Origin: a filamentous cyanobacterium ESFC-1
Lineage (GTDB): Bacteria; Cyanobacteriota; Cyanobacteriia; Cyanobacteriales; Spirulinaceae
Length of the DNA: 64,000 bases
NCBI GenBank assembly: GCA_000380225.1
Contig: KB904821.1
Location: 1,540,830-1,604,829 of the forward strand
Reading direction: 5' to 3'
Shown here: one piece after another, positions 1 through 64,000 of the stretch
Layout of the letters: every line of letters starts with the position of its first letter
Numbering within the stretch: the stretch's first letter is position 1
Program-made: the position numbers and the translations under genes
The notes under the pieces: model-generated
Told to the model about the DNA's origin: nothing
What the model saw: the letters and a program-made list of their open reading frames with translations, nothing else
Database searches by the model: none

Positions 1-112
1 AACCAATAACCAACAACCAACAACCAACAACCAATAACCAACAACCAATAACCAACAACCAACAACCAACAACCAACAACCAACAACCAACAACCAACAA
101 CCAACAACCAAA
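1..112. repeat. Heptamer tandem repeat (ACCAACA/ACCAATA)
   Basis: Sixteen or so tandem copies of a 7-bp unit, mostly ACCAACA with some ACCAATA, run from the window edge to the start codon at 113. The same units occur in reverse orientation near 2222, 33631, 52166 and 58215 and in this orientation near 59370. They resemble the short tandemly repeated repetitive (STRR) heptamers of filamentous cyanobacteria. No gene is seen in it. Confidence 0.9.
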
Positions 113-1675
113 ATGCTAATCGCCGATGATTTACTGCTAGACTACAAGCGCTGTCAGCGCCGAGCCTTTTTGAATCTGTATGGCGATCGCACCGAAAGAG
201 ACCCGGAACGGGATTTTGTGAGTAAACTGCGATCGCAAGGCTCTCAACATATTGCGGCGATTTTGGCGGATTATGATTGTCATCGGCCTCAGTTTGCCTG
301 GCGGGATTGGGATGCTGGGGCGATCGCGACAGCCCATTTGATGGCTCAGGGGGTAGACTGCATTCATCAAGGGGTTTTGCAGGTGAATCGCTCCGATCCT
401 TTTCCGGCTCATCTTTGGCCGAGCGCGATCGCGAATGCGCCCCCCAACCCCCAAGTTTTAGCCGTAGAAGCCCAGTTGCGTCTTCAGGCGTTGGAACTCA
501 TGGGCAAGCCGACTTTACTGGTTAAACAGCCTGGAAAGTCACGCTGGGGCGATTGGCAGTATATTCCGATTAATGTCAAACTCGGCAAGCGCCCGAAACC
601 CGAATATAAGTTAGTTAGTGCGCTACATACTTATTTGTTGGCGGTGATGCAGGAGGCTTTACCCACCGAGGCTCATCTGATTTTACGCGATCGCGATGTC
701 CATTCGGTACAGCTTCATATCTGGTTGCCCCGCTTGTGGGAAGTGTTGGCTGAATGTAGCGAGGTGTTGCTTTTATCTCGCGAACCCGAAGTCTTTATTT
801 CTCGTCAACGTTGTAGTTTGTGTCAATGGTACAGCCATTGCAACGCGATCGCCCAAGCTCAAAATCATTTGTCTTTGGTTCCCGGTGTCACCCCCAATCG
901 TTACGAACAATTACAAACTTTGGGCATTCAAACCCTCGAAACTTTGGCCTCTACGCCGCCCCAAGAACTCAACTCTACCCTGGGTCACGATCTGGCTTTA
1001 AATTTACAGCAACAAGCGTGGTCAATTCTTTCTAATCAAGCCTTGAAAAAACAAACCAAACGTGCATTACCGCCGTTACCTTCTCAGGAAGTCGAATTTT
1101 ATTTTGATATCGAAGCTGAACCGGATCGTAATTTAGATTATCTCCTCGGCGTAGTACAAATTGATTACCGTGGCGCGCCGCTACGCGGATCCCTGCGGGA
1201 TCGCGAACAATTTATCCCTTTAGTGGCAGAAAATCCCGCCGCAGAAGCCGATATTTGGCAGCAGTTTTTAACCTTAATGGAAAGCGAACCCAACGCCCCG
1301 ATTTTCCATTTTTCTGAATACGAAGTTGAGACGATTCAACGCTTAGGACGGTTGTATAAAACACCACTTCATCGGGTACAAGCCCTGGTTTCTCGGTGTG
1401 TGGATTTACATCACTATGTCACCGCGACGACTCTCTTACCCGTACAAAGTTACTCCCTCAAAGCCATTGCTCAGTGGTTGGGCTTTCAGTGGCGTGATGC
1501 CGAAGCGAGTGGCGATCAAACGGTGTGCTGGTACGATCGCTGGTTGAAAACGGGCGATCGCGACTGTTTAGATGCGATTATTCGCTACAATGAAGATGAT
1601 TGTCGTGCGACTTACCGCCTCAAAGTCTGGCTGGCCGACTTCCTAGAAACCCCTATTGCTGCCGTCAAGGAATAA
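113..1675 (+). CDS. TM0106 family RecB-like putative nuclease
   Basis: A 520-residue protein with two parts. The N-terminal half is a RecB/Cas4-like PD-(D/E)XK nuclease: one Cys near residue 15 (CQRRAFLNLYGD) and a C-x2-C-x5-C cluster near 233-242 (CSLCQWYSHC) would hold a Fe-S cluster, as in Cas4 and AddB. The C-terminal half, from about residue 325, begins with FYFDIEAEP and carries DDC-type acidic motifs near the end, like the RNase_H_2 fold found in this family. The family is widespread in cyanobacteria; its role in nucleic acid repair is only presumed. The ATG follows directly on the heptamer repeat, with no Shine-Dalgarno motif visible. No operon partner is close downstream. Confidence 0.8.
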   Translation: MLIADDLLLDYKRCQRRAFLNLYGDRTERDPERDFVSKLRSQGSQHIAAILADYDCHRPQFAWRDWDAGAIATAHLMAQGVDCIHQGVLQVNRSDPFPAHLWPSAIANAPPNPQVLAVEAQLRLQALELMGKPTLLVKQPGKSRWGDWQYIPINVKLGKRPKPEYKLVSALHTYLLAVMQEALPTEAHLILRDRDVHSVQLHIWLPRLWEVLAECSEVLLLSREPEVFISRQRCSLCQWYSHCNAIAQAQNHLSLVPGVTPNRYEQLQTLGIQTLETLASTPPQELNSTLGHDLALNLQQQAWSILSNQALKKQTKRALPPLPSQEVEFYFDIEAEPDRNLDYLLGVVQIDYRGAPLRGSLRDREQFIPLVAENPAAEADIWQQFLTLMESEPNAPIFHFSEYEVETIQRLGRLYKTPLHRVQALVSRCVDLHHYVTATTLLPVQSYSLKAIAQWLGFQWRDAEASGDQTVCWYDRWLKTGDRDCLDAIIRYNEDDCRATYRLKVWLADFLETPIAAVKE

Positions 1676-1915
1676 AAAATAGCCAAGATCGAAGTCAACA
1701 AATATTTATCAAAAGTTGATTATTGGCTCACAGCCTCGGTTTCGACTGTAAAGTTGTAATAAGAAACGGCAACTTTTTGCGAAAGGTGATGAAGTTAACC
1801 TTTCAACTCTCTGACTTGATGCTAATGTTAAAGCATAACAACATTTACTTACATATTTAAACTTAAGCCATTGCGCTCCCTCGTTTTGTGTACGTCCTAA
1901 TCGAAGGTGAATAAT

Positions 1916-2149
1916 ATGACACTTCCTTTGTTTCCAGTCTTGCTTCTGGTTGTCGCCATGATTAATATTGTTTGGTATCAACGAGCATCCCACGAACTTT
2001 CTAAAGTTATGGCTGCGGGGGGCGCGATTGTCTGTTTAGTTTGGGGCTTCGCGATCGCCCACTGGTCAATTTTGTTACTGGGTTTATTCTTCTTACTTAA
2101 ATTCCGTTCGATGCCTTTGATTTTCAGCCCTAGTGCCAGCCGTTACTAG
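1916..2149 (+). CDS. Small hypothetical membrane protein
   Basis: A 77-residue protein that starts MTLPLFPVLLLVV and has hydrophobic segments at about residues 3-17, 30-45 and 50-62, with a short charged C-terminus. A GAAGG motif eight bases before this ATG favours it over the in-frame GTG at 1907. No family is recognised. It probably sits in the cytoplasmic or thylakoid membrane. It stands alone, followed by a hairpin (ACGCTTGTCT near 2171 with AGACAAGCGT near 2193) that may act as terminator. Confidence 0.6.
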   Translation: MTLPLFPVLLLVVAMINIVWYQRASHELSKVMAAGGAIVCLVWGFAIAHWSILLLGLFFLLKFRSMPLIFSPSASRY

Positions 2150-2170
2150 AATTGACAGAAAAACTCGCAA

Positions 2171-2208
2171 ACGCTTGTCTATGCTATAACCAGACAAGCG
2201 TTTGTCTT
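2171..2208 (+). terminator. Probable intrinsic terminator
   Basis: An inverted repeat, AACGCTTGTCT and AGACAAGCGTT, encloses a loop of about 13 bases (atgctataacc plus flanks) and is followed by TGTCTTTTGTC. It lies 20-60 bases after the small membrane protein gene and is the likely transcription end. Confidence 0.6.
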
Positions 2209-2219
2209 TTGTCCTTTGT

Positions 2220-2395
2220 CCTTGGTTGTTGGTTGTTGGCAGAATCCCTGAATTGGTCATTGGTAATTGGTAACTGGTAATTCCCTCCCCCTTTCCCCAC
2301 TGCCTACTGCCTAAAAACCTCCCCCTCTGGGCGGGGAAACCCCGCCCCTACACGCCGATTGCCGATTGCCGATTGCCCCAAAAACTCCCACTGCC
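2220..2395. repeat. Composite of short intergenic repeats
   Basis: A mosaic of short repeats seen elsewhere in the window: TTGGTTGTTGG heptamers; the unit GCAGAATCCCTGAATTGG (also at 52350 and, slightly changed, at 58277); a GC-rich dyad GGCGGGGAAACCCCGCCCC (also near 5999 and 59345); and GCCGATTGCC triplicates. There is no gene content before the ATG at 2406. Confidence 0.75.
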
Positions 2396-2405
2396 TCAAC
2401 CACTG

Positions 2406-3284
2406 ATGACTATACTCAAAACCCTTCTCATCGGCAGCGTAATACCTCTCATTGCCGCCCAACCCACCGACATTAGTCTGGTTATCCAAACCGGGAGTTG
2501 TCCGGCGTGTGACCTTTCTGGGGCGAGGTTGCGGGGGTTGGATTTTCGCGATCGCGCCGCCAATTTCCAAAATGCTAACCTTGATACTGTTGATTTATCC
2601 CAAAGTAATCTGATTGGGGCTAACTTTATCAACGCTAATCTCAACAATGCCCAGTTTTCCGGTACGATTTTACGCAATGCCAACTTTACCGGGGCGATTC
2701 TCACCGGGGCGAATATCCGCAGTAGCGATTTACGCGGGGCGATTCTCAGCGAAGCCAATCTGGATAATATTACCCTTTTTATGGTGAGTCTCGACAATGC
2801 CCAACTCAACGATACGAGTTTCAATGGGGCGGATTTACGCAATGTTTACCTCGGTGGGGCAAATCTTCAAAATACGTCTTTTGTCAATGCTGACTTGGAT
2901 AATACTTATTTGGTGGGGGCAAATCTGATTAACGCCAATTTCAGCAATGCGAACCTCAACAGTGTGAAACTCGGCCAAACCCTGCTTGACAACGCCAACC
3001 TCAGCAATGCCGATCTCAACGGCGCGAGTTTGGACAGTAGTAGTTTGACGAATAGTAACCTGAGTAATGCTATGCTCGAAAGAGCCGATTTACCGAGAAC
3101 AAACCTCGAAAACGCCGATCTCAGCAACGCTAACCTAGAATATGCTAATTTCTTCGAGGCTAACCTCCAAGGGGCGAATTTGACCGATGCGAAGGTGGAA
3201 GGGGCGTATTTTTACGAAGCGAATCTCTGCAACGCGACGCTTCCCGATGGCCGGACAGGGGAATGCCCTGCTGAAGATGAGTGA
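2406..3284 (+). CDS. Secreted pentapeptide repeat protein
   Basis: A 292-residue protein. The start MTILKTLLIGSVIPLIAAQ looks like a signal peptide. After a C-P-A-C pair (SCPACDLSGA) near residue 36, almost the whole chain is built of pentapeptide repeats of the A(D/N)LXX type (GANL, NANL, DNAN, GADL). They should fold as a right-handed quadrilateral beta helix. The C-terminus closes with a further Cys pair (CNATLPDG, ECPAEDE). An in-frame TTG at 2373 lies inside intergenic repeats, so the ATG at 2406 is preferred. Such proteins are abundant in cyanobacteria, in the thylakoid lumen or periplasm, with mostly unknown roles. Confidence 0.85.
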   Translation: MTILKTLLIGSVIPLIAAQPTDISLVIQTGSCPACDLSGARLRGLDFRDRAANFQNANLDTVDLSQSNLIGANFINANLNNAQFSGTILRNANFTGAILTGANIRSSDLRGAILSEANLDNITLFMVSLDNAQLNDTSFNGADLRNVYLGGANLQNTSFVNADLDNTYLVGANLINANFSNANLNSVKLGQTLLDNANLSNADLNGASLDSSSLTNSNLSNAMLERADLPRTNLENADLSNANLEYANFFEANLQGANLTDAKVEGAYFYEANLCNATLPDGRTGECPAEDE

Positions 3285-3378
3285 GCGACCCAGGGGGTAT
3301 GAACAGTAGCTACAATCTTAAGGGGTCGAATCGACGCATTATTAATGCGCGATCGCCCTTTGTTGCCTCAATATAACT

Positions 3379-5127
3379 ATGGCTAAGTCTAGATTTCAAA
3401 AATTATTAACGTATCTCCGCCCCCATTGGCGATCGATGTTGTTGGGGACTGTTGCTTTATTTGTTGTCAATGCGATCGGGGCTTATATTCCGCGTTTGGT
3501 CGAAGATAGTATCGACCGTTTACGCGGGGTTTTAAGCATCGATCAAGTGTGGCGTTTTGTGCTACAAATTTTCTTGTTGGCTTCGATTATGTGGGTCATT
3601 CGTATGGTGTCCCGCGTGACGATTTTTGGCATTGGCCGACAAGTGGAGTTTGAAATTAAACAAAATATTTTCGAGCATTTATTAACCCTTCATCCCACTT
3701 ACTTTTTTAATAATACTGCCGGGGATTTAATCAGTCGCGCCACCAGCGATGTGGATAATATTCGCCGCTTGTTGGGGTTTGCCATTTTAAGCGTGATCAA
3801 TACCATTTTTGCCTACAGCTTGACGTTGCCGTTTATGCTGTCGATTAATGTACCGTTAAGTTTGGCAGCTTTGGCAATTTATCCGTTGATGTTGTTAACG
3901 GTGCAGTTGTTTAGTAATCGTCTTCGCAATCAACAGCGCGAGGTACAAGAACGATTGTCTGACCTTAGCCAGATGATTCAAGAGGATATGAGTGGCATTT
4001 CTTTGATTAAGATTTACGCTCAAGAGGAAAATGAATATGAGGCATTTGACAAGAAAAATAGAAGCTTGCTTAATGCTAATTTAAAGTTAGCCCGAACCCG
4101 AAATTTATTATTCCCCATTATTGAGGGTTTGGTTTATGTTTCTCTGTTGATTTTGTTGGTATTTGGCTCTAGTTTGATTGCGCGGGGTGTGATTAGTATT
4201 GGGGGATTTGTCGCGCTAATTATTTATGTGGAGCGTTTGGTTTTTCCAACGGCGCTGTTGGGTTTTACGATTACTTCTTATCAACGAGGGGAAGTAAGTA
4301 TCGATCGGGTTGAGTCGATTTTGAATGCCGAACCGGAAATTCAAGATACCGAGGACGCGATCGCGATTTCACCCGAAGAGGTACAAGGTAAAATTGTAGT
4401 AACCAACCTCAATTACACTTATCCGGGTAGCGAAAAACCCGCCCTCCATAACGTCAATTTTGACATTCAACCGGGGGAAACCGTCGCCATTGTCGGGCCG
4501 ATTGGATCGGGAAAATCAACGATTGCCAATGTGTTACCGCGTTTGTTGGATATCAAGCCTTGGAAAGTCTTTGTGGATGATTTTGATATTACCAGTCTGC
4601 GCTTAAAAAGCTTGCGAGAAGCGATCGCCTATGTTCCCCAGGATAGCTTTTTGTTCAGCGCCAAAATTAAAGATAACATTCGTTATGGTAGCCCCTTGGC
4701 TGAAAACCCGGAAGTGATTGAGGCGGCTAAATCTGCTCAAATTCACGACGAAATCTGTAATTTCCCGCAAGAATATGAAACCCTGGTAGGAGAGCGCGGA
4801 ATTACCCTTTCTGGCGGTCAGCGACAGCGTACTGCTTTGGCTCGCGCCTTACTCACTGAAGCGCCGATTTTGATTTTAGACGATGCTTTATCGAGTGTCG
4901 ATAACCAAACTGCCACAAAAATTTTGCGAAATTTATCTGGTCATCGAGATAATAAAACAGTGGTGTTTATTACTCATCAACTATCTGCTGCCGCGATCGC
5001 CGATCGCATTTTAGTTATGGATGCAGGTACGATCGTACAAAGTGGTACTCACAGAGAATTAGTGAAAGTTACAGGACTTTATCAATTCCTGTGGCAACAA
5101 CACCAACTCGAAGAAATTTTACAATAG
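3379..5127 (+). CDS. ABC exporter half-transporter (permease-ATPase fusion)
   Basis: A 582-residue type IV (MsbA/MdlA-like) ABC exporter subunit. The N-terminal 320 residues hold about six membrane helices. The ATPase domain shows Walker A GPIGSGKST near 377, Q-loop VPQDSF, signature LSGGQRQRTALARAL, Walker B LILDDALSSVD and the H-loop FITHQ. The second acidic residue after Walker B is Asp instead of the catalytic Glu, and the linker reads DDALSSVD, as in the MdlA/YheI-type subunit of heterodimeric exporters that carry one degenerate ATP site. No MdlB-like partner lies nearby. The next gene starts 12 bases downstream, so the two are probably cotranscribed. Substrate unknown. Confidence 0.85.
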   Translation: MAKSRFQKLLTYLRPHWRSMLLGTVALFVVNAIGAYIPRLVEDSIDRLRGVLSIDQVWRFVLQIFLLASIMWVIRMVSRVTIFGIGRQVEFEIKQNIFEHLLTLHPTYFFNNTAGDLISRATSDVDNIRRLLGFAILSVINTIFAYSLTLPFMLSINVPLSLAALAIYPLMLLTVQLFSNRLRNQQREVQERLSDLSQMIQEDMSGISLIKIYAQEENEYEAFDKKNRSLLNANLKLARTRNLLFPIIEGLVYVSLLILLVFGSSLIARGVISIGGFVALIIYVERLVFPTALLGFTITSYQRGEVSIDRVESILNAEPEIQDTEDAIAISPEEVQGKIVVTNLNYTYPGSEKPALHNVNFDIQPGETVAIVGPIGSGKSTIANVLPRLLDIKPWKVFVDDFDITSLRLKSLREAIAYVPQDSFLFSAKIKDNIRYGSPLAENPEVIEAAKSAQIHDEICNFPQEYETLVGERGITLSGGQRQRTALARALLTEAPILILDDALSSVDNQTATKILRNLSGHRDNKTVVFITHQLSAAAIADRILVMDAGTIVQSGTHRELVKVTGLYQFLWQQHQLEEILQ

Positions 5128-5139
5128 CGCGATAAAACC

Positions 5140-5859
5140 ATGGGCGATCGCTCCCTTCTCCAAATCTTGACTCGACTCCCTGCTATCTTTCTCAAAAACC
5201 TCGCCTTTTTTGCTAAAGGCGGAGTTACGGTCTTAGTCTTCCTGATGCTACTGGGGCTGTGGCGCACCGGAGGACGGCTGTTTCAGGGGGTTGGGGCGCT
5301 TTTTGACTCCGATGCCAGCCCGCCGGAAATTAACGTCCGCACGCCGATTTTACAGCAGGTTCGCAACGCCAGCGAACTGACCACCGCTATTTTTGCGATG
5401 GAAGCCGTCGTTCCCACGCAACAAGACCGCAAAGTGGGTAACATTACGATTGGTCAAACTAAATTGCTGTATATTGCCTACGGGGAAGTTCGCGCCGGGG
5501 TAGATTTGAGCCAAATTCAACCCGAAGACGTACAAACCACTGAAAACACGGTGACGATTCAACTCCCACCCCCGCAAATCCTCGATAGTAAGATTGATGT
5601 AAATCGTTCTGAGGTGTACGATTACGATCGCGGCTTTCTGGATTTGGGGCCGGATGTTGCACCGCAACTCCAAACCCTAGCCCAACGCCAAACCCTCAGC
5701 GAAATTGTGACAACGGCTTGCGAACAAGGTATTCTCACCCAAGCCAATGAACGGGCTGAGTTGACGGTTGCTAATCTATTTACTAATGCGGGTTACGACG
5801 GCGTGACGGTGATTCGGGCTTCTCCGAATCTGCAAAGTTGTCAGAATACGGCGGTTTAG
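5140..5859 (+). CDS. DUF4230 family membrane-anchored protein
   Basis: A 239-residue protein with one N-terminal membrane segment (about residues 22-40, GVTVLVFLMLLGLW), then a soluble domain with the DUF4230 pattern: VVPTQQDRKVGN, LLYIAYGEVRAGVDLSQI and ITVQLPPPQILDSKIDVNRS-like strands that match proteins of that family. It probably faces the periplasm or lumen. It starts 12 bases after the ABC exporter gene and its first codons overlap a HIP1 site. Function unknown; the pairing with an exporter suggests an envelope role, which is inference. Confidence 0.75.
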   Translation: MGDRSLLQILTRLPAIFLKNLAFFAKGGVTVLVFLMLLGLWRTGGRLFQGVGALFDSDASPPEINVRTPILQQVRNASELTTAIFAMEAVVPTQQDRKVGNITIGQTKLLYIAYGEVRAGVDLSQIQPEDVQTTENTVTIQLPPPQILDSKIDVNRSEVYDYDRGFLDLGPDVAPQLQTLAQRQTLSEIVTTACEQGILTQANERAELTVANLFTNAGYDGVTVIRASPNLQSCQNTAV

Positions 5860-5879
5860 AGACTGAGGATTGAGTCGAG

Positions 5880-5976
5880 AACCCCGGTTTCTTACTTGTT
5901 GATACAGTAAGGTTAAAATTTTGAGCCAGAAACCGGGGTTGTGAATCTCTACTAATCAACCGGATTTGATATTAAA
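5880..5976. mobile_element. Palindromic repeat element, family B
   Basis: A stem of 13 bp, AACCCCGGTTTCT against AGAAACCGGGGTT, encloses about 35 bases containing a ...CAGTAAGGTTAAAA... loop, followed by a tail ending CCGGATTTGATATTAAA. The same element, whole or partial, occurs at 12476, 16618, 20508, 40272 and 44591. The longest copy, at 40272-40400, has outer ends TATCAAATCCG and CGGATTTTAGA, suggesting a MITE. It could also serve as a bidirectional terminator for the upstream gene. Confidence 0.7.
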
Positions 5977-6084
5977 TAAACTTCAACTCTGCCTGGACGG
6001 GGAAACCCCGCCCCTACGTCCCAACACGCCTACTGACCGTTGTCTGATAACTGATGACTGATGACTGATGACTGATGACTGAAC

Positions 6085-6624
6085 TCAGTTGCCCCACTCC
6101 CGATCAAAACCTTGTAAATAGCCGACGCGATAACCGCTATCGTAGGGTTTATCTTTGGGGTTTTGTGAGATGGATTGGGGTTGATAACCACAATCGGGGT
6201 TTTGCTGACACGCGATCGCGGCTTGACTTCCCTCGCTAAATCCGGCATTATATCCGGTATTGAAGCGCTGTACTTCGGGCTGATTGACATCCATCGCGGG
6301 ATAATAACCGTCGTGAAACCCGGCTAAAAAACCGGCTTGATAACCCATTTGAGCGCGTCGATCGTCTTCGTTTTCATATTCGTATTCAAAGCCGCTACCC
6401 ACTCCTAAAATTTGCGGGTTGTATTGGGCTTGATTATATTGGGCTTCTTGGCCTTGGTTAAAGCCGAGACGATAACCCATTTGATACCCTTCTTCAAAGG
6501 CTAAAAAAGACTGCGCGATCGCCTGATTTTCCGGATAAAAGGGAGTTTCAGCGAAAGCGAATCCTCCGGTTAAACCGACTACGACCGAAAATGATACACC
6601 CAACATACGAGAAAAAACAGCCAT
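6085..6624 (-). CDS. Secreted hypothetical protein with Gly-Tyr repeats
   Basis: A 179-residue protein with a clear signal peptide (MAVFSRMLGVSFSVVVGLTGGFAFA). The mature part repeats a GY-x2-G-(F/Y)-x2-G pattern at least five times (GYQMGYRLGFNQG, GYQAGFLAGFHDG, GYNAGFSEG, GYRVGYLQGFDR). This glycine-spaced aromatic pattern suggests packed helices like a glycine zipper. Two Cys (CQQNPDC) may form a disulfide. No known family is recognised; envelope location is inferred. Confidence 0.65.
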   Translation of the reverse strand: MAVFSRMLGVSFSVVVGLTGGFAFAETPFYPENQAIAQSFLAFEEGYQMGYRLGFNQGQEAQYNQAQYNPQILGVGSGFEYEYENEDDRRAQMGYQAGFLAGFHDGYYPAMDVNQPEVQRFNTGYNAGFSEGSQAAIACQQNPDCGYQPQSISQNPKDKPYDSGYRVGYLQGFDREWGN

Positions 6625-6730
6625 TGCTCTGATATTAATAAAAGGGACGATAAGCTAAATTGAATCGACGCGATCGCGATTTTTGAAGGGGTGATTGAAT
6701 TTAAAAAGAGCAGCAGAAAACGCGATCGCG

Positions 6731-6910
6731 CTATTGACCAAATTCAACTCTGGCTTGTTCTACCAATTCCACGGTCACGATTCCGGATTCGGAAGCCAAG
6801 GCTAATTCTTCGATGCGTTTGCGGGCTTGCGGACGCACATAAAAAGGGATATTTTTCAGCTTGGCTTTGGCTTCAGAAGTCCAGGTTAAAGTGTCATCAG
6901 AATTGAGCAT
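6731..6910 (-). CDS. Small PCP-reductase C-terminal domain protein
   Basis: A 59-residue protein beginning [19 protein letters not shown] and ending [10 protein letters not shown]. The pattern W-x2-EA-x2-K-L-x2-IP-(F)-x-VR-x2-AR-x2-IE matches the small PCP_red domain that forms the C-terminus of ChlB, the light-independent protochlorophyllide reductase subunit; free-standing copies are common in cyanobacteria. The length and the conserved IPFYVR motif support a complete protein. It may act as a small helper or regulatory domain in chlorophyll synthesis, which is inference. It is encoded alone between the secreted protein gene and the hydrolase gene. Confidence 0.75.
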
Positions 6911-6988
6911 CAGTGGTCTTGATATGGATTGGCAACAAGCGATATTTCTATCATACAGAGAAATTAGGAGACTGCTGTTTAAGAAACA

Positions 6989-8611
6989 CTAAGAAACACA
7001 TTTCAGGGATATTTGCGAAGGGGTATCTCCACCCGTTTTAATGTTGAAGGTTAAAATTCGGGCATTAATTAACCGATTATCGGTTTCGGGTTGGTTTCCA
7101 GAGTTTATAGGGTAAGCAGGGAAAGCATCCGCACTCAAGCTTAAGCGCAAACGATTTCCCGCCTTAATTCGCATATAGGTGGCTTGTAACGGAATGTGAA
7201 CCGGAGAGGTCGCGGGGTCAACGCGGATGTATCCTTGCGTAAAGTTATAAACTTTTTGTTGGTCGTCTACCACGGATAAAACTGCATTGAGATCGAAACT
7301 CGGTGCGTCTACTTCGCAATATACAGTAACGGTGACTCTCCCTAAAATTGAGATATCTTCGGTTAACTCTGGGGTGGTATAAGTTAAGATATCGCTGCGA
7401 CAATCGAGGTGCGATCGCTCCATCGATCCGGCTGGATTGGCGGCATGACCCCCCAAAGCAGGGACAGGTCGCCAAGGATCGCGCACAAAAATGTCTTCTA
7501 CTTCGTTTTGGGGGCATTCTGTTAACAAAACGCCGGAATCCTCGCGGATGCTGGCCAAGCCATCACTACTCCAATAATAAACGCGATCGCGATCGCCTTC
7601 CCAACTCTCCAACGCTTGCCATTGATTGCTGCCCATTTCAAACAAATAAACGGGTTTTTGAGGTAATTCCGCCGTTTTCTGTCCCTTGAGAAAATAATCA
7701 AACCAGCGAATCTGCCAGGAATCCACAAAACTGATCGCCGCCATGCCATAATCAACTTGACCCGCCCTGCGTCCCCAGATTAAATGAGTCCAAGGGCCGA
7801 CGATTAAATGTTGCGGGAACTGACTTTTTTCTCTCATTTCGTTATATAAACGCAAATTTCCCCGTAAATAGGGGTCAAACCAACCACCGATATGCAGCAT
7901 CGGTAAATCTACATCTTGGAGTTGGGGCGATCGCGCTTGCCAGTATTCTAGATCGGGGTAGCGAGATCGCCATTGGTCATAAAATGCCCCCGGTGTATAC
8001 TTGCGTAAACTCTCCCCAAAGCGGGGGGGAGACTCGTTAAACGGCAGATTTCTGGCTGCACCATACAAAACCCGGTAAGACAAGTCATCCCCCCATAAAC
8101 GGGCAGTTTCGGCGGCTAACTGCACCGCCCAACCGAGGCTAATCTGCCAACAAAACGCCCCATTTTCATAAGCCCAATCGTCCCGCAGATGATAACCCAA
8201 CATCCCCGGACACAAGGCTTTGAGGGCAGGGGGTTTGGCCATAGCTGCATAGAGTTGGGTCATTCCTTGATACGAAAAGCCATACATCCCCACAACGCCG
8301 TTACTACCGGGGAGTTGTGCGGCCCAGTTTACCGTATCCTCTCCGTCTGCCACTTCCCCTTCAAAGGGTTGAAACTTGCCTTCAGATGTGCCTCTCCCCC
8401 GCACATCTTGAATCACCACGATATAGCCTTGGGCGGCGTACCAACGGGGATGAGCATATACTACCGTAGACGCGATCGCGCGACCATAGGGCTGTCGCAT
8501 CAACAATACAGGTAGCAGCGTATCCGTTTCGGGACGATAGACATCCGCATCCAGTCTCACCCCGTCTCGCGTCTGCATCGAGAGGGTTTCGCGATTAATT
8601 TTCATAGACAT
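6989..8611 (-). CDS. CocE/NonD family hydrolase (X-Pro dipeptidyl-peptidase S15 type)
   Basis: A 540-residue alpha/beta hydrolase of the CocE/S15 group. The nucleophile Ser lies in GMYGFSYQGMTQ near residue 117. The oxyanion region RQPYGRA, the acid region GGWFDPYLRGN and the His in GPWTHLIW can be seen. The C-terminal third is the jelly-roll X-Pro DPP C domain (ITVYCEVDAPSFDLNAVL, ...AYPINSGNQPETDNRL). These enzymes hydrolyse esters or amides; the true substrate cannot be told. The start MSMKINRETL is preceded by AAAGGGAA, a good ribosome site. It is divergent from the 8708 gene. Confidence 0.85.
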   Translation of the reverse strand: MSMKINRETLSMQTRDGVRLDADVYRPETDTLLPVLLMRQPYGRAIASTVVYAHPRWYAAQGYIVVIQDVRGRGTSEGKFQPFEGEVADGEDTVNWAAQLPGSNGVVGMYGFSYQGMTQLYAAMAKPPALKALCPGMLGYHLRDDWAYENGAFCWQISLGWAVQLAAETARLWGDDLSYRVLYGAARNLPFNESPPRFGESLRKYTPGAFYDQWRSRYPDLEYWQARSPQLQDVDLPMLHIGGWFDPYLRGNLRLYNEMREKSQFPQHLIVGPWTHLIWGRRAGQVDYGMAAISFVDSWQIRWFDYFLKGQKTAELPQKPVYLFEMGSNQWQALESWEGDRDRVYYWSSDGLASIREDSGVLLTECPQNEVEDIFVRDPWRPVPALGGHAANPAGSMERSHLDCRSDILTYTTPELTEDISILGRVTVTVYCEVDAPSFDLNAVLSVVDDQQKVYNFTQGYIRVDPATSPVHIPLQATYMRIKAGNRLRLSLSADAFPAYPINSGNQPETDNRLINARILTFNIKTGGDTPSQISLKCVS

Positions 8612-8707
8612 TTCCCTTTAAGTTTGACAGCGTGTCTTTTGACAAGATTGCGATCGTTTCATCAAAATGTTTAGACTGACGCGATCGCAAACCCATTAAT
8701 CTTACTC

Positions 8708-9058
8708 ATGGAACGACACGCACACAAACCTAAATTTTTCGCTTTTGGCCTCACTCCCCTGGGTATAATCTCCATTGGCGTTGTCCCCATGGGCGTGATT
8801 TCTATTGGCATTGTCCCGATGGGTGTTGTTTCTCTAGGGACAGTGGCCATGGGCGTAATTTCGGCGGGGGCGGTATCCATGGGCGGTATTGCTGCCGGAG
8901 TCCAAACCATGGGCATTGTCAGCATTGGCGACCAAGGTATGGGCAACGTCCGCATCCCCCTCAACTCCCAGCCCGTCCAACATCAGCATCACGATCTGCC
9001 CGACGCAGAAATGCCCATGCCCACAGAAGATACCGAAGATATGGATTCTGCTGATTAA
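8708..9058 (+). CDS. Hypothetical protein with ten-residue Met-Gly repeats
   Basis: A 116-residue protein. Residues 16-78 are seven near-perfect decapeptide repeats of the form (P/A/S/T)MGVISIGxV, giving a hydrophobic, glycine-regular chain that could form a beta-solenoid or a compact membrane structure. The tail is polar, rich in His (QHQHHD) and acidic residues (EDTEDMDSAD), and may bind metal. No defined family is recognised, though similar G-x-I-S-x-G repeat proteins exist in bacteria. It sits divergently next to the CocE-type hydrolase gene. Confidence 0.65.
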   Translation: MERHAHKPKFFAFGLTPLGIISIGVVPMGVISIGIVPMGVVSLGTVAMGVISAGAVSMGGIAAGVQTMGIVSIGDQGMGNVRIPLNSQPVQHQHHDLPDAEMPMPTEDTEDMDSAD

Positions 9059-9219
9059 CTGTAGCAATTGAATCGGGTGCTACAGTTAGTTCACTTTTAT
9101 CAAAAATATTTGAGATCAATCTCTCCTCTTTTTCTCTTCCTTTCTCGATCTCGCTTTTGATTAATTTGAGTCATTACATAAAATCTGTCGGCCACGACTT
9201 AGGCATTCGGCATTAATTC

Positions 9220-9347
9220 TATAGCAACCGCCAAAGCAGTTAGGACACCGCCTCAATTCTTAGAAAGCAAGCCCAAGAGATCAGTGGGAGAGGGGTTGGG
9301 GTGAGGGCAAACCCCACTACGTCCTAACCCGAATTGCTACTGCTATA
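9220..9347. mobile_element. MITE-like element, family A
   Basis: A 128-bp element with imperfect terminal inverted repeats of about 27 bp: TATAGCAACCGCC...TTAGGAC at the left and GTCCTAA...TGCTATA at the right. It contains the internal motif GGGAGAGGGGTTGGGGTG. Other copies lie at 12751-12883 and, inverted, at 44460-44591. There is no coding capacity, so it is probably mobilised in trans by a transposase outside the window. Confidence 0.7.
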
Positions 9348-9965
9348 AAACTACATTTTTGTAGCCTTTCCCCAAGTTTATACTCACTTCGAGACGAAAG
9401 CCGGGAAGACAACCGGGATACAAAGGGCAAAGCTTGAAACCCACCCAGAACTTGATTTATCAGCCCGGTTGCCAGTAATATTAGCTGGGTTGGGACACTA
9501 CAGGTATCTATCCCTACCCTAAGCCGCAAGAGTGGTTGCTCGAATTTGGCAAGATATCGGTCGGTACAAAAGCTCTAGAAGCCACAACTCGGCGAGTATT
9601 CACCGCTTGCAGAAAACCAGTCGAAGCCTTAGCCTTATAGAGTGGATTCGACATCAACCGGGGGTTCACGCCGATGAATCCTCCAAGTCCATGTACTCAG
9701 TTGTGTTGCTGTCACCCTTTTTATCCAGCATTGTTCAGAGCAAAAGAAATATGTAGATATTAAACGAAATTCTGGTAAAAAACAGATTACTCAAGAAAAT
9801 CAATGCTGTGAAGATAGCATTAGACACCGGAGTCACGATCTTGCTAAGTTTCTGAACTGTGACTTATTCCACCAATCAAAATCAGTTTTTTGGGAAAGAT
9901 GCCTGAAGATATTGCAACAATTGCTTTGAGCTGTTTGGATTTATATGGGGTTAAATAAATAGGAA
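9348..9965. other. Gene-poor stretch with possible decayed coding remnant
   Basis: No intact gene is seen. On the plus strand at 9563-9640 one frame reads GTKALEATTRRVFTACRKPV and then stops, which looks protein-like and could be the worn C-terminus of an IS200/IS605-type protein or another gene. Neighbouring frames (for example from 9532) do not look coding. The 100 bases before 9966 are AT-rich and probably hold the promoter of the next gene. Confidence 0.3.
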
Positions 9966-11381
9966 ATGAAAATTTTAGTAGCTATTGCTAATTACGGCAC
10001 AAATAATGATGGATATCTCCAAAAAGTTTTAGAACAGTATCGTTCTCTACCCTATCAAAAGGACATAGTAGTACACACAAATATTGCCAAAGATTTGGGA
10101 ACCGACGTAAACGTCGTTGTGGGGTTACCGACATCCGATCCTCGATCGTTGGTGTATGCACACCGCCGTTCGTTTGTTGAAAACGCCGATCAGTATGATT
10201 TGTTTATATATACAGAGGATGATACCTTAATTACTCAGGATCATATAGAGGCGTTTCTTGAGGTAACTCCATATTTGCCAGATAGCTATGTGGCTGACTT
10301 TTTTCGTTATGAATTAAGTCCTGAAAAAAGTTTCCATTTGGAAGGATTTCATGGTTCTTTTCATTGGCTCCCCGATTCAGTCAAATGTTTTGGTTCCTAT
10401 ACATTCGCCGAATTCAGCAATAAACATTCCGCTTTATACTTGTTGAGTCGTTCTCAATTACGCATTGCGATCGACTCAGGAAACTACGCCTTGACACCGC
10501 AGCGATCGCGTTATGGAATTTTGGAGAGTGCCGCATCCGATCCTTTTGTGTACTGTGGTCTAACTAAGGTGATGTGTATTTCCCAGTTTGATCGATTTAT
10601 AGTACATCATATGTCTAATAAAAATAGGCTAAAGGGATTCGATTTTCCGAAGGAAGAAGTAGAATCTCAAATCAAAGCTTTAATGCAAGTGGAAGCAGGC
10701 AAATTATCCAAGTCACGTTTATTTGAAACAGAGACAAAACTTCTAAGGAGAAAATTTGATAAACATCACCACGCACCATCCGACCCGCGAATTTTAACAG
10801 CCGTTGGTTCTGGGTGCAAAAATGTGCTATCGGTAGGATGTGGAACAGGAGAAACTGAAGCCGCTTTAGTTAAGAAAGGACATCAAGTTGTAGGCATACC
10901 GCTAGATGAAATTATTGCTGTAACAGCACAAGCGAAAGGCATAGAAACGGTGATCCCGGATTTTAATGCAGCGATTGATAGATTATCAGAACAAAGCTTT
11001 GACTGTATTATTTTCCCAGATGTCTTACAACATCTGCGGGAGCCAATACCTGTATTAACAAGCTTTGGCAATCTTCTTGGGGAGAAAGGGAAAATAATAG
11101 CCACATTCTTGAACCGGAAATGCCGTAAATTTTCATCGGAAACATTTACCCCCTTTGATTTAGCCAAAAGTGGCTCGGTTGATTTTGAGTCGTTGGGGAT
11201 ACATTTGACTGACGTTGAGATGGTACGCTCTTGGTTTCAGCGCTCTGGCTTAGGAATACAGCACGTCGTTTACTCTGTTCCTCCGGGTCAGAAAATGCAG
11301 ATGTATAATTGGTTATCCCTAGGTTTGTTAGCGGGACAATTAGCTCCACGTTTTATGGTCATCGCAACGAAGCAGAAATAA
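9966..11381 (+). CDS. Glycosyltransferase-like / SAM methyltransferase fusion protein
   Basis: A 471-residue protein with two modules. Residues 1 to about 240 resemble a GT-A-like glycosyltransferase: MKILVAIANYGTNND at the start and the acidic motif LFIYTEDDTLI near 85, which could be the metal-binding DxD equivalent. Residues from about 280 form a class I methyltransferase with motif I VLSVGCGTGETE, a motif II-like VVGIPLDE and CIIFPDVLQHLREP (motif IV region). Such fusions modify cell-surface sugars or glycans in many cyanobacteria. The ATG is placed after an AGGAA motif. The gene is richer in AT than its neighbours and flanked by MITEs, so it may be recently acquired. Confidence 0.7.
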   Translation: MKILVAIANYGTNNDGYLQKVLEQYRSLPYQKDIVVHTNIAKDLGTDVNVVVGLPTSDPRSLVYAHRRSFVENADQYDLFIYTEDDTLITQDHIEAFLEVTPYLPDSYVADFFRYELSPEKSFHLEGFHGSFHWLPDSVKCFGSYTFAEFSNKHSALYLLSRSQLRIAIDSGNYALTPQRSRYGILESAASDPFVYCGLTKVMCISQFDRFIVHHMSNKNRLKGFDFPKEEVESQIKALMQVEAGKLSKSRLFETETKLLRRKFDKHHHAPSDPRILTAVGSGCKNVLSVGCGTGETEAALVKKGHQVVGIPLDEIIAVTAQAKGIETVIPDFNAAIDRLSEQSFDCIIFPDVLQHLREPIPVLTSFGNLLGEKGKIIATFLNRKCRKFSSETFTPFDLAKSGSVDFESLGIHLTDVEMVRSWFQRSGLGIQHVVYSVPPGQKMQMYNWLSLGLLAGQLAPRFMVIATKQK

Positions 11382-11455
11382 CAAAATTCAGTAGATCGAA
11401 CCTATATTCTCGCTTAAAAAGAGTGAGTGAGGCGCTTGAAGCGTGTTTCATTTCG

Positions 11456-11584
11456 GCGTTGTTGCATAAATAAACCTAGTTATGTCAATGGTTGCAGCGA
11501 GCTAAATCGGGCGAAAATCCCAATTTTGCCTTTCTCCAGTGTTTGAAACCCTTGTAAATAAAGGAATATTTCCTGCAACAACGC
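11456..11584. mobile_element. MITE-like element, family C
   Basis: A 129-bp non-coding element bounded by perfect 11-bp inverted repeats, GCGTTGTTGCA at 11456-11466 and TGCAACAACGC at 11574-11584. These ends look like insertion-sequence termini. There is no ORF inside; it is most likely a deletion derivative of an IS mobilised in trans. No second copy was noticed in this window. Confidence 0.6.
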
Positions 11585-11623
11585 TTTATTCAGCTAGAAA
11601 TACTGCATTTTCCCCGAAATCCT

Positions 11624-12478
11624 ATGAATGACCCTGCCTCTCGCCGTCAAACCTTCACGCGATCGCACTTCACCCTTTCCTACCTCGAATGGCCTAACAA
11701 CAAAACCCCAGTTATCCTGTTACATGGATTAGCCGATCATGGAGGCGTTTGGTTGAGTTTAGGGGAAACCCTCGCTTCAAAATATCACGTTATCGCCCCC
11801 GATTTGCGCGGTCACGGCGACAGTACGAAGCCCCGACAGGGTTATACTTCCCTCGAAATTATCAAGGATGTACAAGCCTTAATGAAGCATTTGGGCATCA
11901 CTTCCGCCCATATTGTTGGGCATTCTTGGGCAGGGAAAGTGGCTTGTTTATGGGCGACGAAGTTTCCTGAACAATTCCGCAGTTTAATCTTAGTCGATCC
12001 CTTTTTTATTAATGCGATGCCCTCGATTTTTAAGATTACCTTTCCCTTACTTTATCGAGTATTACCCTTTCTGGCTGCAATGGGGCCATTTGTCAGTTAT
12101 GAAGCCGCAATCGAGCAAGCCCAAACCTTAAAACAATATCGCGGTTGGTCGCCGTTACAGCAACAAGTATTTGAGCAGAGTATTGAAGCGAAGAAAGAGG
12201 GGACTTGGGGCAGTAAATTTGTCGTTGAAGCCCGTAATCAAATCTTTGAAGATGTGATGTTAGTTGCGGGATTAACTCAACCGATTTCTATTCCGTCTTT
12301 ATTTATTCAACCCGAAGCCGGATTGAATCGTACCGAATGGCAATTGAAACCCTATAAAACTTATTTACAAGATTTAAAAATTGCTCAAGTTCCGGGGAAT
12401 CATTGGGCGTTTTTAGTAGAACCGGATTCTTTTAATACAACAGTTTTGGATTTTTTAGAAGGAATTGAAAAGGATTAA
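11624..12478 (+). CDS. Alpha/beta hydrolase
   Basis: A 284-residue alpha/beta-hydrolase-fold protein. The oxyanion-hole motif LLHGLADHGG lies near residue 33, the nucleophile elbow IVGHSWAGKVA near residue 98 and the catalytic His in VPGNHWAFLVEP near 264. An acidic residue after strand 7 (QPEAG region) could complete the triad. Length and motifs fit a soluble esterase, epoxide hydrolase-like or haloalkane-type enzyme; the substrate is not evident. It lies alone between MITE C and repeat-rich DNA. Confidence 0.8.
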   Translation: MNDPASRRQTFTRSHFTLSYLEWPNNKTPVILLHGLADHGGVWLSLGETLASKYHVIAPDLRGHGDSTKPRQGYTSLEIIKDVQALMKHLGITSAHIVGHSWAGKVACLWATKFPEQFRSLILVDPFFINAMPSIFKITFPLLYRVLPFLAAMGPFVSYEAAIEQAQTLKQYRGWSPLQQQVFEQSIEAKKEGTWGSKFVVEARNQIFEDVMLVAGLTQPISIPSLFIQPEAGLNRTEWQLKPYKTYLQDLKIAQVPGNHWAFLVEPDSFNTTVLDFLEGIEKD

Positions 12479-12905
12479 GAACCTCGGTTTCTTATCTGTA
12501 TCACCGATAAGGTTAAAACTTCTAATTTCGTTCCTTGGTTCCACTAAGAGACGCACAAAACGAGGCTCCGCCTGAATTTTATAATAGATATACTCTTTAA
12601 AAAAAACTAGAGGAGAGTTTATTTTTCCAATGAAAATAAGCTGCTGTGCATTTAAACCGCCGATTTCACTTACTAAACCCTTTGGTGGGCTTGAATCGAG
12701 ACAGAAATTTAAATGATTGACAGCTTACTCTAAACAGCCAGACAAAATTATTTATCGCAACCGCCACATTGGTCAGGACAACATATTCATCCTCAAAAAA
12801 TAAGTCCCTCTCCCGTGGGAGAGGGGTTGGGGTGAGGGCAAACCTTAAATAAAACGTCCTAACTGTTTTGCTTGCTGCTATATCTAACCAACAACCAACA
12901 ACAAA
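12476..12905. repeat. Intergenic repeat cluster (families B, E, A, heptamers)
   Basis: From left to right: a partial family B element (12476-12525, AACCTCGGTTTCTTATCTG); a motif TTCCTTGGTTCCACTAAGAGACG with GAGGCTCCGCCTGAATTTT (family E, also near 25980 and 46550); AT-rich filler; a family A MITE at 12751-12883 with TTATCGCAACCGCC and TTGCTGCTATA ends; and AACAACCAAC heptamers. No gene is seen. Confidence 0.65.
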
Positions 12906-12906
12906 G

Positions 12907-13764
12907 TTACACCCGTTTTTGAGCAACATGAGCCGCCGCTAAAAAGGTGGTTGGGAAAATTTTTCCCGCAGTTTTTAAAAGGGTATCTCGTAAGTCAGAA
13001 AATAAGTTTTGACGGGTTTGGTTATCTAAAGCAATATAAGGCGATAAGGTACTGAGCAAGGCTAAATAATCATGGACGCTGTAAGTTTTTTCGGCGATAA
13101 GATGAGTGAAAACAATATTAGTAAATAAGCCAGAGTCTTCTAATTCTTGGCCAAATTGAGTCAGGTTTTCGCGATGATCTCTGCCGCTAATCACATTCAT
13201 TAATGAGGGTTCGTGGGCTTCGTGGATCGCCCGTAATGCCTCGCAGACGGCTTGATTCGGTTGCGGGGGGACGTTCCAAAGTAAAATGAGTTTTCCTTGG
13301 GGTTTAAGGGCTGCTGCGGCTTTGGGGCAGCGAATTTCTGGGGCGACCCAGTGAAAGGAACTGGCGGCAAGTATTCCGTCGAAAGAAGTGGGCGCGCACT
13401 GCGAAGCAGATCCCTGCGGGATCGCGTATTCTTCAAAGGTAGAGTTAATAATTTCTATATCGGGGTAAGATTGACAATTATGTTGCGCGATCGCGAAGGC
13501 TTCGGGACTCGGTTCTAATGCAACTATGCGAAACCCTTGTTCGGCAAAGGCTGTGGTGGCAATACCGGGGCCGCAACCGAGTTCTAATATACGGGCTTGG
13601 GGGGGCAGTTGCGCGAGTTCCCAAACTTGCTGTAACAAGGCTTCAGGATAGCGGGGACGGGTGCGGTCATAAGCTTGAGCAACGGTAGAATACCAGCTTT
13701 TTTTCTCGCTCAAGTCTTTCTCGTAAATGCTGTTGAGAATGCGCTCGAAACAGTTATCAGTCAT
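12907..13764 (-). CDS. Class I SAM-dependent methyltransferase
   Basis: A 285-residue methyltransferase of the UbiE/Methyltransf_11 type. The YDRTRPRYPEALLQQVWELA start and motif I ILELGCGPGIATTAFAEQG are followed by VALEPSPEAF (motif II), FDGILAASSFHWV (motif IV/post) and PQGKLILLWN. This layout resembles trans-aconitate and other small-molecule methyltransferases; the substrate is unknown. Two tandem palindromes lie 40-80 bases upstream of the start and may be operators. Confidence 0.85.
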   Translation of the reverse strand: MTDNCFERILNSIYEKDLSEKKSWYSTVAQAYDRTRPRYPEALLQQVWELAQLPPQARILELGCGPGIATTAFAEQGFRIVALEPSPEAFAIAQHNCQSYPDIEIINSTFEEYAIPQGSASQCAPTSFDGILAASSFHWVAPEIRCPKAAAALKPQGKLILLWNVPPQPNQAVCEALRAIHEAHEPSLMNVISGRDHRENLTQFGQELEDSGLFTNIVFTHLIAEKTYSVHDYLALLSTLSPYIALDNQTRQNLFSDLRDTLLKTAGKIFPTTFLAAAHVAQKRV

Positions 13765-13803
13765 CAGTTTGGGTAAGAAGGGGTAAAGCTTTGGATTGCG
13801 GTT

Positions 13804-13844
13804 AACATAACACTTGTTATGTTTAACATAATAACTGTTATGTT
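13804..13844. promoter_or_regulatory. Tandem palindromic operator-like sites
   Basis: Two near-identical dyads: AACATAAC-N4-GTTATGTT at 13804-13823 and AACATAA-N6-TTATGTT at 13825-13844. Their centres are 21 bp apart, two helical turns, which suits two repressor dimers on one face. The first has perfect 8-bp half-sites. They lie 40-80 bp upstream of the methyltransferase start and probably control it. The regulator is not identified. Confidence 0.6.
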
Positions 13845-13968
13845 AATCTAAATTTGAGGAACGAAGCTCCTTCGGTAGCATAGGAATATATTTTCTCGCT
13901 CTATGTTCAATCGCCTGCAAGTTGGAGTTTGCCTTTCCCGTCTTTTCCTCAAAAAAGAAGAATTTGGG

Positions 13969-14160
13969 TTAATTGCCGATAATACTCAACCAACTAAACA
14001 ACTGTTTGGCAGTAATTTCCCAATCCGACAGACTGTCCAACACCAGTAATTTTTCCTCTTGAGATTGAATTTCTGGCATTTGACCGGATTGAATCATCAT
14101 ATCTGGATTTCTGGGTGATTTATTTTTGAAGATAACAACGGTTTGGGCGATCGCAACCTT
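13969..14160 (-). pseudogene. C-terminal remnant of a host gene cut by the restriction-modification island
   Basis: An open frame on the minus strand, with no start of its own at its left limit, reads VAIAQTVVIFKNKSPRNPDM and continues to a stop at 13969 (…QLFSWLSIIGN). It contains a HIP1 site and has host-like composition, unlike the AT-rich methylase gene that runs into it in another frame. It is best read as the 3' end of a gene interrupted by the insertion. The parent family is not recognised. Confidence 0.4.
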
Positions 14161-15730
14161 GTTGATTCATTGCAGAATTGCTGTCTGTGTGCAGCGCCTT
14201 GTTATACAAAGATAAATTTTTGCACTTTCGGAATTCATTTTGTTTAGTCTTACTATCAAAAACACCTGTTGAAATAATTGATTTAATCAGTACATCAATT
14301 ACGGGAACTGAAACACTATTTCCTATCAACTTCATCCATCTTGTTCTGGATTTAGGAAGCTTGAATTTTCTTGGGAAACCTTGAATGAGACAAGCTTCTT
14401 CTTTTGTTATCTTTCTATATTTTTGGGGTAAATATACCTTTTCCAAAAACTGCCTTTTATAATTATCACGATCGGTTGGCTCAAGGCTTTCCAACGATAC
14501 ATAGTCGTTTGTATCACTTGCAACTAGAGTAGGAAAAACATCTGAAGTGGGCATGAATACTCTATTCACCCCATTTAGACCACTACTGATTTTTGTGTTT
14601 TTAAAATCAAACCTTTCTTCGATACATTGAATAACATTTTTATTCACAAGTGAAGTGATTGTGTGGGCAATTGAAATGCACTTTACTTTTAATGCTTTTT
14701 CAATCTTTAGATTGTCAACAACAAAAAAGTTTCCTTGTGATAGGTTCAAGAGTTCTACTTCGTTCTCTGATAATTCATTTGCTTCAAAATTTACAATTTC
14801 AAATCGATAATCAATTTTTTTAAGAATAGCTAATTTAACTAATTCATCTAATTCTTCTTGAGATATACTTGAATCAAGAGATTGAAATTGTTTTAATGAT
14901 AGCGGATTTCCATCTAAAGGCCCGAAATCTTTTTTTCTTCTATTTTTTAAAAGAAGCAAACAAATATATTTTTGTCTTTCTGTAGTGTCAATAATATCCC
15001 ATGAATGAATTGTTGTATGCCCGTTTCTTAAATCGTTAAAAAGAAAATAATCATTAAATCCATTTTTGCTAGAAAGACTCATTCGTCTTTGCCGTATTGG
15101 GTTTCCGAACAAATCTCTTTGGATAATTTCAGGGTCTTTATTTTGTAATTCTATGCCAAGAATATCTGCTAGAGTCATTCTTCTTTCACTTTGTTTGGGT
15201 AATGAAAATTGGTCGAAATATCTCTTATCACGAAAACCAATTATATAAACTCTAATCCTATTTTGAGCAACACCATAATCATGCGAATTTATTACATAAT
15301 AGTTGGCGTAATATCCCGCTTCCTTTATTCTGTGAAGTATATAACTTAGTTCTTTTTCATTTCTTGGATCGGCAAGCCCTTTTACATTTTCAAAAATAAA
15401 TGCTTTAGGCTTAGATTGGTTTAATAAGAAAATTGTATCATTCCAAAGTTGCCCTCTGTCATCATCAAAACCTAGATTCTTACCGGCAATTGACCAACTT
15501 TGACAAGGCACTCCTGCGGTTAAAAGGTCATGCTGGGGAAGTTCTCTGATTTTGGTAATATCTCCAAAGTTTGCATCAAGCTTAATATCATAGTTTTCAC
15601 AATATGCGTTTATTGCGTCTTTGTTAATTTCACTAAAGCCAAGGCAAATACCACCATTGGAACTTAGGGCCATTTTAAAGCCTCCAATTCCTGCAAATAA
15701 ATCTATAAATGTGAATTTCGCTCTACTCAT
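14120..15730 (-). CDS. DNA (cytosine-5-)-methyltransferase of a type II restriction-modification system
   Basis: A 536-residue C5 methyltransferase. Motif I FIDLFAGIGGFKMAL lies near residue 8, motif IV GVPCQSWSIAG with the catalytic Cys near 80, motif VI FENVKGL near 114, motif VIII QNRIRVYIIGF near 160, a target-recognition region at about 190-430, and motifs IX/X with RKITKEEACLIQGFP and IGNSVSVPV near 480. It methylates cytosine in the recognition site of the neighbouring endonuclease. It starts 3 bases after the endonuclease stop, so the two are one operon. Codons are AT-rich and HIP1 is absent except in the last few codons, where the frame runs into host-like DNA; the native stop may have been lost, since the tail from about 515 looks foreign. 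Confidence 0.9.
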   Translation of the reverse strand: MSRAKFTFIDLFAGIGGFKMALSSNGGICLGFSEINKDAINAYCENYDIKLDANFGDITKIRELPQHDLLTAGVPCQSWSIAGKNLGFDDDRGQLWNDTIFLLNQSKPKAFIFENVKGLADPRNEKELSYILHRIKEAGYYANYYVINSHDYGVAQNRIRVYIIGFRDKRYFDQFSLPKQSERRMTLADILGIELQNKDPEIIQRDLFGNPIRQRRMSLSSKNGFNDYFLFNDLRNGHTTIHSWDIIDTTERQKYICLLLLKNRRKKDFGPLDGNPLSLKQFQSLDSSISQEELDELVKLAILKKIDYRFEIVNFEANELSENEVELLNLSQGNFFVVDNLKIEKALKVKCISIAHTITSLVNKNVIQCIEERFDFKNTKISSGLNGVNRVFMPTSDVFPTLVASDTNDYVSLESLEPTDRDNYKRQFLEKVYLPQKYRKITKEEACLIQGFPRKFKLPKSRTRWMKLIGNSVSVPVIDVLIKSIISTGVFDSKTKQNEFRKCKNLSLYNKALHTDSNSAMNQQGCDRPNRCYLQK

Positions 15731-15733
15731 AAC

Positions 15734-16567
15734 CTATTGAAGTATCGATTTGTCAAAGCCTTCTGGAGGTTCAATTCCTAAAAACTCACGATATATTCTT
15801 TCCCGATATTCTTTTCCCAATGAATTGATTTCAGAAATAAAGTTTTTGTATGTCCCTTTTCCACCAATTAGATCCCAAAACTCGTTTCCAATTAATACAG
15901 ACTCATCACTGTGCATATCAAACCATCTCATAGGAAAACTCCAATTATAATCTTCTCTTTTCCCGTATGGATTGTAAGCTAAAGCATAAAATGCGTAATC
16001 TACTTTGGCTGGCTTCATCGCCCTGAGTTTAAACATCTTTTCTTTACTCACTTTGGTTTGGTCACTATTGGGCAATGGGGCTTTAATTTCAAAAGCATAT
16101 TTTTTTTTGGTTTTTTTGCTTTCGATAAATATATCACAAACAACAGTAGTTGGAATTGGTTGTCCACCACCTTCTAAAATGTATTTTAGTTCTACATCCC
16201 AATTAGGTTTTTGTTTATCTTTCCCTTTTTGTTTGTGTTCTAATCTGTTTAAGACCTCTTGTATTCGTCTAAGTCTTTCAGCGCCAACTTCACCATTTAT
16301 AGTTTTACCCATTTCACAATGCCCATGATATTCGTCAGCAACTACTTTGGCTAATTTTTCCCAAACACCACCAAAAGGCGTTACAAACCTTCTCTCAAAG
16401 TGAGAGCCTTTAAAAATTTCATCAGGAACTAAAGCAGCATAAAGCGGTTTGCTAGAATGGTGCTTTTCCTTTATAAACGGGTCAGAGATAAGCACCTTAT
16501 GCATAATGCTGTCCATGAGTTCTGAAACTACTTTGCTGATTCCTTCATTTACATTATTGTTCTTCAC
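15734..16567 (-). CDS. Type II restriction endonuclease, probably TdeIII-like
   Basis: A 277-residue protein. The segment ERRFVTPFGGVWEKLAKVVA near residue 60, the HG near 83 and the PD-(D/E)XK-like core TTVVCDIFIESKKTKKKYAFEIKAP near 160 fit the TdeIII family of type II endonucleases, as I recall it; members pair with C5 methylases. The Asp of VCDIF and Glu-x-Lys of FEIKAP would be catalytic. The gene is immediately upstream of the methyltransferase in the same operon. Composition is AT-rich with no HIP1, indicating acquisition by transfer. The recognition sequence is not determinable here. Confidence 0.65.
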   Translation of the reverse strand: MKNNNVNEGISKVVSELMDSIMHKVLISDPFIKEKHHSSKPLYAALVPDEIFKGSHFERRFVTPFGGVWEKLAKVVADEYHGHCEMGKTINGEVGAERLRRIQEVLNRLEHKQKGKDKQKPNWDVELKYILEGGGQPIPTTVVCDIFIESKKTKKKYAFEIKAPLPNSDQTKVSKEKMFKLRAMKPAKVDYAFYALAYNPYGKREDYNWSFPMRWFDMHSDESVLIGNEFWDLIGGKGTYKNFISEINSLGKEYRERIYREFLGIEPPEGFDKSILQ

Positions 16568-16617
16568 ACTACTTCATCCTCTTAATTTCAAAAATCCAAA
16601 CTAGGCTAATATAATTA

Positions 16618-16652
16618 AACCCCAGTTTCTACCAGAAACCGGGGTTCTTAAC
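16618..16652. terminator. Family B hairpin between prfC and the restriction operon
   Basis: AACCCCAGTTTCT and AGAAACCGGGGTT form a near-perfect 13-bp stem with a four-base loop. It is a shortened copy of the family B palindromic element. It lies between the start of the restriction operon and the end of prfC, both on the minus strand, and could terminate prfC transcription. Confidence 0.5.
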
Positions 16653-16661
16653 CAAGATAAA

Positions 16662-18284
16662 CTATTCCGGCTGAATACCCGACCCCACAGGAGCAGTATT
16701 ATTCAGCTTCAACTTAGGATGGTCTTGCTGGACTTGCTGCAAATTCCACTCATTCTTAAACAGCAACACCGGACGCTCCCAAGCATCTTTGACCACCATC
16801 GTATTAAACAAGCGTCCCACTTCTTCGAGGACAGGCCAACCCCCAACCACCCAACGGGCTAGGTTATAAGGCAGCATATCCATGCGGGTTTCGACGTTGT
16901 ACTCGTTTTCGAGACGATATTGCACCACTTCAAACTGAAGCTGACCCACTGCGGCTAGAATGGGGTCTCGCTGGAAGTCGTCGGCGGAGTACATAATTTG
17001 TACAGCCCCTTCTTCGCGCAATTCGCTAATGCCTTTGTTGAATTGTTTAAATTTAGACGGGTTGGGGTTTTTGATAAAGGCGAATAATTCGGGAGAGAAG
17101 CAGGGAATCCCCTCATATTCGAGCTTTTTGCCCTGATATAAAGTATCGCCGATCGCGAATACCCCCGGATTGTTCAAGCCAATCACATCCCCAGGGTAAG
17201 CCACATCCACCGATTCTCGGTCTTGAGCAAAAAGTTTTTGGGGTCGAGACAAGCGCACATTTTTCCCCGTCCGCGCATGACTCACCACCATATCCTTCTC
17301 AAATTTTCCCGTACATACTCGCACAAAGGCCACGCGATCGCGATGTCGGGGGTCCATATTCGCTTGGAGTTTGAATACAAACCCCGTAAACTCAGGATAA
17401 GTCGGTTCGATTTCTCCCAGAGAAGACACGCGAGGTTCGGGTTTGAGGGCATATTCGAGGAAAGCATTTAAGAAAGGCTCAACCCCGAAGTTGGTCATCG
17501 CACTCCCAAAGAATACCGGAGTCATTTTGCCCTTATGGACTTTCTCTAAATCCAAGTCGGGACAAACTTCATCGAGGATTTCCAGTTCTTCTTTGAGTTG
17601 GTAATATAATTCTTGGTCGAGGAGTTCTTCAATGCGCGGGTCTCCAAGCTCGATCACCGTATCCAGGGCTTCTTGGGAACCGTGGGCTTGACGCTCAAAC
17701 AGATGAAACTGCTTTTGACGACGATCGTACACGCCTCGGAAGCGATCGCCAATGCCAATGGGCCAATTCACCGCAAAGGTTTCTAAACCCAATTCTTGCT
17801 CGATTTCGTCAATTAATTCTAAAGCTTCGCGACCGGGACGATCCAATTTATTAATAAATGTAAAAATCGGGAGCGATCGCAACTTACACACTTCAAACAG
17901 CTTGCGGGTTTGAGTTTCTAAACCCTTGGCCGCATCAATCAACATTACCGCATTATCCGCCGCGGCCAAAGTCCGATAGGTATCTTCGCTAAAATCTTGG
18001 TGACCGGGGGTATCGAGTAGGTTAATCTGATAATGATCGTAGAAAAATTGCAACACCGTTGAGGTAATCGAAATCCCCCGTTGTTGCTCCATTTCCATCC
18101 AGTCGGAGGTGGCTTTGCGTTGTGCGCGTCGGGCTTTGACCGCCCCCGCTTCGTGAATTGCACCCCCGTATAACAAGAGTTTTTCGGTAAGGGTGGTTTT
18201 CCCCGCGTCGGGGTGAGAAATAATCGCAAAGTTGCGACGAATTTCTACGGCTTCTTGGATTTCGGTTTCGGAGGCAACAGGCAT
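16662..18284 (-). CDS. prfC: Peptide chain release factor 3
   Basis: A 540-residue translational GTPase. G1 is [15 protein letters not shown] near residue 23, with [12 protein letters not shown] (switch I), G3 [13 protein letters not shown] and G4 [11 protein letters not shown]. Domain II and the C-terminal RF3_C region ([16 protein letters not shown]) follow. RF3 drives release of RF1/RF2 from the ribosome after termination. Its GTPase activation depends on the 23S sarcin-ricin loop and GTPase-associated centre. Length and all motifs are normal. It stands alone and reads away from the 18441 gene. Confidence 0.97.
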
Positions 18285-18440
18285 TCTTTATAGCATTCTC
18301 AACGGTTCTCGTTATTCAATTATAAGCGGGACTTTTAGTTGTGATGTACGCAAGTTGTTAGATTTGATCGCAGCCGCAAATTTCAGGAAATCTCCTGCCT
18401 CAAACAGTAGTGAATACTAATACCCAATTGCTCAAACTCC

Positions 18441-19442
18441 ATGAACATCCTACCCCACATTCAAGAAAGCATAGCCGCAACACGCGATCGCGTCCAATCC
18501 CACCTCAGCAATACCGTTGAAGGCATCACCCAAAAAACCGATGAAATCTGCGAAAACACCCAAAAAACCGTCAAAAATGCCCAAGCGCAATCTCTCGCGG
18601 TTTTAGAAGAAACCATCACCACCGCCACCACCCACGGCGATAAAATTGCCACTGCCGCCACCAGTTTAGGAGTTTCCGGGCTAACCCTGGCAGAATCTTT
18701 AAAAACTTTACCCCAATCTGCCGCCGAATTAGCCCAAGCCATGCCGCGCATTGCCACTCGTCTCCAGTATGGGGCAGGATTGCGCCCAGGGGACGCTCCT
18801 CGCACTGAGGCAGACGTTATGGCACTTTTTAACAAAATTCCCGGAACCAGTAAATTAGAAGCCAGCGAAGCGCAAATTCGGGCGTTTCTGGCCGATAAAC
18901 ACGGCAGCCACATTATCCCCCACGCCCACGGCGGCAGCAACCACGCCGAGAATATTGTTTGGGAAGTCGGGGCAGATAATATCCGACGGGGGGCCAATAT
19001 TATGACCCCAGGAGAACAAATCCAGATTCGCTGCTTTAATGCCGTTGATTCGATTCTCACCAACTCTGGGACTTTGGCCAAACTCGGCATTACCGCCACA
19101 GGTACTGCTATTATTACTCAATCCGTCGTTACCGCGATCGCCTACTCCTTGGATTTATATCGCGGCGATATTACAGTAGAAGAATATCGCGATCGCATTC
19201 TCGATGCCGCCATTAGTTCTGGTATTGCCGCCCCGATTTTCTTTTTGATTCTGATTGCTGTTTTGGCACTTTTCCCAGAACTCACCGTCATTTTAGCCGC
19301 CCCTGGGGTCGTTCTCGGCCTCAATACCCTATTCGGCATTAGTATCGCCACCCCCCTGATTCAATCCTTGCTGCGTCACCTCGAAGCCGGAGGTTTCGAC
19401 GGCATATTACAGCCCAATCAAGTCCCCGCAGCCGACCGCTAA
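18441..19442 (+). CDS. Hypothetical protein with an HNH-like His motif and C-terminal membrane helices
   Basis: A 333-residue protein. The N-terminal 110 residues are helical and rich in Ala, Thr and Gln (possible coiled coil). Residues about 140-185 hold ASEAQIRAFLADKHGSHIIPHAHGGSNHAENIVWE-like sequence in which HIIPHAHGGSNHAENIVW resembles an HNH/His-Me finger core. The C-terminal third has two or three hydrophobic segments (FFLILIAVLALFPEL, VILAAPGVVLGLN). Related proteins occur in cyanobacteria with unknown function; nuclease activity is only a possibility. The next gene starts about 115 bases downstream in the same direction. Confidence 0.55.
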   Translation: MNILPHIQESIAATRDRVQSHLSNTVEGITQKTDEICENTQKTVKNAQAQSLAVLEETITTATTHGDKIATAATSLGVSGLTLAESLKTLPQSAAELAQAMPRIATRLQYGAGLRPGDAPRTEADVMALFNKIPGTSKLEASEAQIRAFLADKHGSHIIPHAHGGSNHAENIVWEVGADNIRRGANIMTPGEQIQIRCFNAVDSILTNSGTLAKLGITATGTAIITQSVVTAIAYSLDLYRGDITVEEYRDRILDAAISSGIAAPIFFLILIAVLALFPELTVILAAPGVVLGLNTLFGISIATPLIQSLLRHLEAGGFDGILQPNQVPAADR

Positions 19443-19558
19443 CCTGAGTCCTCTAGCCCCCAACTCTGTGAAGCGATTTTGTGATGGCGCGATCGCGTTT
19501 CAAATCTTTCAAACAGATGTCAAAATGTTACCCTAAACAAAAACGCAACTCAGCACCC

Positions 19559-20362
19559 ATGACGACAGAGACAGACCACGAACAAACGAAAGCAGAAAAC
19601 CCAACTCCTGAAGAAACGACCCCAGAAACCACCCCGGAATCTGTCCAAGAAGCGCCCGAAGAAGATAAACCCCTTTTTCAAGCCATTGGCATCATACCGG
19701 GTGAGGTCAATTTTGATGAGGAAGGATTGGCTTCCGTGAAAGTGGCAGACCAAACTTATCCCCTATTCTATACGCCTAGATTGCGTCGGGCTTTTCAAGC
19801 CTTAAAATTGGAAATCAAAAACACTGGAGAAACCACTCAGCGCTTAATCGTTTATCCCAAAGCCATTCACTTCCCGCAACGTAACAAAAACCACCAACTC
19901 GCCTTTCAGCTTGTCGGTTTCGAGAAAAAGCAACAAACCAGCAACATCTCAAACCAACTAGAGGACTTTGAATTTCAACTGTGTGGCTTGTGGCAATTTA
20001 TCCCCGTTTGTCGCGTTCCCGTAGTCTCGATTTTACGGAACTTCACCGACAATCGCCTAGACTATATCAAAAGCGCCGACCCCGTGCAGAAAGTCCGCTT
20101 TATGAAAGCCGCTCATCTGCCCCTACTGTGGAAAGATAGCCCCGTCAAGCCCTTTCGCTATAATCCCAAAGCGCAAAAAGACGAACAAGGCAGGCCCGCT
20201 TTTGTACAAGTCAAAGCCAGATTCTTACCCCAGAGAAACGTCTTTGGCTTTAGCTCCCTCTTAGCCCCACCTTCGGAAAAAGCACCGAAGTTCCTCAAAG
20301 CCTCCAAAGCTGACAAAGCCGCGGCCCAAAAAGAGAAGAAAATACCGAAAAAAGAACAATAA
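19559..20362 (+). CDS. Cyanobacterial conserved hypothetical protein with acidic N-terminus
   Basis: A 268-residue protein from the ATG at 19559; the in-frame extension from 19481 is basic and looks like intergenic sequence. The first 40 residues are acidic and low in complexity (ETTPETTPESVQEAPEEDK). The core, from LFQAIGIIPGEVNFDEEG to about residue 235, has beta-rich, soluble character with a conserved-looking FQLCGLWQFIPVCRVP. The C-terminus is a Lys-rich tail (SKADKAAAQKEKKIPKKEQ). No function is known to me. A strong terminator follows. Confidence 0.6.
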   Translation: MTTETDHEQTKAENPTPEETTPETTPESVQEAPEEDKPLFQAIGIIPGEVNFDEEGLASVKVADQTYPLFYTPRLRRAFQALKLEIKNTGETTQRLIVYPKAIHFPQRNKNHQLAFQLVGFEKKQQTSNISNQLEDFEFQLCGLWQFIPVCRVPVVSILRNFTDNRLDYIKSADPVQKVRFMKAAHLPLLWKDSPVKPFRYNPKAQKDEQGRPAFVQVKARFLPQRNVFGFSSLLAPPSEKAPKFLKASKADKAAAQKEKKIPKKEQ

Positions 20363-20386
20363 CGTCTCAACTCCAAACCCCAAGCA

Positions 20387-20417
20387 ACCCGGCTTTCCCG
20401 TAAAGTCGGGTTTTTTT
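20387..20417 (+). terminator. Rho-independent terminator
   Basis: AACCCGGCTT and AAGTCGGGTT pair into a 10-bp stem with a loop of about six bases, followed at once by a run of seven T. It ends transcription of the gene that stops at 20362 and separates it from the tRNA array. Confidence 0.85.
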
Positions 20418-20507
20418 GTGGGTCTATTTCTTGTAGTACATCCTTCCCGTCCCAATTTAGCCCCCGTACTACAGCCTCAAACCCCTATAGATTCCTATGG
20501 CGCGAGA

Positions 20508-20600
20508 ACCTCGGTTTCTGGCCAAAATCATAACTTTAATCTGTAAGCAGGTCAGAAACCGGGGTTCTGAATCCCCACTAATTCAAAGGATTTGAGATAA
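20508..20600. mobile_element. Palindromic repeat element, family B
   Basis: GAACCTCGGTTTCTGGCC and GGTCAGAAACCGGGGTTC form the stem; the loop holds AAAATCATAACTTTAATCTG, an inverted version of the 40272 copy. The tail TTCAAAGGATTTGAGATAA is the worn outer end. It lies just upstream of the tRNA array promoter. Confidence 0.65.
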
Positions 20601-20625
20601 CTTCAAAAAAATTTTGTCCAACCCC

Positions 20626-20655
20626 TTGACAGTTTATGTATTACACTTGTAGTAT
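20626..20655 (+). promoter_or_regulatory. Promoter with CopY/BlaI-like operator before the tRNA array
   Basis: TTGACA at 20626-20631, an 18-base spacer and TAGTAT at 20650-20655 form a sigma-70-type promoter. Inside the spacer and touching the -10 box is TACACTTGTA (20642-20651), which fits TACA-N2-TGTA, the operator core of CopY/BlaI/MecI repressors. GTATTACACT at 20638-20647 recurs as a perfect inverted copy AGTGTAATAC at 20727-20736. This suggests regulated transcription of the array; no such repressor gene is seen here. Confidence 0.5.
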
Positions 20656-20753
20656 TGTAAATGTAGCACGAAGGCAAAAGGCACAACGCCCCAAGCCACA
20701 AGCTATCCGAACCTTGACAACTTAATAGTGTAATACATTTTTTCATGACCTAA

Positions 20754-20806
20754 GTTATTGACAAGATTAATTGCCCCAAAACCCGTAATTAATCTGTGGC
20801 AATAAC
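20754..20806 (+). promoter_or_regulatory. Structured leader hairpin before the first tRNA
   Basis: GTTATTG (20754-20760) pairs with CAATAAC (20800-20806), and AGATTAATT (20764-20772) pairs with AATTAATCT (20787-20795), around a 14-base loop. The two perfect stems total 16 bp with a small internal loop. It ends 31 bases before tRNA-Asp and lacks a T run, so a processing or attenuation element is likelier than a terminator. Confidence 0.55.
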
Positions 20807-20837
20807 CCACGCAGATATCATAACTGCTGCTTTTTTT

Positions 20838-20910
20838 GGGGTTGTAACTCAGTGGTGAGAGTGCCTGTCTGTCGAACAGGAAGTCGCGGGTTCAAATCCC
20901 GTCAGCCCCG
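20838..20910 (+). tRNA. tRNA-Asp(GTC)
   Basis: First gene of the array. Acceptor GGGGTTG/CAGCCCC, anticodon stem CCTGT/ACAGG with loop CTGTCGA and canonical T loop TTCAAAT. Discriminator G as expected for Asp. CCA not encoded. Confidence 0.93.
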
Positions 20911-20937
20911 CTCAAGCCGCAGTTAGAGATATCATCC

Positions 20938-21011
20938 GCATCGGTAGCCAAGAGGTTGAAGGCGGGAGCCTGCAAAGCTCTTATTCGTGGGTTCGACTCC
21001 CACCCGATGCT
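20938..21011 (+). tRNA. tRNA-Cys(GCA)
   Basis: Acceptor GCATCGG/CCGATGC, anticodon stem GGAGC/GCTCT with loop CTGCAAA, T stem GTGGG/CCCAC. Discriminator T, the usual Cys identity base. Confidence 0.92.
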
Positions 21012-21016
21012 TGCGT

Positions 21017-21088
21017 TGCAGCGTAGCACAACGGCAGTGCGCCTGGCTCATAACCAGGAAAGTGTGGGTTCAACTCCCATCGCTGCAA
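21017..21088 (+). tRNA. tRNA-Met(CAT)
   Basis: Acceptor TGCAGCG/CGCTGCA, so it begins with U1-A72. Anticodon stem CCTGG/CCAGG with loop CTCATAA; T loop TTCAACT. No initiator-type GGG/CCC pairs in the anticodon stem, so elongator Met is likely; Ile(CAT, lysidine) is the alternative. Confidence 0.85.
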
Positions 21089-21094
21089 CCAACT

Positions 21095-21166
21095 GTGGGG
21101 ATGGTGTAATGGCTAACATTTCGGTCTCCAAAACCGACGCTCTGGGTTCAAATCCCAGTCCCCGCG
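21095..21166 (+). tRNA. tRNA-Trp(CCA)
   Basis: Acceptor GTGGGGA/TCCCCGC with one G-U pair, anticodon stem TCGGT/ACCGA with loop CTCCAAA, T stem CTGGG/CCCAG. Discriminator G, normal for Trp. Six bases separate it from tRNA-Met. Confidence 0.9.
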
Positions 21167-21199
21167 TTCCGCCGTATCCCAACCCGCGAAGCTTACAAA

Positions 21200-21250
21200 C
21201 GGTTATCAAACGGCAACGTTTGAGTAGGTTCGATTCCTACCGCCTCCGCC
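21200..21250 (+). pseudogene. tRNA-Ser 3' half (class II variable arm, T arm, acceptor 3' strand)
   Basis: The stretch contains a perfect 7-bp hairpin TCAAACG-GCAA-CGTTTGA like the long variable arm of a tRNA-Ser, then T arm GTAGG-TTCGATT-CCTAC, then CGCCTCC-G-CCA as acceptor strand with an encoded CCA. No matching D arm, anticodon arm or 5' acceptor strand precedes it. GGAGGTG, able to pair with CGCCTCC, lies 9 bases downstream at 21257. It is either a broken gene or a rearranged (permuted) one. Confidence 0.6.
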
Positions 21251-21306
21251 AACCTTGGAGGTGGTTAAAAAAACAGCTTCTCATCCTTATATGGTGGATT
21301 CTCCCT

Positions 21307-21380
21307 GGTGCCGTAGGCAAATTGGTTAAGCCGCTTGACTTTCAATCAGGTGAATGCGGGTTCAAACCCCGTCGGCACTT
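21307..21380 (+). tRNA. tRNA-Glu(TTC)
   Basis: Acceptor GGTGCCG/CGGCACT (first pair G-U), anticodon stem CTTGA/TCAGG with loop CTTTCAA, T stem GCGGG/CCCGT. Discriminator T rather than the usual G or A. It is far from the ordinary cyanobacterial tRNA-Glu in acceptor sequence. Confidence 0.88.
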
Positions 21381-21415
21381 TTTCAGTCATCAGGGATTAA
21401 CGTATTACAAACTTT

Positions 21416-21497
21416 GGGTTGGTATCCAAATTGGGAACGGAACCTGACTGTAAATCAGGTGCCATCGGCTTTGGGGGTTCGAGTCCCTCCCAACCCA
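21416..21497 (+). tRNA. tRNA-Tyr(GTA)
   Basis: Acceptor GGGTTGG/CCAACCC, anticodon stem CCTGA/TCAGG with loop CTGTAAA, long variable arm as expected of class II bacterial tRNA-Tyr, T loop TTCGAGT. Discriminator A. Confidence 0.93.
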
Positions 21498-21502
21498 TGC
21501 GC

Positions 21503-21597
<95 letters not shown>

Positions 21598-21601
21598 TTT
21601 T

Positions 21602-21676
21602 GAGAGTGTGGTGTAACTGGACAACACATTAGTCTACGAAACTAAAGACTTGGGGGTTCAAGTCCCTCCACTCTCG
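21602..21676 (+). tRNA. tRNA-Arg(ACG)
   Basis: Acceptor GAGAGTG/CACTCTC, anticodon stem TTAGT/ACTAA with loop CTACGAA, T loop TTCAAGT. Discriminator G. A34 would need deamination to inosine. Confidence 0.92.
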
Positions 21677-21681
21677 CTTTT

Positions 21682-21755
21682 CCCCCGGTAGCTCAGTGGG
21701 TCAGAGCGCTGGTTTGAAGCACCAGAGGTCGTCAGTTCAATACTGACCTGGGGGA
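21682..21755 (+). tRNA. tRNA-Phe(GAA)
   Basis: Acceptor CCCCCGG/CTGGGGG, anticodon stem CTGGT/ACCAG with loop TTGAAGC, T stem GTCAG/CTGAC with loop TTCAATA. Discriminator A. Followed by 225 bases of heptamer-type repeats. Confidence 0.9.
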
Positions 21756-21979
21756 CTTTTCTTCAGTTGTCAGTCATCAGTAATCAGTCATCAGTTTTTT
21801 GGGCAGTCGGCAATCGGCAATCGGCAGTCGGGGAGGAGTCAAATTCTACCCCTCTAAAGACAGTCAGAAATTTGGCTGTTGGATGGACTCTCGAAAAATA
21901 GCTCAAAGCCTTACAGCTTAAACAAATTAGCAAATTACCACAACTGTTGACTGTTAACTGATAACTGATAACTGTGTTT
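21756..21979. repeat. Heptamer and short repeats inside the array
   Basis: CAGTCATCAGTAATCAGTCATC heptamers (split units of TGATGAC type), GGCAATCGGCAATCGGCAGTCGG triplets and, at the right end, AACTGATAACTGATAACTG. No tRNA or ORF is recognisable between them. The same TGATAACTGA units precede the tRNA genes at 22409, 22600 and 22857. Confidence 0.7.
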
Positions 21980-22051
21980 TGCCTTGTAGCTCAATGGTGG
22001 AGCAAGCGGCTGTTAACCGCGAGGTTGTGGGTTCGAGTCCCACCGAGGCAG
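21980..22051 (+). tRNA. tRNA-Asn(GTT)
   Basis: Acceptor TGCCTTG/CGAGGCA with one G-U pair, anticodon loop CTGTTAA on a stem with an A-G mismatch at its top, T stem GTGGG/CCCAC. Discriminator G. Confidence 0.9.
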
Positions 22052-22062
22052 TTTCTAATCTT

Positions 22063-22136
22063 TGCCGAGTAGACGAATTGGTAAAGTCGCCTGTCTCTGA
22101 AACAGGAAATTGTAGGTTCGACTCCTACCTCGGCAG
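22063..22136 (+). tRNA. tRNA-Gln(CTG)
   Basis: Acceptor TGCCGAG/CTCGGCA, anticodon stem CCTGT/ACAGG with loop CTCTGAA, T stem GTAGG/CCTAC. U1-A72 and discriminator G are Gln identity features. Confidence 0.92.
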
Positions 22137-22139
22137 TGA

Positions 22140-22213
22140 TGGGAAGTACGCAAACAGGTAAAGCGACCTGCCTTTGAAGCAGATGTTTGAAGGTTCGATT
22201 CCTTCCTTCCCAG
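22140..22213 (+). tRNA. tRNA-Gln(TTG)
   Basis: Acceptor TGGGAAG/CTTCCCA, anticodon loop CTTTGAA on stem CTGC/GCAG with a mismatched outer pair, T stem GAAGG/CCTTC. U1-A72 and G73 again fit Gln. Three bases from its neighbour. Confidence 0.9.
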
Positions 22214-22218
22214 TGTTT

Positions 22219-22294
22219 ACTCCTGTAGCCCAATTTGGTAGAGGCGGCTGAGTCAAAATCAGTTTATGTGTAGGTTCGATTCCTATCAGGAGTA
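22219..22294 (+). tRNA. tRNA-Leu(CAA), short variable loop
   Basis: 76 nt. Acceptor ACTCCTG/CAGGAGT, anticodon stem GCTGA/TCAGT with loop GTCAAAA, then only six variable bases (TTATGT) before T stem GTAGG/CCTAT. Bacterial tRNA-Leu normally carries a long variable arm; this one does not. Discriminator A, as needed for Leu. Confidence 0.85.
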
Positions 22295-22408
22295 TTGTCA
22301 GTGACCAGTGACCAGTTACCAATTGACTTTAGTTAGTCTTCGATTTCGATGTTTCAATTCACTCAAAACAGTTGATGACTGATTACTGTTTACTGATAAC
22401 TGAAAAAA

Positions 22409-22484
22409 GCTCCTGTGGCCCAATTGGCAGAGGCGGCAGATTTAAAATCTGTTCATCGTGTGGGTTCGACTCCCACCAGGAGTA
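22409..22484 (+). tRNA. tRNA-Leu(TAA), short variable loop
   Basis: 76 nt. Acceptor GCTCCTG/CAGGAGT (G-U first pair), anticodon stem GCAGA/TCTGT with loop TTTAAAA, seven variable bases (TCATCGT), T stem GTGGG/CCCAC, discriminator A. It lacks the class II arm and is similar to the Leu(CAA) gene at 22219. Confidence 0.87.
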
Positions 22485-22599
22485 TGTTCAATTACCAGTT
22501 ATCAATTATCAATTTTGGAAAGTTAATCTTTGCTGTTCATTCATCAATTAACTCAACAAAACTGACGACTGATTACTGTTAACTGATAACTGAAAATGA

Positions 22600-22673
22600 C
22601 CGGGTGTAGCGCAGTTTGGTAGCGCGTCTGCTTTGGGAGCAGAATGTCGCAGGTTCAAATCCTGCCACCCGGA
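22600..22673 (+). tRNA. tRNA-Pro(TGG)
   Basis: Acceptor CCGGGTG/CACCCGG, anticodon stem TCTGC/GCAGA with loop TTTGGGA, T stem GCAGG/CCTGC, discriminator A. All regular. Confidence 0.95.
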
Positions 22674-22679
22674 TTTTTT

Positions 22680-22752
22680 ACCCTTGTGACGGAACGGAAG
22701 ACGTACTGTACTCAGAATGCAGGTTTTGTGGGTTCGACTCCCACCAAGGGTA
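22680..22752 (+). tRNA. tRNA-Leu(CAG), short variable loop
   Basis: 73 nt. Acceptor ACCCTTG/CAAGGGT, anticodon stem CTGTA/TGCAG with loop CTCAGAA, five variable bases (GTTTT), T stem GTGGG/CCCAC, discriminator A. Third array tRNA-Leu without a long variable arm. Confidence 0.85.
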
Positions 22753-22856
22753 TATTCAATTACCAATTAACAATTACCAATGACCAATTAATACTTCGAC
22801 TTATTAACTGAACAAAAATTGATGACTGATGACTGTTAATTGATAACTGAAAGAAA

Positions 22857-22931
22857 GCCCCCGTAGCCCAATCGGAAGAGGCTCTCTTGCTAAGAACCTA
22901 GTGAGTGCTGGTTCGAGTCCAGTCGGGGGTA
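22857..22931 (+). tRNA. tRNA of uncertain identity (Ala TGC or Ser GCT)
   Basis: Acceptor GCCCCCG/CGGGGGT, D arm GCC/GGC and T arm GCTGG-TTCGAGT-CCAGT are clear. The anticodon arm is irregular: stem GCTCT/AGAAC with one C-A mismatch gives loop CTTGCTA (anticodon TGC, Ala); the alternative loop TTGCTAA would give GCT (Ser) with a worse stem. Possibly decaying. Confidence 0.6.
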
Positions 22932-22942
22932 TGGTCAAACAT

Positions 22943-23016
22943 GGCAGGGATGGAGCAAAAGTGGCTCACTAGCCTCATAAGCTAGAAATCAGTAAGTGCA
23001 ATTCTTACCCCTGCGA
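22943..23016 (+). tRNA. tRNA with CAT anticodon (Met or Ile2), aberrant T loop
   Basis: Acceptor GGCAGGG/CCCTGCG leaves a G-G mismatch at 1-72. Anticodon stem CTAGC/GCTAG with loop CTCATAA. The T loop is TGCAATT instead of TTC-type. CCA appears encoded at 23017-23019. The unpaired first position recalls initiators, but the three G-C pairs of initiator anticodon stems are missing. Confidence 0.75.
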
Positions 23017-23026
23017 CCAATTTTTG

Positions 23027-23098
23027 GCAGGTGTGATGTAAGCGGCAACATGAAGCTTTCGTAAGGCTTTCTTGCAGGTTCAAGTCCTGTCACCTGCT
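23027..23098 (+). tRNA. tRNA-Thr(CGT)
   Basis: Acceptor GCAGGTG/CACCTGC, anticodon stem AAGCT/GGCTT with loop TTCGTAA, T stem GCAGG/CCTGT, discriminator T. One of three Thr isoacceptors with the same compact D arm. Confidence 0.9.
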
Positions 23099-23103
23099 TG
23101 GGT

Positions 23104-23177
23104 GCAGATGTGGTGTGAATTGGTCAACATCGAGACGTGGTATGTCTTGGCTGCGGGTTCAAATCCTGCCATCTGCT
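23104..23177 (+). tRNA. tRNA-Thr(GGT)
   Basis: Acceptor GCAGATG/CATCTGC, anticodon stem GAGAC/GTCTT with loop GTGGTAT, T stem GCGGG/CCTGC with a G-U pair, discriminator T. Six bases from the preceding gene. Confidence 0.9.
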
Positions 23178-23185
23178 TTGATTTT

Positions 23186-23258
23186 GGGAATGTAGCTCAA
23201 TGGCTAGAGCATTCGGCTTTTAACCGATGGGTTGTAGGTTCGAGTCCTACCATTCCCA
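23186..23258 (+). tRNA. tRNA-Lys(TTT)
   Basis: Acceptor GGGAATG/CATTCCC, anticodon loop CTTTTAA on stem TCGG/CCGA with a mismatched outer pair, T stem GTAGG/CCTAC, discriminator A. Confidence 0.93.
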
Positions 23259-23263
23259 TGGTC

Positions 23264-23335
23264 GCAAGCGTGATGTAATGGGCAACATAAGGCTCTTGTA
23301 AAGCTTTTTTGCGAGTTCGAGTCTCGCCGCTTGCT
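23264..23335 (+). tRNA. tRNA-Thr(TGT)
   Basis: Acceptor GCAAGCG/CGCTTGC, anticodon stem AGGCT/AGCTT with loop CTTGTAA, T stem GCGAG/CTCGC, discriminator T. Last tRNA before the first protein genes of the array. Confidence 0.9.
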
Positions 23336-23377
23336 TGCTATTTTTATAATTGTAATTGTGGTGTTTTAAGAGGATGA

Positions 23378-24223
23378 ATGTTAAAAGTGAGACGCAAGAA
23401 AATTGCCAAAGATACAGTCGATATTCTTCAACGTGGGCATTACGAAACACAAAAGGCAGGGAATGTCAATATTTCCGAAAGTTTATCGTTTTGTTTAACG
23501 CAAACCAGGTGTTACAATCCCGAAGGTTTAGTGAGGCTTGAAGCTGAAGTATTGTCTCAATCTCCGGCTTTTTCACAAACCAAGTTTGAGGTTGAAAATG
23601 AGACGAGTTTACAGGGTGCAGAGCGCTTGGCAAGGTTAGAAAGGTTTACGAAAGTTGGCGTTTTAAATTTTGCTTCGGCAAAGAATCCGGGGGGCGGTTT
23701 TCTCAATGGCGCACAAGCACAAGAGGAAAGTTTGGCGCGAAGTTCAGGGCTGTATCGCAGTTTACTAAAGTGTCCTGAATATTACGAGTTTCATCGCAAT
23801 TTGCGATCGCTCCTCTACTCAAACCATATCATCTATTCGCCCCATTGTCCGGTGTTTCGGCTCGATGATGGTACGTTACTCGATGATCCCTATCTGGTGG
23901 ATTTTGTTACGTCTCCTGCGCCCAATTTGGGGGCAATTGAACGCAATGAACCGAAAGCGAAGAAACAAGTCCCGGAAGTGTTGCGCGATCGCGCCTCAAA
24001 AATCCTGACTCTAGCAGCATATCACAATTGTGATGCTTTGGTTTTAGGGGCTTGGGGTTGTGGCGTTTTTCGCAATAATCCGGCAGTTGTCTCGCAAGCT
24101 TTTGCAGATTTGTTATTACCCAGTGGCGTGTTTTGGGGGCGATTTAATACGATTCTGTTTTCAGTTTTAGATCGAACTTCCGAGCAAAACATATTTCGAG
24201 AATTTCGCGATCGCTTTTCGTAA
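23378..24223 (+). CDS. TIGR02452 family (PARG-like macrodomain) protein
   Basis: A 281-residue protein. KVGVLNFASAKNPGGGFLNGAQAQEESLARSSGLYRSL (read from about residue 90) carries the N-PGGG-x-x-x-G-x2-AQEE signature of TIGR02452/DUF2263 proteins, a bacterial-type poly(ADP-ribose) glycohydrolase-like macrodomain. The Glu pair in AQEESL would be catalytic. The C-terminal LVLGAWGCGVFRNNP matches the loop that holds the diphosphate. It should bind or hydrolyse ADP-ribose links on protein or nucleic acid. AAGAGG lies six bases before an ATG at 23378. It sits between tRNA genes; its stop touches the cut end of hepT. Confidence 0.85.
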   Translation: MLKVRRKKIAKDTVDILQRGHYETQKAGNVNISESLSFCLTQTRCYNPEGLVRLEAEVLSQSPAFSQTKFEVENETSLQGAERLARLERFTKVGVLNFASAKNPGGGFLNGAQAQEESLARSSGLYRSLLKCPEYYEFHRNLRSLLYSNHIIYSPHCPVFRLDDGTLLDDPYLVDFVTSPAPNLGAIERNEPKAKKQVPEVLRDRASKILTLAAYHNCDALVLGAWGCGVFRNNPAVVSQAFADLLLPSGVFWGRFNTILFSVLDRTSEQNIFREFRDRFS

Positions 24224-24439
24224 TCAATCTTCCTCGAACTCATTTCTCAGGATTTGCTCAACTTGAATCATAGGAATATTTTTAACAGCTTCGCCAATAA
24301 TTTGTAAATTGCGAATGACAGCATCAAAAGTACGTTCGTCAGCAAGAAACTGACTCATATTCATATCTTGGGTGTAGCGTCTAATTTTAGTACTACTGTT
24401 GAGGATATCTTCTAAATATAATTGAAGATTACGCGACAT
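24224..24439 (-). pseudogene. hepT: HepT-like HEPN toxin, truncated before the catalytic motif
   Basis: A 71-residue minus-strand frame starting MSRNLQLYLEDILNSSTKI and running through FDAVIRNLQIIGEAVKNIP, the typical HepT (DUF86) N-terminal two-thirds. Full-length HepT proteins are about 110-140 residues, with an R-x4-H HEPN RNase motif in the missing C-terminal part (W-x-I-x-G-x-R-x2-x-IH). Here the frame ends EILRNEFEED-like and stops one base beyond the macrodomain gene stop. Without R-x4-H it should lack RNase activity. It may still bind MntA. It overlaps mntA by 11 bases, the usual order for this toxin-antitoxin pair. Confidence 0.75.
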
Positions 24440-24719
24440 AAATTAACTCTTGCTCAACTTGAGATTTAATTTGAGGCTTTAACATTTTCCAAGTGACTAA
24501 ATCGACAGAAACATTCAAAGTATCTTCGATGTAGAACTTCACATCCATGTAGCGGTCAAAGGTCAAAGAGCCTTCAAAATCAATCAAAATATCAATGTCA
24601 CTTTCTTCTTGGGCTTCATTACGAGCAACTGAGCCAAAAATAGCTAAAGTTTTCACACCAAACTGTTTGAATTTGTCTCGATGCTGTTTTAGAAGTTCAA
24701 CAGCTTGATTTCTATCCAT
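24429..24719 (-). CDS. mntA: MntA-like nucleotidyltransferase antitoxin
   Basis: A 96-residue minimal nucleotidyltransferase. The active-site motif GSVARNEAQEESDIDILIDF near residue 29 contains the GS and DxD of the family. MntA proteins neutralise HepT by transferring AMP to a Tyr next to the HEPN motif; the cyanobacterial HEPN-MNT system described from Aphanizomenon cleaves tRNA 3' ends when free. The gene lies antisense to the tRNA array and overlaps the truncated hepT. All catalytic residues appear present, so it may be an orphan antitoxin able to counter related toxins; that last point is inference. Confidence 0.85.
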   Translation of the reverse strand: MDRNQAVELLKQHRDKFKQFGVKTLAIFGSVARNEAQEESDIDILIDFEGSLTFDRYMDVKFYIEDTLNVSVDLVTWKMLKPQIKSQVEQELIYVA

Positions 24720-24782
24720 TCTTGTTATCTTTTTTAAAGTTGTGTAGCAGCATTATAGCAGAATTTAAAACAGTTTTCTCCT

Positions 24783-24853
24783 GCGGATATGGTGTAATGG
24801 CAGCACTCAAGCCTTCCAAGCTTTTAGTACGAGTTCGAGTCTCGTTATCCGCT
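24783..24853 (+). tRNA. tRNA-Gly(TCC)
   Basis: Acceptor GCGGATA/TATCCGC, anticodon loop CTTCCAA on stem AAGC/GCTT with mismatched outer pair, T stem ACGAG/CTCGT, discriminator T as usual for Gly. Confidence 0.9.
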
Positions 24854-24863
24854 TTTAAACTGT

Positions 24864-24935
24864 GCGAGTGTGATGTAATTGGGAGCATCTGAGTACGCCA
24901 TACTCAGCGCACGGGTTCAAGTCCCGTCACTCGCT
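24864..24935 (+). tRNA. tRNA-Gly(GCC) with C33
   Basis: Acceptor GCGAGTG/CACTCGC, anticodon stem TGAGT/ACTCA, loop ACGCCAT. Position 33, almost always U, is C here. T stem ACGGG/CCCGT, discriminator T. Confidence 0.85.
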
Positions 24936-24940
24936 TGTTT

Positions 24941-25013
24941 AGTCCTGTAGCTCAATCGGTAGAGTCCTTGTCTTACAAACAAGTTGTTGCAGGTTCGAGT
25001 CCTGTCAGGACTA
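24941..25013 (+). tRNA. tRNA-Val(TAC)
   Basis: Acceptor AGTCCTG/CAGGACT, anticodon stem CTTGT/ACAAG with loop CTTACAA, T stem GCAGG/CCTGT, discriminator A. Confidence 0.93.
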
Positions 25014-25056
25014 TGATTTAGTTTACCCAATTAGGGTTAATTAAATTAATTGGTTT

Positions 25057-25130
25057 GGGAGTGTAGCTCAATGGAATAGAGTATCGATCTTCTAAATCGA
25101 ATGTTGTAGGTTCGAGTCCTACCACTCCTG
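25057..25130 (+). tRNA. tRNA-Arg(TCT)
   Basis: Acceptor GGGAGTG/CACTCCT (first pair G-U), anticodon stem TCGAT/ATCGA with loop CTTCTAA, T stem GTAGG/CCTAC, discriminator G. Confidence 0.93.
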
Positions 25131-25208
25131 TTTGTTGTTAACGTTTGGAGGTGTGTTTTCTTTATACTTAGTTTGCCTTTTTAATGATCGCGATCGCGCT
25201 CTATTTTA

Positions 25209-25413
25209 GCGTGTCCCAACCTCTATGAGCTTACATACATAGTACGAGAGGAATTTATGCTGCCGTTGTACGGTAGGCGCTTGGAAAAAGGGAGTGCGAA
25301 GAACCCGGTAGGTTGGCTTAGAAGCAGCCATCCTTTAAAGAGTGCGTAATAGCTCATCGGCGGAGTCCCCTAAGTACCTGAGTCAGCGCAAAACGCTCTA
25401 GAAACTTACACGC
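25209..25413 (+). ncRNA. Mini-23S RNA: sarcin-ricin loop joined to the GTPase-associated centre
   Basis: A roughly 205-nt sequence closed by GCGTGT (25209-25214) and ACACGC (25408-25413). At 25241-25252 is AGTACGAGAGGA, the universal core of 23S helix 95 (sarcin-ricin loop), with GAGA at 25246-25249 and flanking pairs CATA/TATG. A hairpin CTGCCG-TTGTA-CGGTAG follows (25260-25276). At 25310-25355 is a near-exact helix 43/44 sequence (TTGGCTTAGAAGCAGCC, then GAGTGCGTAATAGCTC), with the L11/thiostrepton residues A1067 and A1095 (E. coli numbering, aligned by eye) at 25320 and 25348, on a helix-42-like stem CCGGT/ATCGG. GCGCT (25277-25281) can pair with AGCGC (25385-25389). In 23S rRNA the order is reversed and the parts lie about 1.6 kb apart. 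It sits in an array of tRNA genes on the same strand and is followed by the NADAR gene. Not a known RNA family to me. Confidence 0.8.
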
Positions 25414-25496
25414 CATTGTAAATTATTAGGGGCGCGATCTACGAACTTGATAATTCTGGTACTGTAGATAAAAAAGGTTAAGTTGAAAAATCAAAC

Positions 25497-25934
25497 ATGA
25501 CTATTTACTTTTACAGTACCCGCGAGATGTACGGCTGTTTTTCTAATTTTTCCCGTCATGGTTTTGAACTGGATGGGTTTTATTGGCTCACCAGCGAGCA
25601 TTATTTTCAAGCTCATAAATTCATTGAAACTGACCCCAATTGGTTTGCTAAAATTCGCGAAGTAAAGACTCCGAGAGATGCCGCAAAAATGGGACGAGAT
25701 CGCGCTCATCCTTTACGGCAAGATTGGAATGAAGTTAAAGACGGAATTATGAAGAAAGCGGTTCTCAAGAAGTTTCAAACTCATGCTGATATTCGAGAAA
25801 TTTTGCTTTCTACAGAAGATGAGTTATTAGTCGAAAATGCGCCGAATGATTATTATTGGGGCTGCGGTAAAGATGGAAGCGGACAGAATAAGTTAGGCTT
25901 GATTTTAATGGAAGTGCGCGACATTTTACGGTAA
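25497..25934 (+). CDS. NADAR family ADP-ribose-related protein
   Basis: A 145-residue single-domain NADAR (DUF1768/YbiA-like) protein. Conserved points: FSNFS near residue 17, the WLTSEHYFQAHKF motif near 30 with the catalytic-type Glu, GRDRAHPLRQDW near 66 and WGCGKDGSGQNKLGLILMEVR at the end. NADAR proteins cleave N-glycosidic bonds; YbiA acts on a riboflavin intermediate, and others remove ADP-ribose from guanine in DNA as antitoxins of DarT1. Length is standard and complete. The gene lies within the tRNA array just after the rRNA-like element, so an RNA-related substrate is tempting but unproven. Confidence 0.88.
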   Translation: MTIYFYSTREMYGCFSNFSRHGFELDGFYWLTSEHYFQAHKFIETDPNWFAKIREVKTPRDAAKMGRDRAHPLRQDWNEVKDGIMKKAVLKKFQTHADIREILLSTEDELLVENAPNDYYWGCGKDGSGQNKLGLILMEVRDILR

Positions 25935-26088
25935 GAAGGGTAAACTCCTGCCTCAATTTCTAATCGTAACTTCTGATTTTAGAGTTAAGGCAGAGCCTTG
26001 TTTTTACGTTCCTTGGTAGACCCAAGAAACAAGATTAAATTTTCTTCCCCCTCTTCCCCCTCTTCCCACTCTTCCCTCTCTCAATTCT
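25935..26088. repeat. Intergenic repeat E and pyrimidine tract
   Basis: Contains AAGGCAGAGCCTTGTTTTT and TTCCTTGGTAGACCCAAGAA (family E, also near 12530 and 46550), then about 50 bases of CCCTCTTCC-type polypyrimidine. No gene is seen. Confidence 0.6.
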
Positions 26089-26159
26089 GGGGACTTGGTG
26101 TAACGGTAACATGAGACTCTTGCACAGTCTTGATAGGGGTTCAATTCCCCTAGTCTCCA
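26089..26159 (+). tRNA. tRNA-Ala(TGC)
   Basis: Acceptor GGGGACT/AGTCTCC with G-U pair, anticodon stem AGACT/AGTCT with loop CTTGCAC, T stem AGGGG/CCCCT, discriminator A. The G3-U70 pair, the classic alanine identity element, is present. Confidence 0.93.
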
Positions 26160-26164
26160 TTCGT

Positions 26165-26240
26165 GGTGTCTGAAGTCGAAGTGGTCGAGACGCTGGTTTG
26201 TGAAGCCAGTTATTAGCGGGTTCGAGTCCCGTCGGATGCC
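26165..26240 (+). tRNA. tRNA-His(GTG)
   Basis: Acceptor GTGTCTG/CGGATGC with several G-U pairs, an extra G at position -1 (26165) opposite C73 (26240), the histidine identity pair. Anticodon stem CTGGT/GCCAG with loop TTGTGAA, T stem GCGGG/CCCGT. Confidence 0.92.
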
Positions 26241-26292
26241 CTTTTTAGTTAATAGTCAACAGTCAAAAGTCATCAGTTTTTTATTAATATTT

Positions 26293-26375
26293 GGAAGCTG
26301 CGGCTAAAGGTTAGCAATCTATCTCGAAAATAGACGTGCAGCAAGACTGTAGGGGTTCGATTCCTCCAGTTTCCG
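26293..26375 (+). tRNA. tRNA-Ser(CGA)
   Basis: Acceptor GGAAGCT/AGTTTCC, anticodon stem TCTAT/ATAGA with loop CTCGAAA, class II variable arm, T loop TTCGATT, discriminator G. D arm GCGGCTAAAGGTTAGC is irregular. Confidence 0.88.
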
Positions 26376-26383
26376 TAACTTAG

Positions 26384-26466
26384 GGAAGATGCGGCTCATG
26401 GCGAGCAACCTGTCTTGAAAACAGGCGTATAGTGAGACTATAGGGGTTCGATTCCTCCATCTTCCG
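26384..26466 (+). tRNA. tRNA-Ser(TGA)
   Basis: Acceptor GGAAGAT/ATCTTCC, anticodon stem CCTGT/ACAGG with loop CTTGAAA, variable arm with TATAGTGAGACTATA pairing, T loop TTCGATT, discriminator G. Its 3' half closely resembles that of the Ser(CGA) gene just upstream. Confidence 0.92.
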
Positions 26467-26471
26467 TGTAA

Positions 26472-26543
26472 CCGCTAGAAGCCGAAAAGTGAGGCGCAGT
26501 GCTGATAACGCTGATAGAGGAGGGGCAGTACCTCCCTAGCGGA
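26472..26543 (+). tRNA. tRNA-Ile(GAT) with non-canonical T loop
   Basis: Acceptor CCGCTAG/CTAGCGG, anticodon stem CAGTG/CGCTG with loop CTGATAA, T stem GGAGG/CCTCC. The T loop is GGCAGTA, lacking the T54-T55-C56 motif. Discriminator A. Last tRNA of the array, 13 bases from the stop of the convergent AAA-GGDEF gene. Confidence 0.82.
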
Positions 26544-26555
26544 TTGATATTAGAA

Positions 26556-28493
26556 TCAAGCATCGAGTTCTGTAAGATCGACAGAATCGCTGGTTTCGAC
26601 GCGATCGCGTCCGAGACGTTTGGCTTGATACAAAGCGCGATCGGCTTGGAGCATTAAGGTTTCGGGTAAGATGTGTTTGTTGGGAATGACGGTAGCGACA
26701 CCGATACTCATGGTAAGCATTTCGTCGGGTAAACCACTAATCTGAGTTTGATCGTGGACGATACCGAGGGATTTGACGCGATCGCGAATCTTTTGGGCGA
26801 TAGCAATCGTAACATTTAAAGAAGTCTGGGGCAACAAAATCATAAATTTTTCCCCACCATAACGAGCGATTAAACTTTGAGGTTCTTTAATGATATTTTT
26901 CAGAGCTTGAGCGACTAACCGCAAACAGGTATCTCCGGCAAGACGACCGCGAGTGCTATTAAATAATTTAAAGTAATCTAAATCGCCAAAAATCAAGCTC
27001 AAGGGTAAATCATGGCTTTGCTGTTCTTGCCAAACTTGTTGGAGATAATCATCAAATTGACGGCGATTAACTAATCCTGTTAATTCATCAACCACAGCCG
27101 TAGAAGGAAGTGGAGACTCGGCGATCGCAACCGTGGCTTTCAAGTCTTTAGAGTTGAGATGTTCGCGGAAAAACTGCCTGTAAAGCTGACAGCGTGGCCA
27201 AGCCAGATCGCTCTCAAACCGAATTAAGCCCATACGGTCGAGTTGAAAAGCAGCAACTACATCGAGGGAAACTCCTTGTTCAGCTTGAATAACGTTTTCA
27301 AACGCGATCGCCAATTCAGGTTTTGCTTGTAAATCAAACAGATGACCGCGTAAATGATCGCTATAAATTCCGGCAGGAGTAGGGGCATTTTCGAGTAATG
27401 TTTCCCAACTCAAAGAATCTTGGCTGAGATGACAAAACGCCATATTCACCAAATAGGGATGACCGCCAATACTATTGTATAAAGCCAATAAAGCAGAACG
27501 ATTTGCAGTTATAAATTCTTGTAAACCATAGCGTTCGGCTAAAGTTTGGACTTGTTCTAGGGTGAAATCAGGCAGTTGGACGACTAAGCCAACATTCAAC
27601 GGGGATTGATTGAGATTGAGAGATTGATGAATTTGGGGACTACCAACCAAAACCAAGCGGACTTTTTCCCACAAAGAAGATTGAATGGACTTTTCATACC
27701 AAGATCGCAACAAAGTAAAAAAATCTTGGCTAATTTGTTCGTATTGAAATAAATAATCTAATTCATTCAGTGCCAACAGTACCGGATTTTTCAATGTAGG
27801 CAGTAGATACTGCTCCAAGTAAAGCATACAGCTTAACTTGCTACCGAGTAAATCAGTTTGCCAATATTCATCAAGGCGGGATTCAAGATTCAGTTGACGG
27901 CTGGTATTTGCACAAAACCAGCGTAAAAAGCGATCGAGAGATTCAAAAATATCTAGATCGGCTTCTTGAAAATTAATTTGAATACAGTGATAATCGAGGT
28001 TCTGGGCTTGGTTTAATAAGCGAATTAAAAAACTACTTTTGCCTGTTTTTTGAGAACCTTTAATCTGAATCAAGCAAGGGGATTGTTTGATTTCTTTGTA
28101 AACACGGGTTTCGAGGGGCAAGCGTTCGATGTAGAGGGGAGAATGGGCAGGAAGCGGCCCCCCTAAAAAATCGAGAGTATTAATTGTAGAATTTGGTTCT
28201 ACTACCGGGGTTGGAGAGGTTGTTGGCGGTAGATATTGCTCTAAGATCAGATGGAGATTTTTCTTCGTGACTCGTTCTTGGAGAGTGGCAGAAAGGTCTT
28301 GCCACAACCGCGCACCAACTTCTTTGATGTAATCGCTACCATAAGCAGAATCACGGGCGATCGCTGCATAAGTTCGGCCTTGCCAAGACTGCCATAATAC
28401 TAGGCGTTCTATGGGCGAAAGCGATCTTAGGAGCAGCTTTTGTTCTACTGCGCCAACTAAATCTTGAACATCCATAGACGATCGCGTTTGCAC
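26556..28493 (-). CDS. HTH / AAA-like ATPase / GGDEF signalling protein
   Basis: A 645-residue protein of three parts. Residues 1-90 look like a small HTH of the type found on cyanobacterial effector proteins (LSPIERLVLWQSWQGRTYAAIA). Residues about 105-440 are an AAA_35-like ATPase with Walker A KGSQKTGKSSFLIRLL near 148 and a Walker B-like NPVLLALNELDYLF near 240. The C-terminal 165 residues are a GGDEF domain (DELTGLVNRRQFDD, FGDLDYFKLFNST). Its signature reads GGEKF instead of GG(D/E)EF, so cyclase activity is doubtful. STAND-like sensing coupled to a nucleotide-signal domain is inferred. It is convergent with the tRNA array. Confidence 0.8.
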   Translation of the reverse strand: MQTRSSMDVQDLVGAVEQKLLLRSLSPIERLVLWQSWQGRTYAAIARDSAYGSDYIKEVGARLWQDLSATLQERVTKKNLHLILEQYLPPTTSPTPVVEPNSTINTLDFLGGPLPAHSPLYIERLPLETRVYKEIKQSPCLIQIKGSQKTGKSSFLIRLLNQAQNLDYHCIQINFQEADLDIFESLDRFLRWFCANTSRQLNLESRLDEYWQTDLLGSKLSCMLYLEQYLLPTLKNPVLLALNELDYLFQYEQISQDFFTLLRSWYEKSIQSSLWEKVRLVLVGSPQIHQSLNLNQSPLNVGLVVQLPDFTLEQVQTLAERYGLQEFITANRSALLALYNSIGGHPYLVNMAFCHLSQDSLSWETLLENAPTPAGIYSDHLRGHLFDLQAKPELAIAFENVIQAEQGVSLDVVAAFQLDRMGLIRFESDLAWPRCQLYRQFFREHLNSKDLKATVAIAESPLPSTAVVDELTGLVNRRQFDDYLQQVWQEQQSHDLPLSLIFGDLDYFKLFNSTRGRLAGDTCLRLVAQALKNIIKEPQSLIARYGGEKFMILLPQTSLNVTIAIAQKIRDRVKSLGIVHDQTQISGLPDEMLTMSIGVATVIPNKHILPETLMLQADRALYQAKRLGRDRVETSDSVDLTELDA

Positions 28494-29280
28494 GTTTTTG
28501 TGCCTTCAAGTTGAGTTCCATTAGATTCTAACGCTTTTTCCCACTTTTCCCACTTTTCCCCTTTGGGGCGATCGCGACGAAAGGATTAGGGAGAAAATCA
28601 CACCCAGGAAAATCAAGGTCTGAGATTGACTGAAGCCAACTTTTAATAACCAAGGACAAGAATTAAGATAACAAACGCTGATATTTAATCCCCAGTAATT
28701 TATAACTTGTCATCTTCTGAGCGCTGCGAGCTTTCCTTTCAAAATTTCAGGGCGTTAACAATAAATTGTGTCCGAAAGAAGGGAGATCAACAAACGATCG
28801 CCATTCTTAAACCCATCTTCATCCTTTCAGATTAACCTGCCAAAAGTCTAGGTCAAAAAGACTTCATTTTCCCTGTAAAAAGCGAAACATCATACTTTTT
28901 AGCTGGAAGAAGATGATAAAATCTAGTTAATCCTTAATTTTTTAGAAAAAATGTTAACAAATATTATTTTTGTTTCTAGTTCTTAACAAAACTGAGTAAT
29001 GAACGAGTTAGCCGTTTCTCAAAGTCTTTCTCCAGTCGTAATCTCCAGTAAGATGCCGAGAGAATGCGATCGCCCCCAGAAAGTAGCTCAACTTGCCCAA
29101 AACCCTTGTGTCTACCCCTCAAACTCCCGTCTTCAACCATCCCCCCGCCGAGCCAGCCAGAAACCCCCCTAGCACTTATGCTAAAACAAGAGAACTGCCG
29201 CCTAAGTTACGCTTCATTACCCTTCCCCGACCCACTTTTTCTCAGTTTCAAGCTGCTTTCCCTCTCCAGATCAGCAAGCC
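28494..29280. other. Long AT-rich intergenic region
   Basis: No convincing gene. It probably contains the divergent promoters of the AAA-GGDEF gene and the large kinase. A 63-residue plus-strand frame (29093-29284, MPKTLVSTPQTPVFNHPP) ends over the kinase ATG and another 58-residue frame starts at 28999; both are Pro/Ser-rich with no recognisable family, so they are not called as genes. Confidence 0.5.
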
Positions 29281-32200
29281 ATGATTTCTACTTCTCTCGA
29301 TGAGCGTTTTTTCAACCTCTCCCTCGACTTACTCTGTGTTGCCGGACAAGATGGTTACTTCAAACGGCTCAATCCTGCTTGGACTGAGGTTTTAGGCTAC
29401 AGTGAGGCAGAACTAAAAGCCCGCCCCTTGATCGACTTCGTGCATCCGAGCGATCGCGCCGCTACCCTTGCCGAAGCCGAACAACTCTTTTCCGGCCAAA
29501 AAAACATCAAGTTTGAAAACCGCTATCGCGCCAAAAACGGCAGTTATCGCTGGTTAGCTTGGACTTCTACCCTGTCTGCCGAAGACCAATGTATTTACGC
29601 CGTTGCCAGAGACATTACAGAGAGTAAAGCCACCGCCGCCACCCAGCAAGCCCTCCTCGATGCGATTCCCGACATGATGTTTCGCTGTCGGGCTGATGGA
29701 ACCTTTATCGACTACAAACCCGCCAAAAATCTCGAAACCCTACTGCATCCCGACCAATTTTTAGGCAAAACCCTGTGGGAAACCATGCCCCCCAGTCTCG
29801 CCGATACAATCTTTCAAGCCCACCAACAAGCCCTGCTGTCTCAAAGCGTCGAAATCCTTGAGTACGACCTCGAAATGCCCGACGGCCTGCACTTCTACGA
29901 AGCCCGCATCGTCGCTTGTGGCAGTGATGAAGTCATTTCCATTGTGCGGGACATCACCGACTTTCAACGCAGCGTCCGAGAACTCGAATGGCGATCGCGC
30001 CTCGCCGCCCTTAAATCCGAAATCGGCATCGCCCTCGCCCAAAGCCCCGACTTCAAAGGAATGCTGCCACAATGCACCCAAGTCCTCGTCGATCGCCTCG
30101 ATGCCGCCTTTGCCCGAATTTGGACAGTCAACGAGGCCGGAGACACCCTCAAACTGCAAGCCAGTTCCGGCCTCTACACCCACATCGACGGCGCACACAG
30201 CCGCATCCGAGTCGGGGAATATAAAATCGGACGTATTGCCGCTTCGGGTCAACCCCATCTCAGCAACGACGTTCCCAACGATCCCCAAGTGAGCGATCGC
30301 GACTGGGCCCGACGAGAAGGCATGGTGGCCTTTGCCGGGTATCCCCTAATTGTTAACCAAAAAGTCATCGGCGTGATGGCTTTATTCTCCCGTCAAGCCT
30401 TGGGGCAAAACGTTCTCGAAGCCCTGAGTACCATTGCCACCGAAATCGCTGTCGGCATTGAATACAAACGCACCGCGATCGCCCTAAAAAACAGCAAAGA
30501 ACAACTGCAACTCGCCCTGATTGGTAGTGCCTTGGGGACTTGGGATTGGTATATTCCCACCGGGAAAACCTACTTCGATAGTCAGTGGAAGCAAATGCTC
30601 GGCTACACAGACGACGAAATCGAAAACAGCTATCAAGCCTGGAAAAAACTGATTCATCCTGATGATAGCCCCCGCATTCTTAGTCAACTGCAAGCTTATT
30701 TGCGAGGGGAAACGCCATTGTACGAAGTCGAAATGCGGATGCTCAACAAAAGCGGTCAATGGCAGTGGATTTTTGCTCGCGGTAAAGTCTCCGAACAAGA
30801 CGAAGCCGGAAATCCCCTTCGCATGACCGGAACCCACCTCGACATCAACGACCGCAAAACCGCCGAAGCCGCCCTTCGCAAAAGCCAACACCAACTACAA
30901 GAAGCCCAACGCATTGCCAAAATCGGCAGTTGGGAAATGGAAGTAACCAGCAACAAAATCGCTTGGTCAGAAGAACTGTTTGAGATTTACGGCTTTAAAC
31001 CCGGCAAGCCCCCCACCTTCCTCGAACTCCTCAAAACCATTCACCCCGAAGACCGCCAAAACTGGCTCAAACAGATTCAACAAGCGATCGCCGATGGCAT
31101 TCCCTACGCCCTCGATCACCGCATTATTCGACCCGACGGCGAACTGCGTCACCTCAACGGCAGGGGCGAAGCGGTATGTGATGAAACCGGGCAAATCATC
31201 CGTTTAATCGGGACGGCCATGGATATTAGCGATCGCGTTTCGGCAGAACTTGAAACCCAACTCCTACTGGCTGTCATTCAAGCCATTAACAACACCTCCG
31301 ACCTCGAAAGTGCTATTAACACCGTTCTCAACTTAATTGGTACCACCATCAACTGGGATATTGGCGAAGCCTGGATTCCCGACCTCAACGGTCAAACCCT
31401 AAATCGCATTCCGGGGGGATATAGTTGCGATCGCCCCCTCAACGACTTTTTGAACGAAAGCCAATGCTTAGTTTTGCAAGTCGATCAAAGCGTACCGGGC
31501 CGCACTTGGATGGCTCAACAACCCGAATGGCACGAAGACATTTCCCAACTCAGTCCCGAAGTCTTTTGTCGCACCCAACTCGCCGAGCAATTCCGCCTCA
31601 AAACCTGTTTTAGCATTCCCATTCTGATTCAGAATGCCAACGGCCAGCAAGAAGTATTAGCGGTATTGGTCTTTTTTAAACGTACCACTTCCCCCGCAGA
31701 CCGCCGCTTAATCCAACTGATCGAAGCGATCGCCCTGCAACTCGGCGCACTCGTCGAACGGAAACAAACCGAAATGGAACTTCTTCGCATTAAAGCCGCC
31801 GTTGATGGCAGTAGCGATGCCGTGGGGATGACGAGTCTCAATGGTCAGGTGATTTATCACAATCGCGCCATGAACGAACGCTATGGCTTGACTCCTGAAG
31901 ACCTCAACCAAGAGGATGGCGGCCCCGGCTTACTGTATGCCGATGTTGAGAAAGCCTTTGAAGTCTTCCAAGCCATTCAAAACGGTCAATCGTGGATTGG
32001 TGAAGTCGATCTCAAAACCCGCGACGGCAACATCGTCCACAACCTCTTGCGGGCTGATTGCATTCGCGATCGCAACGGCAAACCCATCGGCCTGATCGGC
32101 ATTCACACCGACATTACCGAACGCAAAGAAGCCGAAGCCCGCGTCCAAGAACAACTCAAACGGGAAATCCTCGTCTCGAAAATTCTCGACCGCATTCGTT

Positions 32201-33627
32201 CCTCATTGAACCTCGAAGCCGTCTTGCAAACTGCCGTTGACGAAATCCGCGCTTTTCTGCAAACCGATCGCACCGTCATTTATTGCTTTGATGAAAACTG
32301 GGTGGGTTACGTCACCGTCGAATCCGTCGCCCCCGGTTGGCAGCCCATTATCGGCATGAGCATTGCCGATGAATGTTTCCCCACCGAATACGCCCAACTG
32401 TATCACCAAGGCCGCATTCGCGCGATCGCCGATGTAGCCAACTCTGACCTCGCCGAATGTCACAAACAACTGCTGCAAAATTTGCAAGTGCAAGCCAATC
32501 TCGCCATTCCCATTTTGCAAAGCCCCGCCGAAGACGATGGCAACAGCCCCGATCGCTTGTGGGGTTTACTGATCGCCCATCATTGCCAAAGCCCCCGCCC
32601 CTGGACAGAATCCGAGATTGACTGCTTAGAAGAAATTAGCATCCAACTCGCGATCGCCTTGCAACAATGCAACCTTTTTGAACAAGCCCAAAACGAACTC
32701 AACGAACGTATCGCCGCCGAATCTGCCCTCAGAGAATCCGAAACCCGCGAACGAGAACGGGCCCTAGAACTCGAAACCCTCCTCAAAAAACTGCAAAAAA
32801 CCCAAGCCCAACTGGTGCAAAGCGAAAAAATGGTGTCTCTCGGTCAACTCGTTGCCGGAGTCGCCCACGAAATCAACAACCCCGTTGGCTTTATCTATAG
32901 CAACGTCTCCCACGCCAAAGACTACGCCAGCGACCTCATTGAAATTATTACCCTGTATCAAAAACACTACCCCGACCCTAATATTGAAATTAGCGAAACC
33001 CTCGATATCTTAGACCTGGACTTTCTCAAATCCGACTTTCTCAAACTTTTGCAATCCATGACCGATGGTGCAAATCGCATTAAAGAAATTGTGCTATCTT
33101 TGCGAACCTTCTCCCGACTTGATGAAGCCGAGAAAAAAGAAGCCGATTTACACGCAGGCATCGAAAGCACTTTAATGGTTCTCAAAAGTCGTCTGCGCCG
33201 AACCGCCCATCGTCCTGCTATTGAAGTGACTAAGCAGTTTGACTCTCTCCCCAAAATTGAATGCTATCCCAGTCAACTCAACCAAGTTTTAATGAATCTC
33301 ATCAATAACGCCATTGATGCCCTTGACGAGAAATACAAACGCAATCCCGACTTTGCCCCCACCCTCCGCATTACCACCACCACCCAAACCCACTCCCAAA
33401 ACCCGCAACGTCCCACCGTTTGCATCGCGATCGCGGACAATGGAGATGGTATTCCCCCGGATATCAAAGAACGCATTTTCGACCCCTTCTTTACCACCAA
33501 ACCCATCGGCAAAGGAACGGGATTAGGCTTATCCATTAGCTATCAAATTATCGTCGATCGCCACGGCGGCCAACTCGAATGTCGTTCCCAACCCGGTCAG
33601 GGAACCGAGTTTTTGATTGAAATTTAA
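29281..33627 (+). CDS. Multi-PAS/GAF sensor histidine kinase
   Basis: A 1448-residue soluble sensor kinase with no membrane segments. Order by eye: PAS (1-118), PAS (120-230), GAF (245-395), PAS (405-530), PAS (530-650), GAF (660-835), PAS (840-965), a phytochrome-type GAF (970-1150, without an obvious chromophore Cys), coiled coil (1150-1190), H-box [12 protein letters not shown] with the phosphorylated His near 1196, then HATPase with N-box [16 protein letters not shown]1 DNGDGIP and G2 [11 protein letters not shown]. It should sense several internal cues. No receiver domain or response regulator is adjacent, so the partner is unknown. The H-box is of the same subtype as in the kinases ending at 44665 and starting at 56960. 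Confidence 0.9.
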
Positions 33628-33816
33628 ATTAGTCATTGGTTGTTGGTTATTGGTTGTAGTAGGGGATGATCGCCCTTATCTAAGTTATTGGTTATTGGTT
33701 GTTTCTGGTGCGCTACCAAGTGCTACTCGCGCTATAAGATGCGGCGACGCGGGGTCGCACCAGTTGTTGGTTAGGCTTGGTACTCATATCTCAGCATTGG
33801 TAATTGGTAAACTGAA
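33628..33816. repeat. Heptamer repeats and GC-rich short repeats
   Basis: TTGGTTGTTGGTTATTGG units interrupted by GTAGTAGGGGATGATCGCCC (also near 40135) and GGTGCGCTACC. No gene content. Confidence 0.65.
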
Positions 33817-34419
33817 ATGACTTTTGTCCTCAATCCGCTTGATACACCAATTTTGGTTGATGCCATGACTTGGCGCGAATTCAAGGCAGTAGAACAACTG
33901 CTAGATCGCCCAGGAATGCGGCTATCATTTTTAGATGGGATATTAGAGATTCAGCGAATGCCCGGAGAACAGCACGAACGAATTAAGGAACGAGTTGGGG
34001 CATTGCTGGAGCTGTATCTACTTCAGATTGGCATCGACTATACACCGACGGGTTCAATGACCCTAGAAAGTGAGTCGGGTTTAGTGAAGCGAGAAGCAGA
34101 TAAGTCGTACAAATTAGGCCCAAATCGACCTCAGCCCGATCTGGTGATTGAAATTGTGATAACCAGTGGCGGTATCAACAAGCTAGAAGCATATCGACGA
34201 CTCGGCATTTCTGAGGTTTGGTTTTGGGAAAATAATCGATTGGAGTTATACCATCTTCGCTCTAATGATGGAGAAATGGTGTACGATCGCGTTTCGGCGA
34301 GCGAACTGTTGCCGGAATTGGATACAGATATCTTTTTGGCTTGCGTCAATCTGGAGAACCATGTTGAGGCGATACGAACATTTCAACGCAGTTTACAGAA
34401 TCTAAAGGGCAGTGGGTAG
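33817..34419 (+). CDS. Uma2 family (DUF820) putative endonuclease
   Basis: A 200-residue Uma2 protein: MTWREFKAVEQLLDRPGMRLSFLDGILEI at the start, PGEQHERIKERVGALLE, then the PD-(D/E)XK core PQPDLVIEIVITSGGINKLEAYRRLGISEVW near 105-140. Uma2 proteins are greatly expanded in cyanobacteria and resemble restriction-endonuclease folds; their natural target is unknown. Length is normal and motifs are complete. It is a single-gene unit between repeat regions. Confidence 0.85.
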   Translation: MTFVLNPLDTPILVDAMTWREFKAVEQLLDRPGMRLSFLDGILEIQRMPGEQHERIKERVGALLELYLLQIGIDYTPTGSMTLESESGLVKREADKSYKLGPNRPQPDLVIEIVITSGGINKLEAYRRLGISEVWFWENNRLELYHLRSNDGEMVYDRVSASELLPELDTDIFLACVNLENHVEAIRTFQRSLQNLKGSG

Positions 34420-34549
34420 CTTTTTTTCAGTCAACAGGTATCTCGGTGCGTTACGCTGCGCTAACGGCACCCTACCTATAGCCTTATTTTAGCTGTGTCA
34501 CGGCACTACGGTAAAATCAAAGCGAATCCTTCATCATTCATTATTCACT

Positions 34550-35617
34550 ATGACCAACACCCCCTCTCCCCTTTCAGACGACGCAGCCCGCGAGTTGTTA
34601 CAAAAATTGCGCCGCAAAGAAGGAACTTGGGTCGATTGGGGCAAAGCTTGTCAAAAGCTACAAAGTGCAGGCTTTCAGGCGAATGCAATTTTTGAAGAAA
34701 CCGGAATCGAAGCCAGCCAACAAAACCTCGTGATTGTCGCGGCCCAAGTCTATGAAAGCTTAGTGCGGACTGGTGCATCGGCCCCAATTCAACAATATTT
34801 TCAAGGGCCCCGCAGTGATGTGATTTATGAGTTACGCATCCTTAACCAAGACCAACGCTTGGCCGCGGCGACCATGGTTCAAGAGAAGCAGTTAGATATA
34901 GATGCAGCCCGCGAAATCGCTCGGGCCCTTAAAGAGTTTGCCCGCTTTTCGAGACCGCCTCAAGGCTTTAGCGATCGCGCCGGGGATGCCATTGCTTATT
35001 ATTACTGGAAACTCGCCAGAGGCAAAAAAGACTTGCAAGCGCGATCGCGTCTCATTGCCCAAGGCTTGCGTTTTGCCGAATCTAACGAAGCCCGCAAGAA
35101 AATCGAGCAGCTTTTGAGCGATTTTACCATTGTTCCCACGGCTCGCGCCCCGATGCTGCCCCTTTATCGCTTAGAAGCCGAAGAACAAATCCCCCGTTTA
35201 GTTCCCGTGGCCGGAGAAATGCCCTTAACTTTAGCTGAAGTTGAAGCCCCCGGCGCGATCGCCACCCAAGACCCCTTCGGTATTAGCGAATATGATGGTA
35301 AAGGTGCTTGGGTTTCCGTTCCGGGCTGGCAAGCCGTGTTAAAAGCGGCTGACCCGGTAGCCCTTATCACTCGCCTCGAAGACATACCCAACGCCCCAGA
35401 AGAAGCCTTTGAGCCAGCATTGGTTGTTGTAGACCGCACTGCCAGAGAATGGAATGCCAATGGTTATTTTCTGATGGTGAAGGGCGATCGCGTAGACATC
35501 GAGTGGTATCCTGAACCCCCTGCTGACCCCATCGCTGGCCAAGTTGTCCTCATTTTACGACCGAAAAAGATTCTCGATGAGGGTAATATTTTAGAACCTT
35601 GGCAAATGGATGATTAG
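34550..35617 (+). CDS. raf1: Rubisco accumulation factor 1
   Basis: A 355-residue protein matching Raf1. The N-terminal helical alpha domain (ELLQKLRRKEGTWVDWGKACQKLQSAG, IFEETGIEASQQNLVIVAAQVYESL) is joined by a linker near 195-210 to the C-terminal beta domain (LVPVAGEMPLTLAEVEAPG to the end). Raf1 dimers clamp newly folded RbcL antiparallel dimers and guide assembly of the L8 core before RbcS binds. Length is typical. It is monocistronic and marks the organism as an oxygenic phototroph with form I Rubisco. Confidence 0.93.
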   Translation: MTNTPSPLSDDAARELLQKLRRKEGTWVDWGKACQKLQSAGFQANAIFEETGIEASQQNLVIVAAQVYESLVRTGASAPIQQYFQGPRSDVIYELRILNQDQRLAAATMVQEKQLDIDAAREIARALKEFARFSRPPQGFSDRAGDAIAYYYWKLARGKKDLQARSRLIAQGLRFAESNEARKKIEQLLSDFTIVPTARAPMLPLYRLEAEEQIPRLVPVAGEMPLTLAEVEAPGAIATQDPFGISEYDGKGAWVSVPGWQAVLKAADPVALITRLEDIPNAPEEAFEPALVVVDRTAREWNANGYFLMVKGDRVDIEWYPEPPADPIAGQVVLILRPKKILDEGNILEPWQMDD

Positions 35618-35759
35618 TTGTTTGTCATTTGTCATTTGTCATTTGTCATTTGTCATTTGTCATTTGTCATTTGTCATTTGTCCTTGGTTCGGGGAACCCA
35701 GGGGTATGAACAGTAATGCAAAATCTTTTTAAACCTGCTCAATTAGACTTTACGGGTCT

Positions 35760-35952
35760 AGAAGCCACAAAAACAAAAAAATAGTAGAGAAGTTGAGAGA
35801 CGTTGCTGCTCGGATTTAAGACGGAGTTAAAAATCAATAATCAGCAAAAAACTCAACTGCTTCAACACGCTCCGAACAGCCCGTCATGCTTGGAATTGGG
35901 TACGTGAAGTACCCAACGCCAACGCTTTACTTTTGGCGTGGGCTTCGGTGCT
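35760..35952 (-). ncRNA. Probable omega-RNA and right end of the TnpB element
   Basis: Immediately 3' of tnpB are two adjacent hairpins with perfect 7-bp stems: ACGCCAA/TTGGCGT (35916-35922 with 35933-35939) and TTGGGTA/TACCCAA (35896-35902 with 35910-35916). In IS200/IS605 elements this position carries the reRNA/omega-RNA that guides TnpB and the TnpA-recognised end hairpin. The left boundary of the RNA (35760) is a guess. Confidence 0.5.
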
Positions 35953-37107
35953 TCAATGACAACTGCCTCTACCAGAAACAGACTCCAGTTTTGGTCTTAC
36001 ATCGTCTCTACAGGCTAAAACGCCACTTCCTGACGCTAAGAAATAGTCACGCAAATTTAAAGCCGCATTGATATCCCTATCGTGCAACTTTTTACAGTTG
36101 GGACATTCCCAAATTCTGATTTGTAGAGGCATTGATTCCATTCGATGCCCACAACAATTACAAGTCTTGGAACTGGGGAAAAATCGGTCTACAAACTTAA
36201 CGACTTTCCCTTGTTCTTTGGCTTTATACTCGGTTAACGTTTGTAGCAATCCCCAGGCAGCATCGTTAATCGATTTCGCTAAACAATGATTGCGAGTCAT
36301 ACCTTTGATATTCAGATTCTCAAACACGATGACTTGGTTTTCGTCTACTAGCTTGCGTGAAAGCTTGTGATGAGAATCTAAGCGGCAATTGGCAATCTTG
36401 CTGTGAATTTTAGCGACTTTTAATCTGGCTTTGTTTCGGTTGGCAGAACCTTTAGTTTTACGAGATAATTGCTTCTGGTATTTTGCTAACTTCTTTTCAT
36501 ATTTTCGATAAAACTTAGGAGGTTTAATCTTTTCGCCATCACTGGTAACGATTAAGGCATCTAAGCCTAAATCAATACCAATAACTTTTCCTTGTATTGA
36601 TTGTTCGGGAAATTCTCCGGGTAGCTCGATTCTGAGAGAGGCAAAGTATTGACCCGATGGAGTCATCGAAACCGTGATGGATTTAATTTTACCCTTGATT
36701 TTTCGATGAACTTTGGCTCGAACTTCACCCAGTTTAGGAAGTTTGATAGAGCGTTCATTGATTTTAAAACCTTGAGGATAAGTTGCAGATTGCTTTCGAT
36801 GCTTTGACTTAAATCTTGGATGCTTACCTGTCCCTCTAAAAAAGTTCTTGAAAGCTGTGTCTAAGTTTTTAAGCGATTGCTGTAATACTTGACTGGCAAC
36901 TTCAGTCAGCCAAGGTAATTCTTGCTTGAGAGATGGTAACTGATTAGCGCATTTTGTATAGCTCAATCCTTTACCTGTCTTCTCATAAGCCTTGTTCCAC
37001 TCATCAAGAAACCGATTAAATATAAACCGAGCGCACCCAAATTCTTTTGAGAGTTGAGTACGCTGTTCTGGGTTTGGATATAACCTAATTTTTAGAGAGG
37101 TAAACAT
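35953..37107 (-). CDS. tnpB: IS200/IS605 family TnpB RNA-guided nuclease
   Basis: A 384-residue TnpB. The N-terminal OrfB_IS605 helix-turn-helix region (SLKIRLYPNPEQRTQLSKEFG), RuvC-I GIDLGLDALIVTSDG with Asp near 195, RuvC-II VIVFENLNIKGM with Glu, the zinc ribbon CNCCGH...CPNC near 310-333 and RuvC-III DRDINAALNL with Asp are all present, so the nuclease should be active. It cleaves DNA next to a short TAM, guided by RNA from the element's right end. No TnpA is nearby, making this a TnpB-only element. It is flanked by heptamer repeats. Confidence 0.93.
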   Translation of the reverse strand: MFTSLKIRLYPNPEQRTQLSKEFGCARFIFNRFLDEWNKAYEKTGKGLSYTKCANQLPSLKQELPWLTEVASQVLQQSLKNLDTAFKNFFRGTGKHPRFKSKHRKQSATYPQGFKINERSIKLPKLGEVRAKVHRKIKGKIKSITVSMTPSGQYFASLRIELPGEFPEQSIQGKVIGIDLGLDALIVTSDGEKIKPPKFYRKYEKKLAKYQKQLSRKTKGSANRNKARLKVAKIHSKIANCRLDSHHKLSRKLVDENQVIVFENLNIKGMTRNHCLAKSINDAAWGLLQTLTEYKAKEQGKVVKFVDRFFPSSKTCNCCGHRMESMPLQIRIWECPNCKKLHDRDINAALNLRDYFLASGSGVLACRDDVRPKLESVSGRGSCH

Positions 37108-37324
37108 TAGCCTTGAGTGCTAAACTGTTAATTAGTATAACGCAAATAGAGGGACAACTATTGACAAGTTGAAAGAATACATTGAGGAGCAAGATAGACC
37201 TGAAAAGGTTTGCTTTTGGTCGCGATTCATCCCGTCGCCAACGTTCCTTAGGTTGCGGGTCTTCTCGCGACCTTGAGATAAAACCAATGACCAATGACCA
37301 ATGACCAAGGACAATTGACCAAAA

Positions 37325-37407
37325 TGCGGATGAAAGGACTTGAACCTTCACTTCGCGAGGAAACTAGAACCTAAATCTAGCGCGTCTACCAATTCCGCCA
37401 CATCCGC
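37325..37407 (-). tRNA. tRNA-Leu(TAG), ordinary class II
   Basis: 83 nt on the minus strand. Acceptor GCGGATG/CATCCGC, anticodon stem CTAGA/TCTAG with loop TTTAGGT, a long variable arm (TTTCCTCGCGAAGTG) and T stem GAAGG/CCTTT. Discriminator A. It has the normal bacterial tRNA-Leu shape, in contrast to the three array tRNA-Leu genes. Confidence 0.95.
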
Positions 37408-37441
37408 GTTTTGGCTATGAATCCATAGCCAGTTAAAAATA

Positions 37442-38182
37442 CTAACACAGTTTTAGCGATTGTGGTGAATTGCTTTCCCAACGCGATCGCCCCCAAAAGC
37501 GCAACAAGCGATCGCCCACCAGTCGCGGGTAAAAATAATGGAAGAAATGATAACCTTGGGCGCAAGTCCACAATCCATCTTCGGGTTTGAGCCAATCGTG
37601 CCAGCGTTTGAGGGCAGCTATATCCGCGATCGCGTCATTTTGACTGCCACAGACCAACAAAGGCATCGCGACGCTTCCAGGGGCAATACTAGGACGCTGG
37701 TAAAGGGAATGAGGGGAGGGGGAAGTGGCAATATCTTTTTCGAGTATCTCCACTAATGCCTTGGTGGTGTAGTGGTTTTGCTGGCCAAACAACATCCGCA
37801 CCATTTGCGCTAACAACATTTGACGGGGACAAGGTAACAAGGCTTGCAAAGCGTAATAATGCGCTTGCCAATCAATCGCCGGATAAGCGCCCACCCCTAG
37901 CAGGGTAAGAGATTCGACCTTTTCGGGATATTGACGCGCATACAGCCAACCCAATAATCCCCCGGTACTGTGACCCACTAAATGCAGGGGGCGATCGCAT
38001 TTTTCCATATAGTCGTGCAATAACTCCAAAGCCACATCCAAAGAACTCCCTTCGTCAGCGTGTTGCTGATATTGCCAAGCGGTTAAGTTGGCGTTGTTGG
38101 CAATATACCGCAGCAGGGGTCGGGCAAAACGCTCAAAACTCGGATTCGCAGATAACCAAAGAATTGTCGGGGATGAAGACAT
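37442..38182 (-). CDS. Alpha/beta hydrolase
   Basis: A 246-residue alpha/beta-hydrolase. The nucleophile elbow is LHLVGHSTGGLLGWLYARQYP near residue 75; a later region LLVCGSQNDAIAD supplies the acid and AQGYHFFHYFYPRL the His. The first strand-loop is WLSANPSFERFARPLL, unlike a standard HG oxyanion loop, so the substrate may be unusual. It probably acts in the cytoplasm. Single gene; tRNA-Leu(TAG) lies just downstream. Confidence 0.75.
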   Translation of the reverse strand: MSSSPTILWLSANPSFERFARPLLRYIANNANLTAWQYQQHADEGSSLDVALELLHDYMEKCDRPLHLVGHSTGGLLGWLYARQYPEKVESLTLLGVGAYPAIDWQAHYYALQALLPCPRQMLLAQMVRMLFGQQNHYTTKALVEILEKDIATSPSPHSLYQRPSIAPGSVAMPLLVCGSQNDAIADIAALKRWHDWLKPEDGLWTCAQGYHFFHYFYPRLVGDRLLRFWGRSRWESNSPQSLKLC

Positions 38183-38531
38183 GAGGTAACTCCTGAAAAT
38201 ACAACTACGTTAATGAAAATATTTATCATTAAAGCGCAGAAATTGTCATTTGTCATTTGTCTTTTGTCATTGGTTTATTACAAGTGGAGCGACTCGTATA
38301 AAAGGAATTAGCGAGAGAATTGCCCATTATTCCTGAGTTTGAACCTGACGACCTGGCATTTTTCCCTTAAATATTTCCTTCTCAGACGCAGAAATAAACT
38401 GCAAATATTTGTAAATAAGTGCGACTTTAGGGAAAGCGGTACAATAAAGCAACGGGAACTGCCAACAGCAAAAATATTTCTGTATCCTTAATACCATCCT
38501 TGCGTTCACTTCGATTTTGAAATAGCGGCTC

Positions 38532-40124
38532 ATGCGTTTTAAACCCTCGTCTCTCTTTTTCATCCTGTCCCTGTCCTTTGTCACCACCCTTTCTCCCCAT
38601 GCCAAAGCCCAAGACGTAGAAATTCAAGTGGGTGTAGTGCAGCGCTTTGGGGATGACCCCACCGAAACCATCACCCTCACCAGTATGCCCGGCGACGACC
38701 TCACCCTCGAAATTTTGGGGGGAGACATGAAGCCGAAAACCCTGAGTGCGAATGAAGTTACCCTAGAGATTAACCCGCGACCCGTCAACGAACCCGTCAT
38801 TCAAGAACGAGTCGTTTTGAGCGATCGCGCCACCTTTGAAACCGCCGAAGCCAGCGCCAAAGCCTGGCAAGCCCAAGGCATCGAAGTCGAAATCGTCCAA
38901 CCGGGACGCTGGCAAGTCTGGGCCAAGCGAGATGTTTACAAAACCCCCGTATTGCGGCGCTTACTGCTCGAAAGTTTACGCGCACAAGGGGAAACCGATC
39001 CCTATTTAGAATCCGAGGTTTTAGAAGCCGTCCCCAAAGCCTCCTTTGTGGTGGATGGTTTTCGCTACAATCGCGATCGCATTGCCATTACCTCCGCACA
39101 AGACCGCATCAAAGTCCAAGAAAGCGACGAAGACGAAGACGGCAAAGTGTACACCTACGCCGGGGATTTAAACATCCAGCCCAACGCCTACGGCAACTTT
39201 ACCCTCGTTAATACCGTCCCCCTCGAAACCTACCTGCGCGGAGTCGTCCCCCACGAAATCGGCCCCAACGCCCCTTATCAAGCCGTAGCCGCCCAAGCCA
39301 TTCTCGCCCGGACGTATGCCCTACGCAACCTGCGCCGCTTTCGTGCCGACGAATACCAAATCTGTGCCACCGTCCATTGTCAGGTGTATTATGGCTTAAC
39401 CGGAACGATTCAAAAAGCCGATCGCGCGATCGCCGAAACCCGCGGCCAAGTTCTCACCTACAACAACGAACTGATCGACGCGCTTTACTCCTCCACCACC
39501 GGGGGCGTGACGGCACAATTTAACGATATTTGGGACGGAGACAACCGCCCTTACCTCCAACCCCGCGTAGACTCCCCCAATCCCCCCTGGAACCTCGCCC
39601 AACAGCCCCTTAATGATGAAGCCACCTTCCGCCGCTTTATCAGTCTGAAGGACGGCTTTAATGAAAGTGGCGTGAATGTGTTTCGCTGGGATCGTCAAAG
39701 CAGTATCCAAGAACTGACCGCCGATCTCAACCGTTACCTCGAACGCACCAAAAATGCGATTACAAATATCAGCCAAATTACCAATATTGCCGTTACCGAG
39801 CGATCGCCCTCCGGTCGCATTCTCACCCTCAGCGTTTTTACCGATAAAGGCACGATCGAACTACACAAAACCGAAGCCCGCAGCGCTTTTGGGCCGCCCC
39901 GCAGTACCCTGTTTTACCTCGAACCCATCGAAGATGCCAATCAAAACTTACAAGGCTATCGCTTTATTGGGGGCGGCTTTGGTCATGGTGTGGGGATGAG
40001 TCAATATGGCTCGTATAACTTGGCCAATTTAGGCAAAATGGCTCCAGAAATTTTAGCGTTTTATTATCCCCAAACCACTTTAACTGAACTGACTCCCGAT
40101 ATTGTTTATTACCCAGAGGAATAG
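38532..40124 (+). CDS. SpoIID/LytB domain protein, secreted
   Basis: A 530-residue protein with a signal peptide (MRFKPSSLFFILSLSFVTTLSPHAKA). The SpoIID domain is at about residues 215-500: LETYLRGVVPHEIGPNAPYQAVAAQAILARTYAL, DALYSSTTGGVTAQFNDIW and the C-terminal FIGGGFGHGVGMSQYGSYNLA. In Bacillus, SpoIID is a lytic transglycosylase cutting denuded glycan; the Glu of VPHEIGP corresponds to the catalytic position. Cyanobacterial members probably remodel peptidoglycan. The N-terminal 200 residues are specific to this group. Monocistronic. Confidence 0.87.
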   Translation: MRFKPSSLFFILSLSFVTTLSPHAKAQDVEIQVGVVQRFGDDPTETITLTSMPGDDLTLEILGGDMKPKTLSANEVTLEINPRPVNEPVIQERVVLSDRATFETAEASAKAWQAQGIEVEIVQPGRWQVWAKRDVYKTPVLRRLLLESLRAQGETDPYLESEVLEAVPKASFVVDGFRYNRDRIAITSAQDRIKVQESDEDEDGKVYTYAGDLNIQPNAYGNFTLVNTVPLETYLRGVVPHEIGPNAPYQAVAAQAILARTYALRNLRRFRADEYQICATVHCQVYYGLTGTIQKADRAIAETRGQVLTYNNELIDALYSSTTGGVTAQFNDIWDGDNRPYLQPRVDSPNPPWNLAQQPLNDEATFRRFISLKDGFNESGVNVFRWDRQSSIQELTADLNRYLERTKNAITNISQITNIAVTERSPSGRILTLSVFTDKGTIELHKTEARSAFGPPRSTLFYLEPIEDANQNLQGYRFIGGGFGHGVGMSQYGSYNLANLGKMAPEILAFYYPQTTLTELTPDIVYYPEE

Positions 40125-40271
40125 TTGTTGGTTGTGTAGTAAGGGACGATCGCCCTTTCTGGGTTATTGGTCAACCGTGACAAGTTAAGGCAACCCCTTG
40201 GATGTCAAGAAAGCCCAACACCCTCGTATTATCCTGAATTCAGGTTTATTAAGATGGTGCAATACACAAGT

Positions 40272-40400
40272 TATATCAAATCCGTTTAATTAGTGGGGAT
40301 TAAGAACCCCGGTTTCTGGCCTGCTTACACAGTAAAGTTATGATTTTGGCCAGAAACCGGGGTTCTCAAACTATGGTTGTTTTTTCGGATTTTAGATTAA
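40272..40400. mobile_element. Palindromic repeat element, family B (longest copy)
   Basis: Outer ends TATCAAATCCG and CGGATTTTAGA; inner stem AAGAACCCCGGTTTCTGGCC with GGCCAGAAACCGGGGTTCT. The layout of short terminal inverted repeats around an inner hairpin fits a MITE of about 130 bp. It separates the SpoIID gene from the convergent protease-like gene. Confidence 0.7.
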
Positions 40401-40413
40401 ACCTGAATTATCC

Positions 40414-41028
40414 CTATTTTTCGCGCCAATTAAAGATAATTCGCTCCTCAGCTTGGCGGAACTCAATATTAAATTTCTCAAAAACTACCTCTCGTCCTAA
40501 CAAAAGTTGTTCTACACCTGTTTCATCTTGCAACCACGCCACAGGCGCAACAAAAGTATGTTCATTAATAGTCATTTCCACATCACGCAGGACATATCTC
40601 ACTGTCCCGCCAATGGTTTCCGCCAGTAATACTGTTTCGGAATCAGCTAAGGTGTAACCTAAATCTCGACCTACCCTCAAAGATATCAAGCTAACCTCTG
40701 CACCTGAATCAACCAGCATCGTTACAATCTCTTCCTTGTCTCGATGCTTTAATTTGACTGGGTAATCTGGAATCCACTCATGGCGGACAACGGCTCGAAA
40801 ATAAATGGGATGAATCTGGATTGAAGCGTTATTACAAGGTGGTATCACATAAATCGCATAGGGTTGCTGTGACGCTTTGGCTATCTCTTGCACCACCTCC
40901 AAACTCTCATCGTGAGCAATCATCCCCTCCGCATTGTAAGCCACATACTGATTTGGATAGGATTGTCGCAACATCCTACGGTTTTGGTTGAGCCATTTCA
41001 ACATGGCTTGGGTGTCAGGAGAAGTCAT
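40414..41028 (-). CDS. Retropepsin-like aspartyl protease family protein
   Basis: A 204-residue protein. The centre holds TMLVDSGAEVSLISLRVGRDLGY (about 105-127), the D-S/T-G active-site motif of retroviral-type aspartic proteases, with a beta-barrel pattern around it and LLLGREVVFEKFNIEF as the second hydrophobic loop. The N-terminal 60 residues (NRRMLRQSYPNQYVAYNAEGMIAHDES) are a DUF5678-like module often attached in cyanobacteria. Activity would need dimers. Function unknown. Confidence 0.7.
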   Translation of the reverse strand: MTSPDTQAMLKWLNQNRRMLRQSYPNQYVAYNAEGMIAHDESLEVVQEIAKASQQPYAIYVIPPCNNASIQIHPIYFRAVVRHEWIPDYPVKLKHRDKEEIVTMLVDSGAEVSLISLRVGRDLGYTLADSETVLLAETIGGTVRYVLRDVEMTINEHTFVAPVAWLQDETGVEQLLLGREVVFEKFNIEFRQAEERIIFNWREK

Positions 41029-41089
41029 GGGTGATGCTTCTTATGGAGAGTTGGCACATAATCAGAAGATACAAACTGAAGCAACCGAA

Positions 41090-42301
41090 TTACAACGCCA
41101 AAGGACGAAAAATCGCCAAAACCGAAGTATAGCCGTGTAAAAATGTGCTGCCGCCTACCGGGCCAATTTCCCCATTGGCAAAAAAGCCACTGAGGGCAAT
41201 ATCCCCGAAATAGCGGTTAATTTGTTGAGATTCAAAATTCGGCTGGCCGTATAGTCCTGCGCCGCGACCCAAGCAAGAAAACAGTAACGCCCCCATGGCC
41301 GAACGTTCATTTTGTGTTTGCAGTTGTAGCCGCATTTCTAAATCCTCGGCGGAGGTTTGGGCATCCCGGAGGTGAAACTGAATGCGGGCCCCCGGTCGAG
41401 CGCGATCGCCAATCGCGATCGCCCCATTGCGCGGATCGAGGCCGATTAAGTTACGAATCAAAAAGTCCCCTTGGGCCAAATCCTGCTTAAACTCATCGCG
41501 AGCCACACCAATAAACAGGGAGTTTTGGGCCAGGGTGCGATCGCCTTCGCTGAGTTGACCCAGCAGGTCTTGTAGGGCTTGTAGCGGTGCTTGTTCCCCG
41601 CCGGCCTCACTTTCTACCGTCATGATAATATTGCGCTCTCCCTGGGCGATTTGGTAGGGCTGGCCAATGGGGCGACATCCTTGGGCGACAATGGTATCCA
41701 TCACCACATTGCCACTGAGGGCTAAACCCAGGATGCCGTTGTGATAATGCTGGTAATTGCCAAACAAACTCATACCTTGATTGGTCATTCCTGCACTGGC
41801 CAAACCGCCGACTTTGGGCGATCCGGGGTAGGCAAAATCCAAGCCCTGTAATAAGTCTTTAATACCGGGAGTAGTGGGATCGGCAAATAAAAGAAACTGG
41901 GGGCGATCGCTTTTGGGAACCCCGATTAATTCGGTCCAGCGATCTGGAGGGCTGTCTAAATCGGGTAAATCTGTGTCTTCGAGGTGAAAAAACTTTAACT
42001 GAACATCCGGCAAACTGGCTAACGTCAAGCTTAAAGCCGGTTCTCGTTCCACTTCTTGGGCTTCGGTGAGATGGGGACTGCTGCCGATAATGCCCCCACC
42101 GCCACAACCAATCAAGCAAGGAACATGGAGATATTCTCGCAATAAGGGCATCAGCCGGGGATAATCGCTGGCAAACGCCGAAGAAATAAAGACCAAGGCT
42201 AAATCCGCCGGAGCATGGAGTGATTGCTGGGCCATGGCTGCGACTTCTTTAACAGCCGTTTCTAAAGAAGGTTGAGTTGAAAAAGCGTTGACCCACTGCA
42301 T
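41090..42301 (-). CDS. FIST domain signal-transduction protein
   Basis: A 403-residue protein with FIST_N (LALVFISSAFASDYPRLMPLL, IGCGGGGIIGSS) and FIST_C (FIGVARDEFKQDLAQGDFLIRNLIGLDPRNGAIAIGD, FSCLGRGAGLYGQPNFESQQI, GFFANGEIGPVGGSTFLHGYTSVLAIF). FIST proteins are thought to sense small ligands such as amino acids and often pair with kinases or GGDEF proteins. Domains are complete. No signalling partner is adjacent. Confidence 0.9.
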   Translation of the reverse strand: MQWVNAFSTQPSLETAVKEVAAMAQQSLHAPADLALVFISSAFASDYPRLMPLLREYLHVPCLIGCGGGGIIGSSPHLTEAQEVEREPALSLTLASLPDVQLKFFHLEDTDLPDLDSPPDRWTELIGVPKSDRPQFLLFADPTTPGIKDLLQGLDFAYPGSPKVGGLASAGMTNQGMSLFGNYQHYHNGILGLALSGNVVMDTIVAQGCRPIGQPYQIAQGERNIIMTVESEAGGEQAPLQALQDLLGQLSEGDRTLAQNSLFIGVARDEFKQDLAQGDFLIRNLIGLDPRNGAIAIGDRARPGARIQFHLRDAQTSAEDLEMRLQLQTQNERSAMGALLFSCLGRGAGLYGQPNFESQQINRYFGDIALSGFFANGEIGPVGGSTFLHGYTSVLAIFRPLAL

Positions 42302-42399
42302 GAAGTTTGGCTGGCGTAAGTTTGCGTTCGGTTTTGAACATTTTAACCCAACGCGATCGCGCCCCTACAGGACATCCCCAAGGCGATCGCAACGGGGAT

Positions 42400-42612
42400 T
42401 TACTCAGATTCAAAAAGAATCGGTAATTGGGTGTCGGTTTCGGTGGCAGGCATCTCCAATTCGGGGATTTTATCGGGATTCAGCCCTTGATCTGAACGAG
42501 CCAGACCCAAGGCTAAGATTAGCGCGATCGCGCCAAAAGCCACAATCACCGCCACCCACTCATCAAAATCCAAAATCGGCTTCCGGGGAGAAGGAGGTTG
42601 AGAATTTGCCAT
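42400..42612 (-). CDS. Small single-pass membrane protein
   Basis: A 70-residue protein starting MANSQPPSPRKPILDFDEW, with one membrane helix VAVIVAFGAIALILALGLA at about 20-40 and an acidic C-terminal tail. The AGGAAATGTT sequence gives a ribosome site before this ATG; the longer frame upstream is less likely. Proline/charged N-terminus plus single helix is common in cyanobacterial small proteins. No family recognised. Confidence 0.6.
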   Translation of the reverse strand: MANSQPPSPRKPILDFDEWVAVIVAFGAIALILALGLARSDQGLNPDKIPELEMPATETDTQLPILFESE

Positions 42613-42661
42613 AACATTTCCTAAAATACCCTTCACCCCGATTAAACCACAAGTGCCGGAA

Positions 42662-43075
42662 TTAAGGCACAACCAACACCGGACAAGGGGCTAAATTAAT
42701 CGTGCGATTGGTCACGCTTTCGGCAGCCCCTTCATCGGTCAAACCCAAACCCCGACAGCCCATAATAATCAAATTTGCATTGATTTCATCGGCCACATCA
42801 CAAATCGTAAACGACGGCATTCCCTCCCGTTCGATAATTTCAGCTTGAATCCCTTTTTGGGTAAAAAGCTCCTGCGCTCCAGCCAGTAACTTAGCCACCG
42901 TTTCTTTAGATTTCATCACATCCGCTTCGGTGGCCGCTTCGGCTTCTGGGGGGGGTTCCACCACCGACAACAGTACCAAACGGCTTTGGTATTGCTGTAC
43001 CAAATTAATCACAACATCCACCGCATTACGGGCTTCTCGGCTTTGGTCAATGGAAAATAAGACGGTTTTGAACAT
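42662..43075 (-). CDS. Universal stress protein (UspA family)
   Basis: A 137-residue Usp from the ATG at 43075, which has AAGGGA nine bases upstream. MFKTVLFSIDQSREARNAVDVVINL is the first strand-helix; the C-terminus holds ANLIIMGCRGLGLTDEGAAESVTNRTINLAPCPVLVV, where the G-x2-G-x9-(G/S) ATP-binding loop is loosely kept (E before S in place of G). It may bind ATP and dimerise under stress. Followed on the same strand by the small membrane protein gene. Confidence 0.88.
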   Translation of the reverse strand: MFKTVLFSIDQSREARNAVDVVINLVQQYQSRLVLLSVVEPPPEAEAATEADVMKSKETVAKLLAGAQELFTQKGIQAEIIEREGMPSFTICDVADEINANLIIMGCRGLGLTDEGAAESVTNRTINLAPCPVLVVP

Positions 43076-43246
43076 AGAACATCCCTTGAGTACACGCACT
43101 CCGGTACAATCGGCAAGAGAGCAATTTTCGTTTGCTCCCGATCGGCTTGGCTTTTAATCCAGAGTAAACGCAAAAAAATTGAGTTGTGGCACTTATTGAT
43201 TTAAGCTTTGCCCTCGCCAACATTGCAATTAGGAGGTCATTAAACT

Positions 43247-44452
43247 GTGTCCAAAAAAACTGTAGCAAATTTATCAGAAACTGATTTAGCTGGCAAAAAA
43301 GTTTTAGTTCGGGCCGATTTTAACGTACCGCTAGACGACAACGGCAATATTACGGATGATACTCGGATTCGAGCCGCTTTGCCGACCATCCAAGATTTAG
43401 TTGCCAAAAAAGCGAAAGTTTTACTCAGCAGCCACATGGGCCGCCCCAAGGGTCAAGTTAAGGATAGCCTCCGCTTAAACCCCGTGGCCGCCCGTTTGTC
43501 GGAATTGTTGGGTAAAGAAGTCAAAAAATGCGATGACTGCATTGGGGATGAAGTCGCCCAAGCCGTGAGCAGCATGAGTGATGGCGATGTGGCTTTACTT
43601 GAAAACGTCCGTTTTTATGCCGAAGAAGAGAAAAACGACCCAGAATTTGCTCAAAAACTAGCAGCAAACGCCGATTTATACGTTAATGATGCTTTTGGGA
43701 CGGCTCACCGCGCCCATGCTTCGACTGAAGGGGTGACAAAATATCTGAGTCCGAGTGTTGCGGGTTTGTTAATCGAAAAAGAATTAACTTACCTCAAAAA
43801 CGCCATTGATAATCCCCAACGTCCCTTGGCTGCCATTATCGGCGGTTCTAAAGTATCAAGCAAAATCGGCGTGATTGAAACCCTGCTGGAAAAATGCGAC
43901 AAGCTGCTGATTGGCGGCGGGATGATCTTTACATTTTATAAAGCGCGGGGTTTGAATGTGGGTAAGTCCCTCGTTGAAGAAGACAAACTCGAACTGGCGA
44001 AGTCTCTCGAAGCCAAAGCCAAAGAAAAAGGCGTAGAGTTGTTGTTACCCACCGATGTTGTCGTTGCGGATAACTTTGCGGCGGATGCTCAAGCGCAAAC
44101 CGTGAGCGTTGAAAGCATCCCCGACGGCTGGATGGGCTTGGATATCGGCCCCGATGCCATTAAGGTTTTCCAAGAGGCTTTAGCCGATTGTAAATGCGTG
44201 ATTTGGAACGGGCCGATGGGGGTGTTTGAGTTTGATAAGTTCGCCAAAGGGACAGAGGCGATCGCACAAACTTTAGCAGAAATTACCGAAACAGGCACGA
44301 TTACCATTATCGGCGGCGGTGACTCGGTAGCTGCGGTTGAAAAAGTGGGCGTAGCCAGCAAAATGAGCCATATTTCCACCGGAGGCGGCGCAAGTCTGGA
44401 ATTACTCGAAGGTAAAGAGTTACCCGGTATTGTGGCGTTAGATGACGTTTAA
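43247..44452 (+). CDS. pgk: Phosphoglycerate kinase
   Basis: A 401-residue Pgk that starts at GTG (43247) with a strong AGGAGG twelve bases upstream. Substrate-binding motifs [14 protein letters not shown] near 19 and SSHMGRPKG near 61, hinge region, and nucleotide-site motifs [15 protein letters not shown] near 325 and [16 protein letters not shown] near 350 are all present. It catalyses 1,3-bisphosphoglycerate/3-phosphoglycerate interconversion in the Calvin cycle and glycolysis. Length is standard. Monocistronic. Confidence 0.98.
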
Positions 44453-44459
44453 ACCCTCT

Positions 44460-44591
44460 GATAGCAGTAAGCTTGACAGTTAAGACGTTTTGATGGGCAA
44501 GTCTGCCCTCAGCCCAACCCCTCTCCCACTCCGAGAGGGGCTTATTTTCTAAGAATGGATAATGTTGTCCTGAGCAATTTGGCGGTTGCTA
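44460..44591. mobile_element. MITE-like element, family A (inverted copy)
   Basis: Left end GATAGCAGTAAGCTTGACAG with TTAAGACG, core CAACCCCTCTCCCACTCCGAGAGGGG, right end GTCCTGAGCAATTTGGCGG followed by TTGCTA. It is the reverse orientation of the 9220 and 12751 copies. Its right end directly abuts a family B element. Confidence 0.65.
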
Positions 44592-44668
44592 GATCAAATC
44601 CGTTTAATTGGTGAAGCTTTAGAACCGGGATTCTCAAACAGTGGTTGTTTTTTCGGATTTGATATTAA
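44591..44668. mobile_element. Palindromic repeat element, family B (shortened)
   Basis: Begins AGATCAAATCCGTTTAATT and ends TTTTTTCGGATTTGATATT, with a shortened inner segment holding AGAACCGGGATTCTC. It is the partner of the 40272 element with part of the stem deleted, and sits immediately next to family A. Confidence 0.65.
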
Positions 44669-46428
44669 TTACTCATGGGCAGTAGAATATTAAAGCTCGT
44701 ACCTTGTCCTAATTGAGACTCGCACCACAATTTCCCACCGTGATTTTCCGTGATAATTTGATGCGCGATCGCCAATCCTAAACCCGTTCCTCGACCCACA
44801 CCTTTCGTTGTAAATAAATGATCGAATACCTTGGCTTTAATCGCTTCGGTCATGCCTTTACCATTATCGCTAATCTGAATGGTAACAGCATTTTCGGGTC
44901 TGAGGATAGTCGTTTTAATCGTAATTTGTTGGGACTGGTTTTGCAGTTCAGCAAAGGAAGATTGTTCTGCCATTTCATCAAACATATCAATAGAATTTGC
45001 CAAAATATTCATAAAAACCTGATTCAGTTGTCCGGGGTAACAGGAAAGGGGAGGAATGTCACCATATTTTTTCACAACTTCAATAGCAGGACGTTGGTTG
45101 TTCGCTTTCAAACGATATTTAAGAATGAGTAAAGCACTATCTAAACCGTCATGCAGATTTACGTCCACTTTATGTTCCGTATCAGCGCGAGAAAAAGTGC
45201 GTAAGCTCTTGCTAATCACTTTGATTCGATCCGTAGCATTTTGCATAGAGTTGAGCAGCTTGGGTAAGTCTTCTTGGACAAATTCGAGGTCAATATCTTC
45301 AGCATTTTCTAATACTAATTCTTGGGGAGGTTGGTGTTGTTGATAAATTGCTAAATGCTCGAATAAGTCTTGTATATATTCTTTGGCGTTACTAATACTG
45401 CCATTCAAAAAGCCAACCGGATTATTAATTTCGTGAGCCACTCCCGCGACTAAGTTTCCCAAAGCCGCCATTTTTTCATTTTGAACCAGTTGCATTTGAG
45501 AAGTTTTTAAATCATCAAAAGCTTTTTCTAAGGCTTGATTGGTATCTTTAAGTTTAAGTTCTCCTTGCCGATTTTCAGCAATTACTGTAACTAACAAATA
45601 GGTTGTCAAGATGACAACACTAATAAAAGATTGGAGTAACCAAAAGGATTCTACTACACTGTCTTGCACGAAAATGCCCAATCCTCTCGCTGTTCCCCAG
45701 GTGGCTAAGGCTGAAATTAAAATAACCAGTAATGTTGCTTCTCTGGCTCTGAAGCGGAAACCTGCCCATAATAATAAAGGTAACATCATATATTCTACGG
45801 AATCACCGAGCCAAAAAGCTTGGTAACCAATGACCAATAATAAGCCAATAACAATGACTAATTCTATAATTAACTGTTTTTGTTTAATGGGGATTGATGG
45901 GTGTTGGGAAGGAGATTTCCAGGCGACAATAGCAGGAGTAATAATCAGTCTACCTGTGATGACACTAATCGACCAAGTTGTCCAAACAGCACTATAAAAT
46001 TCCCAAGGTAGGTTTTCGGTAAAGCAAAGAATAGCAACAGCAAGGCTAGTGGTTAGGATAGGACTGGGTAAAATTAAGATAATAAATTTTATAACATTTT
46101 GCGATCGCGCAAATAATCGACTAGGACGGAGAAATCGCCGTAAAAGCCAACTGGTGATTAGGGGTTCAATGGTGCTTATCAAGGAAATGCCAACAATCGT
46201 CAATATGTCTTGATAAAAAAGCAAGCGATTGACAATCAGTTCGCTCAGAAAAATGGGTAAACCGAGCTTATAGCCGCCCAACCACAACAATGCCAGATAA
46301 AAGCCAGAAGATGGCCAAATTGCTGAAGCTCCATTTTCAAAAGAAACGGATTGCGAGAGGGAAGCTAAGGCATAATGCGTGGCCAAAGTTCCGAGAAAAA
46401 TGAGAATTGTTCGGAGCCATTTAGACAT
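44665..46428 (-). CDS. MASE1 membrane sensor histidine kinase
   Basis: A 587-residue kinase from the ATG at 46428 (MSKWLRTILIFLG); a longer in-frame extension to 46542 lacks family character. The N-terminal 290 residues hold about eight membrane helices of a MASE1 sensor (SFENGASAIWPSSGFYLALLWLGGYKLGLPIFLSE). A coiled coil leads to H-box [17 protein letters not shown] with His near 331, then N-box NQVFMNILANSIDMFDE and GKGMTEAIKAKVFDHLFTTK, GRGTGLGLAIAHQI. The ligand is unknown. No response regulator adjoins it. Confidence 0.88.
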   Translation of the reverse strand: MSKWLRTILIFLGTLATHYALASLSQSVSFENGASAIWPSSGFYLALLWLGGYKLGLPIFLSELIVNRLLFYQDILTIVGISLISTIEPLITSWLLRRFLRPSRLFARSQNVIKFIILILPSPILTTSLAVAILCFTENLPWEFYSAVWTTWSISVITGRLIITPAIVAWKSPSQHPSIPIKQKQLIIELVIVIGLLLVIGYQAFWLGDSVEYMMLPLLLWAGFRFRAREATLLVILISALATWGTARGLGIFVQDSVVESFWLLQSFISVVILTTYLLVTVIAENRQGELKLKDTNQALEKAFDDLKTSQMQLVQNEKMAALGNLVAGVAHEINNPVGFLNGSISNAKEYIQDLFEHLAIYQQHQPPQELVLENAEDIDLEFVQEDLPKLLNSMQNATDRIKVISKSLRTFSRADTEHKVDVNLHDGLDSALLILKYRLKANNQRPAIEVVKKYGDIPPLSCYPGQLNQVFMNILANSIDMFDEMAEQSSFAELQNQSQQITIKTTILRPENAVTIQISDNGKGMTEAIKAKVFDHLFTTKGVGRGTGLGLAIAHQIITENHGGKLWCESQLGQGTSFNILLPMSN

Positions 46429-46542
46429 TCTTACTTGTTTATAATAGATTGGGTTTAACAAGTTTATAGGTATATAGTATTTTCTGCTCAAAGATAAACT
46501 CGCACCTCCATTTTTAGCCATAATCTTGAGTGGTAGAATCAA

Positions 46543-46980
46543 GGCAGAGCGTCATTTTTGCTTTCTTTGTTGCGAGGTTCGAGAGTTTCTATCTCGTTTA
46601 TAAATACTATATATTGTAAAAGTTAGCATAAGTTAGGATAAAGTTTCGCGCAATTTCAACAACTCAAGTCCAAACTTAATTTATGAAATTATACAACTGG
46701 AAGAAATTTTGTCAGGACGGAAAATTTTAAAGTTAAATAATTGCAAATTATAAAAGTCAGTCTTAGCCCGATTAAGAATAGCACCAAAGTTTGACCATAC
46801 TGATATTTGCGGCTTTCGAGAAATGTAGCACCGCGACAAAATGGGGAGAATACCGCCATCTAGATTGCAAAAGATAATCAGTAATAAGAAGTATTACGAA
46901 AAAAGAGATTAAACTGACGCGATCGCGAAATCGACTTGATTACCGTTGTACAAATCTAAATAAAGAACTAGGGTAAACCA
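46543..46980. other. AT-rich intergenic region
   Basis: Contains a partial family E motif (GGCAGAGCGTCATTTTTGC at about 46544) and several AT-rich tracts; a HIP1 site lies near 46919. No gene is seen. It should hold the divergent promoters of the MASE1 kinase and the 46981 gene. Confidence 0.5.
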
Positions 46981-47733
46981 ATGAAGCTTCAACAATATTG
47001 CGCCGGGATTTTATTAGGGGGATTGCTGGCTTCGATTGGGCTACCGAGTTGGGCGCAAAATATGAGGGGACGACTCAACCAAGCGTTATGTGTAGAAGAT
47101 TGGAACAGCGCGATCGCGACTGTAGATAGCATGATGCAAGCTTATCCCAACAATCGCACCCAACTGCAACAATATCGCGATCGCCTCCAACAACTCCAAG
47201 CCTCTCCTAATGGTTTAAGCGCAGCCCAACGCGCCGAATATTGTTCCCAAGCGCAACAAACCCCCACCCCCGCAAACGACAATTTTAAAGCTCGCATCGA
47301 GCAGTATTACCAACAGATGGACGAGATGAGCTACGATGAAGCGGTCGCCTTAATCGGTCGTTCTGGACAAGTGCGCGATCGCTATTCTGCTTATGGTTGG
47401 AAAGAGGAAAATGGCGCAACCTTAATCGCAGAGTTTCCGGGTGGAGAGGTAGGTAGCTTGATTACTATGGCGGGTATGGATTGTTCGGGGGGTAGCGCCA
47501 CCGATACCAGCATTAGCATTCAATGTCGCAGTTTGCCCCTTCCGGCTAAATTCGAGCGCATTGAAGCGGGAATGAACGAACAAGCCGTTTTACAACAACT
47601 GGGAGAACCCACAGGACAATCTGAAGTCATTGAATATGAGTGGCAATTCCAAGAAGGAAATACCACTTGTACCCTCGAAGCTTATGTTTACAATGGTCAA
47701 GTTTCGCGGCCATGGTATCACTGTGATGATTAG
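46981..47733 (+). CDS. Secreted hypothetical protein with BamE/SmpA-like C-terminus
   Basis: A 250-residue protein. Signal peptide MKLQQYCAGILLGGLLASIGLPSWAQ. Residues 28-95 are helical, with a Cys pair (ALCVEDW, AEYCSQ). The C-terminal domain, about 175-250, reads KFERIEAGMNEQAVLQQLGEPT...YEWQFQEG, the I-x2-GM-x3-V-x2-LGxP pattern of SmpA/OmlA (BamE)-like folds. Outer-membrane or periplasmic role inferred; no family name is sure. ATG with AACTAGGGTAAACC before it. Confidence 0.65.
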   Translation: MKLQQYCAGILLGGLLASIGLPSWAQNMRGRLNQALCVEDWNSAIATVDSMMQAYPNNRTQLQQYRDRLQQLQASPNGLSAAQRAEYCSQAQQTPTPANDNFKARIEQYYQQMDEMSYDEAVALIGRSGQVRDRYSAYGWKEENGATLIAEFPGGEVGSLITMAGMDCSGGSATDTSISIQCRSLPLPAKFERIEAGMNEQAVLQQLGEPTGQSEVIEYEWQFQEGNTTCTLEAYVYNGQVSRPWYHCDD

Positions 47734-47776
47734 CGCGTCTGGGCAGGCTTTCCCGCCCAAACGATACTTTACAGGA

Positions 47777-49603
47777 TTAGAAATCTGTGCGATTCGCGAT
47801 CGCGCCCTTCATCTTTTCAACCACCTCAGCCACCGGAATCGCCCCCAATTCACCCTGAGCGCGGGTGCGAATACTCAGGGAGTTGCTTTCGACTTCTTTG
47901 CCCCCTAGAATCGCCATAACCGGGATTTTCCCCTTTTCCGCATTACGGATCATTTTACCCAGGCGATCGCCACTGGTGTCTACTTCAGCGCGAACTCCCA
48001 CCGCCCGCAACTGCGCCGCAACATCTTTGGCATAACCCAAAAACTCGTCATTAACACTCATCAGACGCATTTGAATCGGCGCTAACCACAAGGGAAAGTC
48101 CCCGGCGTACTGTTCGATCAAAATGCCAATCAAACGCTCTAGAGAGCCAAAAGGAGCGCGGTGAATCATCACCGGACGCTGCCGCGAACCGTCTTCGGCG
48201 GTGTATTCCAGTTCAAAGCGTTCGGGTAAATTGTAATCGACTTGGACTGTTCCCAGTTGCCACTCTCGATCCAGCACATCCCGGAAAATAAAGTCTAGTT
48301 TCGGCCCGTAAAACGCTGCTTCTCCTGGGGCTTCAAAGTAATCCATCTCCAGGGTTTGCACCGCCCGACGAATGGCATTCTCGGCCTTATTCCAAGCATC
48401 TTCGGAGCCAATATATTTATCCGATTCCGGGTCGCGGAAACTCAGACGGGCTTTAAACTGCTTCAGTTGCAAGCTGTTGAACACTTCCAGGATTAAATCC
48501 ACCACGCTCAAAAACTCCCCGTCAAGTTGGTCGGGAGTGACAAAGAGGTGGGAGTCGTCCACGGTAAAGCCCCGCACCCGCGTTAAACCGCCTAACTCCC
48601 CGGATTGCTCGTAACGGTACACCGTCCCAAACTCAGCCAGACGCATCGGCAAGTCCCGATAAGAGCGCAACTCGTTTTTATAAATCTGGATGTGGAAGGG
48701 ACAATTCATCGGTTTGAGGACAAATCCTCGCTCCTTCGCGGCTGCTTCGGGAGTTTCCGCCATCATCGGGAACATATCTTCTTGATAGTTCTGCCAGTGT
48801 CCCGATACTTTGAATAAATCGACTCTGGCAATATGGGGCGTAACCACGGGCAGATAACCCCGCTTAATTTGTTCTTGTTTGAGGAAGTCTTCGAGGGTAG
48901 ACCGGATAATCGTGCCTTTAGGAGTCCACAGGGGTAAACCGGGGCCTACGGGGTCGCTGAAGACAAACAAGCCCAATTCTTTGCCCAGTTTGCGGTGGTC
49001 CCGTTTGAGGGCTTCGGCTTTGCGGCGTTTGTATTCTTTGAGTTGTTCGGGGGTTTCCCAAGCGGTTGCATAGATGCGTTGTAGTTGTTGGCGTTTTTCG
49101 TCGCCGCGCCAATAGGCCCCGGCGACGCTTTCGATGTCGATGGCTTTGGGGTTGAGTTCGCTGGTGTTTTCGATGTGGGGCCCAGCACACAAATCCCACC
49201 AAGTTTCGCCGAGGTGATAAATGGTGATGGGTTCGGTTTTGATGTCGTCGAGGATTTCGAGTTTGTAGGGTTCGCCAAGTTCTTTGATGCGCCGTTGGGC
49301 TTCTTCGCGAGAGACTTCTTCGCGGATGACGGGCTGTTTTTGCTTGATGATCTTGTCCATCTCTTTTTTGATGGCTTTGAGGTCTTTCTCGCTGAAGGGT
49401 TCGGGATTGTCGAAGTCGTAGTAAAATCCGGTTTCTGTCCAAGGGCCAATGGTGACTTGTGCCTTGGGAAACAACCGTTGTACCGCCATGGCCATAACGT
49501 GAGAGGCGGTATGACGAATGCGTTTGAGTTGGTCAGATTCGCTGGTACGGGGAAGCTGAATCATATCTTGGGGTTCGGCGGTGGTCATCGGCTGTTTTAC
49601 CAT
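47777..49603 (-). CDS. thrS: Threonyl-tRNA synthetase
   Basis: A 608-residue ThrRS from the ATG at 49603 (MVKQPMTTAEPQ); further upstream codons look non-coding. It lacks the N-terminal TGS (N1) domain, as is usual in cyanobacteria, and begins with the editing domain (RHTASHVMAMA, with HxxxH, and WWDLCAGPHIENT with C-x3-H). Catalytic motifs follow: motif 1 KGTIIRSTLEDFL, motif 2 VYRYEQSGELGGLTRVRGFT, motif 3 HRAPFGSLERLIGILIE; the anticodon-binding domain is at the C-terminus. It charges tRNA-Thr; the array encodes three extra tRNA-Thr species. Confidence 0.97.
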   Translation of the reverse strand: MVKQPMTTAEPQDMIQLPRTSESDQLKRIRHTASHVMAMAVQRLFPKAQVTIGPWTETGFYYDFDNPEPFSEKDLKAIKKEMDKIIKQKQPVIREEVSREEAQRRIKELGEPYKLEILDDIKTEPITIYHLGETWWDLCAGPHIENTSELNPKAIDIESVAGAYWRGDEKRQQLQRIYATAWETPEQLKEYKRRKAEALKRDHRKLGKELGLFVFSDPVGPGLPLWTPKGTIIRSTLEDFLKQEQIKRGYLPVVTPHIARVDLFKVSGHWQNYQEDMFPMMAETPEAAAKERGFVLKPMNCPFHIQIYKNELRSYRDLPMRLAEFGTVYRYEQSGELGGLTRVRGFTVDDSHLFVTPDQLDGEFLSVVDLILEVFNSLQLKQFKARLSFRDPESDKYIGSEDAWNKAENAIRRAVQTLEMDYFEAPGEAAFYGPKLDFIFRDVLDREWQLGTVQVDYNLPERFELEYTAEDGSRQRPVMIHRAPFGSLERLIGILIEQYAGDFPLWLAPIQMRLMSVNDEFLGYAKDVAAQLRAVGVRAEVDTSGDRLGKMIRNAEKGKIPVMAILGGKEVESNSLSIRTRAQGELGAIPVAEVVEKMKGAIANRTDF

Positions 49604-49784
49604 GCAAGTTAACTGTATATATAATGTCTTTTTGGGGTTACTCTTTACTATGATATCGGGTGGGAGAGTTTCGATTTTAGCGATGGGGGCGATCGCAATA
49701 CTCAAAAAAAATGAAAATTTCTGTAACTTTTTGTAAAAAACGCTAAGATAAAAAGTAATATAGTACACGTTTTATGGGAATCGA

Positions 49785-50117
49785 ATGTCTTTGACTCAGC
49801 CCCCCGAACGCGAGTTACTCAAAGCTGTTCTTGAGCCATTATTGGCAGATTTTCAATATTGGTTTGCGCGATCGCGAGATTTACTCGAAACTGAAAACCT
49901 CTCTTTTCTGGACTCGACCGAGCAAGAAAATCTCCTGGCGAGACTTGAAACGGCTCAACAAGAAGTGAGCGCGGCTCAGGCTCTATTTCAAGCCACTTCC
50001 GGTCAAGCCGGTTTGAACTTAAGCACAATTCAACCTTGGCATCAACTGGTGACAGAATGTTGGCAAGTTTCGAGCCAATGGCGCAGCCTCAAACAAGCAC
50101 AATCCCCCGATTCTTAA
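49785..50117 (+). CDS. DUF2605 family protein
   Basis: A 110-residue helical protein: LLKAVLEPLLADFQYWFARSRDLLETENLSFLDSTEQENLLARLETAQQEV, then WHQLVTECWQVSSQWRSLK. This matches the cyanobacteria-specific DUF2605. Function unknown. It is followed 185 bases on by a DUF2973 gene, and these two families are often adjacent in cyanobacterial genomes, suggesting joint action. It is divergent from thrS. Confidence 0.85.
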   Translation: MSLTQPPERELLKAVLEPLLADFQYWFARSRDLLETENLSFLDSTEQENLLARLETAQQEVSAAQALFQATSGQAGLNLSTIQPWHQLVTECWQVSSQWRSLKQAQSPDS

Positions 50118-50302
50118 AAAATCGCTAAAAAAGTGCGGTTTATCAAGCAAATACAGCTTTAATCACTTTATCATCCATGAGTTTGAGACTTTCCCAAAGT
50201 TTACATGACATAATAAACTGAAGCAATATAAGAGCTTTCACAAAGAAGGCTTTATTAAAGATTTTTGGACGAAATTGTTAAACAAATTAAGGAATAAAAA
50301 CG

Positions 50303-50602
50303 ATGTTACACCTACTTTACATTCTGGCTTTTACCATTGTGGCTTTCTTCGCCATTAGCAACCTCATCCGTAGTTTAGTGAGCGTGAGTTTAGATTCTCA
50401 GCGTCGCTATCCCGGCAACAATATGGCCGCTAAACGCTCAACGACTCCCCCCCATCCCGAATTATTAGATAATGACGGCAATCCGGTCAACGAGCCTTTG
50501 TTGATTGTTAAATCGATGAATGTCGAAGATGCTCGCGAAAAATTAGATGCAATTTATGATTCTTCTCCGAGTCAAACCGTTGACCGAGGCGAAGACAGTT
50601 AA
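50303..50602 (+). CDS. DUF2973 family membrane protein
   Basis: A 99-residue protein with one N-terminal helix (MLHLLYILAFTIVAFFAISNLIRSL) and a polar tail containing HPELLDNDGNPVNEPLLIVKSMNVEDAREKLDAIYDSSP, the DUF2973 signature. Cyanobacteria-specific, function unknown. TTAAGGAATAAAAACG gives a ribosome site before the ATG. Probably works with the upstream DUF2605 protein. Confidence 0.85.
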   Translation: MLHLLYILAFTIVAFFAISNLIRSLVSVSLDSQRRYPGNNMAAKRSTTPPHPELLDNDGNPVNEPLLIVKSMNVEDAREKLDAIYDSSPSQTVDRGEDS

Positions 50603-50718
50603 AATTAAGTTTTTTCACAAATAAACAGCGAACAGGGAATAGCCAACAGAGAAACTGCGAACTATTAACTGTTCGTTGCCGATCTGGGGAGGATTAACTA
50701 CCAGAATAAGCAATACCG

Positions 50719-51162
50719 CTAACGGGAAAGAAAATCGCTGAGATGGGAATCGGGCAGCAGGTCGATGCCCACAATGGTTTTGAGTAGATAGAATAACAGA
50801 ATCAGCGAAAAACTCAGCAATAAATTTAAACCCAACAATAACACGACCACCGCGATCGCGTTCCCGACTTTCGCCAATCCCTGCGGCACATATTTACGCT
50901 TTTGTCTGCGGCGGTCTTTCCCCACCAAAATCACAAAATAAAACCGAGAAATAATCAAGTCAATAGCAAAGCGCAGATCGACAATCTTGGGGCTAGATTG
51001 CGGAATTGCCTCGGTTAAAATGCCCACAATAGCGCTAAGTTGTTGGGGGGTGAAACTATCGAGCATTTGTGGGTCTAAACGCTCTAAGTAGTAGCGGGGG
51101 GTGCGGCGGTGATAATCTACATAAGTAGATTTGCGGGGGGAAGTCAAACTAGGTTGAGTCAT
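50719..51162 (-). CDS. Hypothetical membrane protein
   Basis: A 147-residue protein. The N-terminal part is soluble (RRTPRYYLERLDPQMLDSFTPQQLSAIVGILTEAIP), followed by a weak helix (DLIISRFYFVILVG), a strongly basic stretch (KDRRRQKRKYVP) and a long hydrophobic segment AVVVLLLGLNLLLSFSLILLFYLL. The basic patch before the helix should face the cytoplasm. No family recognised. Confidence 0.6.
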   Translation of the reverse strand: MTQPSLTSPRKSTYVDYHRRTPRYYLERLDPQMLDSFTPQQLSAIVGILTEAIPQSSPKIVDLRFAIDLIISRFYFVILVGKDRRRQKRKYVPQGLAKVGNAIAVVVLLLGLNLLLSFSLILLFYLLKTIVGIDLLPDSHLSDFLSR

Positions 51163-51246
51163 CGCCAGAGTTTAATTAAAAAAGTTCTGGATTAATTATT
51201 TCAAGCTGATGTGTGCGATCGCGTTTGTTTTGTTGTTGTCGCTACC

Positions 51247-52164
51247 TTAAAGCTTATACTGCCCAAACACCTCACTCGCGGCTCGATGTAACAACGAATG
51301 GCGATACACCAACGCGGGCATATCCTTGTTATAGCCGCCGCCAATTACACAAGCCACCGGATAACCCGCCGCCGCACAACTACTCAACACCATTCTTTCG
51401 CGACGATACAAACCATAATCGCTCATAGCTAGTTTACCGAGGCGATCGCTCACATGGGTATCCACCCCCGCATCATACAGCACCAAATCCGGTTGTACGC
51501 GATCGAACAAATCCGGTAGATGTTGCGCCAAAATTTGTAAATAGCCATCATCATCTAAATCCGTGGGTAACGGCACATCCAAATCGCTGCGTTGCTTTCT
51601 CCCCGGAAAATTCGCCTCGCAGTGCATCGAAAACGTAAACACGCGGGGGTCATCTTGAAAAATAAACGCCGTCCCGTCTCCTTGATGAACATCCAAATCC
51701 ACAATCAAGATTTTTTTAACCCAACCCAGGTGTAACAAAAGTCGAGACGCGATCGCGAAATCGTTGAAAATACAAAACCCCGAACCATAATCAGGAAAAG
51801 CATGATGCGTCCCCCCCGCCGTATTACAAGCCATCCCCACCGATAGCGCCAACTTCGCCGCCAAAATCGTTCCCCCCACCGCCGTACAAGTCCGCGTCAC
51901 CAACGCCGGACTCCACGGTAAACCAATCCGCCGTTGAGCCTTCGCATCCAGGGTTCCCTCGCAATAAGCCCGGACATATTCCGGCGTATGCACCAACTCC
52001 AACCACTCTCGCGGCGGCTTTTCGGGCGGTTTTACTTGTTCGGGTTGAATCACCCCATCGGCGATTAACAAGTCATGCAGCAGCTTAAACTTCGGCATGG
52101 GAAAGCGATGATTATCAGGAAGCGGGGTTACATAATCCGGGTGATAAATAATCGGTAGGTTCAT
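51247..52164 (-). CDS. Histone deacetylase family protein
   Basis: A 305-residue metal-dependent deacetylase of the AcuC/HDAC superfamily. Catalytic and zinc motifs: GGTHHAFPDYGSGFCIFNDFAIA with the HH pair near 121, VDLDVHQGDGTAFIF near 155 (zinc Asp and His), FSMHCEANFP, and DAGVDTH near 235 (second zinc Asp). Substrates in bacteria include acetyl-lysine, acetylpolyamines and acetyl-CoA synthetase. Length is normal. It precedes the large heptamer repeat at 52166. Confidence 0.9.
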   Translation of the reverse strand: MNLPIIYHPDYVTPLPDNHRFPMPKFKLLHDLLIADGVIQPEQVKPPEKPPREWLELVHTPEYVRAYCEGTLDAKAQRRIGLPWSPALVTRTCTAVGGTILAAKLALSVGMACNTAGGTHHAFPDYGSGFCIFNDFAIASRLLLHLGWVKKILIVDLDVHQGDGTAFIFQDDPRVFTFSMHCEANFPGRKQRSDLDVPLPTDLDDDGYLQILAQHLPDLFDRVQPDLVLYDAGVDTHVSDRLGKLAMSDYGLYRRERMVLSSCAAAGYPVACVIGGGYNKDMPALVYRHSLLHRAASEVFGQYKL

Positions 52165-52165
52165 T

Positions 52166-52350
52166 TTTCATTGGTTGTTGGTTGTTGGTTGTTGGTTATT
52201 GGTTGTTGGTTGTTGGTTGTTGGTTGTTGGTTATTGGTTATTGGTTATTGGTTGTTGGTTATTGGTTGTTGGTTGTTGGTTGTTGGTTATTGGTTGTTGG
52301 TTGTTGGTTATTGGTTGTTGGTTGTTGGTTGTTGGTTGTTGGTTGTTGGC
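52166..52350. repeat. Large heptamer tandem array (TTGGTTG/TTGGTTA)
   Basis: About 26 tandem 7-bp units, mostly TTGGTTG with TTGGTTA interspersed. Because 7 is not a multiple of 3 the array reads as WLLVVGY-type repeats in more than one frame; these are not genes. It joins to GCAGAATCCCTGAATTGG and TAATTGGTAATTG units, the same composite as at 2222-2280 and 58215-58310. Confidence 0.92.
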
Positions 52351-52437
52351 AGAATCCCTGAATTGGTCATTGGTAATTGGTAATTGCTAATTTCCTCCCC
52401 CTCTCCCCACTCCTCCCCCTCTCCCCACTCCTCAAAA

Positions 52438-52968
52438 TTATGACTTCTTCGGGCGAAATACTTGAATCACCTCAGCATCACAGTCGAGATAAGGCGCACC
52501 AATGAGGTCGAGACAGTAGGGAATCGCCGGAAAAACGGCTTCGAGGCATTCTTTAATCGACTTGGGTTTACCGGGTAAGTTGACAATCAGGGATTGGCCG
52601 CGAATGCCAGCCGTTTGCCTCGACAGAATCGCCGTGGGAACGTACTGCAACGACACCGATCGCATCAATTCCCCAAAACCCGGTAACATCTTCTCACAAA
52701 CGGCTTCTGTGGCTTCTGGGGTGACATCGCGCTTGGCAGGTCCAGTGCCGCCTGTGGTGACAATCAGGCAACAGGAATCGCGATCGCTCATTTCGATTAA
52801 GGCGGTTTCGATGCCGGAGCGATCGTCGGGAATAATTTTATACACCGATTGCCAGTCATTTTTAATATAGGTTTTGAGCAAATCGATAATCGCCGGGCCT
52901 GAGATGTCTTCATATACTCCGGCACTGGCGCGATCGGAAATCGTGAGAATCCCTAGAGAAATTGCCAT
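52438..52968 (-). CDS. Molybdenum cofactor biosynthesis protein MoaB/MogA
   Basis: A 176-residue protein from the ATG at 52968, preceded by AAGGGAAG. MAISLGILTISDRASAGVYEDISGP and LIVTTGGTGPAKRDVTPEATEAVCEKMLPGFGELMR, with LIVNLPGKPKSIKECLEAVFPAIPYCLDLIGAPYL, are the MPT-binding (MoCF_biosynth) motifs. It adenylates molybdopterin before molybdate insertion. The in-frame upstream region to 53085 is probably untranslated. Confidence 0.9.
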   Translation of the reverse strand: MAISLGILTISDRASAGVYEDISGPAIIDLLKTYIKNDWQSVYKIIPDDRSGIETALIEMSDRDSCCLIVTTGGTGPAKRDVTPEATEAVCEKMLPGFGELMRSVSLQYVPTAILSRQTAGIRGQSLIVNLPGKPKSIKECLEAVFPAIPYCLDLIGAPYLDCDAEVIQVFRPKKS

Positions 52969-53108
52969 ACTTGTGACTTCCCTTGATTTTAATTTTTCTG
53001 GGGCTATTTTAGCGATTGCTTGTACCCAGATGAGCAGTTTCGATGAGCGAATGGGTACTCTCTGACTAGGAATGCCAAGAACCAACTTGAACTGCTCGAA
53101 GTACGGAT

Positions 53109-53366
53109 ATGCTGAAGAACGTCTTTTTTATGCTCATGGGTTTCGCGATCGCGCTGGCGATCGGTTTACTTCAGGTGTCTCCGGTGAATGCCACAGTTAA
53201 CAATGTGGCGGTTTATACCTGGGGTTATGCCAGTCCCACCAGTCATGCTCGCGTTTGCAAGCAAATCAACGCGCTTCCCTATCATCGCCCCACCCCCAGA
53301 GACAAGGACAAACAACCGCTTCACCTCAAGTCTCGCATTGTGAGCGATCGCTACTGTCAAAAATAA
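53109..53366 (+). CDS. Small secreted hypothetical protein
   Basis: An 85-residue protein. MLKNVFFMLMGFAIALAIGLLQVSPVNA is a signal peptide; the mature 57 residues are polar with two Cys (ARVCKQ, RYCQK) that could form a disulfide. No family recognised. It is divergent from the MoaB/MogA gene. Confidence 0.55.
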   Translation: MLKNVFFMLMGFAIALAIGLLQVSPVNATVNNVAVYTWGYASPTSHARVCKQINALPYHRPTPRDKDKQPLHLKSRIVSDRYCQK

Positions 53367-53411
53367 GTCCCAATCCCCGTGAGTGGGTTGGTAATCGATA
53401 AAGCAACAAAT

Positions 53412-53550
53412 AACGCACCGAGATTTCGATCTTTACTCTCGGTGCGTTAGATTTTAGCCGCTAAATCCAGCTATCAAATTATTGGCCTAGTCCGCTTCTC
53501 GCGGACTTTGTAAATGTAGCCCCGGATTTCTAATCCAGGGGCGGTTTTCT
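53412..53550. terminator. Cluster of three hairpins
   Basis: AACGCACCGAGA/TCTCGGTGCGTT (53412-53448, 12 bp), AGTCCGC/GCGGACT (53489-53507) and GCCCC-GGATT/AATCC-A-GGGGC (53519-53542) followed by GGTTTTCTT. The first and last are strong enough to terminate transcription from the secreted-protein gene. The rest of 53367-53804 is AT-rich with a GGAGGG ribosome site before 53805. Confidence 0.65.
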
Positions 53551-53804
53551 TATAGAGTTTTATAACGTTTTACAATGATGATTTATCCATAAAGTAGGGC
53601 CAATCTCTCATTTTTTTCTCCATCTAATGAAATAAAGATAAAGAAAATTACGGCAAATCACGGCGGGAAATTTGGGTAAGTTGTAAAAGTAGGAAAGAGG
53701 GGAAAAAGCCAGATAATGAGCGATCGCGATTGCCCCTTGCCTGAAGCTAAGGTTAATTTAAAGTAAGGTTAAACTAAACCATGTCTCTTTGAGGAGGGAT
53801 TATC

Positions 53805-54752
53805 ATGCTCCGTCAAGTTTTGAAAAAAGCCAGTTGGTTGGGTTTGGTGTTAATAGCGGCTTGTGGGACAACAACGGCGGTTACTCCGTCGGATACGGAA
53901 GAAGCCGAAAATACCAGCGCGATCGCGTCTGAGGAGACAACCATTGTATTAGGAGATGTTTCCGACGAACCGATTAAGAAAATCAAACGTTTTCAACCCC
54001 TCGCTGATTATTTGGGCGAAAACTTGGCAGAACAAGGAATTAATGCCGGAGAAGTGGCAATTGTGCCGGATTTAGACTCGATGATTGCGGCGATGGAAGC
54101 TGGAGAAATCGATCTTTATTTTGATAGCTTATACCCCGCAACGGTGGTGAGTGAAGGATCGGGAGCCAAGCCAATTTTGCGGCGTTGGAAAGATGGTGCG
54201 GCCGAATATAATACGGTATTTTTTACGCGGGTTGATAGTAATATTAATCAACTTGAAGATTTACAAGGCAAACACCTGGCTCTCGAAGAAAAGTTTTCGA
54301 CTTCGGGTTATTTATTACCTGTTTCTTACTTACTACAATCCAACCTCAACCCGGTTGAAAAGTCAGCGACTACTACACCCGTTGCCGCCGATGAAATTGG
54401 CTATGTATTTACTCGCGACGATGAAAATACCATTCAATGGGTAGTCAGTGGTAGAATCGACGTAGGGGCGATTGATAATGAAAGCTTTGCTCAAATTCCC
54501 GAAGAAACCCGCAGCCAACTCCGGGTCTTTGCCGAAACTGCTAAAATTCCCCGGCAGTTGGTTTTAATTGCCCCGGATATTACCCCCGAAAAACGAGAAG
54601 AAATTAAACAACTTTTGCTGGCTTTAGATGAATCAGAAGCCGGGCAGAAAGTATTAGAACAACTCAAAGAAACCGAAAAATTTGATGAGTTTGATAGTGA
54701 AGATAGCATCGCCAAAATGCGCGAGTTATACGATTTAGTCAAAAATCGATGA
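53805..54752 (+). CDS. PhnD-like phosphate/phosphonate substrate-binding lipoprotein
   Basis: A 315-residue periplasmic binding protein with a lipobox ([11 protein letters not shown], Cys near 20). The fold shows [29 protein letters not shown] near 45, [18 protein letters not shown] near 102, [23 protein letters not shown] and [16 protein letters not shown], matching PhnD-type proteins. Its stop overlaps the start of the next gene (ATGA), so it probably feeds a sensor kinase instead of a transporter; no permease or ATPase gene follows. Ligand unknown. Confidence 0.85.
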
Positions 54753-56932
54753 AGTGGAAGCCTAAGATATGGGGGCCGCGGCGATCGCTGGCGGTCAAAA
54801 TGACATTATCCATGACTTGCGCGATCGTGATGGCGGTGGGGAGTGTTACGTCATTATCTTTATATCGCGAGCGTCAGACTTTCCGCTACGAGCTAAAAGT
54901 TCAAGCACAATTAATGCTGAAGTTGCTGTCTACCTCGTCTCAGGATGCGTTGTATTATCTTGACGCTGATATGCTCTCGGATATGATGGAGCAACTGGGC
55001 GATCGCGGTGTAGTGGTGTCAGGGCGCATTTACGACAAAGACGGGCGCATTATTACCGATGCGGCAGATGGGATGTTGAAATATCGCGATCGCGTCGATC
55101 CCTTTGGGCTATCCCTCCTGAGTGCCGAGGAAACCGTGTATCGTTGGTATCGCGATCGCCTCGTCGCGGGTCAAGTGGTGCAAGTGGGAAACCAAACCCT
55201 CGGTGCAGTCAGCATTGGCTTGTCTACCGCCCCCCTCCAAGCCAAAATGACCGCCGTGCGGAATGAAGGCATTATCGTCGCTTGTACGGCGGCTATAGTG
55301 GGGGCTTTGCTGGCTTTGGGGATGAGTCGCTCGATTACCAATCCTCTCCACAATTTAGTCCAAGCAACCAACCAAATTGCCGAAGGCGACCTCAACTATA
55401 AAGTCCCGATTACCAGTCAAGACGAAATCGCGACGTTAGCCCAGGCTTTTAACAGTATGACAGGGCAACTTCACGAAACCATAGTCACCCTACAACATAC
55501 CAAAAACCAAGCTGAAGTCGCCAACCGCGCTAAAAGTGAATTTTTAGCCAAAATGAGTCACGAACTCCGCACGCCCCTGAATGCGATTTTAGGCTTTACG
55601 CAAGTCATGAGTCGCCCTCATCACCATCTTTCTCCCACCGAACAACAGGAATATTTAGGCATTATTAATCGCAGTGGCGAGCATTTATTAAGCTTAATTA
55701 ACGACATTTTGGAAATGTCAAAAATTGAAGCGGGACGCATTACCCTCAATTCCCATCGCTTTGATTTATTTCGCTTGTTAACGAGTTTAGAAGAAATGCT
55801 GCACTTCAAAGCTGAATCGAAGGGGTTAGACTTAAAATTTACGCGATCGCCGGATGTTCCCCAATTTATCGAAACCGACGAAAGTAAACTGCGCCAAGTC
55901 TTAACAAATTTACTCGGCAATGGTATTAAATTTACCCAACAAGGTTATGTACAGCTAGAAGTAGATAGTCATCTAGTTTCTGCAACTGAAGTAGTATTAA
56001 ACTTGGCCGTGACTGATACCGGAATGGGCATTGACCCCAAGGAGCGATCGCAACTTTTTGAAGCCTTTGGTCAAACTTCCACGGGTCGCAATAGCCACGA
56101 AGGAACGGGTTTAGGATTACCCATTTCCCGGAACTTTGTGCGACTGATGGGGGGCGATTTAACCGTCACAAGTACCCCCAATCAAGGGAGTTGTTTTCGT
56201 TTTGAGATCAAAGCAAAATTAGCACAACCCGATTACAAACAAACAGAAAGCGCACCCCCTGCGGTTATCGGATTAGCCCCCTATCAAAAAATTCCTCGTA
56301 TTTTAGTCGTTGAAGATTGGCAAGTCAATCGGCAATTATTAGTGAACTTATTAATTTCAGTTGGCTTTAAAGTCCACGAAGCTACCAACGGTTTAGAAGC
56401 AGTGGAACAATGGCAAAAATGGCAACCGCAGTTTATCTGGATGGATATCCAAATGCCCGAAATGGATGGGTACGAAGCCACCCAAAAAATCCGTAGCCTC
56501 GAACAAGGAAGCAACAAAACTGTTATTGTGGCTTTGACGGCTCATGCCTTTATGGAAGAACGGCAAAAAATGATTGACTTCGGTTGCAATGATTGTGTGA
56601 GTAAGCCTTATAAAACCGAGCATATTTTTGCGCTTATGGCTGAATATTTAGATATTGATTATATTTACGAAAAAACGCGATCGCCCTCCATTTCCCCGGC
56701 TCCAGTTATCGCCAAATCAGCCCTTCCCATTCCCTTAAACCAAGCTTTAGGACAAATGCCTGCCGCTTGGCGCGAACAACTCAAACAAGCCGCGATTACA
56801 GGCTTTGATGAGGAAATTATTGCGTTAACTGACAGTATTCCTAAAGCCCATCAACAACTCCAAGAAACTTTGATTCAATGGGCCAATGATTTTGATTTTG
56901 ATGCTATTTTAGCTTTAATCGAAAAAGTTTAA
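54749..56932 (+). CDS. Hybrid sensor histidine kinase with receiver domain
   Basis: A 727-residue membrane hybrid kinase. A first helix at about 17-37, a periplasmic region, a second helix near 173-193, HAMP ([28 protein letters not shown]), H-box [16 protein letters not shown] with His271, HATPase with [21 protein letters not shown] and [10 protein letters not shown], and a receiver domain [14 protein letters not shown]...[15 protein letters not shown] with Asp566. It overlaps the PhnD-like gene by 4 bases. It likely reads the ligand state of that lipoprotein and passes phosphate on, possibly to the next gene product. Confidence 0.93.
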
Positions 56933-56959
56933 ATTCTTTAATTTTATTTGCCTTTTAAT

Positions 56960-58228
56960 ATGCTTAAATCTAATCATTCTGAAGATAAAGTTGATATTTT
57001 AGTTGTTGATGATACGCCTAATAACGTTAGATTATTATCAAAAGTTTTAACCGATCGCGGTTATGCCGTTCGTAAAGCCCTCAATGGCGATCGCGCCATT
57101 CAATCGGCTTTAACCCAAGCCCCTGACTTGATTTTGCTTGATATTAATATGCCCGAAATGGACGGCTTTCAAGTCTGTGAAATCTTGAAATCTAAACCCG
57201 AAACCCGCGAAGTCCCGATTATTTTTATTAGTGCCTTAGATGAAAGTATCGATAAAGTAAAAGCATTTCAAATTGGCGGCACAGATTATATTACCAAACC
57301 CTTTGAAGTCGAAGAAGTCTTAGTACGGGTCAAAAATCAATTAACGATCCGCCAAATGACGCAACAACTCTCCCAACAAGTACAGCAGCGTACTGACGAT
57401 CTCAAAGAAGCTCACATCAAACTAATTCAACAAGAAAAAATGTCAGAATTAGGCTTGATGGTTGCTGGAATCGCCCACGAAATCAATAATCCCTTGGGCT
57501 TCATTATTAGTAATATCGATCATGCGGACGATTATATTCAAGATATTTTTTCCTTAATCCATTTATATCAACAAAAACACCCTCAACCCGATACCGATAT
57601 TCAAGCCAAAATCGACGAAATTGACTTAGACTTTATCTGCGAAGATTTGTTGCAAATTCTCAAATCCATGAAAGAGGGAACCCGGCGTATGCGGACTCTC
57701 AGCCAATCGTTACGCACCTTTGCTCGCCCCGACGAAACCCAGAAGACCAACTTTGACCTCCACGAAAGTTTAGACAGTACCCTGACGATTTTAAAACATC
57801 GCTTAAAAGCCAATACATTTCGTTCTGAAATCACCATTAAGAAAGATTACGACTCATCTTCTATCCTAGAATGTTTCCCCAGTCAACTCAATCAAGTCTT
57901 TATGAACTTGATTGCGAATGCCATCGATGCCATTGATGAAGTCCAGCCTCATTCCGACCCCAAAATTGTAATTCGGACGAGTTGCGATCGCGCCCAAAAA
58001 AGTATCAAAATTGAAATTCAAGACAATGGTAACGGCATGAGCAAAGATACCCAAACGAGATTATTTAATCATTTATTTACCACCAAACCTATCGGTAAAG
58101 GAACGGGTTTAGGTTTATCCATTGTGCAGCAAATTGTAGAAACCAATCATCAAGGCAAAATTAATTTTAAATCCGCCGTTGGTCACGGCACAACTTTTAC
58201 GATCGAGTTGCCTTTGGTTGGTTGTTAG
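56960..58228 (+). CDS. Receiver-histidine kinase fusion
   Basis: A 422-residue soluble protein. N-terminal receiver DILVVDDTPNNVRLLSKVL with Asp61 in LILLDINMPEMDGF and TKPF; a coiled coil; then H-box GIAHEINNPLGFIISNI with His173 and HATPase with NQVFMNLIANAIDAI and [14 protein letters not shown]. It starts 27 bases after the hybrid kinase, and so forms the third gene of the PhnD-like sensing operon. Receiver-first kinases often act as phosphorelay branch points. An earlier TTG at 56948 is possible but less likely. Confidence 0.9.
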   Translation: MLKSNHSEDKVDILVVDDTPNNVRLLSKVLTDRGYAVRKALNGDRAIQSALTQAPDLILLDINMPEMDGFQVCEILKSKPETREVPIIFISALDESIDKVKAFQIGGTDYITKPFEVEEVLVRVKNQLTIRQMTQQLSQQVQQRTDDLKEAHIKLIQQEKMSELGLMVAGIAHEINNPLGFIISNIDHADDYIQDIFSLIHLYQQKHPQPDTDIQAKIDEIDLDFICEDLLQILKSMKEGTRRMRTLSQSLRTFARPDETQKTNFDLHESLDSTLTILKHRLKANTFRSEITIKKDYDSSSILECFPSQLNQVFMNLIANAIDAIDEVQPHSDPKIVIRTSCDRAQKSIKIEIQDNGNGMSKDTQTRLFNHLFTTKPIGKGTGLGLSIVQQIVETNHQGKINFKSAVGHGTTFTIELPLVGC

Positions 58229-58480
58229 TTGTTGGTTGTTGGTTGTTGGTTGTTGGTTGTTAGTTGTTGGTTTTTGGCAGAATCCCTTAATTGGTAATTG
58301 GTAATTTCTTCCCTACTCTGGACGGGGAAAAGAGCGCCCCTACACCCCGACTGCCCAAAAAAACGATAACTGATGACTGATGAGGCGATGACTGAAAAGC
58401 CCACTGCCCCAAAAACTGATGACTGTTGACTGATAACTGATAACTGAAATTGCCGACTGCCCAAGAACTCAGGGACTGAT
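58215..58480. repeat. Heptamer array and short repeats
   Basis: TTGGTTGTTGG units overlap the last codons of the kinase, which ends in PLVGC; then TTTTTGGCAGAATCCCTTAATTGG, a GGACGGGGAAAAGAGCGCCCC dyad, and ATAACTGATGACTGATG heptamers. The gene's stop codon lies inside the repeat, so the repeat has invaded the 3' end. Confidence 0.75.
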
Positions 58481-58533
58481 ATCATGGATCGAGGAATTGA
58501 ATTGTCGCTTGAGCAAGGACGGTTGACAGAATC

Positions 58534-58731
58534 ATGGAAGACTTTTTTCAGAACGTATCACGCTATCCCCGTTACTTCATCACATTTACCCTGGGGATTT
58601 TCTACTCGGTTTTTGGTTGGTTGCGGCCCTTACTGAAAAATCCCGTCACCGCGATCGCCCTTATCGGCTTTTTAGTGGGAGGGCTTTTCTTTGTGTATTT
58701 CACCCTACAGGCCATGTTAGGACTGGCTTAA
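58534..58731 (+). CDS. DUF751 (Ycf33-like) membrane protein
   Basis: A 65-residue protein. MEDFFQNVSRYPRYFITFTLGIFYSVFGWL and AIALIGFLVGGLFFVYFTLQAML give two membrane helices and match the DUF751/Ycf33 family, found in cyanobacteria and some plastids. Function unknown. The rbfA gene starts 122 bases downstream in the same direction. Confidence 0.85.
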   Translation: MEDFFQNVSRYPRYFITFTLGIFYSVFGWLRPLLKNPVTAIALIGFLVGGLFFVYFTLQAMLGLA

Positions 58732-58853
58732 ACCCTCTAAACTAATACAAAAGTAGCGTTTGGGTTTTGCCCGCGTTACTGCAAACGGGCGTTGCTCAAA
58801 CCCGATGGGGTCGCGACCCTAAAGTTGTTATTTTTACTCAGAAGGCGGAAGTC

Positions 58854-59243
58854 ATGGCTACAAGTCGTCGTGTTTCAAAAGTTTCCTCGTTGATCAAACG
58901 CGAGGTCAGCCAAATGCTGCTCAACGACATCAAAGACGATCGCGTGGGGGCAGGAATGGTCAGTATTACCGATGTCGATGTTTCCGGGGATTTGCAACAC
59001 GCCAAAATCTTTGTCAGCATCTACGGAGACGAAGCCGCAAGAGCAGAAACCATGGAGGGACTGGAATCTTCAGCTTCCTTTGTCCGTCGAGAGTTGGGCC
59101 ATCGCATTCGTCTCCGCCGCACCCCAGAAGTAAGCTTCTACGAAGATCGCTCTCTCGAACGGGGCGATCGCATGGTACATCTATTAAACCAAATCGGAGC
59201 CGATCGCGACCAGAAGGAAACGGATGATGTTGATGATGAGTAA
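58854..59243 (+). CDS. rbfA: 30S ribosome-binding factor A
   Basis: A 129-residue RbfA from the ATG at 58854. [30 protein letters not shown] and [25 protein letters not shown], with [25 protein letters not shown], form the KH-like type II fold. It binds the 5' helix of 16S rRNA during 30S maturation, at low temperature especially. The extension from 58767 lacks family character. Codons and HIP1 content are typical for the host. Confidence 0.95.
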
Positions 59244-59459
59244 GGTTTTTTCAGTTATCAGCGATTAAGGGGCAATCGGCAATCGGCAGTTGGCAGTGGG
59301 CTTTTTTAGGTCTTAGGCAGTAGGCAGTAGGCAATCGTTATGTAGGGGCGGGGTTTCCCCGTCCAACAACCAATAACTAACAACCCAGATAAGGGCTAAA
59401 GCCCTTACTACTAACCAATAACCAATAACCAATAACCAACAACCAACAACCAACAACAA
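59244..59459. repeat. Short repeats and heptamers before the GH3 gene
   Basis: GGCAATCGGCAATCGGCAG and TTAGGCAGTAGGCAGTAGG triplets, a GGGGCGGGGTTTCCCCGTCC dyad, and ACCAATA/ACCAACA heptamers up to the ATG at 59460. No gene. The translation start again touches the repeat, as at 113. Confidence 0.7.
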
Positions 59460-61034
59460 ATGACCATTGACAAAAAACAAATCGGTCAAATGATTGTGGC
59501 CCGAGCTTCGGGTCATTTGTTCGATCGCCAAAGAAAATATCCCCTCTGGGAAGCCCCCAATGCTCAACTGAAGTATTGGCTACAAGAGCTTAACCTGGGG
59601 GGCATTATTTTATTGGGGGGGAGTGCGGTAGAGGTGAATTGGCGATCGCGCCAACTCCAAGCCTATGCCCAAACGCCTTTATTCATCGCTGCGGATATCG
59701 AAGAAGGCGTGGGACAGCGATTTGCTGGGGCCACTTGGTTTGCACCTCCGATGGCGTTGAGTGGCATTGCCGACCCGTCTGAGGCGATCGCCCTGGCGGT
59801 CAAAATGGGAGAAATTACGGCGCAAGAAGCCCTCGCGATGGGGATTAACTGGATTTTGGGGCCGGTGGTGGATGTGAATAACAATCCTGACAATCCGGTG
59901 ATTAATGTCCGGGCGTTTGCCGATAACCCGGATCCCGTGAGGGAGTTGGCCGCGGCGTTTATCCAGGGGGCGCAGCAATACCCGGTTTTGACGACGGCCA
60001 AGCATTTTCCCGGTCATGGGGACACTGCGACCGATTCTCATTTGGAGTTGCCCGTAATTCCTCACAGCGACGAGCGTTTGCGACAGATTGAGTTACCGCC
60101 GTTTGAGGGGGCGATCGCGGCGGGTGTCGATAGTGTGATGAGCGCTCATTTAATGATTCCGGCTTGGGATAAAGATAAACCCGCGACGATTTCTCATTCT
60201 ATTTTGACTCGTCAGTTACGCGATCGCCTGGGCTTTTCCGGGTTGGTGGTGACTGATGCTTTGATTATGGGGGGCATTGCGAAGGGCAACGATCCCGCCG
60301 AAATTTGCGTCCAGGCGGTTGAAGCGGGAGCCGATGTTCTGTTGATGCCTCCCGATGCCGAACAAGCCATAAACGCCATTTATCAGGCAGTAGAGCAAGG
60401 CCGGATTAGGCGCGATCGCATTCTCGCTTCTTTACAACGGATTCAACAAGCCAAGCAAAAGTTACAGTTTCCCACTCCTAGCGATCCAGAAAGTCTTTTA
60501 GGGCAAATCGCGACTCCTACCGCCACCGCAACGGCGCGTCAGATTGTCGAAGCTTCCCTACAAACTGGGGGAGATTTACCAATTTCTGAGGCAGGCGATC
60601 GCGAGTTAATTAATCTAATTGTGGTGGATAATCTCTTGGGTTGCGATTTTTTGAGTCATTCTGCTCCTACTGTCACCATTCCCGGACAATTTGGTTACAA
60701 ATCGCAACTTATAGAGCAGCGATCGCTCACGGGTCTAAATCCTTCTGAAATTGGTCTTTTGCAAGTTTTTAGTCGCGGAAATCCTTTTCGGGGCAATGCT
60801 CGTCTTTCTCAAGATGCTCAAAATTGGTTTAAAAATTTATTAAGGTTAGCTACACTAGGGGGTTTGGCAATATATGGTAGTCCTTATATTCTCCAATGGT
60901 TTTATCCCCATTTACCCCCGAATCTGCCTTGGGCTTTCTCTTATGGACAAATGCCTCTGGCGCAAACCTTAGTTCATCAAGCTTTATTTCCCCAAGTTGG
61001 CCATCAACAGCAGCAGAATGAAGCATTTACATAG
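59460..61034 (+). CDS. Glycoside hydrolase family 3 protein (beta-N-acetylhexosaminidase-like)
   Basis: A 524-residue GH3 protein. The TIM barrel covers about 1-345; KHFPGHGDTATDSHLELPVI near 181 is the NagZ-type GH3 motif with the Asp-His general acid pair, and VVTDALIMGGI near 263 holds the nucleophile Asp. The C-terminal 180 residues are a second domain (GGDLPISEAGDRELINLIVVDNLLG) not found in short NagZ enzymes. It probably releases GlcNAc during peptidoglycan recycling. No signal peptide, so cytoplasmic. Confidence 0.87.
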   Translation: MTIDKKQIGQMIVARASGHLFDRQRKYPLWEAPNAQLKYWLQELNLGGIILLGGSAVEVNWRSRQLQAYAQTPLFIAADIEEGVGQRFAGATWFAPPMALSGIADPSEAIALAVKMGEITAQEALAMGINWILGPVVDVNNNPDNPVINVRAFADNPDPVRELAAAFIQGAQQYPVLTTAKHFPGHGDTATDSHLELPVIPHSDERLRQIELPPFEGAIAAGVDSVMSAHLMIPAWDKDKPATISHSILTRQLRDRLGFSGLVVTDALIMGGIAKGNDPAEICVQAVEAGADVLLMPPDAEQAINAIYQAVEQGRIRRDRILASLQRIQQAKQKLQFPTPSDPESLLGQIATPTATATARQIVEASLQTGGDLPISEAGDRELINLIVVDNLLGCDFLSHSAPTVTIPGQFGYKSQLIEQRSLTGLNPSEIGLLQVFSRGNPFRGNARLSQDAQNWFKNLLRLATLGGLAIYGSPYILQWFYPHLPPNLPWAFSYGQMPLAQTLVHQALFPQVGHQQQQNEAFT

Positions 61035-61292
61035 ATGCTCTTAATCATTCATAAATAATTTCTTGACGCGTTCATAATTTGGGGTGATTAGGATGAGACA
61101 ACGGGACGAACCGAAGTTGAGTATTTCGTAAAAGTTACGCCGAAGTATAGATTATATAGTTTTATCAGAATATTTGTAATTCTTATTAGGGTAGGAAAAT
61201 AATCTGTAGCTTCGTATACTGAAAAAAGGTTCGCTAAAGCGTACCTCTGAAAAACTCAATGCCACTGTAAATTTAATTGACAGGTAAATTTT
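61035..61292. other. AT-rich intergenic region
   Basis: No gene seen. AGGTTCGCTAAAGCGTACCT near 61226 is an imperfect hairpin (AGGT..CGCTAAAGCG..ACCT) upstream of the DUF4327 gene and could be a leader or terminator. Confidence 0.4.
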
Positions 61293-61541
61293 ATGACTGT
61301 AAGTACCATTCCATCTCCTAAAGTGCCGTCTTTGTTCTATAACATTGAAGCCATTCGAGACGAAGCGCGAGTTTTGTTAGAACGCGGTGCAATCAGCCGT
61401 CAACAGCCCATTTATGTCCTATGTCAGTATATTCCGGCGCGGGAATGGGTTGGCATTGAATGTGAATTGGAAAGGTGCGATTATTTATTGCGCGATCGCA
61501 TCGGTGATTTAGTGGGTGCAGAACACTGGGATAACGACTAA
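61293..61541 (+). CDS. DUF4327 family protein
   Basis: An 82-residue protein: LFYNIEAIRDEARVLLERGAISRQQPIYVLCQYIPAREWVGIECELERCDYLLRDRIGDLV. This is the cyanobacteria-specific DUF4327 pattern with a conserved QYIPAREW core. Function unknown; soluble. It stands alone. Confidence 0.85.
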   Translation: MTVSTIPSPKVPSLFYNIEAIRDEARVLLERGAISRQQPIYVLCQYIPAREWVGIECELERCDYLLRDRIGDLVGAEHWDND

Positions 61542-61801
61542 GATCGCTACCTTATTTTGTTAAACTCAAAAGACTATCCAGGTCTTCTCAAAATCTTTAT
61601 AACCTCGTTAATTGATCGCTTTTGAGGCGTTTCCCTGGTTTAGTTTGTTTTCCAGAATATGCCAGCTACAAAACATTAGTTCAGCTTCTTGAAATGCAAA
61701 CACAGTTATTGTAACGATTAGAGCCAACGCTGGACGGGTTCAAGTAATATTTAAGTCTGATTTTTTCCAAGAGAGAACTTTAAGTTAATCTATGTAATAA
61801 G

Positions 61802-61823
61802 CTAGGCCGCGATCGCGGCCTAG
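61802..61823. terminator. Perfect 22-bp palindrome built on a HIP1 site
   Basis: CTAGGCCGC followed by GATC and GCGGCCTAG forms a perfect palindrome centred on GCGATCGC. It lies seven bases after the end of the minus-strand gene at 61830 and is followed there by AGCTTATTACAT. It may act as terminator for that gene. Confidence 0.55.
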
Positions 61824-61829
61824 TTTATA

Positions 61830-62186
61830 TTATTCAAATTGTTCGAGATAAGTATTCACATCCTCTAAAATCCGGGTTAATTCCGCTTCGGTTGTTAAGC
61901 GAATCTTATCATCCTTGAGGGTGATTAAAATTTTGGCCGAAAAAGGACTGGGATAAATATTCGGGTTACAAAATACTTCGAGAAAAATCTCCTCTCCCGT
62001 ATAGCGATATTCCATCGTCGGTTTTGGTTTCGGGCGTTTCCCACCACTCGCAACCTTCGCAGCAATTGACTTGAGACTTTGCATCAATGTCATTAATTCT
62101 GCTTTTAATTCCCGCGTCGCTTCCGGGGAAAAATCGAACAAAACAGAACCCTGGTTTAAATTTAATTTGAGTTGTGACATTTTCAA
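61830..62186 (-). CDS. Hypothetical protein
   Basis: A 118-residue soluble protein. MKMSQLKLNLNQGSVLFDFSPEATRELKAELMTLMQSL is followed by a basic linker (GGKRPKPKPTMEYRY) and a beta-rich second half EEIFLEVFCNPNIYPSPFSAKILITLKDDKIRLTTEAELTRILEDV. No family recognised. It is the first gene to the right of the palindrome and upstream of hetZ on the same strand only by distance (156 bases after the hetZ stop). Confidence 0.6.
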   Translation of the reverse strand: MKMSQLKLNLNQGSVLFDFSPEATRELKAELMTLMQSLKSIAAKVASGGKRPKPKPTMEYRYTGEEIFLEVFCNPNIYPSPFSAKILITLKDDKIRLTTEAELTRILEDVNTYLEQFE

Positions 62187-62341
62187 TAATGAACTGTTAA
62201 TAGTTACTAATTTAAACTTGAACCGTCGAGTTGCGCTCTAGACTTGCCTTCCTAACCTTACCGGAAAACCGGAAGTTATAGGCAATCTGAAGCGAGAAAG
62301 GGGAAGAAGAATAAAAAGTACACCTTCCTCCCAACTTGTCT

Positions 62342-63553
62342 CTAAGAATCATGAGTATTGCGGCATTGAGCGGCTAAATTGAGGATATTTGTCCATTGTT
62401 TTTGTAACTTTTTGGCAGTTAAATCCAAGGTTTTCGCAATCTCGCGATCGCTTTGTTTGGCTTGCTTGAGTTCGAGGATTTGACACTGTTGATGAGACAA
62501 CTGGTCTAAAAACCGATCCCACTGTGCCGAGGTCATTCCCAAGCGTTGATCCAAATCAGCCCCCAACCATTGATGCACCAAACGCCAGTTATCCGAAGCC
62601 CGCGCAAACTTCTCAACGTGATATTTAAAGCGTTGTTGCAGATAATCCCGTTCGCGAGAAGTTAAGCCCAAAATTTCATCAATTTCTGAAGCTGTGCAAT
62701 CTTTAAGCTTCAAAGTCAGATAATCCGCGCAATCGTTGTGGCCATTGCTTTCGAGATATTCAAACAACGAGTCAATCACGCGAGATCGACGAGTTCCTTC
62801 GCAAGGATCGTTGGTTTGAGACACCATTTGCGATCGCACCTGTTGCACCGCATAAGAGCGACTTTGGTTGACCGCATCCTCGCCTTTCGGGTATTCTGCG
62901 GCCCGTTCGATATCTACTGCTGTTTCCTTCGGTTGACGACGGGCAAAAGTTTGCGATCGCAACACAATCAACTGCTGACTATAGCCATTCGGTAAGGTAA
63001 TGCGACGTTTCGCGTATTGTTCCGTAAACGCCATATATTCAGCCAACTCAATTTGAGCGCGGGGTTGATAATCCAGGGGTAAGTCATTTTCCTTACGAAA
63101 TATCCGCAACGACTCCACATAGAAATCTTGTAAAAAGTCTTCAATGAGAGTGTAACGACCCGCAAACCCCAACTGGGCGTGGGCTGGTGCAATATGACGA
63201 TACACCATCACACTGAGATTACTGTGTAACTCGCTGCGGCCTCTTTTCGACCCCAGATTATAGTAAGTCAGGCACTTATTAAGGCGATGAAAGCCCAAAT
63301 AAAGCAGATGAGAGCGAATATCGCCAGATTTCTGAATGCGAGTGCTTTTCTCGCAAACTCGCTCCACTTCGCGATTAATACGATAGACAACTGCCTGCAC
63401 CGCTTTCGAGGTAGACCCGATTTTAGCGTACATTTCATCAAGCAGGAGTTGAGTTAAAGAAGCCTGCGACTGCGACATTGCAGAAGGTTTGTCCGGATGA
63501 CGACGAGAAACAGAGGAAGAAGGTTTAAGAGAGTTAGAAGTGTTAACGTTCAT
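62342..63553 (-). CDS. hetZ: HetZ-like transcription regulator
   Basis: A 403-residue protein resembling HetZ of Anabaena (about 400 residues): LTQLLLDEMYAKIGSTSKAVQAVVYRINREVERVCEKSTRIQKSGDIRSHLLYLGFHRLNKCL in the N-terminal third and a C-terminal HTH-like region ILELKQAKQSDREIAKTLDLTAKKLQKQW. HetZ acts with HetR early in heterocyst development, but homologues occur in filamentous species without heterocysts, where the role is unclear. No hetP or patU lies adjacent. The N-terminal 25 residues are Ser-rich and may vary. Confidence 0.7.
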   Translation of the reverse strand: MNVNTSNSLKPSSSVSRRHPDKPSAMSQSQASLTQLLLDEMYAKIGSTSKAVQAVVYRINREVERVCEKSTRIQKSGDIRSHLLYLGFHRLNKCLTYYNLGSKRGRSELHSNLSVMVYRHIAPAHAQLGFAGRYTLIEDFLQDFYVESLRIFRKENDLPLDYQPRAQIELAEYMAFTEQYAKRRITLPNGYSQQLIVLRSQTFARRQPKETAVDIERAAEYPKGEDAVNQSRSYAVQQVRSQMVSQTNDPCEGTRRSRVIDSLFEYLESNGHNDCADYLTLKLKDCTASEIDEILGLTSRERDYLQQRFKYHVEKFARASDNWRLVHQWLGADLDQRLGMTSAQWDRFLDQLSHQQCQILELKQAKQSDREIAKTLDLTAKKLQKQWTNILNLAAQCRNTHDS

Positions 63554-63897
63554 GGTAATGCCCTGAGTGAATAGTCGTGTCAGTGGGGTTAGGAAATCTA
63601 GAAGGAGAGTTCTAAACCCCTTGACTTGCTTATGTTTTAAGCTTAGGGTGAACTGTTCTCCCCGTGGGCTGTACCTGTGTCACAAAGGCGATCGCGCTGA
63701 AAATAGACCCTTTTACTCTTTCTGAATAAACTCAGGGATAATCCCCCTCAAACCCTTGATATATATGGCATCAAGGTCGATAACTTTAGGGACAATACAG
63801 CAGTAGGGAGATCGTCCAGTTAGAAAACTGGTAGACGAACAACCTAGAATTGCGAAATCCTTTAGAACAGCCTTGTAGTCAGGGCTTTACAGAACTT
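63554..63897. other. Intergenic region upstream of hetZ
   Basis: No gene seen. CCAGTTAGAAAACTGG at 63818-63833 is a 6-bp hairpin (CCAGTT/AACTGG). The region probably carries the hetZ promoter, reading leftwards, and the 3' end of the next gene. Confidence 0.4.
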
Positions 63898-64000
63898 CAA
63901 GCCTCAACTTCAGTAGCCAAGGGCAAGTCGGCCACTGCTTCCCATCCAAGACCCTTGCGAGTCACCACAAGTTCCTCAGTGGTCATATCAATGATCGTAG
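63898..64000 (-). CDS. C-terminal fragment of a gene continuing beyond the window
   Basis: A minus-strand frame open at the window edge ends IIDMTTEELVVTRKGLGWEA and VADLPLATEVEA before a TGA at 63898. Thirty-four codons are visible. Codon use is host-like. The family cannot be told from this fragment. Confidence 0.55.

Follow-up and report, generated by a model that had tools for sequence, protein, structure and literature searches.

Leucine tRNAs of bacteria are usually filed under class II. A class II tRNA is defined by a variable region of at least 10 nt (excerpt of PMC7609411), and the locus described here raises the question of whether genes that carry leucine anticodons and lack a long variable arm are leucine tRNAs all the same, and how and why such an arm would be lost. 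The genes lie close together in a tRNA array of the filamentous cyanobacterium ESFC-1, inside the window, by which we mean the whole stretch of 64,000 nucleotides that was analysed (Table 1).

Table 1. Features of the window discussed in the text, with the basis of each assignment
Feature	Position	Strand	Details	Basis
Candidate promoter, TTGACA-N16-TGTAGTAT	20626..20655	+	resembles the TrcR-repressed trn operon promoter of Anabaena	pattern scan
tRNA array	20838..26466	+	29 genes	ARAGORN, parse
tRNA-Leu(CAA)	22219..22294	+	variable region 6 nt (TTATGT), C12-G23 type	ARAGORN, Rfam tRNA model, parse
tRNA-Leu(TAA)	22409..22484	+	variable region 7 nt (TCATCGT), C12-G23 type	ARAGORN, Rfam tRNA model, parse
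tRNA-Leu(CAG)	22680..22752	+	variable region 5 nt (GTTTT), G12-C23 type	ARAGORN, Rfam tRNA model, parse
Putative decayed tRNA-Leu(AAG)	22857..22931	+	ARAGORN call Ala(TGC)	D arm, C3-G70, best matches
Conserved noncoding RNA, ~207 nt	25208..25414	+	sarcin-ricin and GTPase-centre 23S motifs	BLAST, Rfam, alignment
Host tRNA-Leu(TAG), class II	37325..37407	-	14-nt variable region	ARAGORN, parse; comparison

Short-armed leucine tRNA genes in the array

All tRNAs were parsed to standard numbering, with the variable region taken as positions 44-48. The initial annotation had described Leu(CAA), Leu(TAA) and Leu(CAG) as lacking the long arm, and this was borne out: their variable regions of 6, 7 and 5 nt fall below the class II border, and the leucine anticodons sit in complete cloverleaves with 7/7 acceptor, 5/5 anticodon-stem and 5/5 T-stem pairs and A73 in each gene. 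The Rfam tRNA model scores them at 51.0, 54.6 and 53.4 bits, respectively (gathering score 29), and without CCA, which is encoded in none of the three, they are 76, 76 and 73 nt long. It had been noted that a re-reading of the gene boundaries would refute the observation if it restored a long arm, but it does not do so; shifted ends cannot bring the arm back because the anticodon and T stems fix both borders of the variable region, and these paired stems leave no space for it. In the same array, Ser(GCT), Ser(TGA) and Tyr(GTA) have variable regions of 21, 16 and 13 nt.

The three genes are real, but the short-armed leucine set of the array was undercounted and has four members. The gene at 22857 has the GCCC..AGGC D arm of the short-armed Leu and C3-G70 where alanine has G3-U70, and, among the tRNAs compared, Leu(AAG) or Leu(TAG) genes from other arrays make up its top 15 matches. 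It has one additional base in the 5' anticodon strand and an Rfam tRNA score of 35.1, the lowest listed for the array (Ser(TGA) at 26384 is absent from that list). As judged from sequence, every leucine gene of the array is short-armed, three of them being sound and one decayed, and decayed members are open to misnaming, as the alanine call for the 22857 gene illustrates.

The host genome (5.6 Mb) has 72 Rfam tRNA matches, 29 within the window and 43 outside, and one LeuRS gene above the cut-off. The 43 ARAGORN genes in the stretches outside the window include class II Leu(TAA), Leu(CAA), Leu(GAG) and Leu(CAG) with variable regions of 17, 14, 13 and 16 nt. Counting the Leu(TAG) gene of the window, which had been rightly taken for a long-armed host gene, the host has class II tRNA-Leu for five anticodons and the array Leu are therefore supernumerary. 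Elsewhere in the genome, outside the array, a short-armed Leu(TAG) with an encoded CCA lies beside an odd Met-like tRNA (3357580-3358086; L034, L087). A remnant consisting of a T arm and acceptor with an encoded CCA can be seen by eye, with no tRNA call, between the Trp and Glu genes of the array (~21168-21250, +).

Distribution of the short arm

Fifteen cyanobacterial arrays were parsed, namely the window, five contigs of four family relatives (L081-L085, of which L081 and L085 belong to the same genome) and nine regions of plasmids (L079, L080, L090-L096). Their 41 Leu genes have variable regions of 5 nt (27 genes), 6 nt (10), 7 nt (1), 9 nt (1) and 10 nt (2), these last 2/41 lying on the published border of class II; those of Ser (n=23) span 12-21 nt and those of Tyr (n=7) 12-15 nt. 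An arm of less than 12 nt is thus found in 41/41 array Leu as against 0/30 Ser and Tyr (Fisher p 1e-20, which overstates independence because the rows are related). tRNAs with fewer than 6/7 acceptor or 4/5 T-stem pairs were left out of the count, a filter that removed no Leu, no Tyr and two Ser, both long-armed (19 and 21 nt). The pair 12-23 is C12-G23 in 16 of the 41 Leu and G12-C23 in 25. In the cyanobacterial arrays examined, tRNA-Leu is as a rule short-armed, and the same form is met again in phage contigs and plasmids.

Scanning with the pattern TGTRGCCCAANTGGNAGAGG, which shows spread and not frequency, gave at least 120 stretches in the viral_contigs set and at least 115 in the genome_contigs set. 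Among the matches listed, 232/234 called tRNAs that bear the pattern are Leu with 7 nt or less, the other two being a Leu of 12 nt or more and a Phe, and the genome records that bear it belong, by their titles, to Cyanobacteria, Actinomycetes, Bacteroidetes, Planctomycetes and others. Within the phylum, exact TGTRGCCCAANTGGNAGAGG is present in 13/194 genomes and its reversed control in 0. The GCCC..AGAGGC D arm can serve as a marker for this kind of tRNA-Leu. In viral loci, 166/202 parsed Leu among the matches listed are short-armed, in a set that was chosen by the pattern and gives no frequency. Arm loss in array Leu is not universal. Among the matches listed, Leu of 12 nt or more make up 14/200 (genome contigs) and 32/134 (viral contigs) in loci with at least 8 tRNAs, and a Leu(TAA) of 12-13 nt is retained in arrays L230, L263, L290, L303, L307, L311, L314, L317, L322, L340, L401 and L402. 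Two Tyr calls of 7 nt or less occur in genome loci, again among the matches listed, and one Ser and one Tyr call below 12 nt in the loci fetched around copies of the rRNA-like RNA treated below. In Gordonia phage Sixama (L098), three Leu have 5 nt and a fourth, poorly paired call has 23 nt; the T5-like phage STWB21 has one Leu with 9 nt.

Several side observations concern the surroundings of these arrays. In Sixama, a gene annotated as 'Ro-like RNA binding protein' comes directly before the tRNA array. An annotated HNH endonuclease gene is near the array in the plasmid records L079, L090, L091, L093 and L096, and the same is true of mycobacterial tRNA clusters (excerpt of PMC6582537). ARAGORN gives the call Pyl to a tRNA with a CTA anticodon that occurs in some cyanobacterial arrays or close to the rRNA-like RNA (L090, L093, L095, L275, L276, L398); it could possibly read UAG stop codons.

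A housekeeping use of the same design is indicated by Corynebacterium. All 45 tRNA matches were read in the draft genome of C. striatum ATCC 6940 (G013, via L245). One gene each was found for Leu(TAA) and Leu(CAA), both of them with the GCCC..AGGC D arm and 5 nt in the variable region; the corresponding lengths for Leu(TAG), Leu(CAG) and Leu(GAG) are 13, 16 and 18 nt. By eye, the Leu(CAA) gene adjoins a polA-like gene. C. minutissimum (G014, part of the tRNA genes) has the same five Leu genes, and in at least six more Corynebacterium records (L228, L233, L267, L269, L293, L295) the same Leu(CAA) is the lone tRNA of an 8-kb stretch. C. striatum appears to depend on the short-armed design for UUR codons, and a short-armed Leu looks like the sole UUA/UUG reader in this draft, in which an unassembled class II copy is possible. 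These class I Leu(TAA/CAA) are like the array genes in the GCCC..AGGC D arm, the 5-nt variable region, U48 and A73, but they are single-copy, no other UUR decoder was seen in the draft, and the CUN decoders beside them are class II. A loose Leu(CAA) pattern was tried on eight Corynebacterium genomes and dropped, as it gave dozens of matches in each, of the same order as the reversed control (higher or lower).

The one direct mention of such a tRNA that our literature searches gave is a single sentence on a horizontally acquired mycobacterial tRNA cluster, which has a short-loop tRNA-Leu(TAG) besides the normal host copy (excerpt of PMC6582537). That case concerns one isoacceptor, whereas several anticodons and many lineages are covered here and identity elements were tested. 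Long loops are noted for tRNA-Leu-2, -3 and -5 of M. tuberculosis (excerpt of PMC11541572), which hints that other tRNA-Leu of this species are without one. In the open-licence literature we found no account of how widely short-armed tRNA-Leu occurs, of the identity elements it keeps, of its contrast with Ser and Tyr or of its presence in Corynebacterium.

Leucine identity and predicted charging

Leucylation in E. coli draws on A73, A15-U48, G18G19, A20a and D-loop/T-loop contacts; the sequence and folding of the long arm are uncorrelated with it, and E. coli tRNA-Leu variants without the long arm and without the anticodon arm remain active (excerpt of PMC9976931). Measured against these determinants, which are those of E. 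coli and may differ from those of this cyanobacterium, the array genes compare as follows: U8, A14, A15, U48, G18G19, A20a and A73 are kept in 41/41 array Leu, the three of the window included, as is a D stem of three paired positions with 13-22 unpaired. The T-loop residues T54-T55-C56-A58, which the same review counts among the important contacts, are kept in 39/41, and in all three of the window. The smaller set of U8, A14, A15-U48, GG and A73 is not unique to Leu, since it is also present in 34/241 other short-armed array tRNAs. Among 376 distinct short-armed Leu from all loci, A14 is found in 372, A15 in 373, U48 in 372, A73 in 373 and all seven elements in 357. Human mitochondrial tRNA-Leu(UUR) offers a parallel in that it is short-armed and charged by LeuRS via A73 and A14, but it is organellar and its anticodon branch is partly unfolded, whereas the tRNAs described here are fully paired bacterial ones (excerpt of PMC9976931).

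We consider it probable that the genes encode true leucine tRNAs without the long arm that are charged with leucine by the single LeuRS of the host. That LeuRS still charges them was one of the explanations offered by the initial annotation, on the strength of A73; it is the reading that we favour, and it can now be argued from the wider set of E. coli determinants, from the dispensability of the arm (excerpt of PMC9976931) and from the UUR design of C. striatum, the best evidence that nature offers, with charging itself a step that we infer. If so, these tRNAs are a natural test of what LeuRS really requires.

Origin of the short arm

With training sets of 20, 30 and 50 sequences, a profile of the tRNA body only, built on class II Leu, named 21, 24 and 28 of the 41 array Leu as Leu, respectively. 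In a series of 40 repeats it names Leu in 22/25 of the G12-C23 genes, 6/16 of the C12-G23 genes, 3/4 of those from Corynebacterium and 0/237 other array tRNAs. Because Leu(TAA) and Leu(CAG) of the window are named Leu in 40/40 runs, both most likely descend from class II tRNA-Leu. Leu(CAA) is named Leu in 4/40 runs, Ile in 27 and Val in 8, and its origin appears ambiguous. Among the 40 distinct Leu sequences whose D arm is of the usual class II form (GCGG..ACGC), variable regions run from 5 to 18 nt with only 8 nt absent, and forms with 9-10 nt are contained in arrays L081 and L082; this graded series points to a stepwise shortening of class II tRNA-Leu.

It had been suggested from the mutual likeness of the three genes that they go back to a single class I ancestor whose anticodon changed. 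The likeness is true of Leu(CAA) and Leu(TAA), which agree in 84% of the body and can be regarded as sisters, but Leu(CAG) agrees with them in only 60-67%, and it and the 5-18 nt series of Leu with a class II D arm speak against a common class I ancestor. Another possibility is that the CAA/AAG-type lineage alone began with an anticodon change in another class I tRNA, and gained leucine identity later, with no loss of an arm. The lower rate at which the profile names C12-G23 genes Leu would agree with this, as would the sharply bounded group that TGTRGCCCAANTGGNAGAGG marks; however, the three-pair D stem, the unpaired 13-22 and A20a are common to 41/41 array Leu, Leu(TAA) is also of the C12-G23 type yet is named Leu in every run, and Leu with the class II D arm cover the arm lengths from 5 to 18 nt. 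We regard a class I origin of this lineage as quite possible but unlikely. Reversal of pair 12-23 was also considered as an adaptation to the short arm and was rejected as not general, since regions of 7 nt or less occur in 22 G12-C23 beside 16 C12-G23 Leu of the cyanobacterial set.

Promoter and proposed mechanism

The candidate promoter is the sole match to TTGACA-N16-TGTAGTAT in the window, with 0 in 100 shuffles (for TGTAGTAT alone, 0.74 occurrences are expected), and it is located 183 bp upstream of the first array tRNA. With 29 genes on one strand behind it, the locus is a long tRNA array in the sense of many tandem tRNA genes behind one promoter, and would form a single transcript. Among 86 loci with at least 8 same-strand tRNAs, a TrcR-type promoter lies at most 400 bp from a tRNA in 36 (37 matches, spacer 14-18), as against 0 for the reversed control; two pairs of loci, L080/L248 and L251/L399, are each a single record. 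A same-strand tRNA lies within 1.5 kb upstream of the promoter in 0/37 matches. The promoter is present in 9/15 of the parsed arrays; the pattern was not found in L081, L082, L083, L085, L092 and L094.

Stress induction of a trn operon is reportedly the finding of one earlier study. In Anabaena sp. PCC 7120 the trn operon, which has 26 tandem tRNA genes and TGTAGTAT over the -10 box, is repressed by TrcR and silent until translation is disturbed (excerpt of PMC10272220). The window array shares the many tandem genes and the promoter element, but it has 29 tRNAs, is located on a 5.4-Mb contig and is accompanied by PARG and NADAR genes and an rRNA-like RNA. By analogy, and with the operator recognized from its sequence, the array is most likely a TrcR-type backup operon that is induced by stress.

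We propose that impaired translation or stress would relieve repression by TrcR, as in Anabaena, and allow transcription of the array. The short-armed tRNA-Leu would be processed, receive CCA and be charged by LeuRS via the elbow and A73, and so provide extra or substitute leucine tRNAs. LeuRS would ignore the arm and read A73 together with the D-loop/T-loop corner, and SerRS and TyrRS would need the arms of their tRNAs; the long arm is recognized by SerRS (excerpt of PMC7609411). Array Leu may on this model have lost the arm because LeuRS does not need it, and array Ser and Tyr have kept theirs because SerRS and TyrRS do. Arm loss needs no function if it is tolerated by LeuRS.

Companion genes and toxin escape

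Two genes for ADP-ribose-related enzymes lie within the array, PARG_cat_microb (23378-24223, +; 4.5e-51) and NADAR (25497-25934, +; 3.8e-41). Other array loci have homologues of PARG (L082, L230, L260, L274, L392, L401) and of NADAR (L082, L232, L300, L331, L392, L400). On the opposite strand of the array, two small overlapping genes (24224-24439 and 24429-24719, -) resemble by eye a HEPN/MNT nucleotidyltransferase pair, for which tblastn gave no locus outside this genome.

The noncoding RNA at 25208 contains 47 nt that match the GTPase-associated centre of the host 23S rRNA at 94%, with support from Rfam, and a 13-mer, TAGTACGAGAGGA, identical to a host 23S stretch that we take to be the sarcin-ricin loop. 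The two pieces are in reversed order and 57 nt apart, as against ~1.5 kb in 23S. An exact pattern missed the other loci with this RNA, and BLAST recovered them: ten, all of them arrays by way of fetching, carry it at 74-79% identity (L082, L094, L230, L264, L274, L290, L303, L307, L311, L340). Nine of the ten were aligned with the RNA of the window, giving a mean column identity of 86% and a consensus of 47 pairs, 6 of them with double changes; folded alone, the window RNA did no better than shuffles (z -0.43). Full-length copies (at least 138 bits) are present in 13/194 genomes, and the weaker matches in other genomes are mostly a single segment resembling their 23S genes. Six of the 13 copies are inside a tRNA array (window, L392, L395, L401, L402, L403) and one is 6 kb beyond an array (L399). 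For the remaining six, the stretch fetched is free of tRNAs in L393, L394 and L400 and has one or two in L396, L397 and L398, and in three of these (L397, L398, L400) TGTAGTAT is 25-57 bp upstream of the RNA. A literature search for such an RNA found nothing fitting. From its two motifs, the RNA may be a ribosome mimic; as a decoy or sponge it could draw off toxins or factors that bind to either of the two sites. Beside the array-free copy in L394 (4082-8416) are genes for a ThiF-family protein, a VWA-domain protein and a 278-aa protein that matches no Pfam family; L396 and L397 have similarly sized and placed counterparts of the 278-aa and ThiF-family proteins.

One explanation for the short arm is that it was shed under selection, as an escape from toxins or nucleases that grip the class II arm, while LeuRS went on charging, which would make the array a set of toxin-resistant substitutes. 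The initial annotation had set escape from nucleases beside LeuRS charging as an alternative; the two are compatible, and escape would possibly add a cause. Toxins of this kind exist: MenT3 prefers tRNA-Ser, and deletion of the long variable loop of that tRNA abolishes the long additions, but MenT3 shows no preference for tRNA-Leu (excerpt of PMC11541572). The many phage contigs with short-armed Leu would suit an escape (the 166/202 parsed Leu among the matches listed, in the pattern-chosen set), and PARG, NADAR and the rRNA-like RNA in the same array would fit a counter-toxin kit, although such a kit would be incomplete because the array Ser and Tyr retain their arms (30/30). Arm loss without benefit accounts for the data equally well. 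We hold escape from toxins to be an unlikely cause, if one that gives grounds for asking whether toxins shape tRNAs. More speculative, and improbable in our view, is the extension that phage and cyanobacterial mobile arrays are toxin-resistant translation kits, in which Leu would have shed its arm under attack by arm-reading toxins, with LeuRS alone tolerating the loss, the 23S-mimic RNA would act as a decoy for toxins directed at the ribosome, and PARG and NADAR would strip ADP-ribose marks.

Alternatives to leucine charging

A further suggestion was that, despite their leucine anticodons, these tRNAs receive a different amino acid, so that Leu codons would be mistranslated. In the body-only profile, Ile or Val calls for Leu(CAA) do outnumber Leu calls, and the non-Leu body closest to it is that of the array Val(TAC), at 73%; a weak profile score does not mean another amino acid, however, because housekeeping Leu of the same type from Corynebacterium also score only 3/4. 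PheRS, the nearest risk for YAA anticodons, requires G34 (excerpt of PMC9976931), which is absent here, the tested LeuRS determinants are all present, and a mistranslation conserved across many lineages would be costly, so that we disfavour this reading as very improbable. The least probable reading of all, that the genes are decaying and unexpressed relics, has the decay of one of the four (22857) to recommend it, but the other three have complete stems, and among 42 cyanobacterial short-armed Leu (41 array and L087) every acceptor and T stem is fully paired (42/42), as are 38 of the anticodon stems, and most positions show several pair types.
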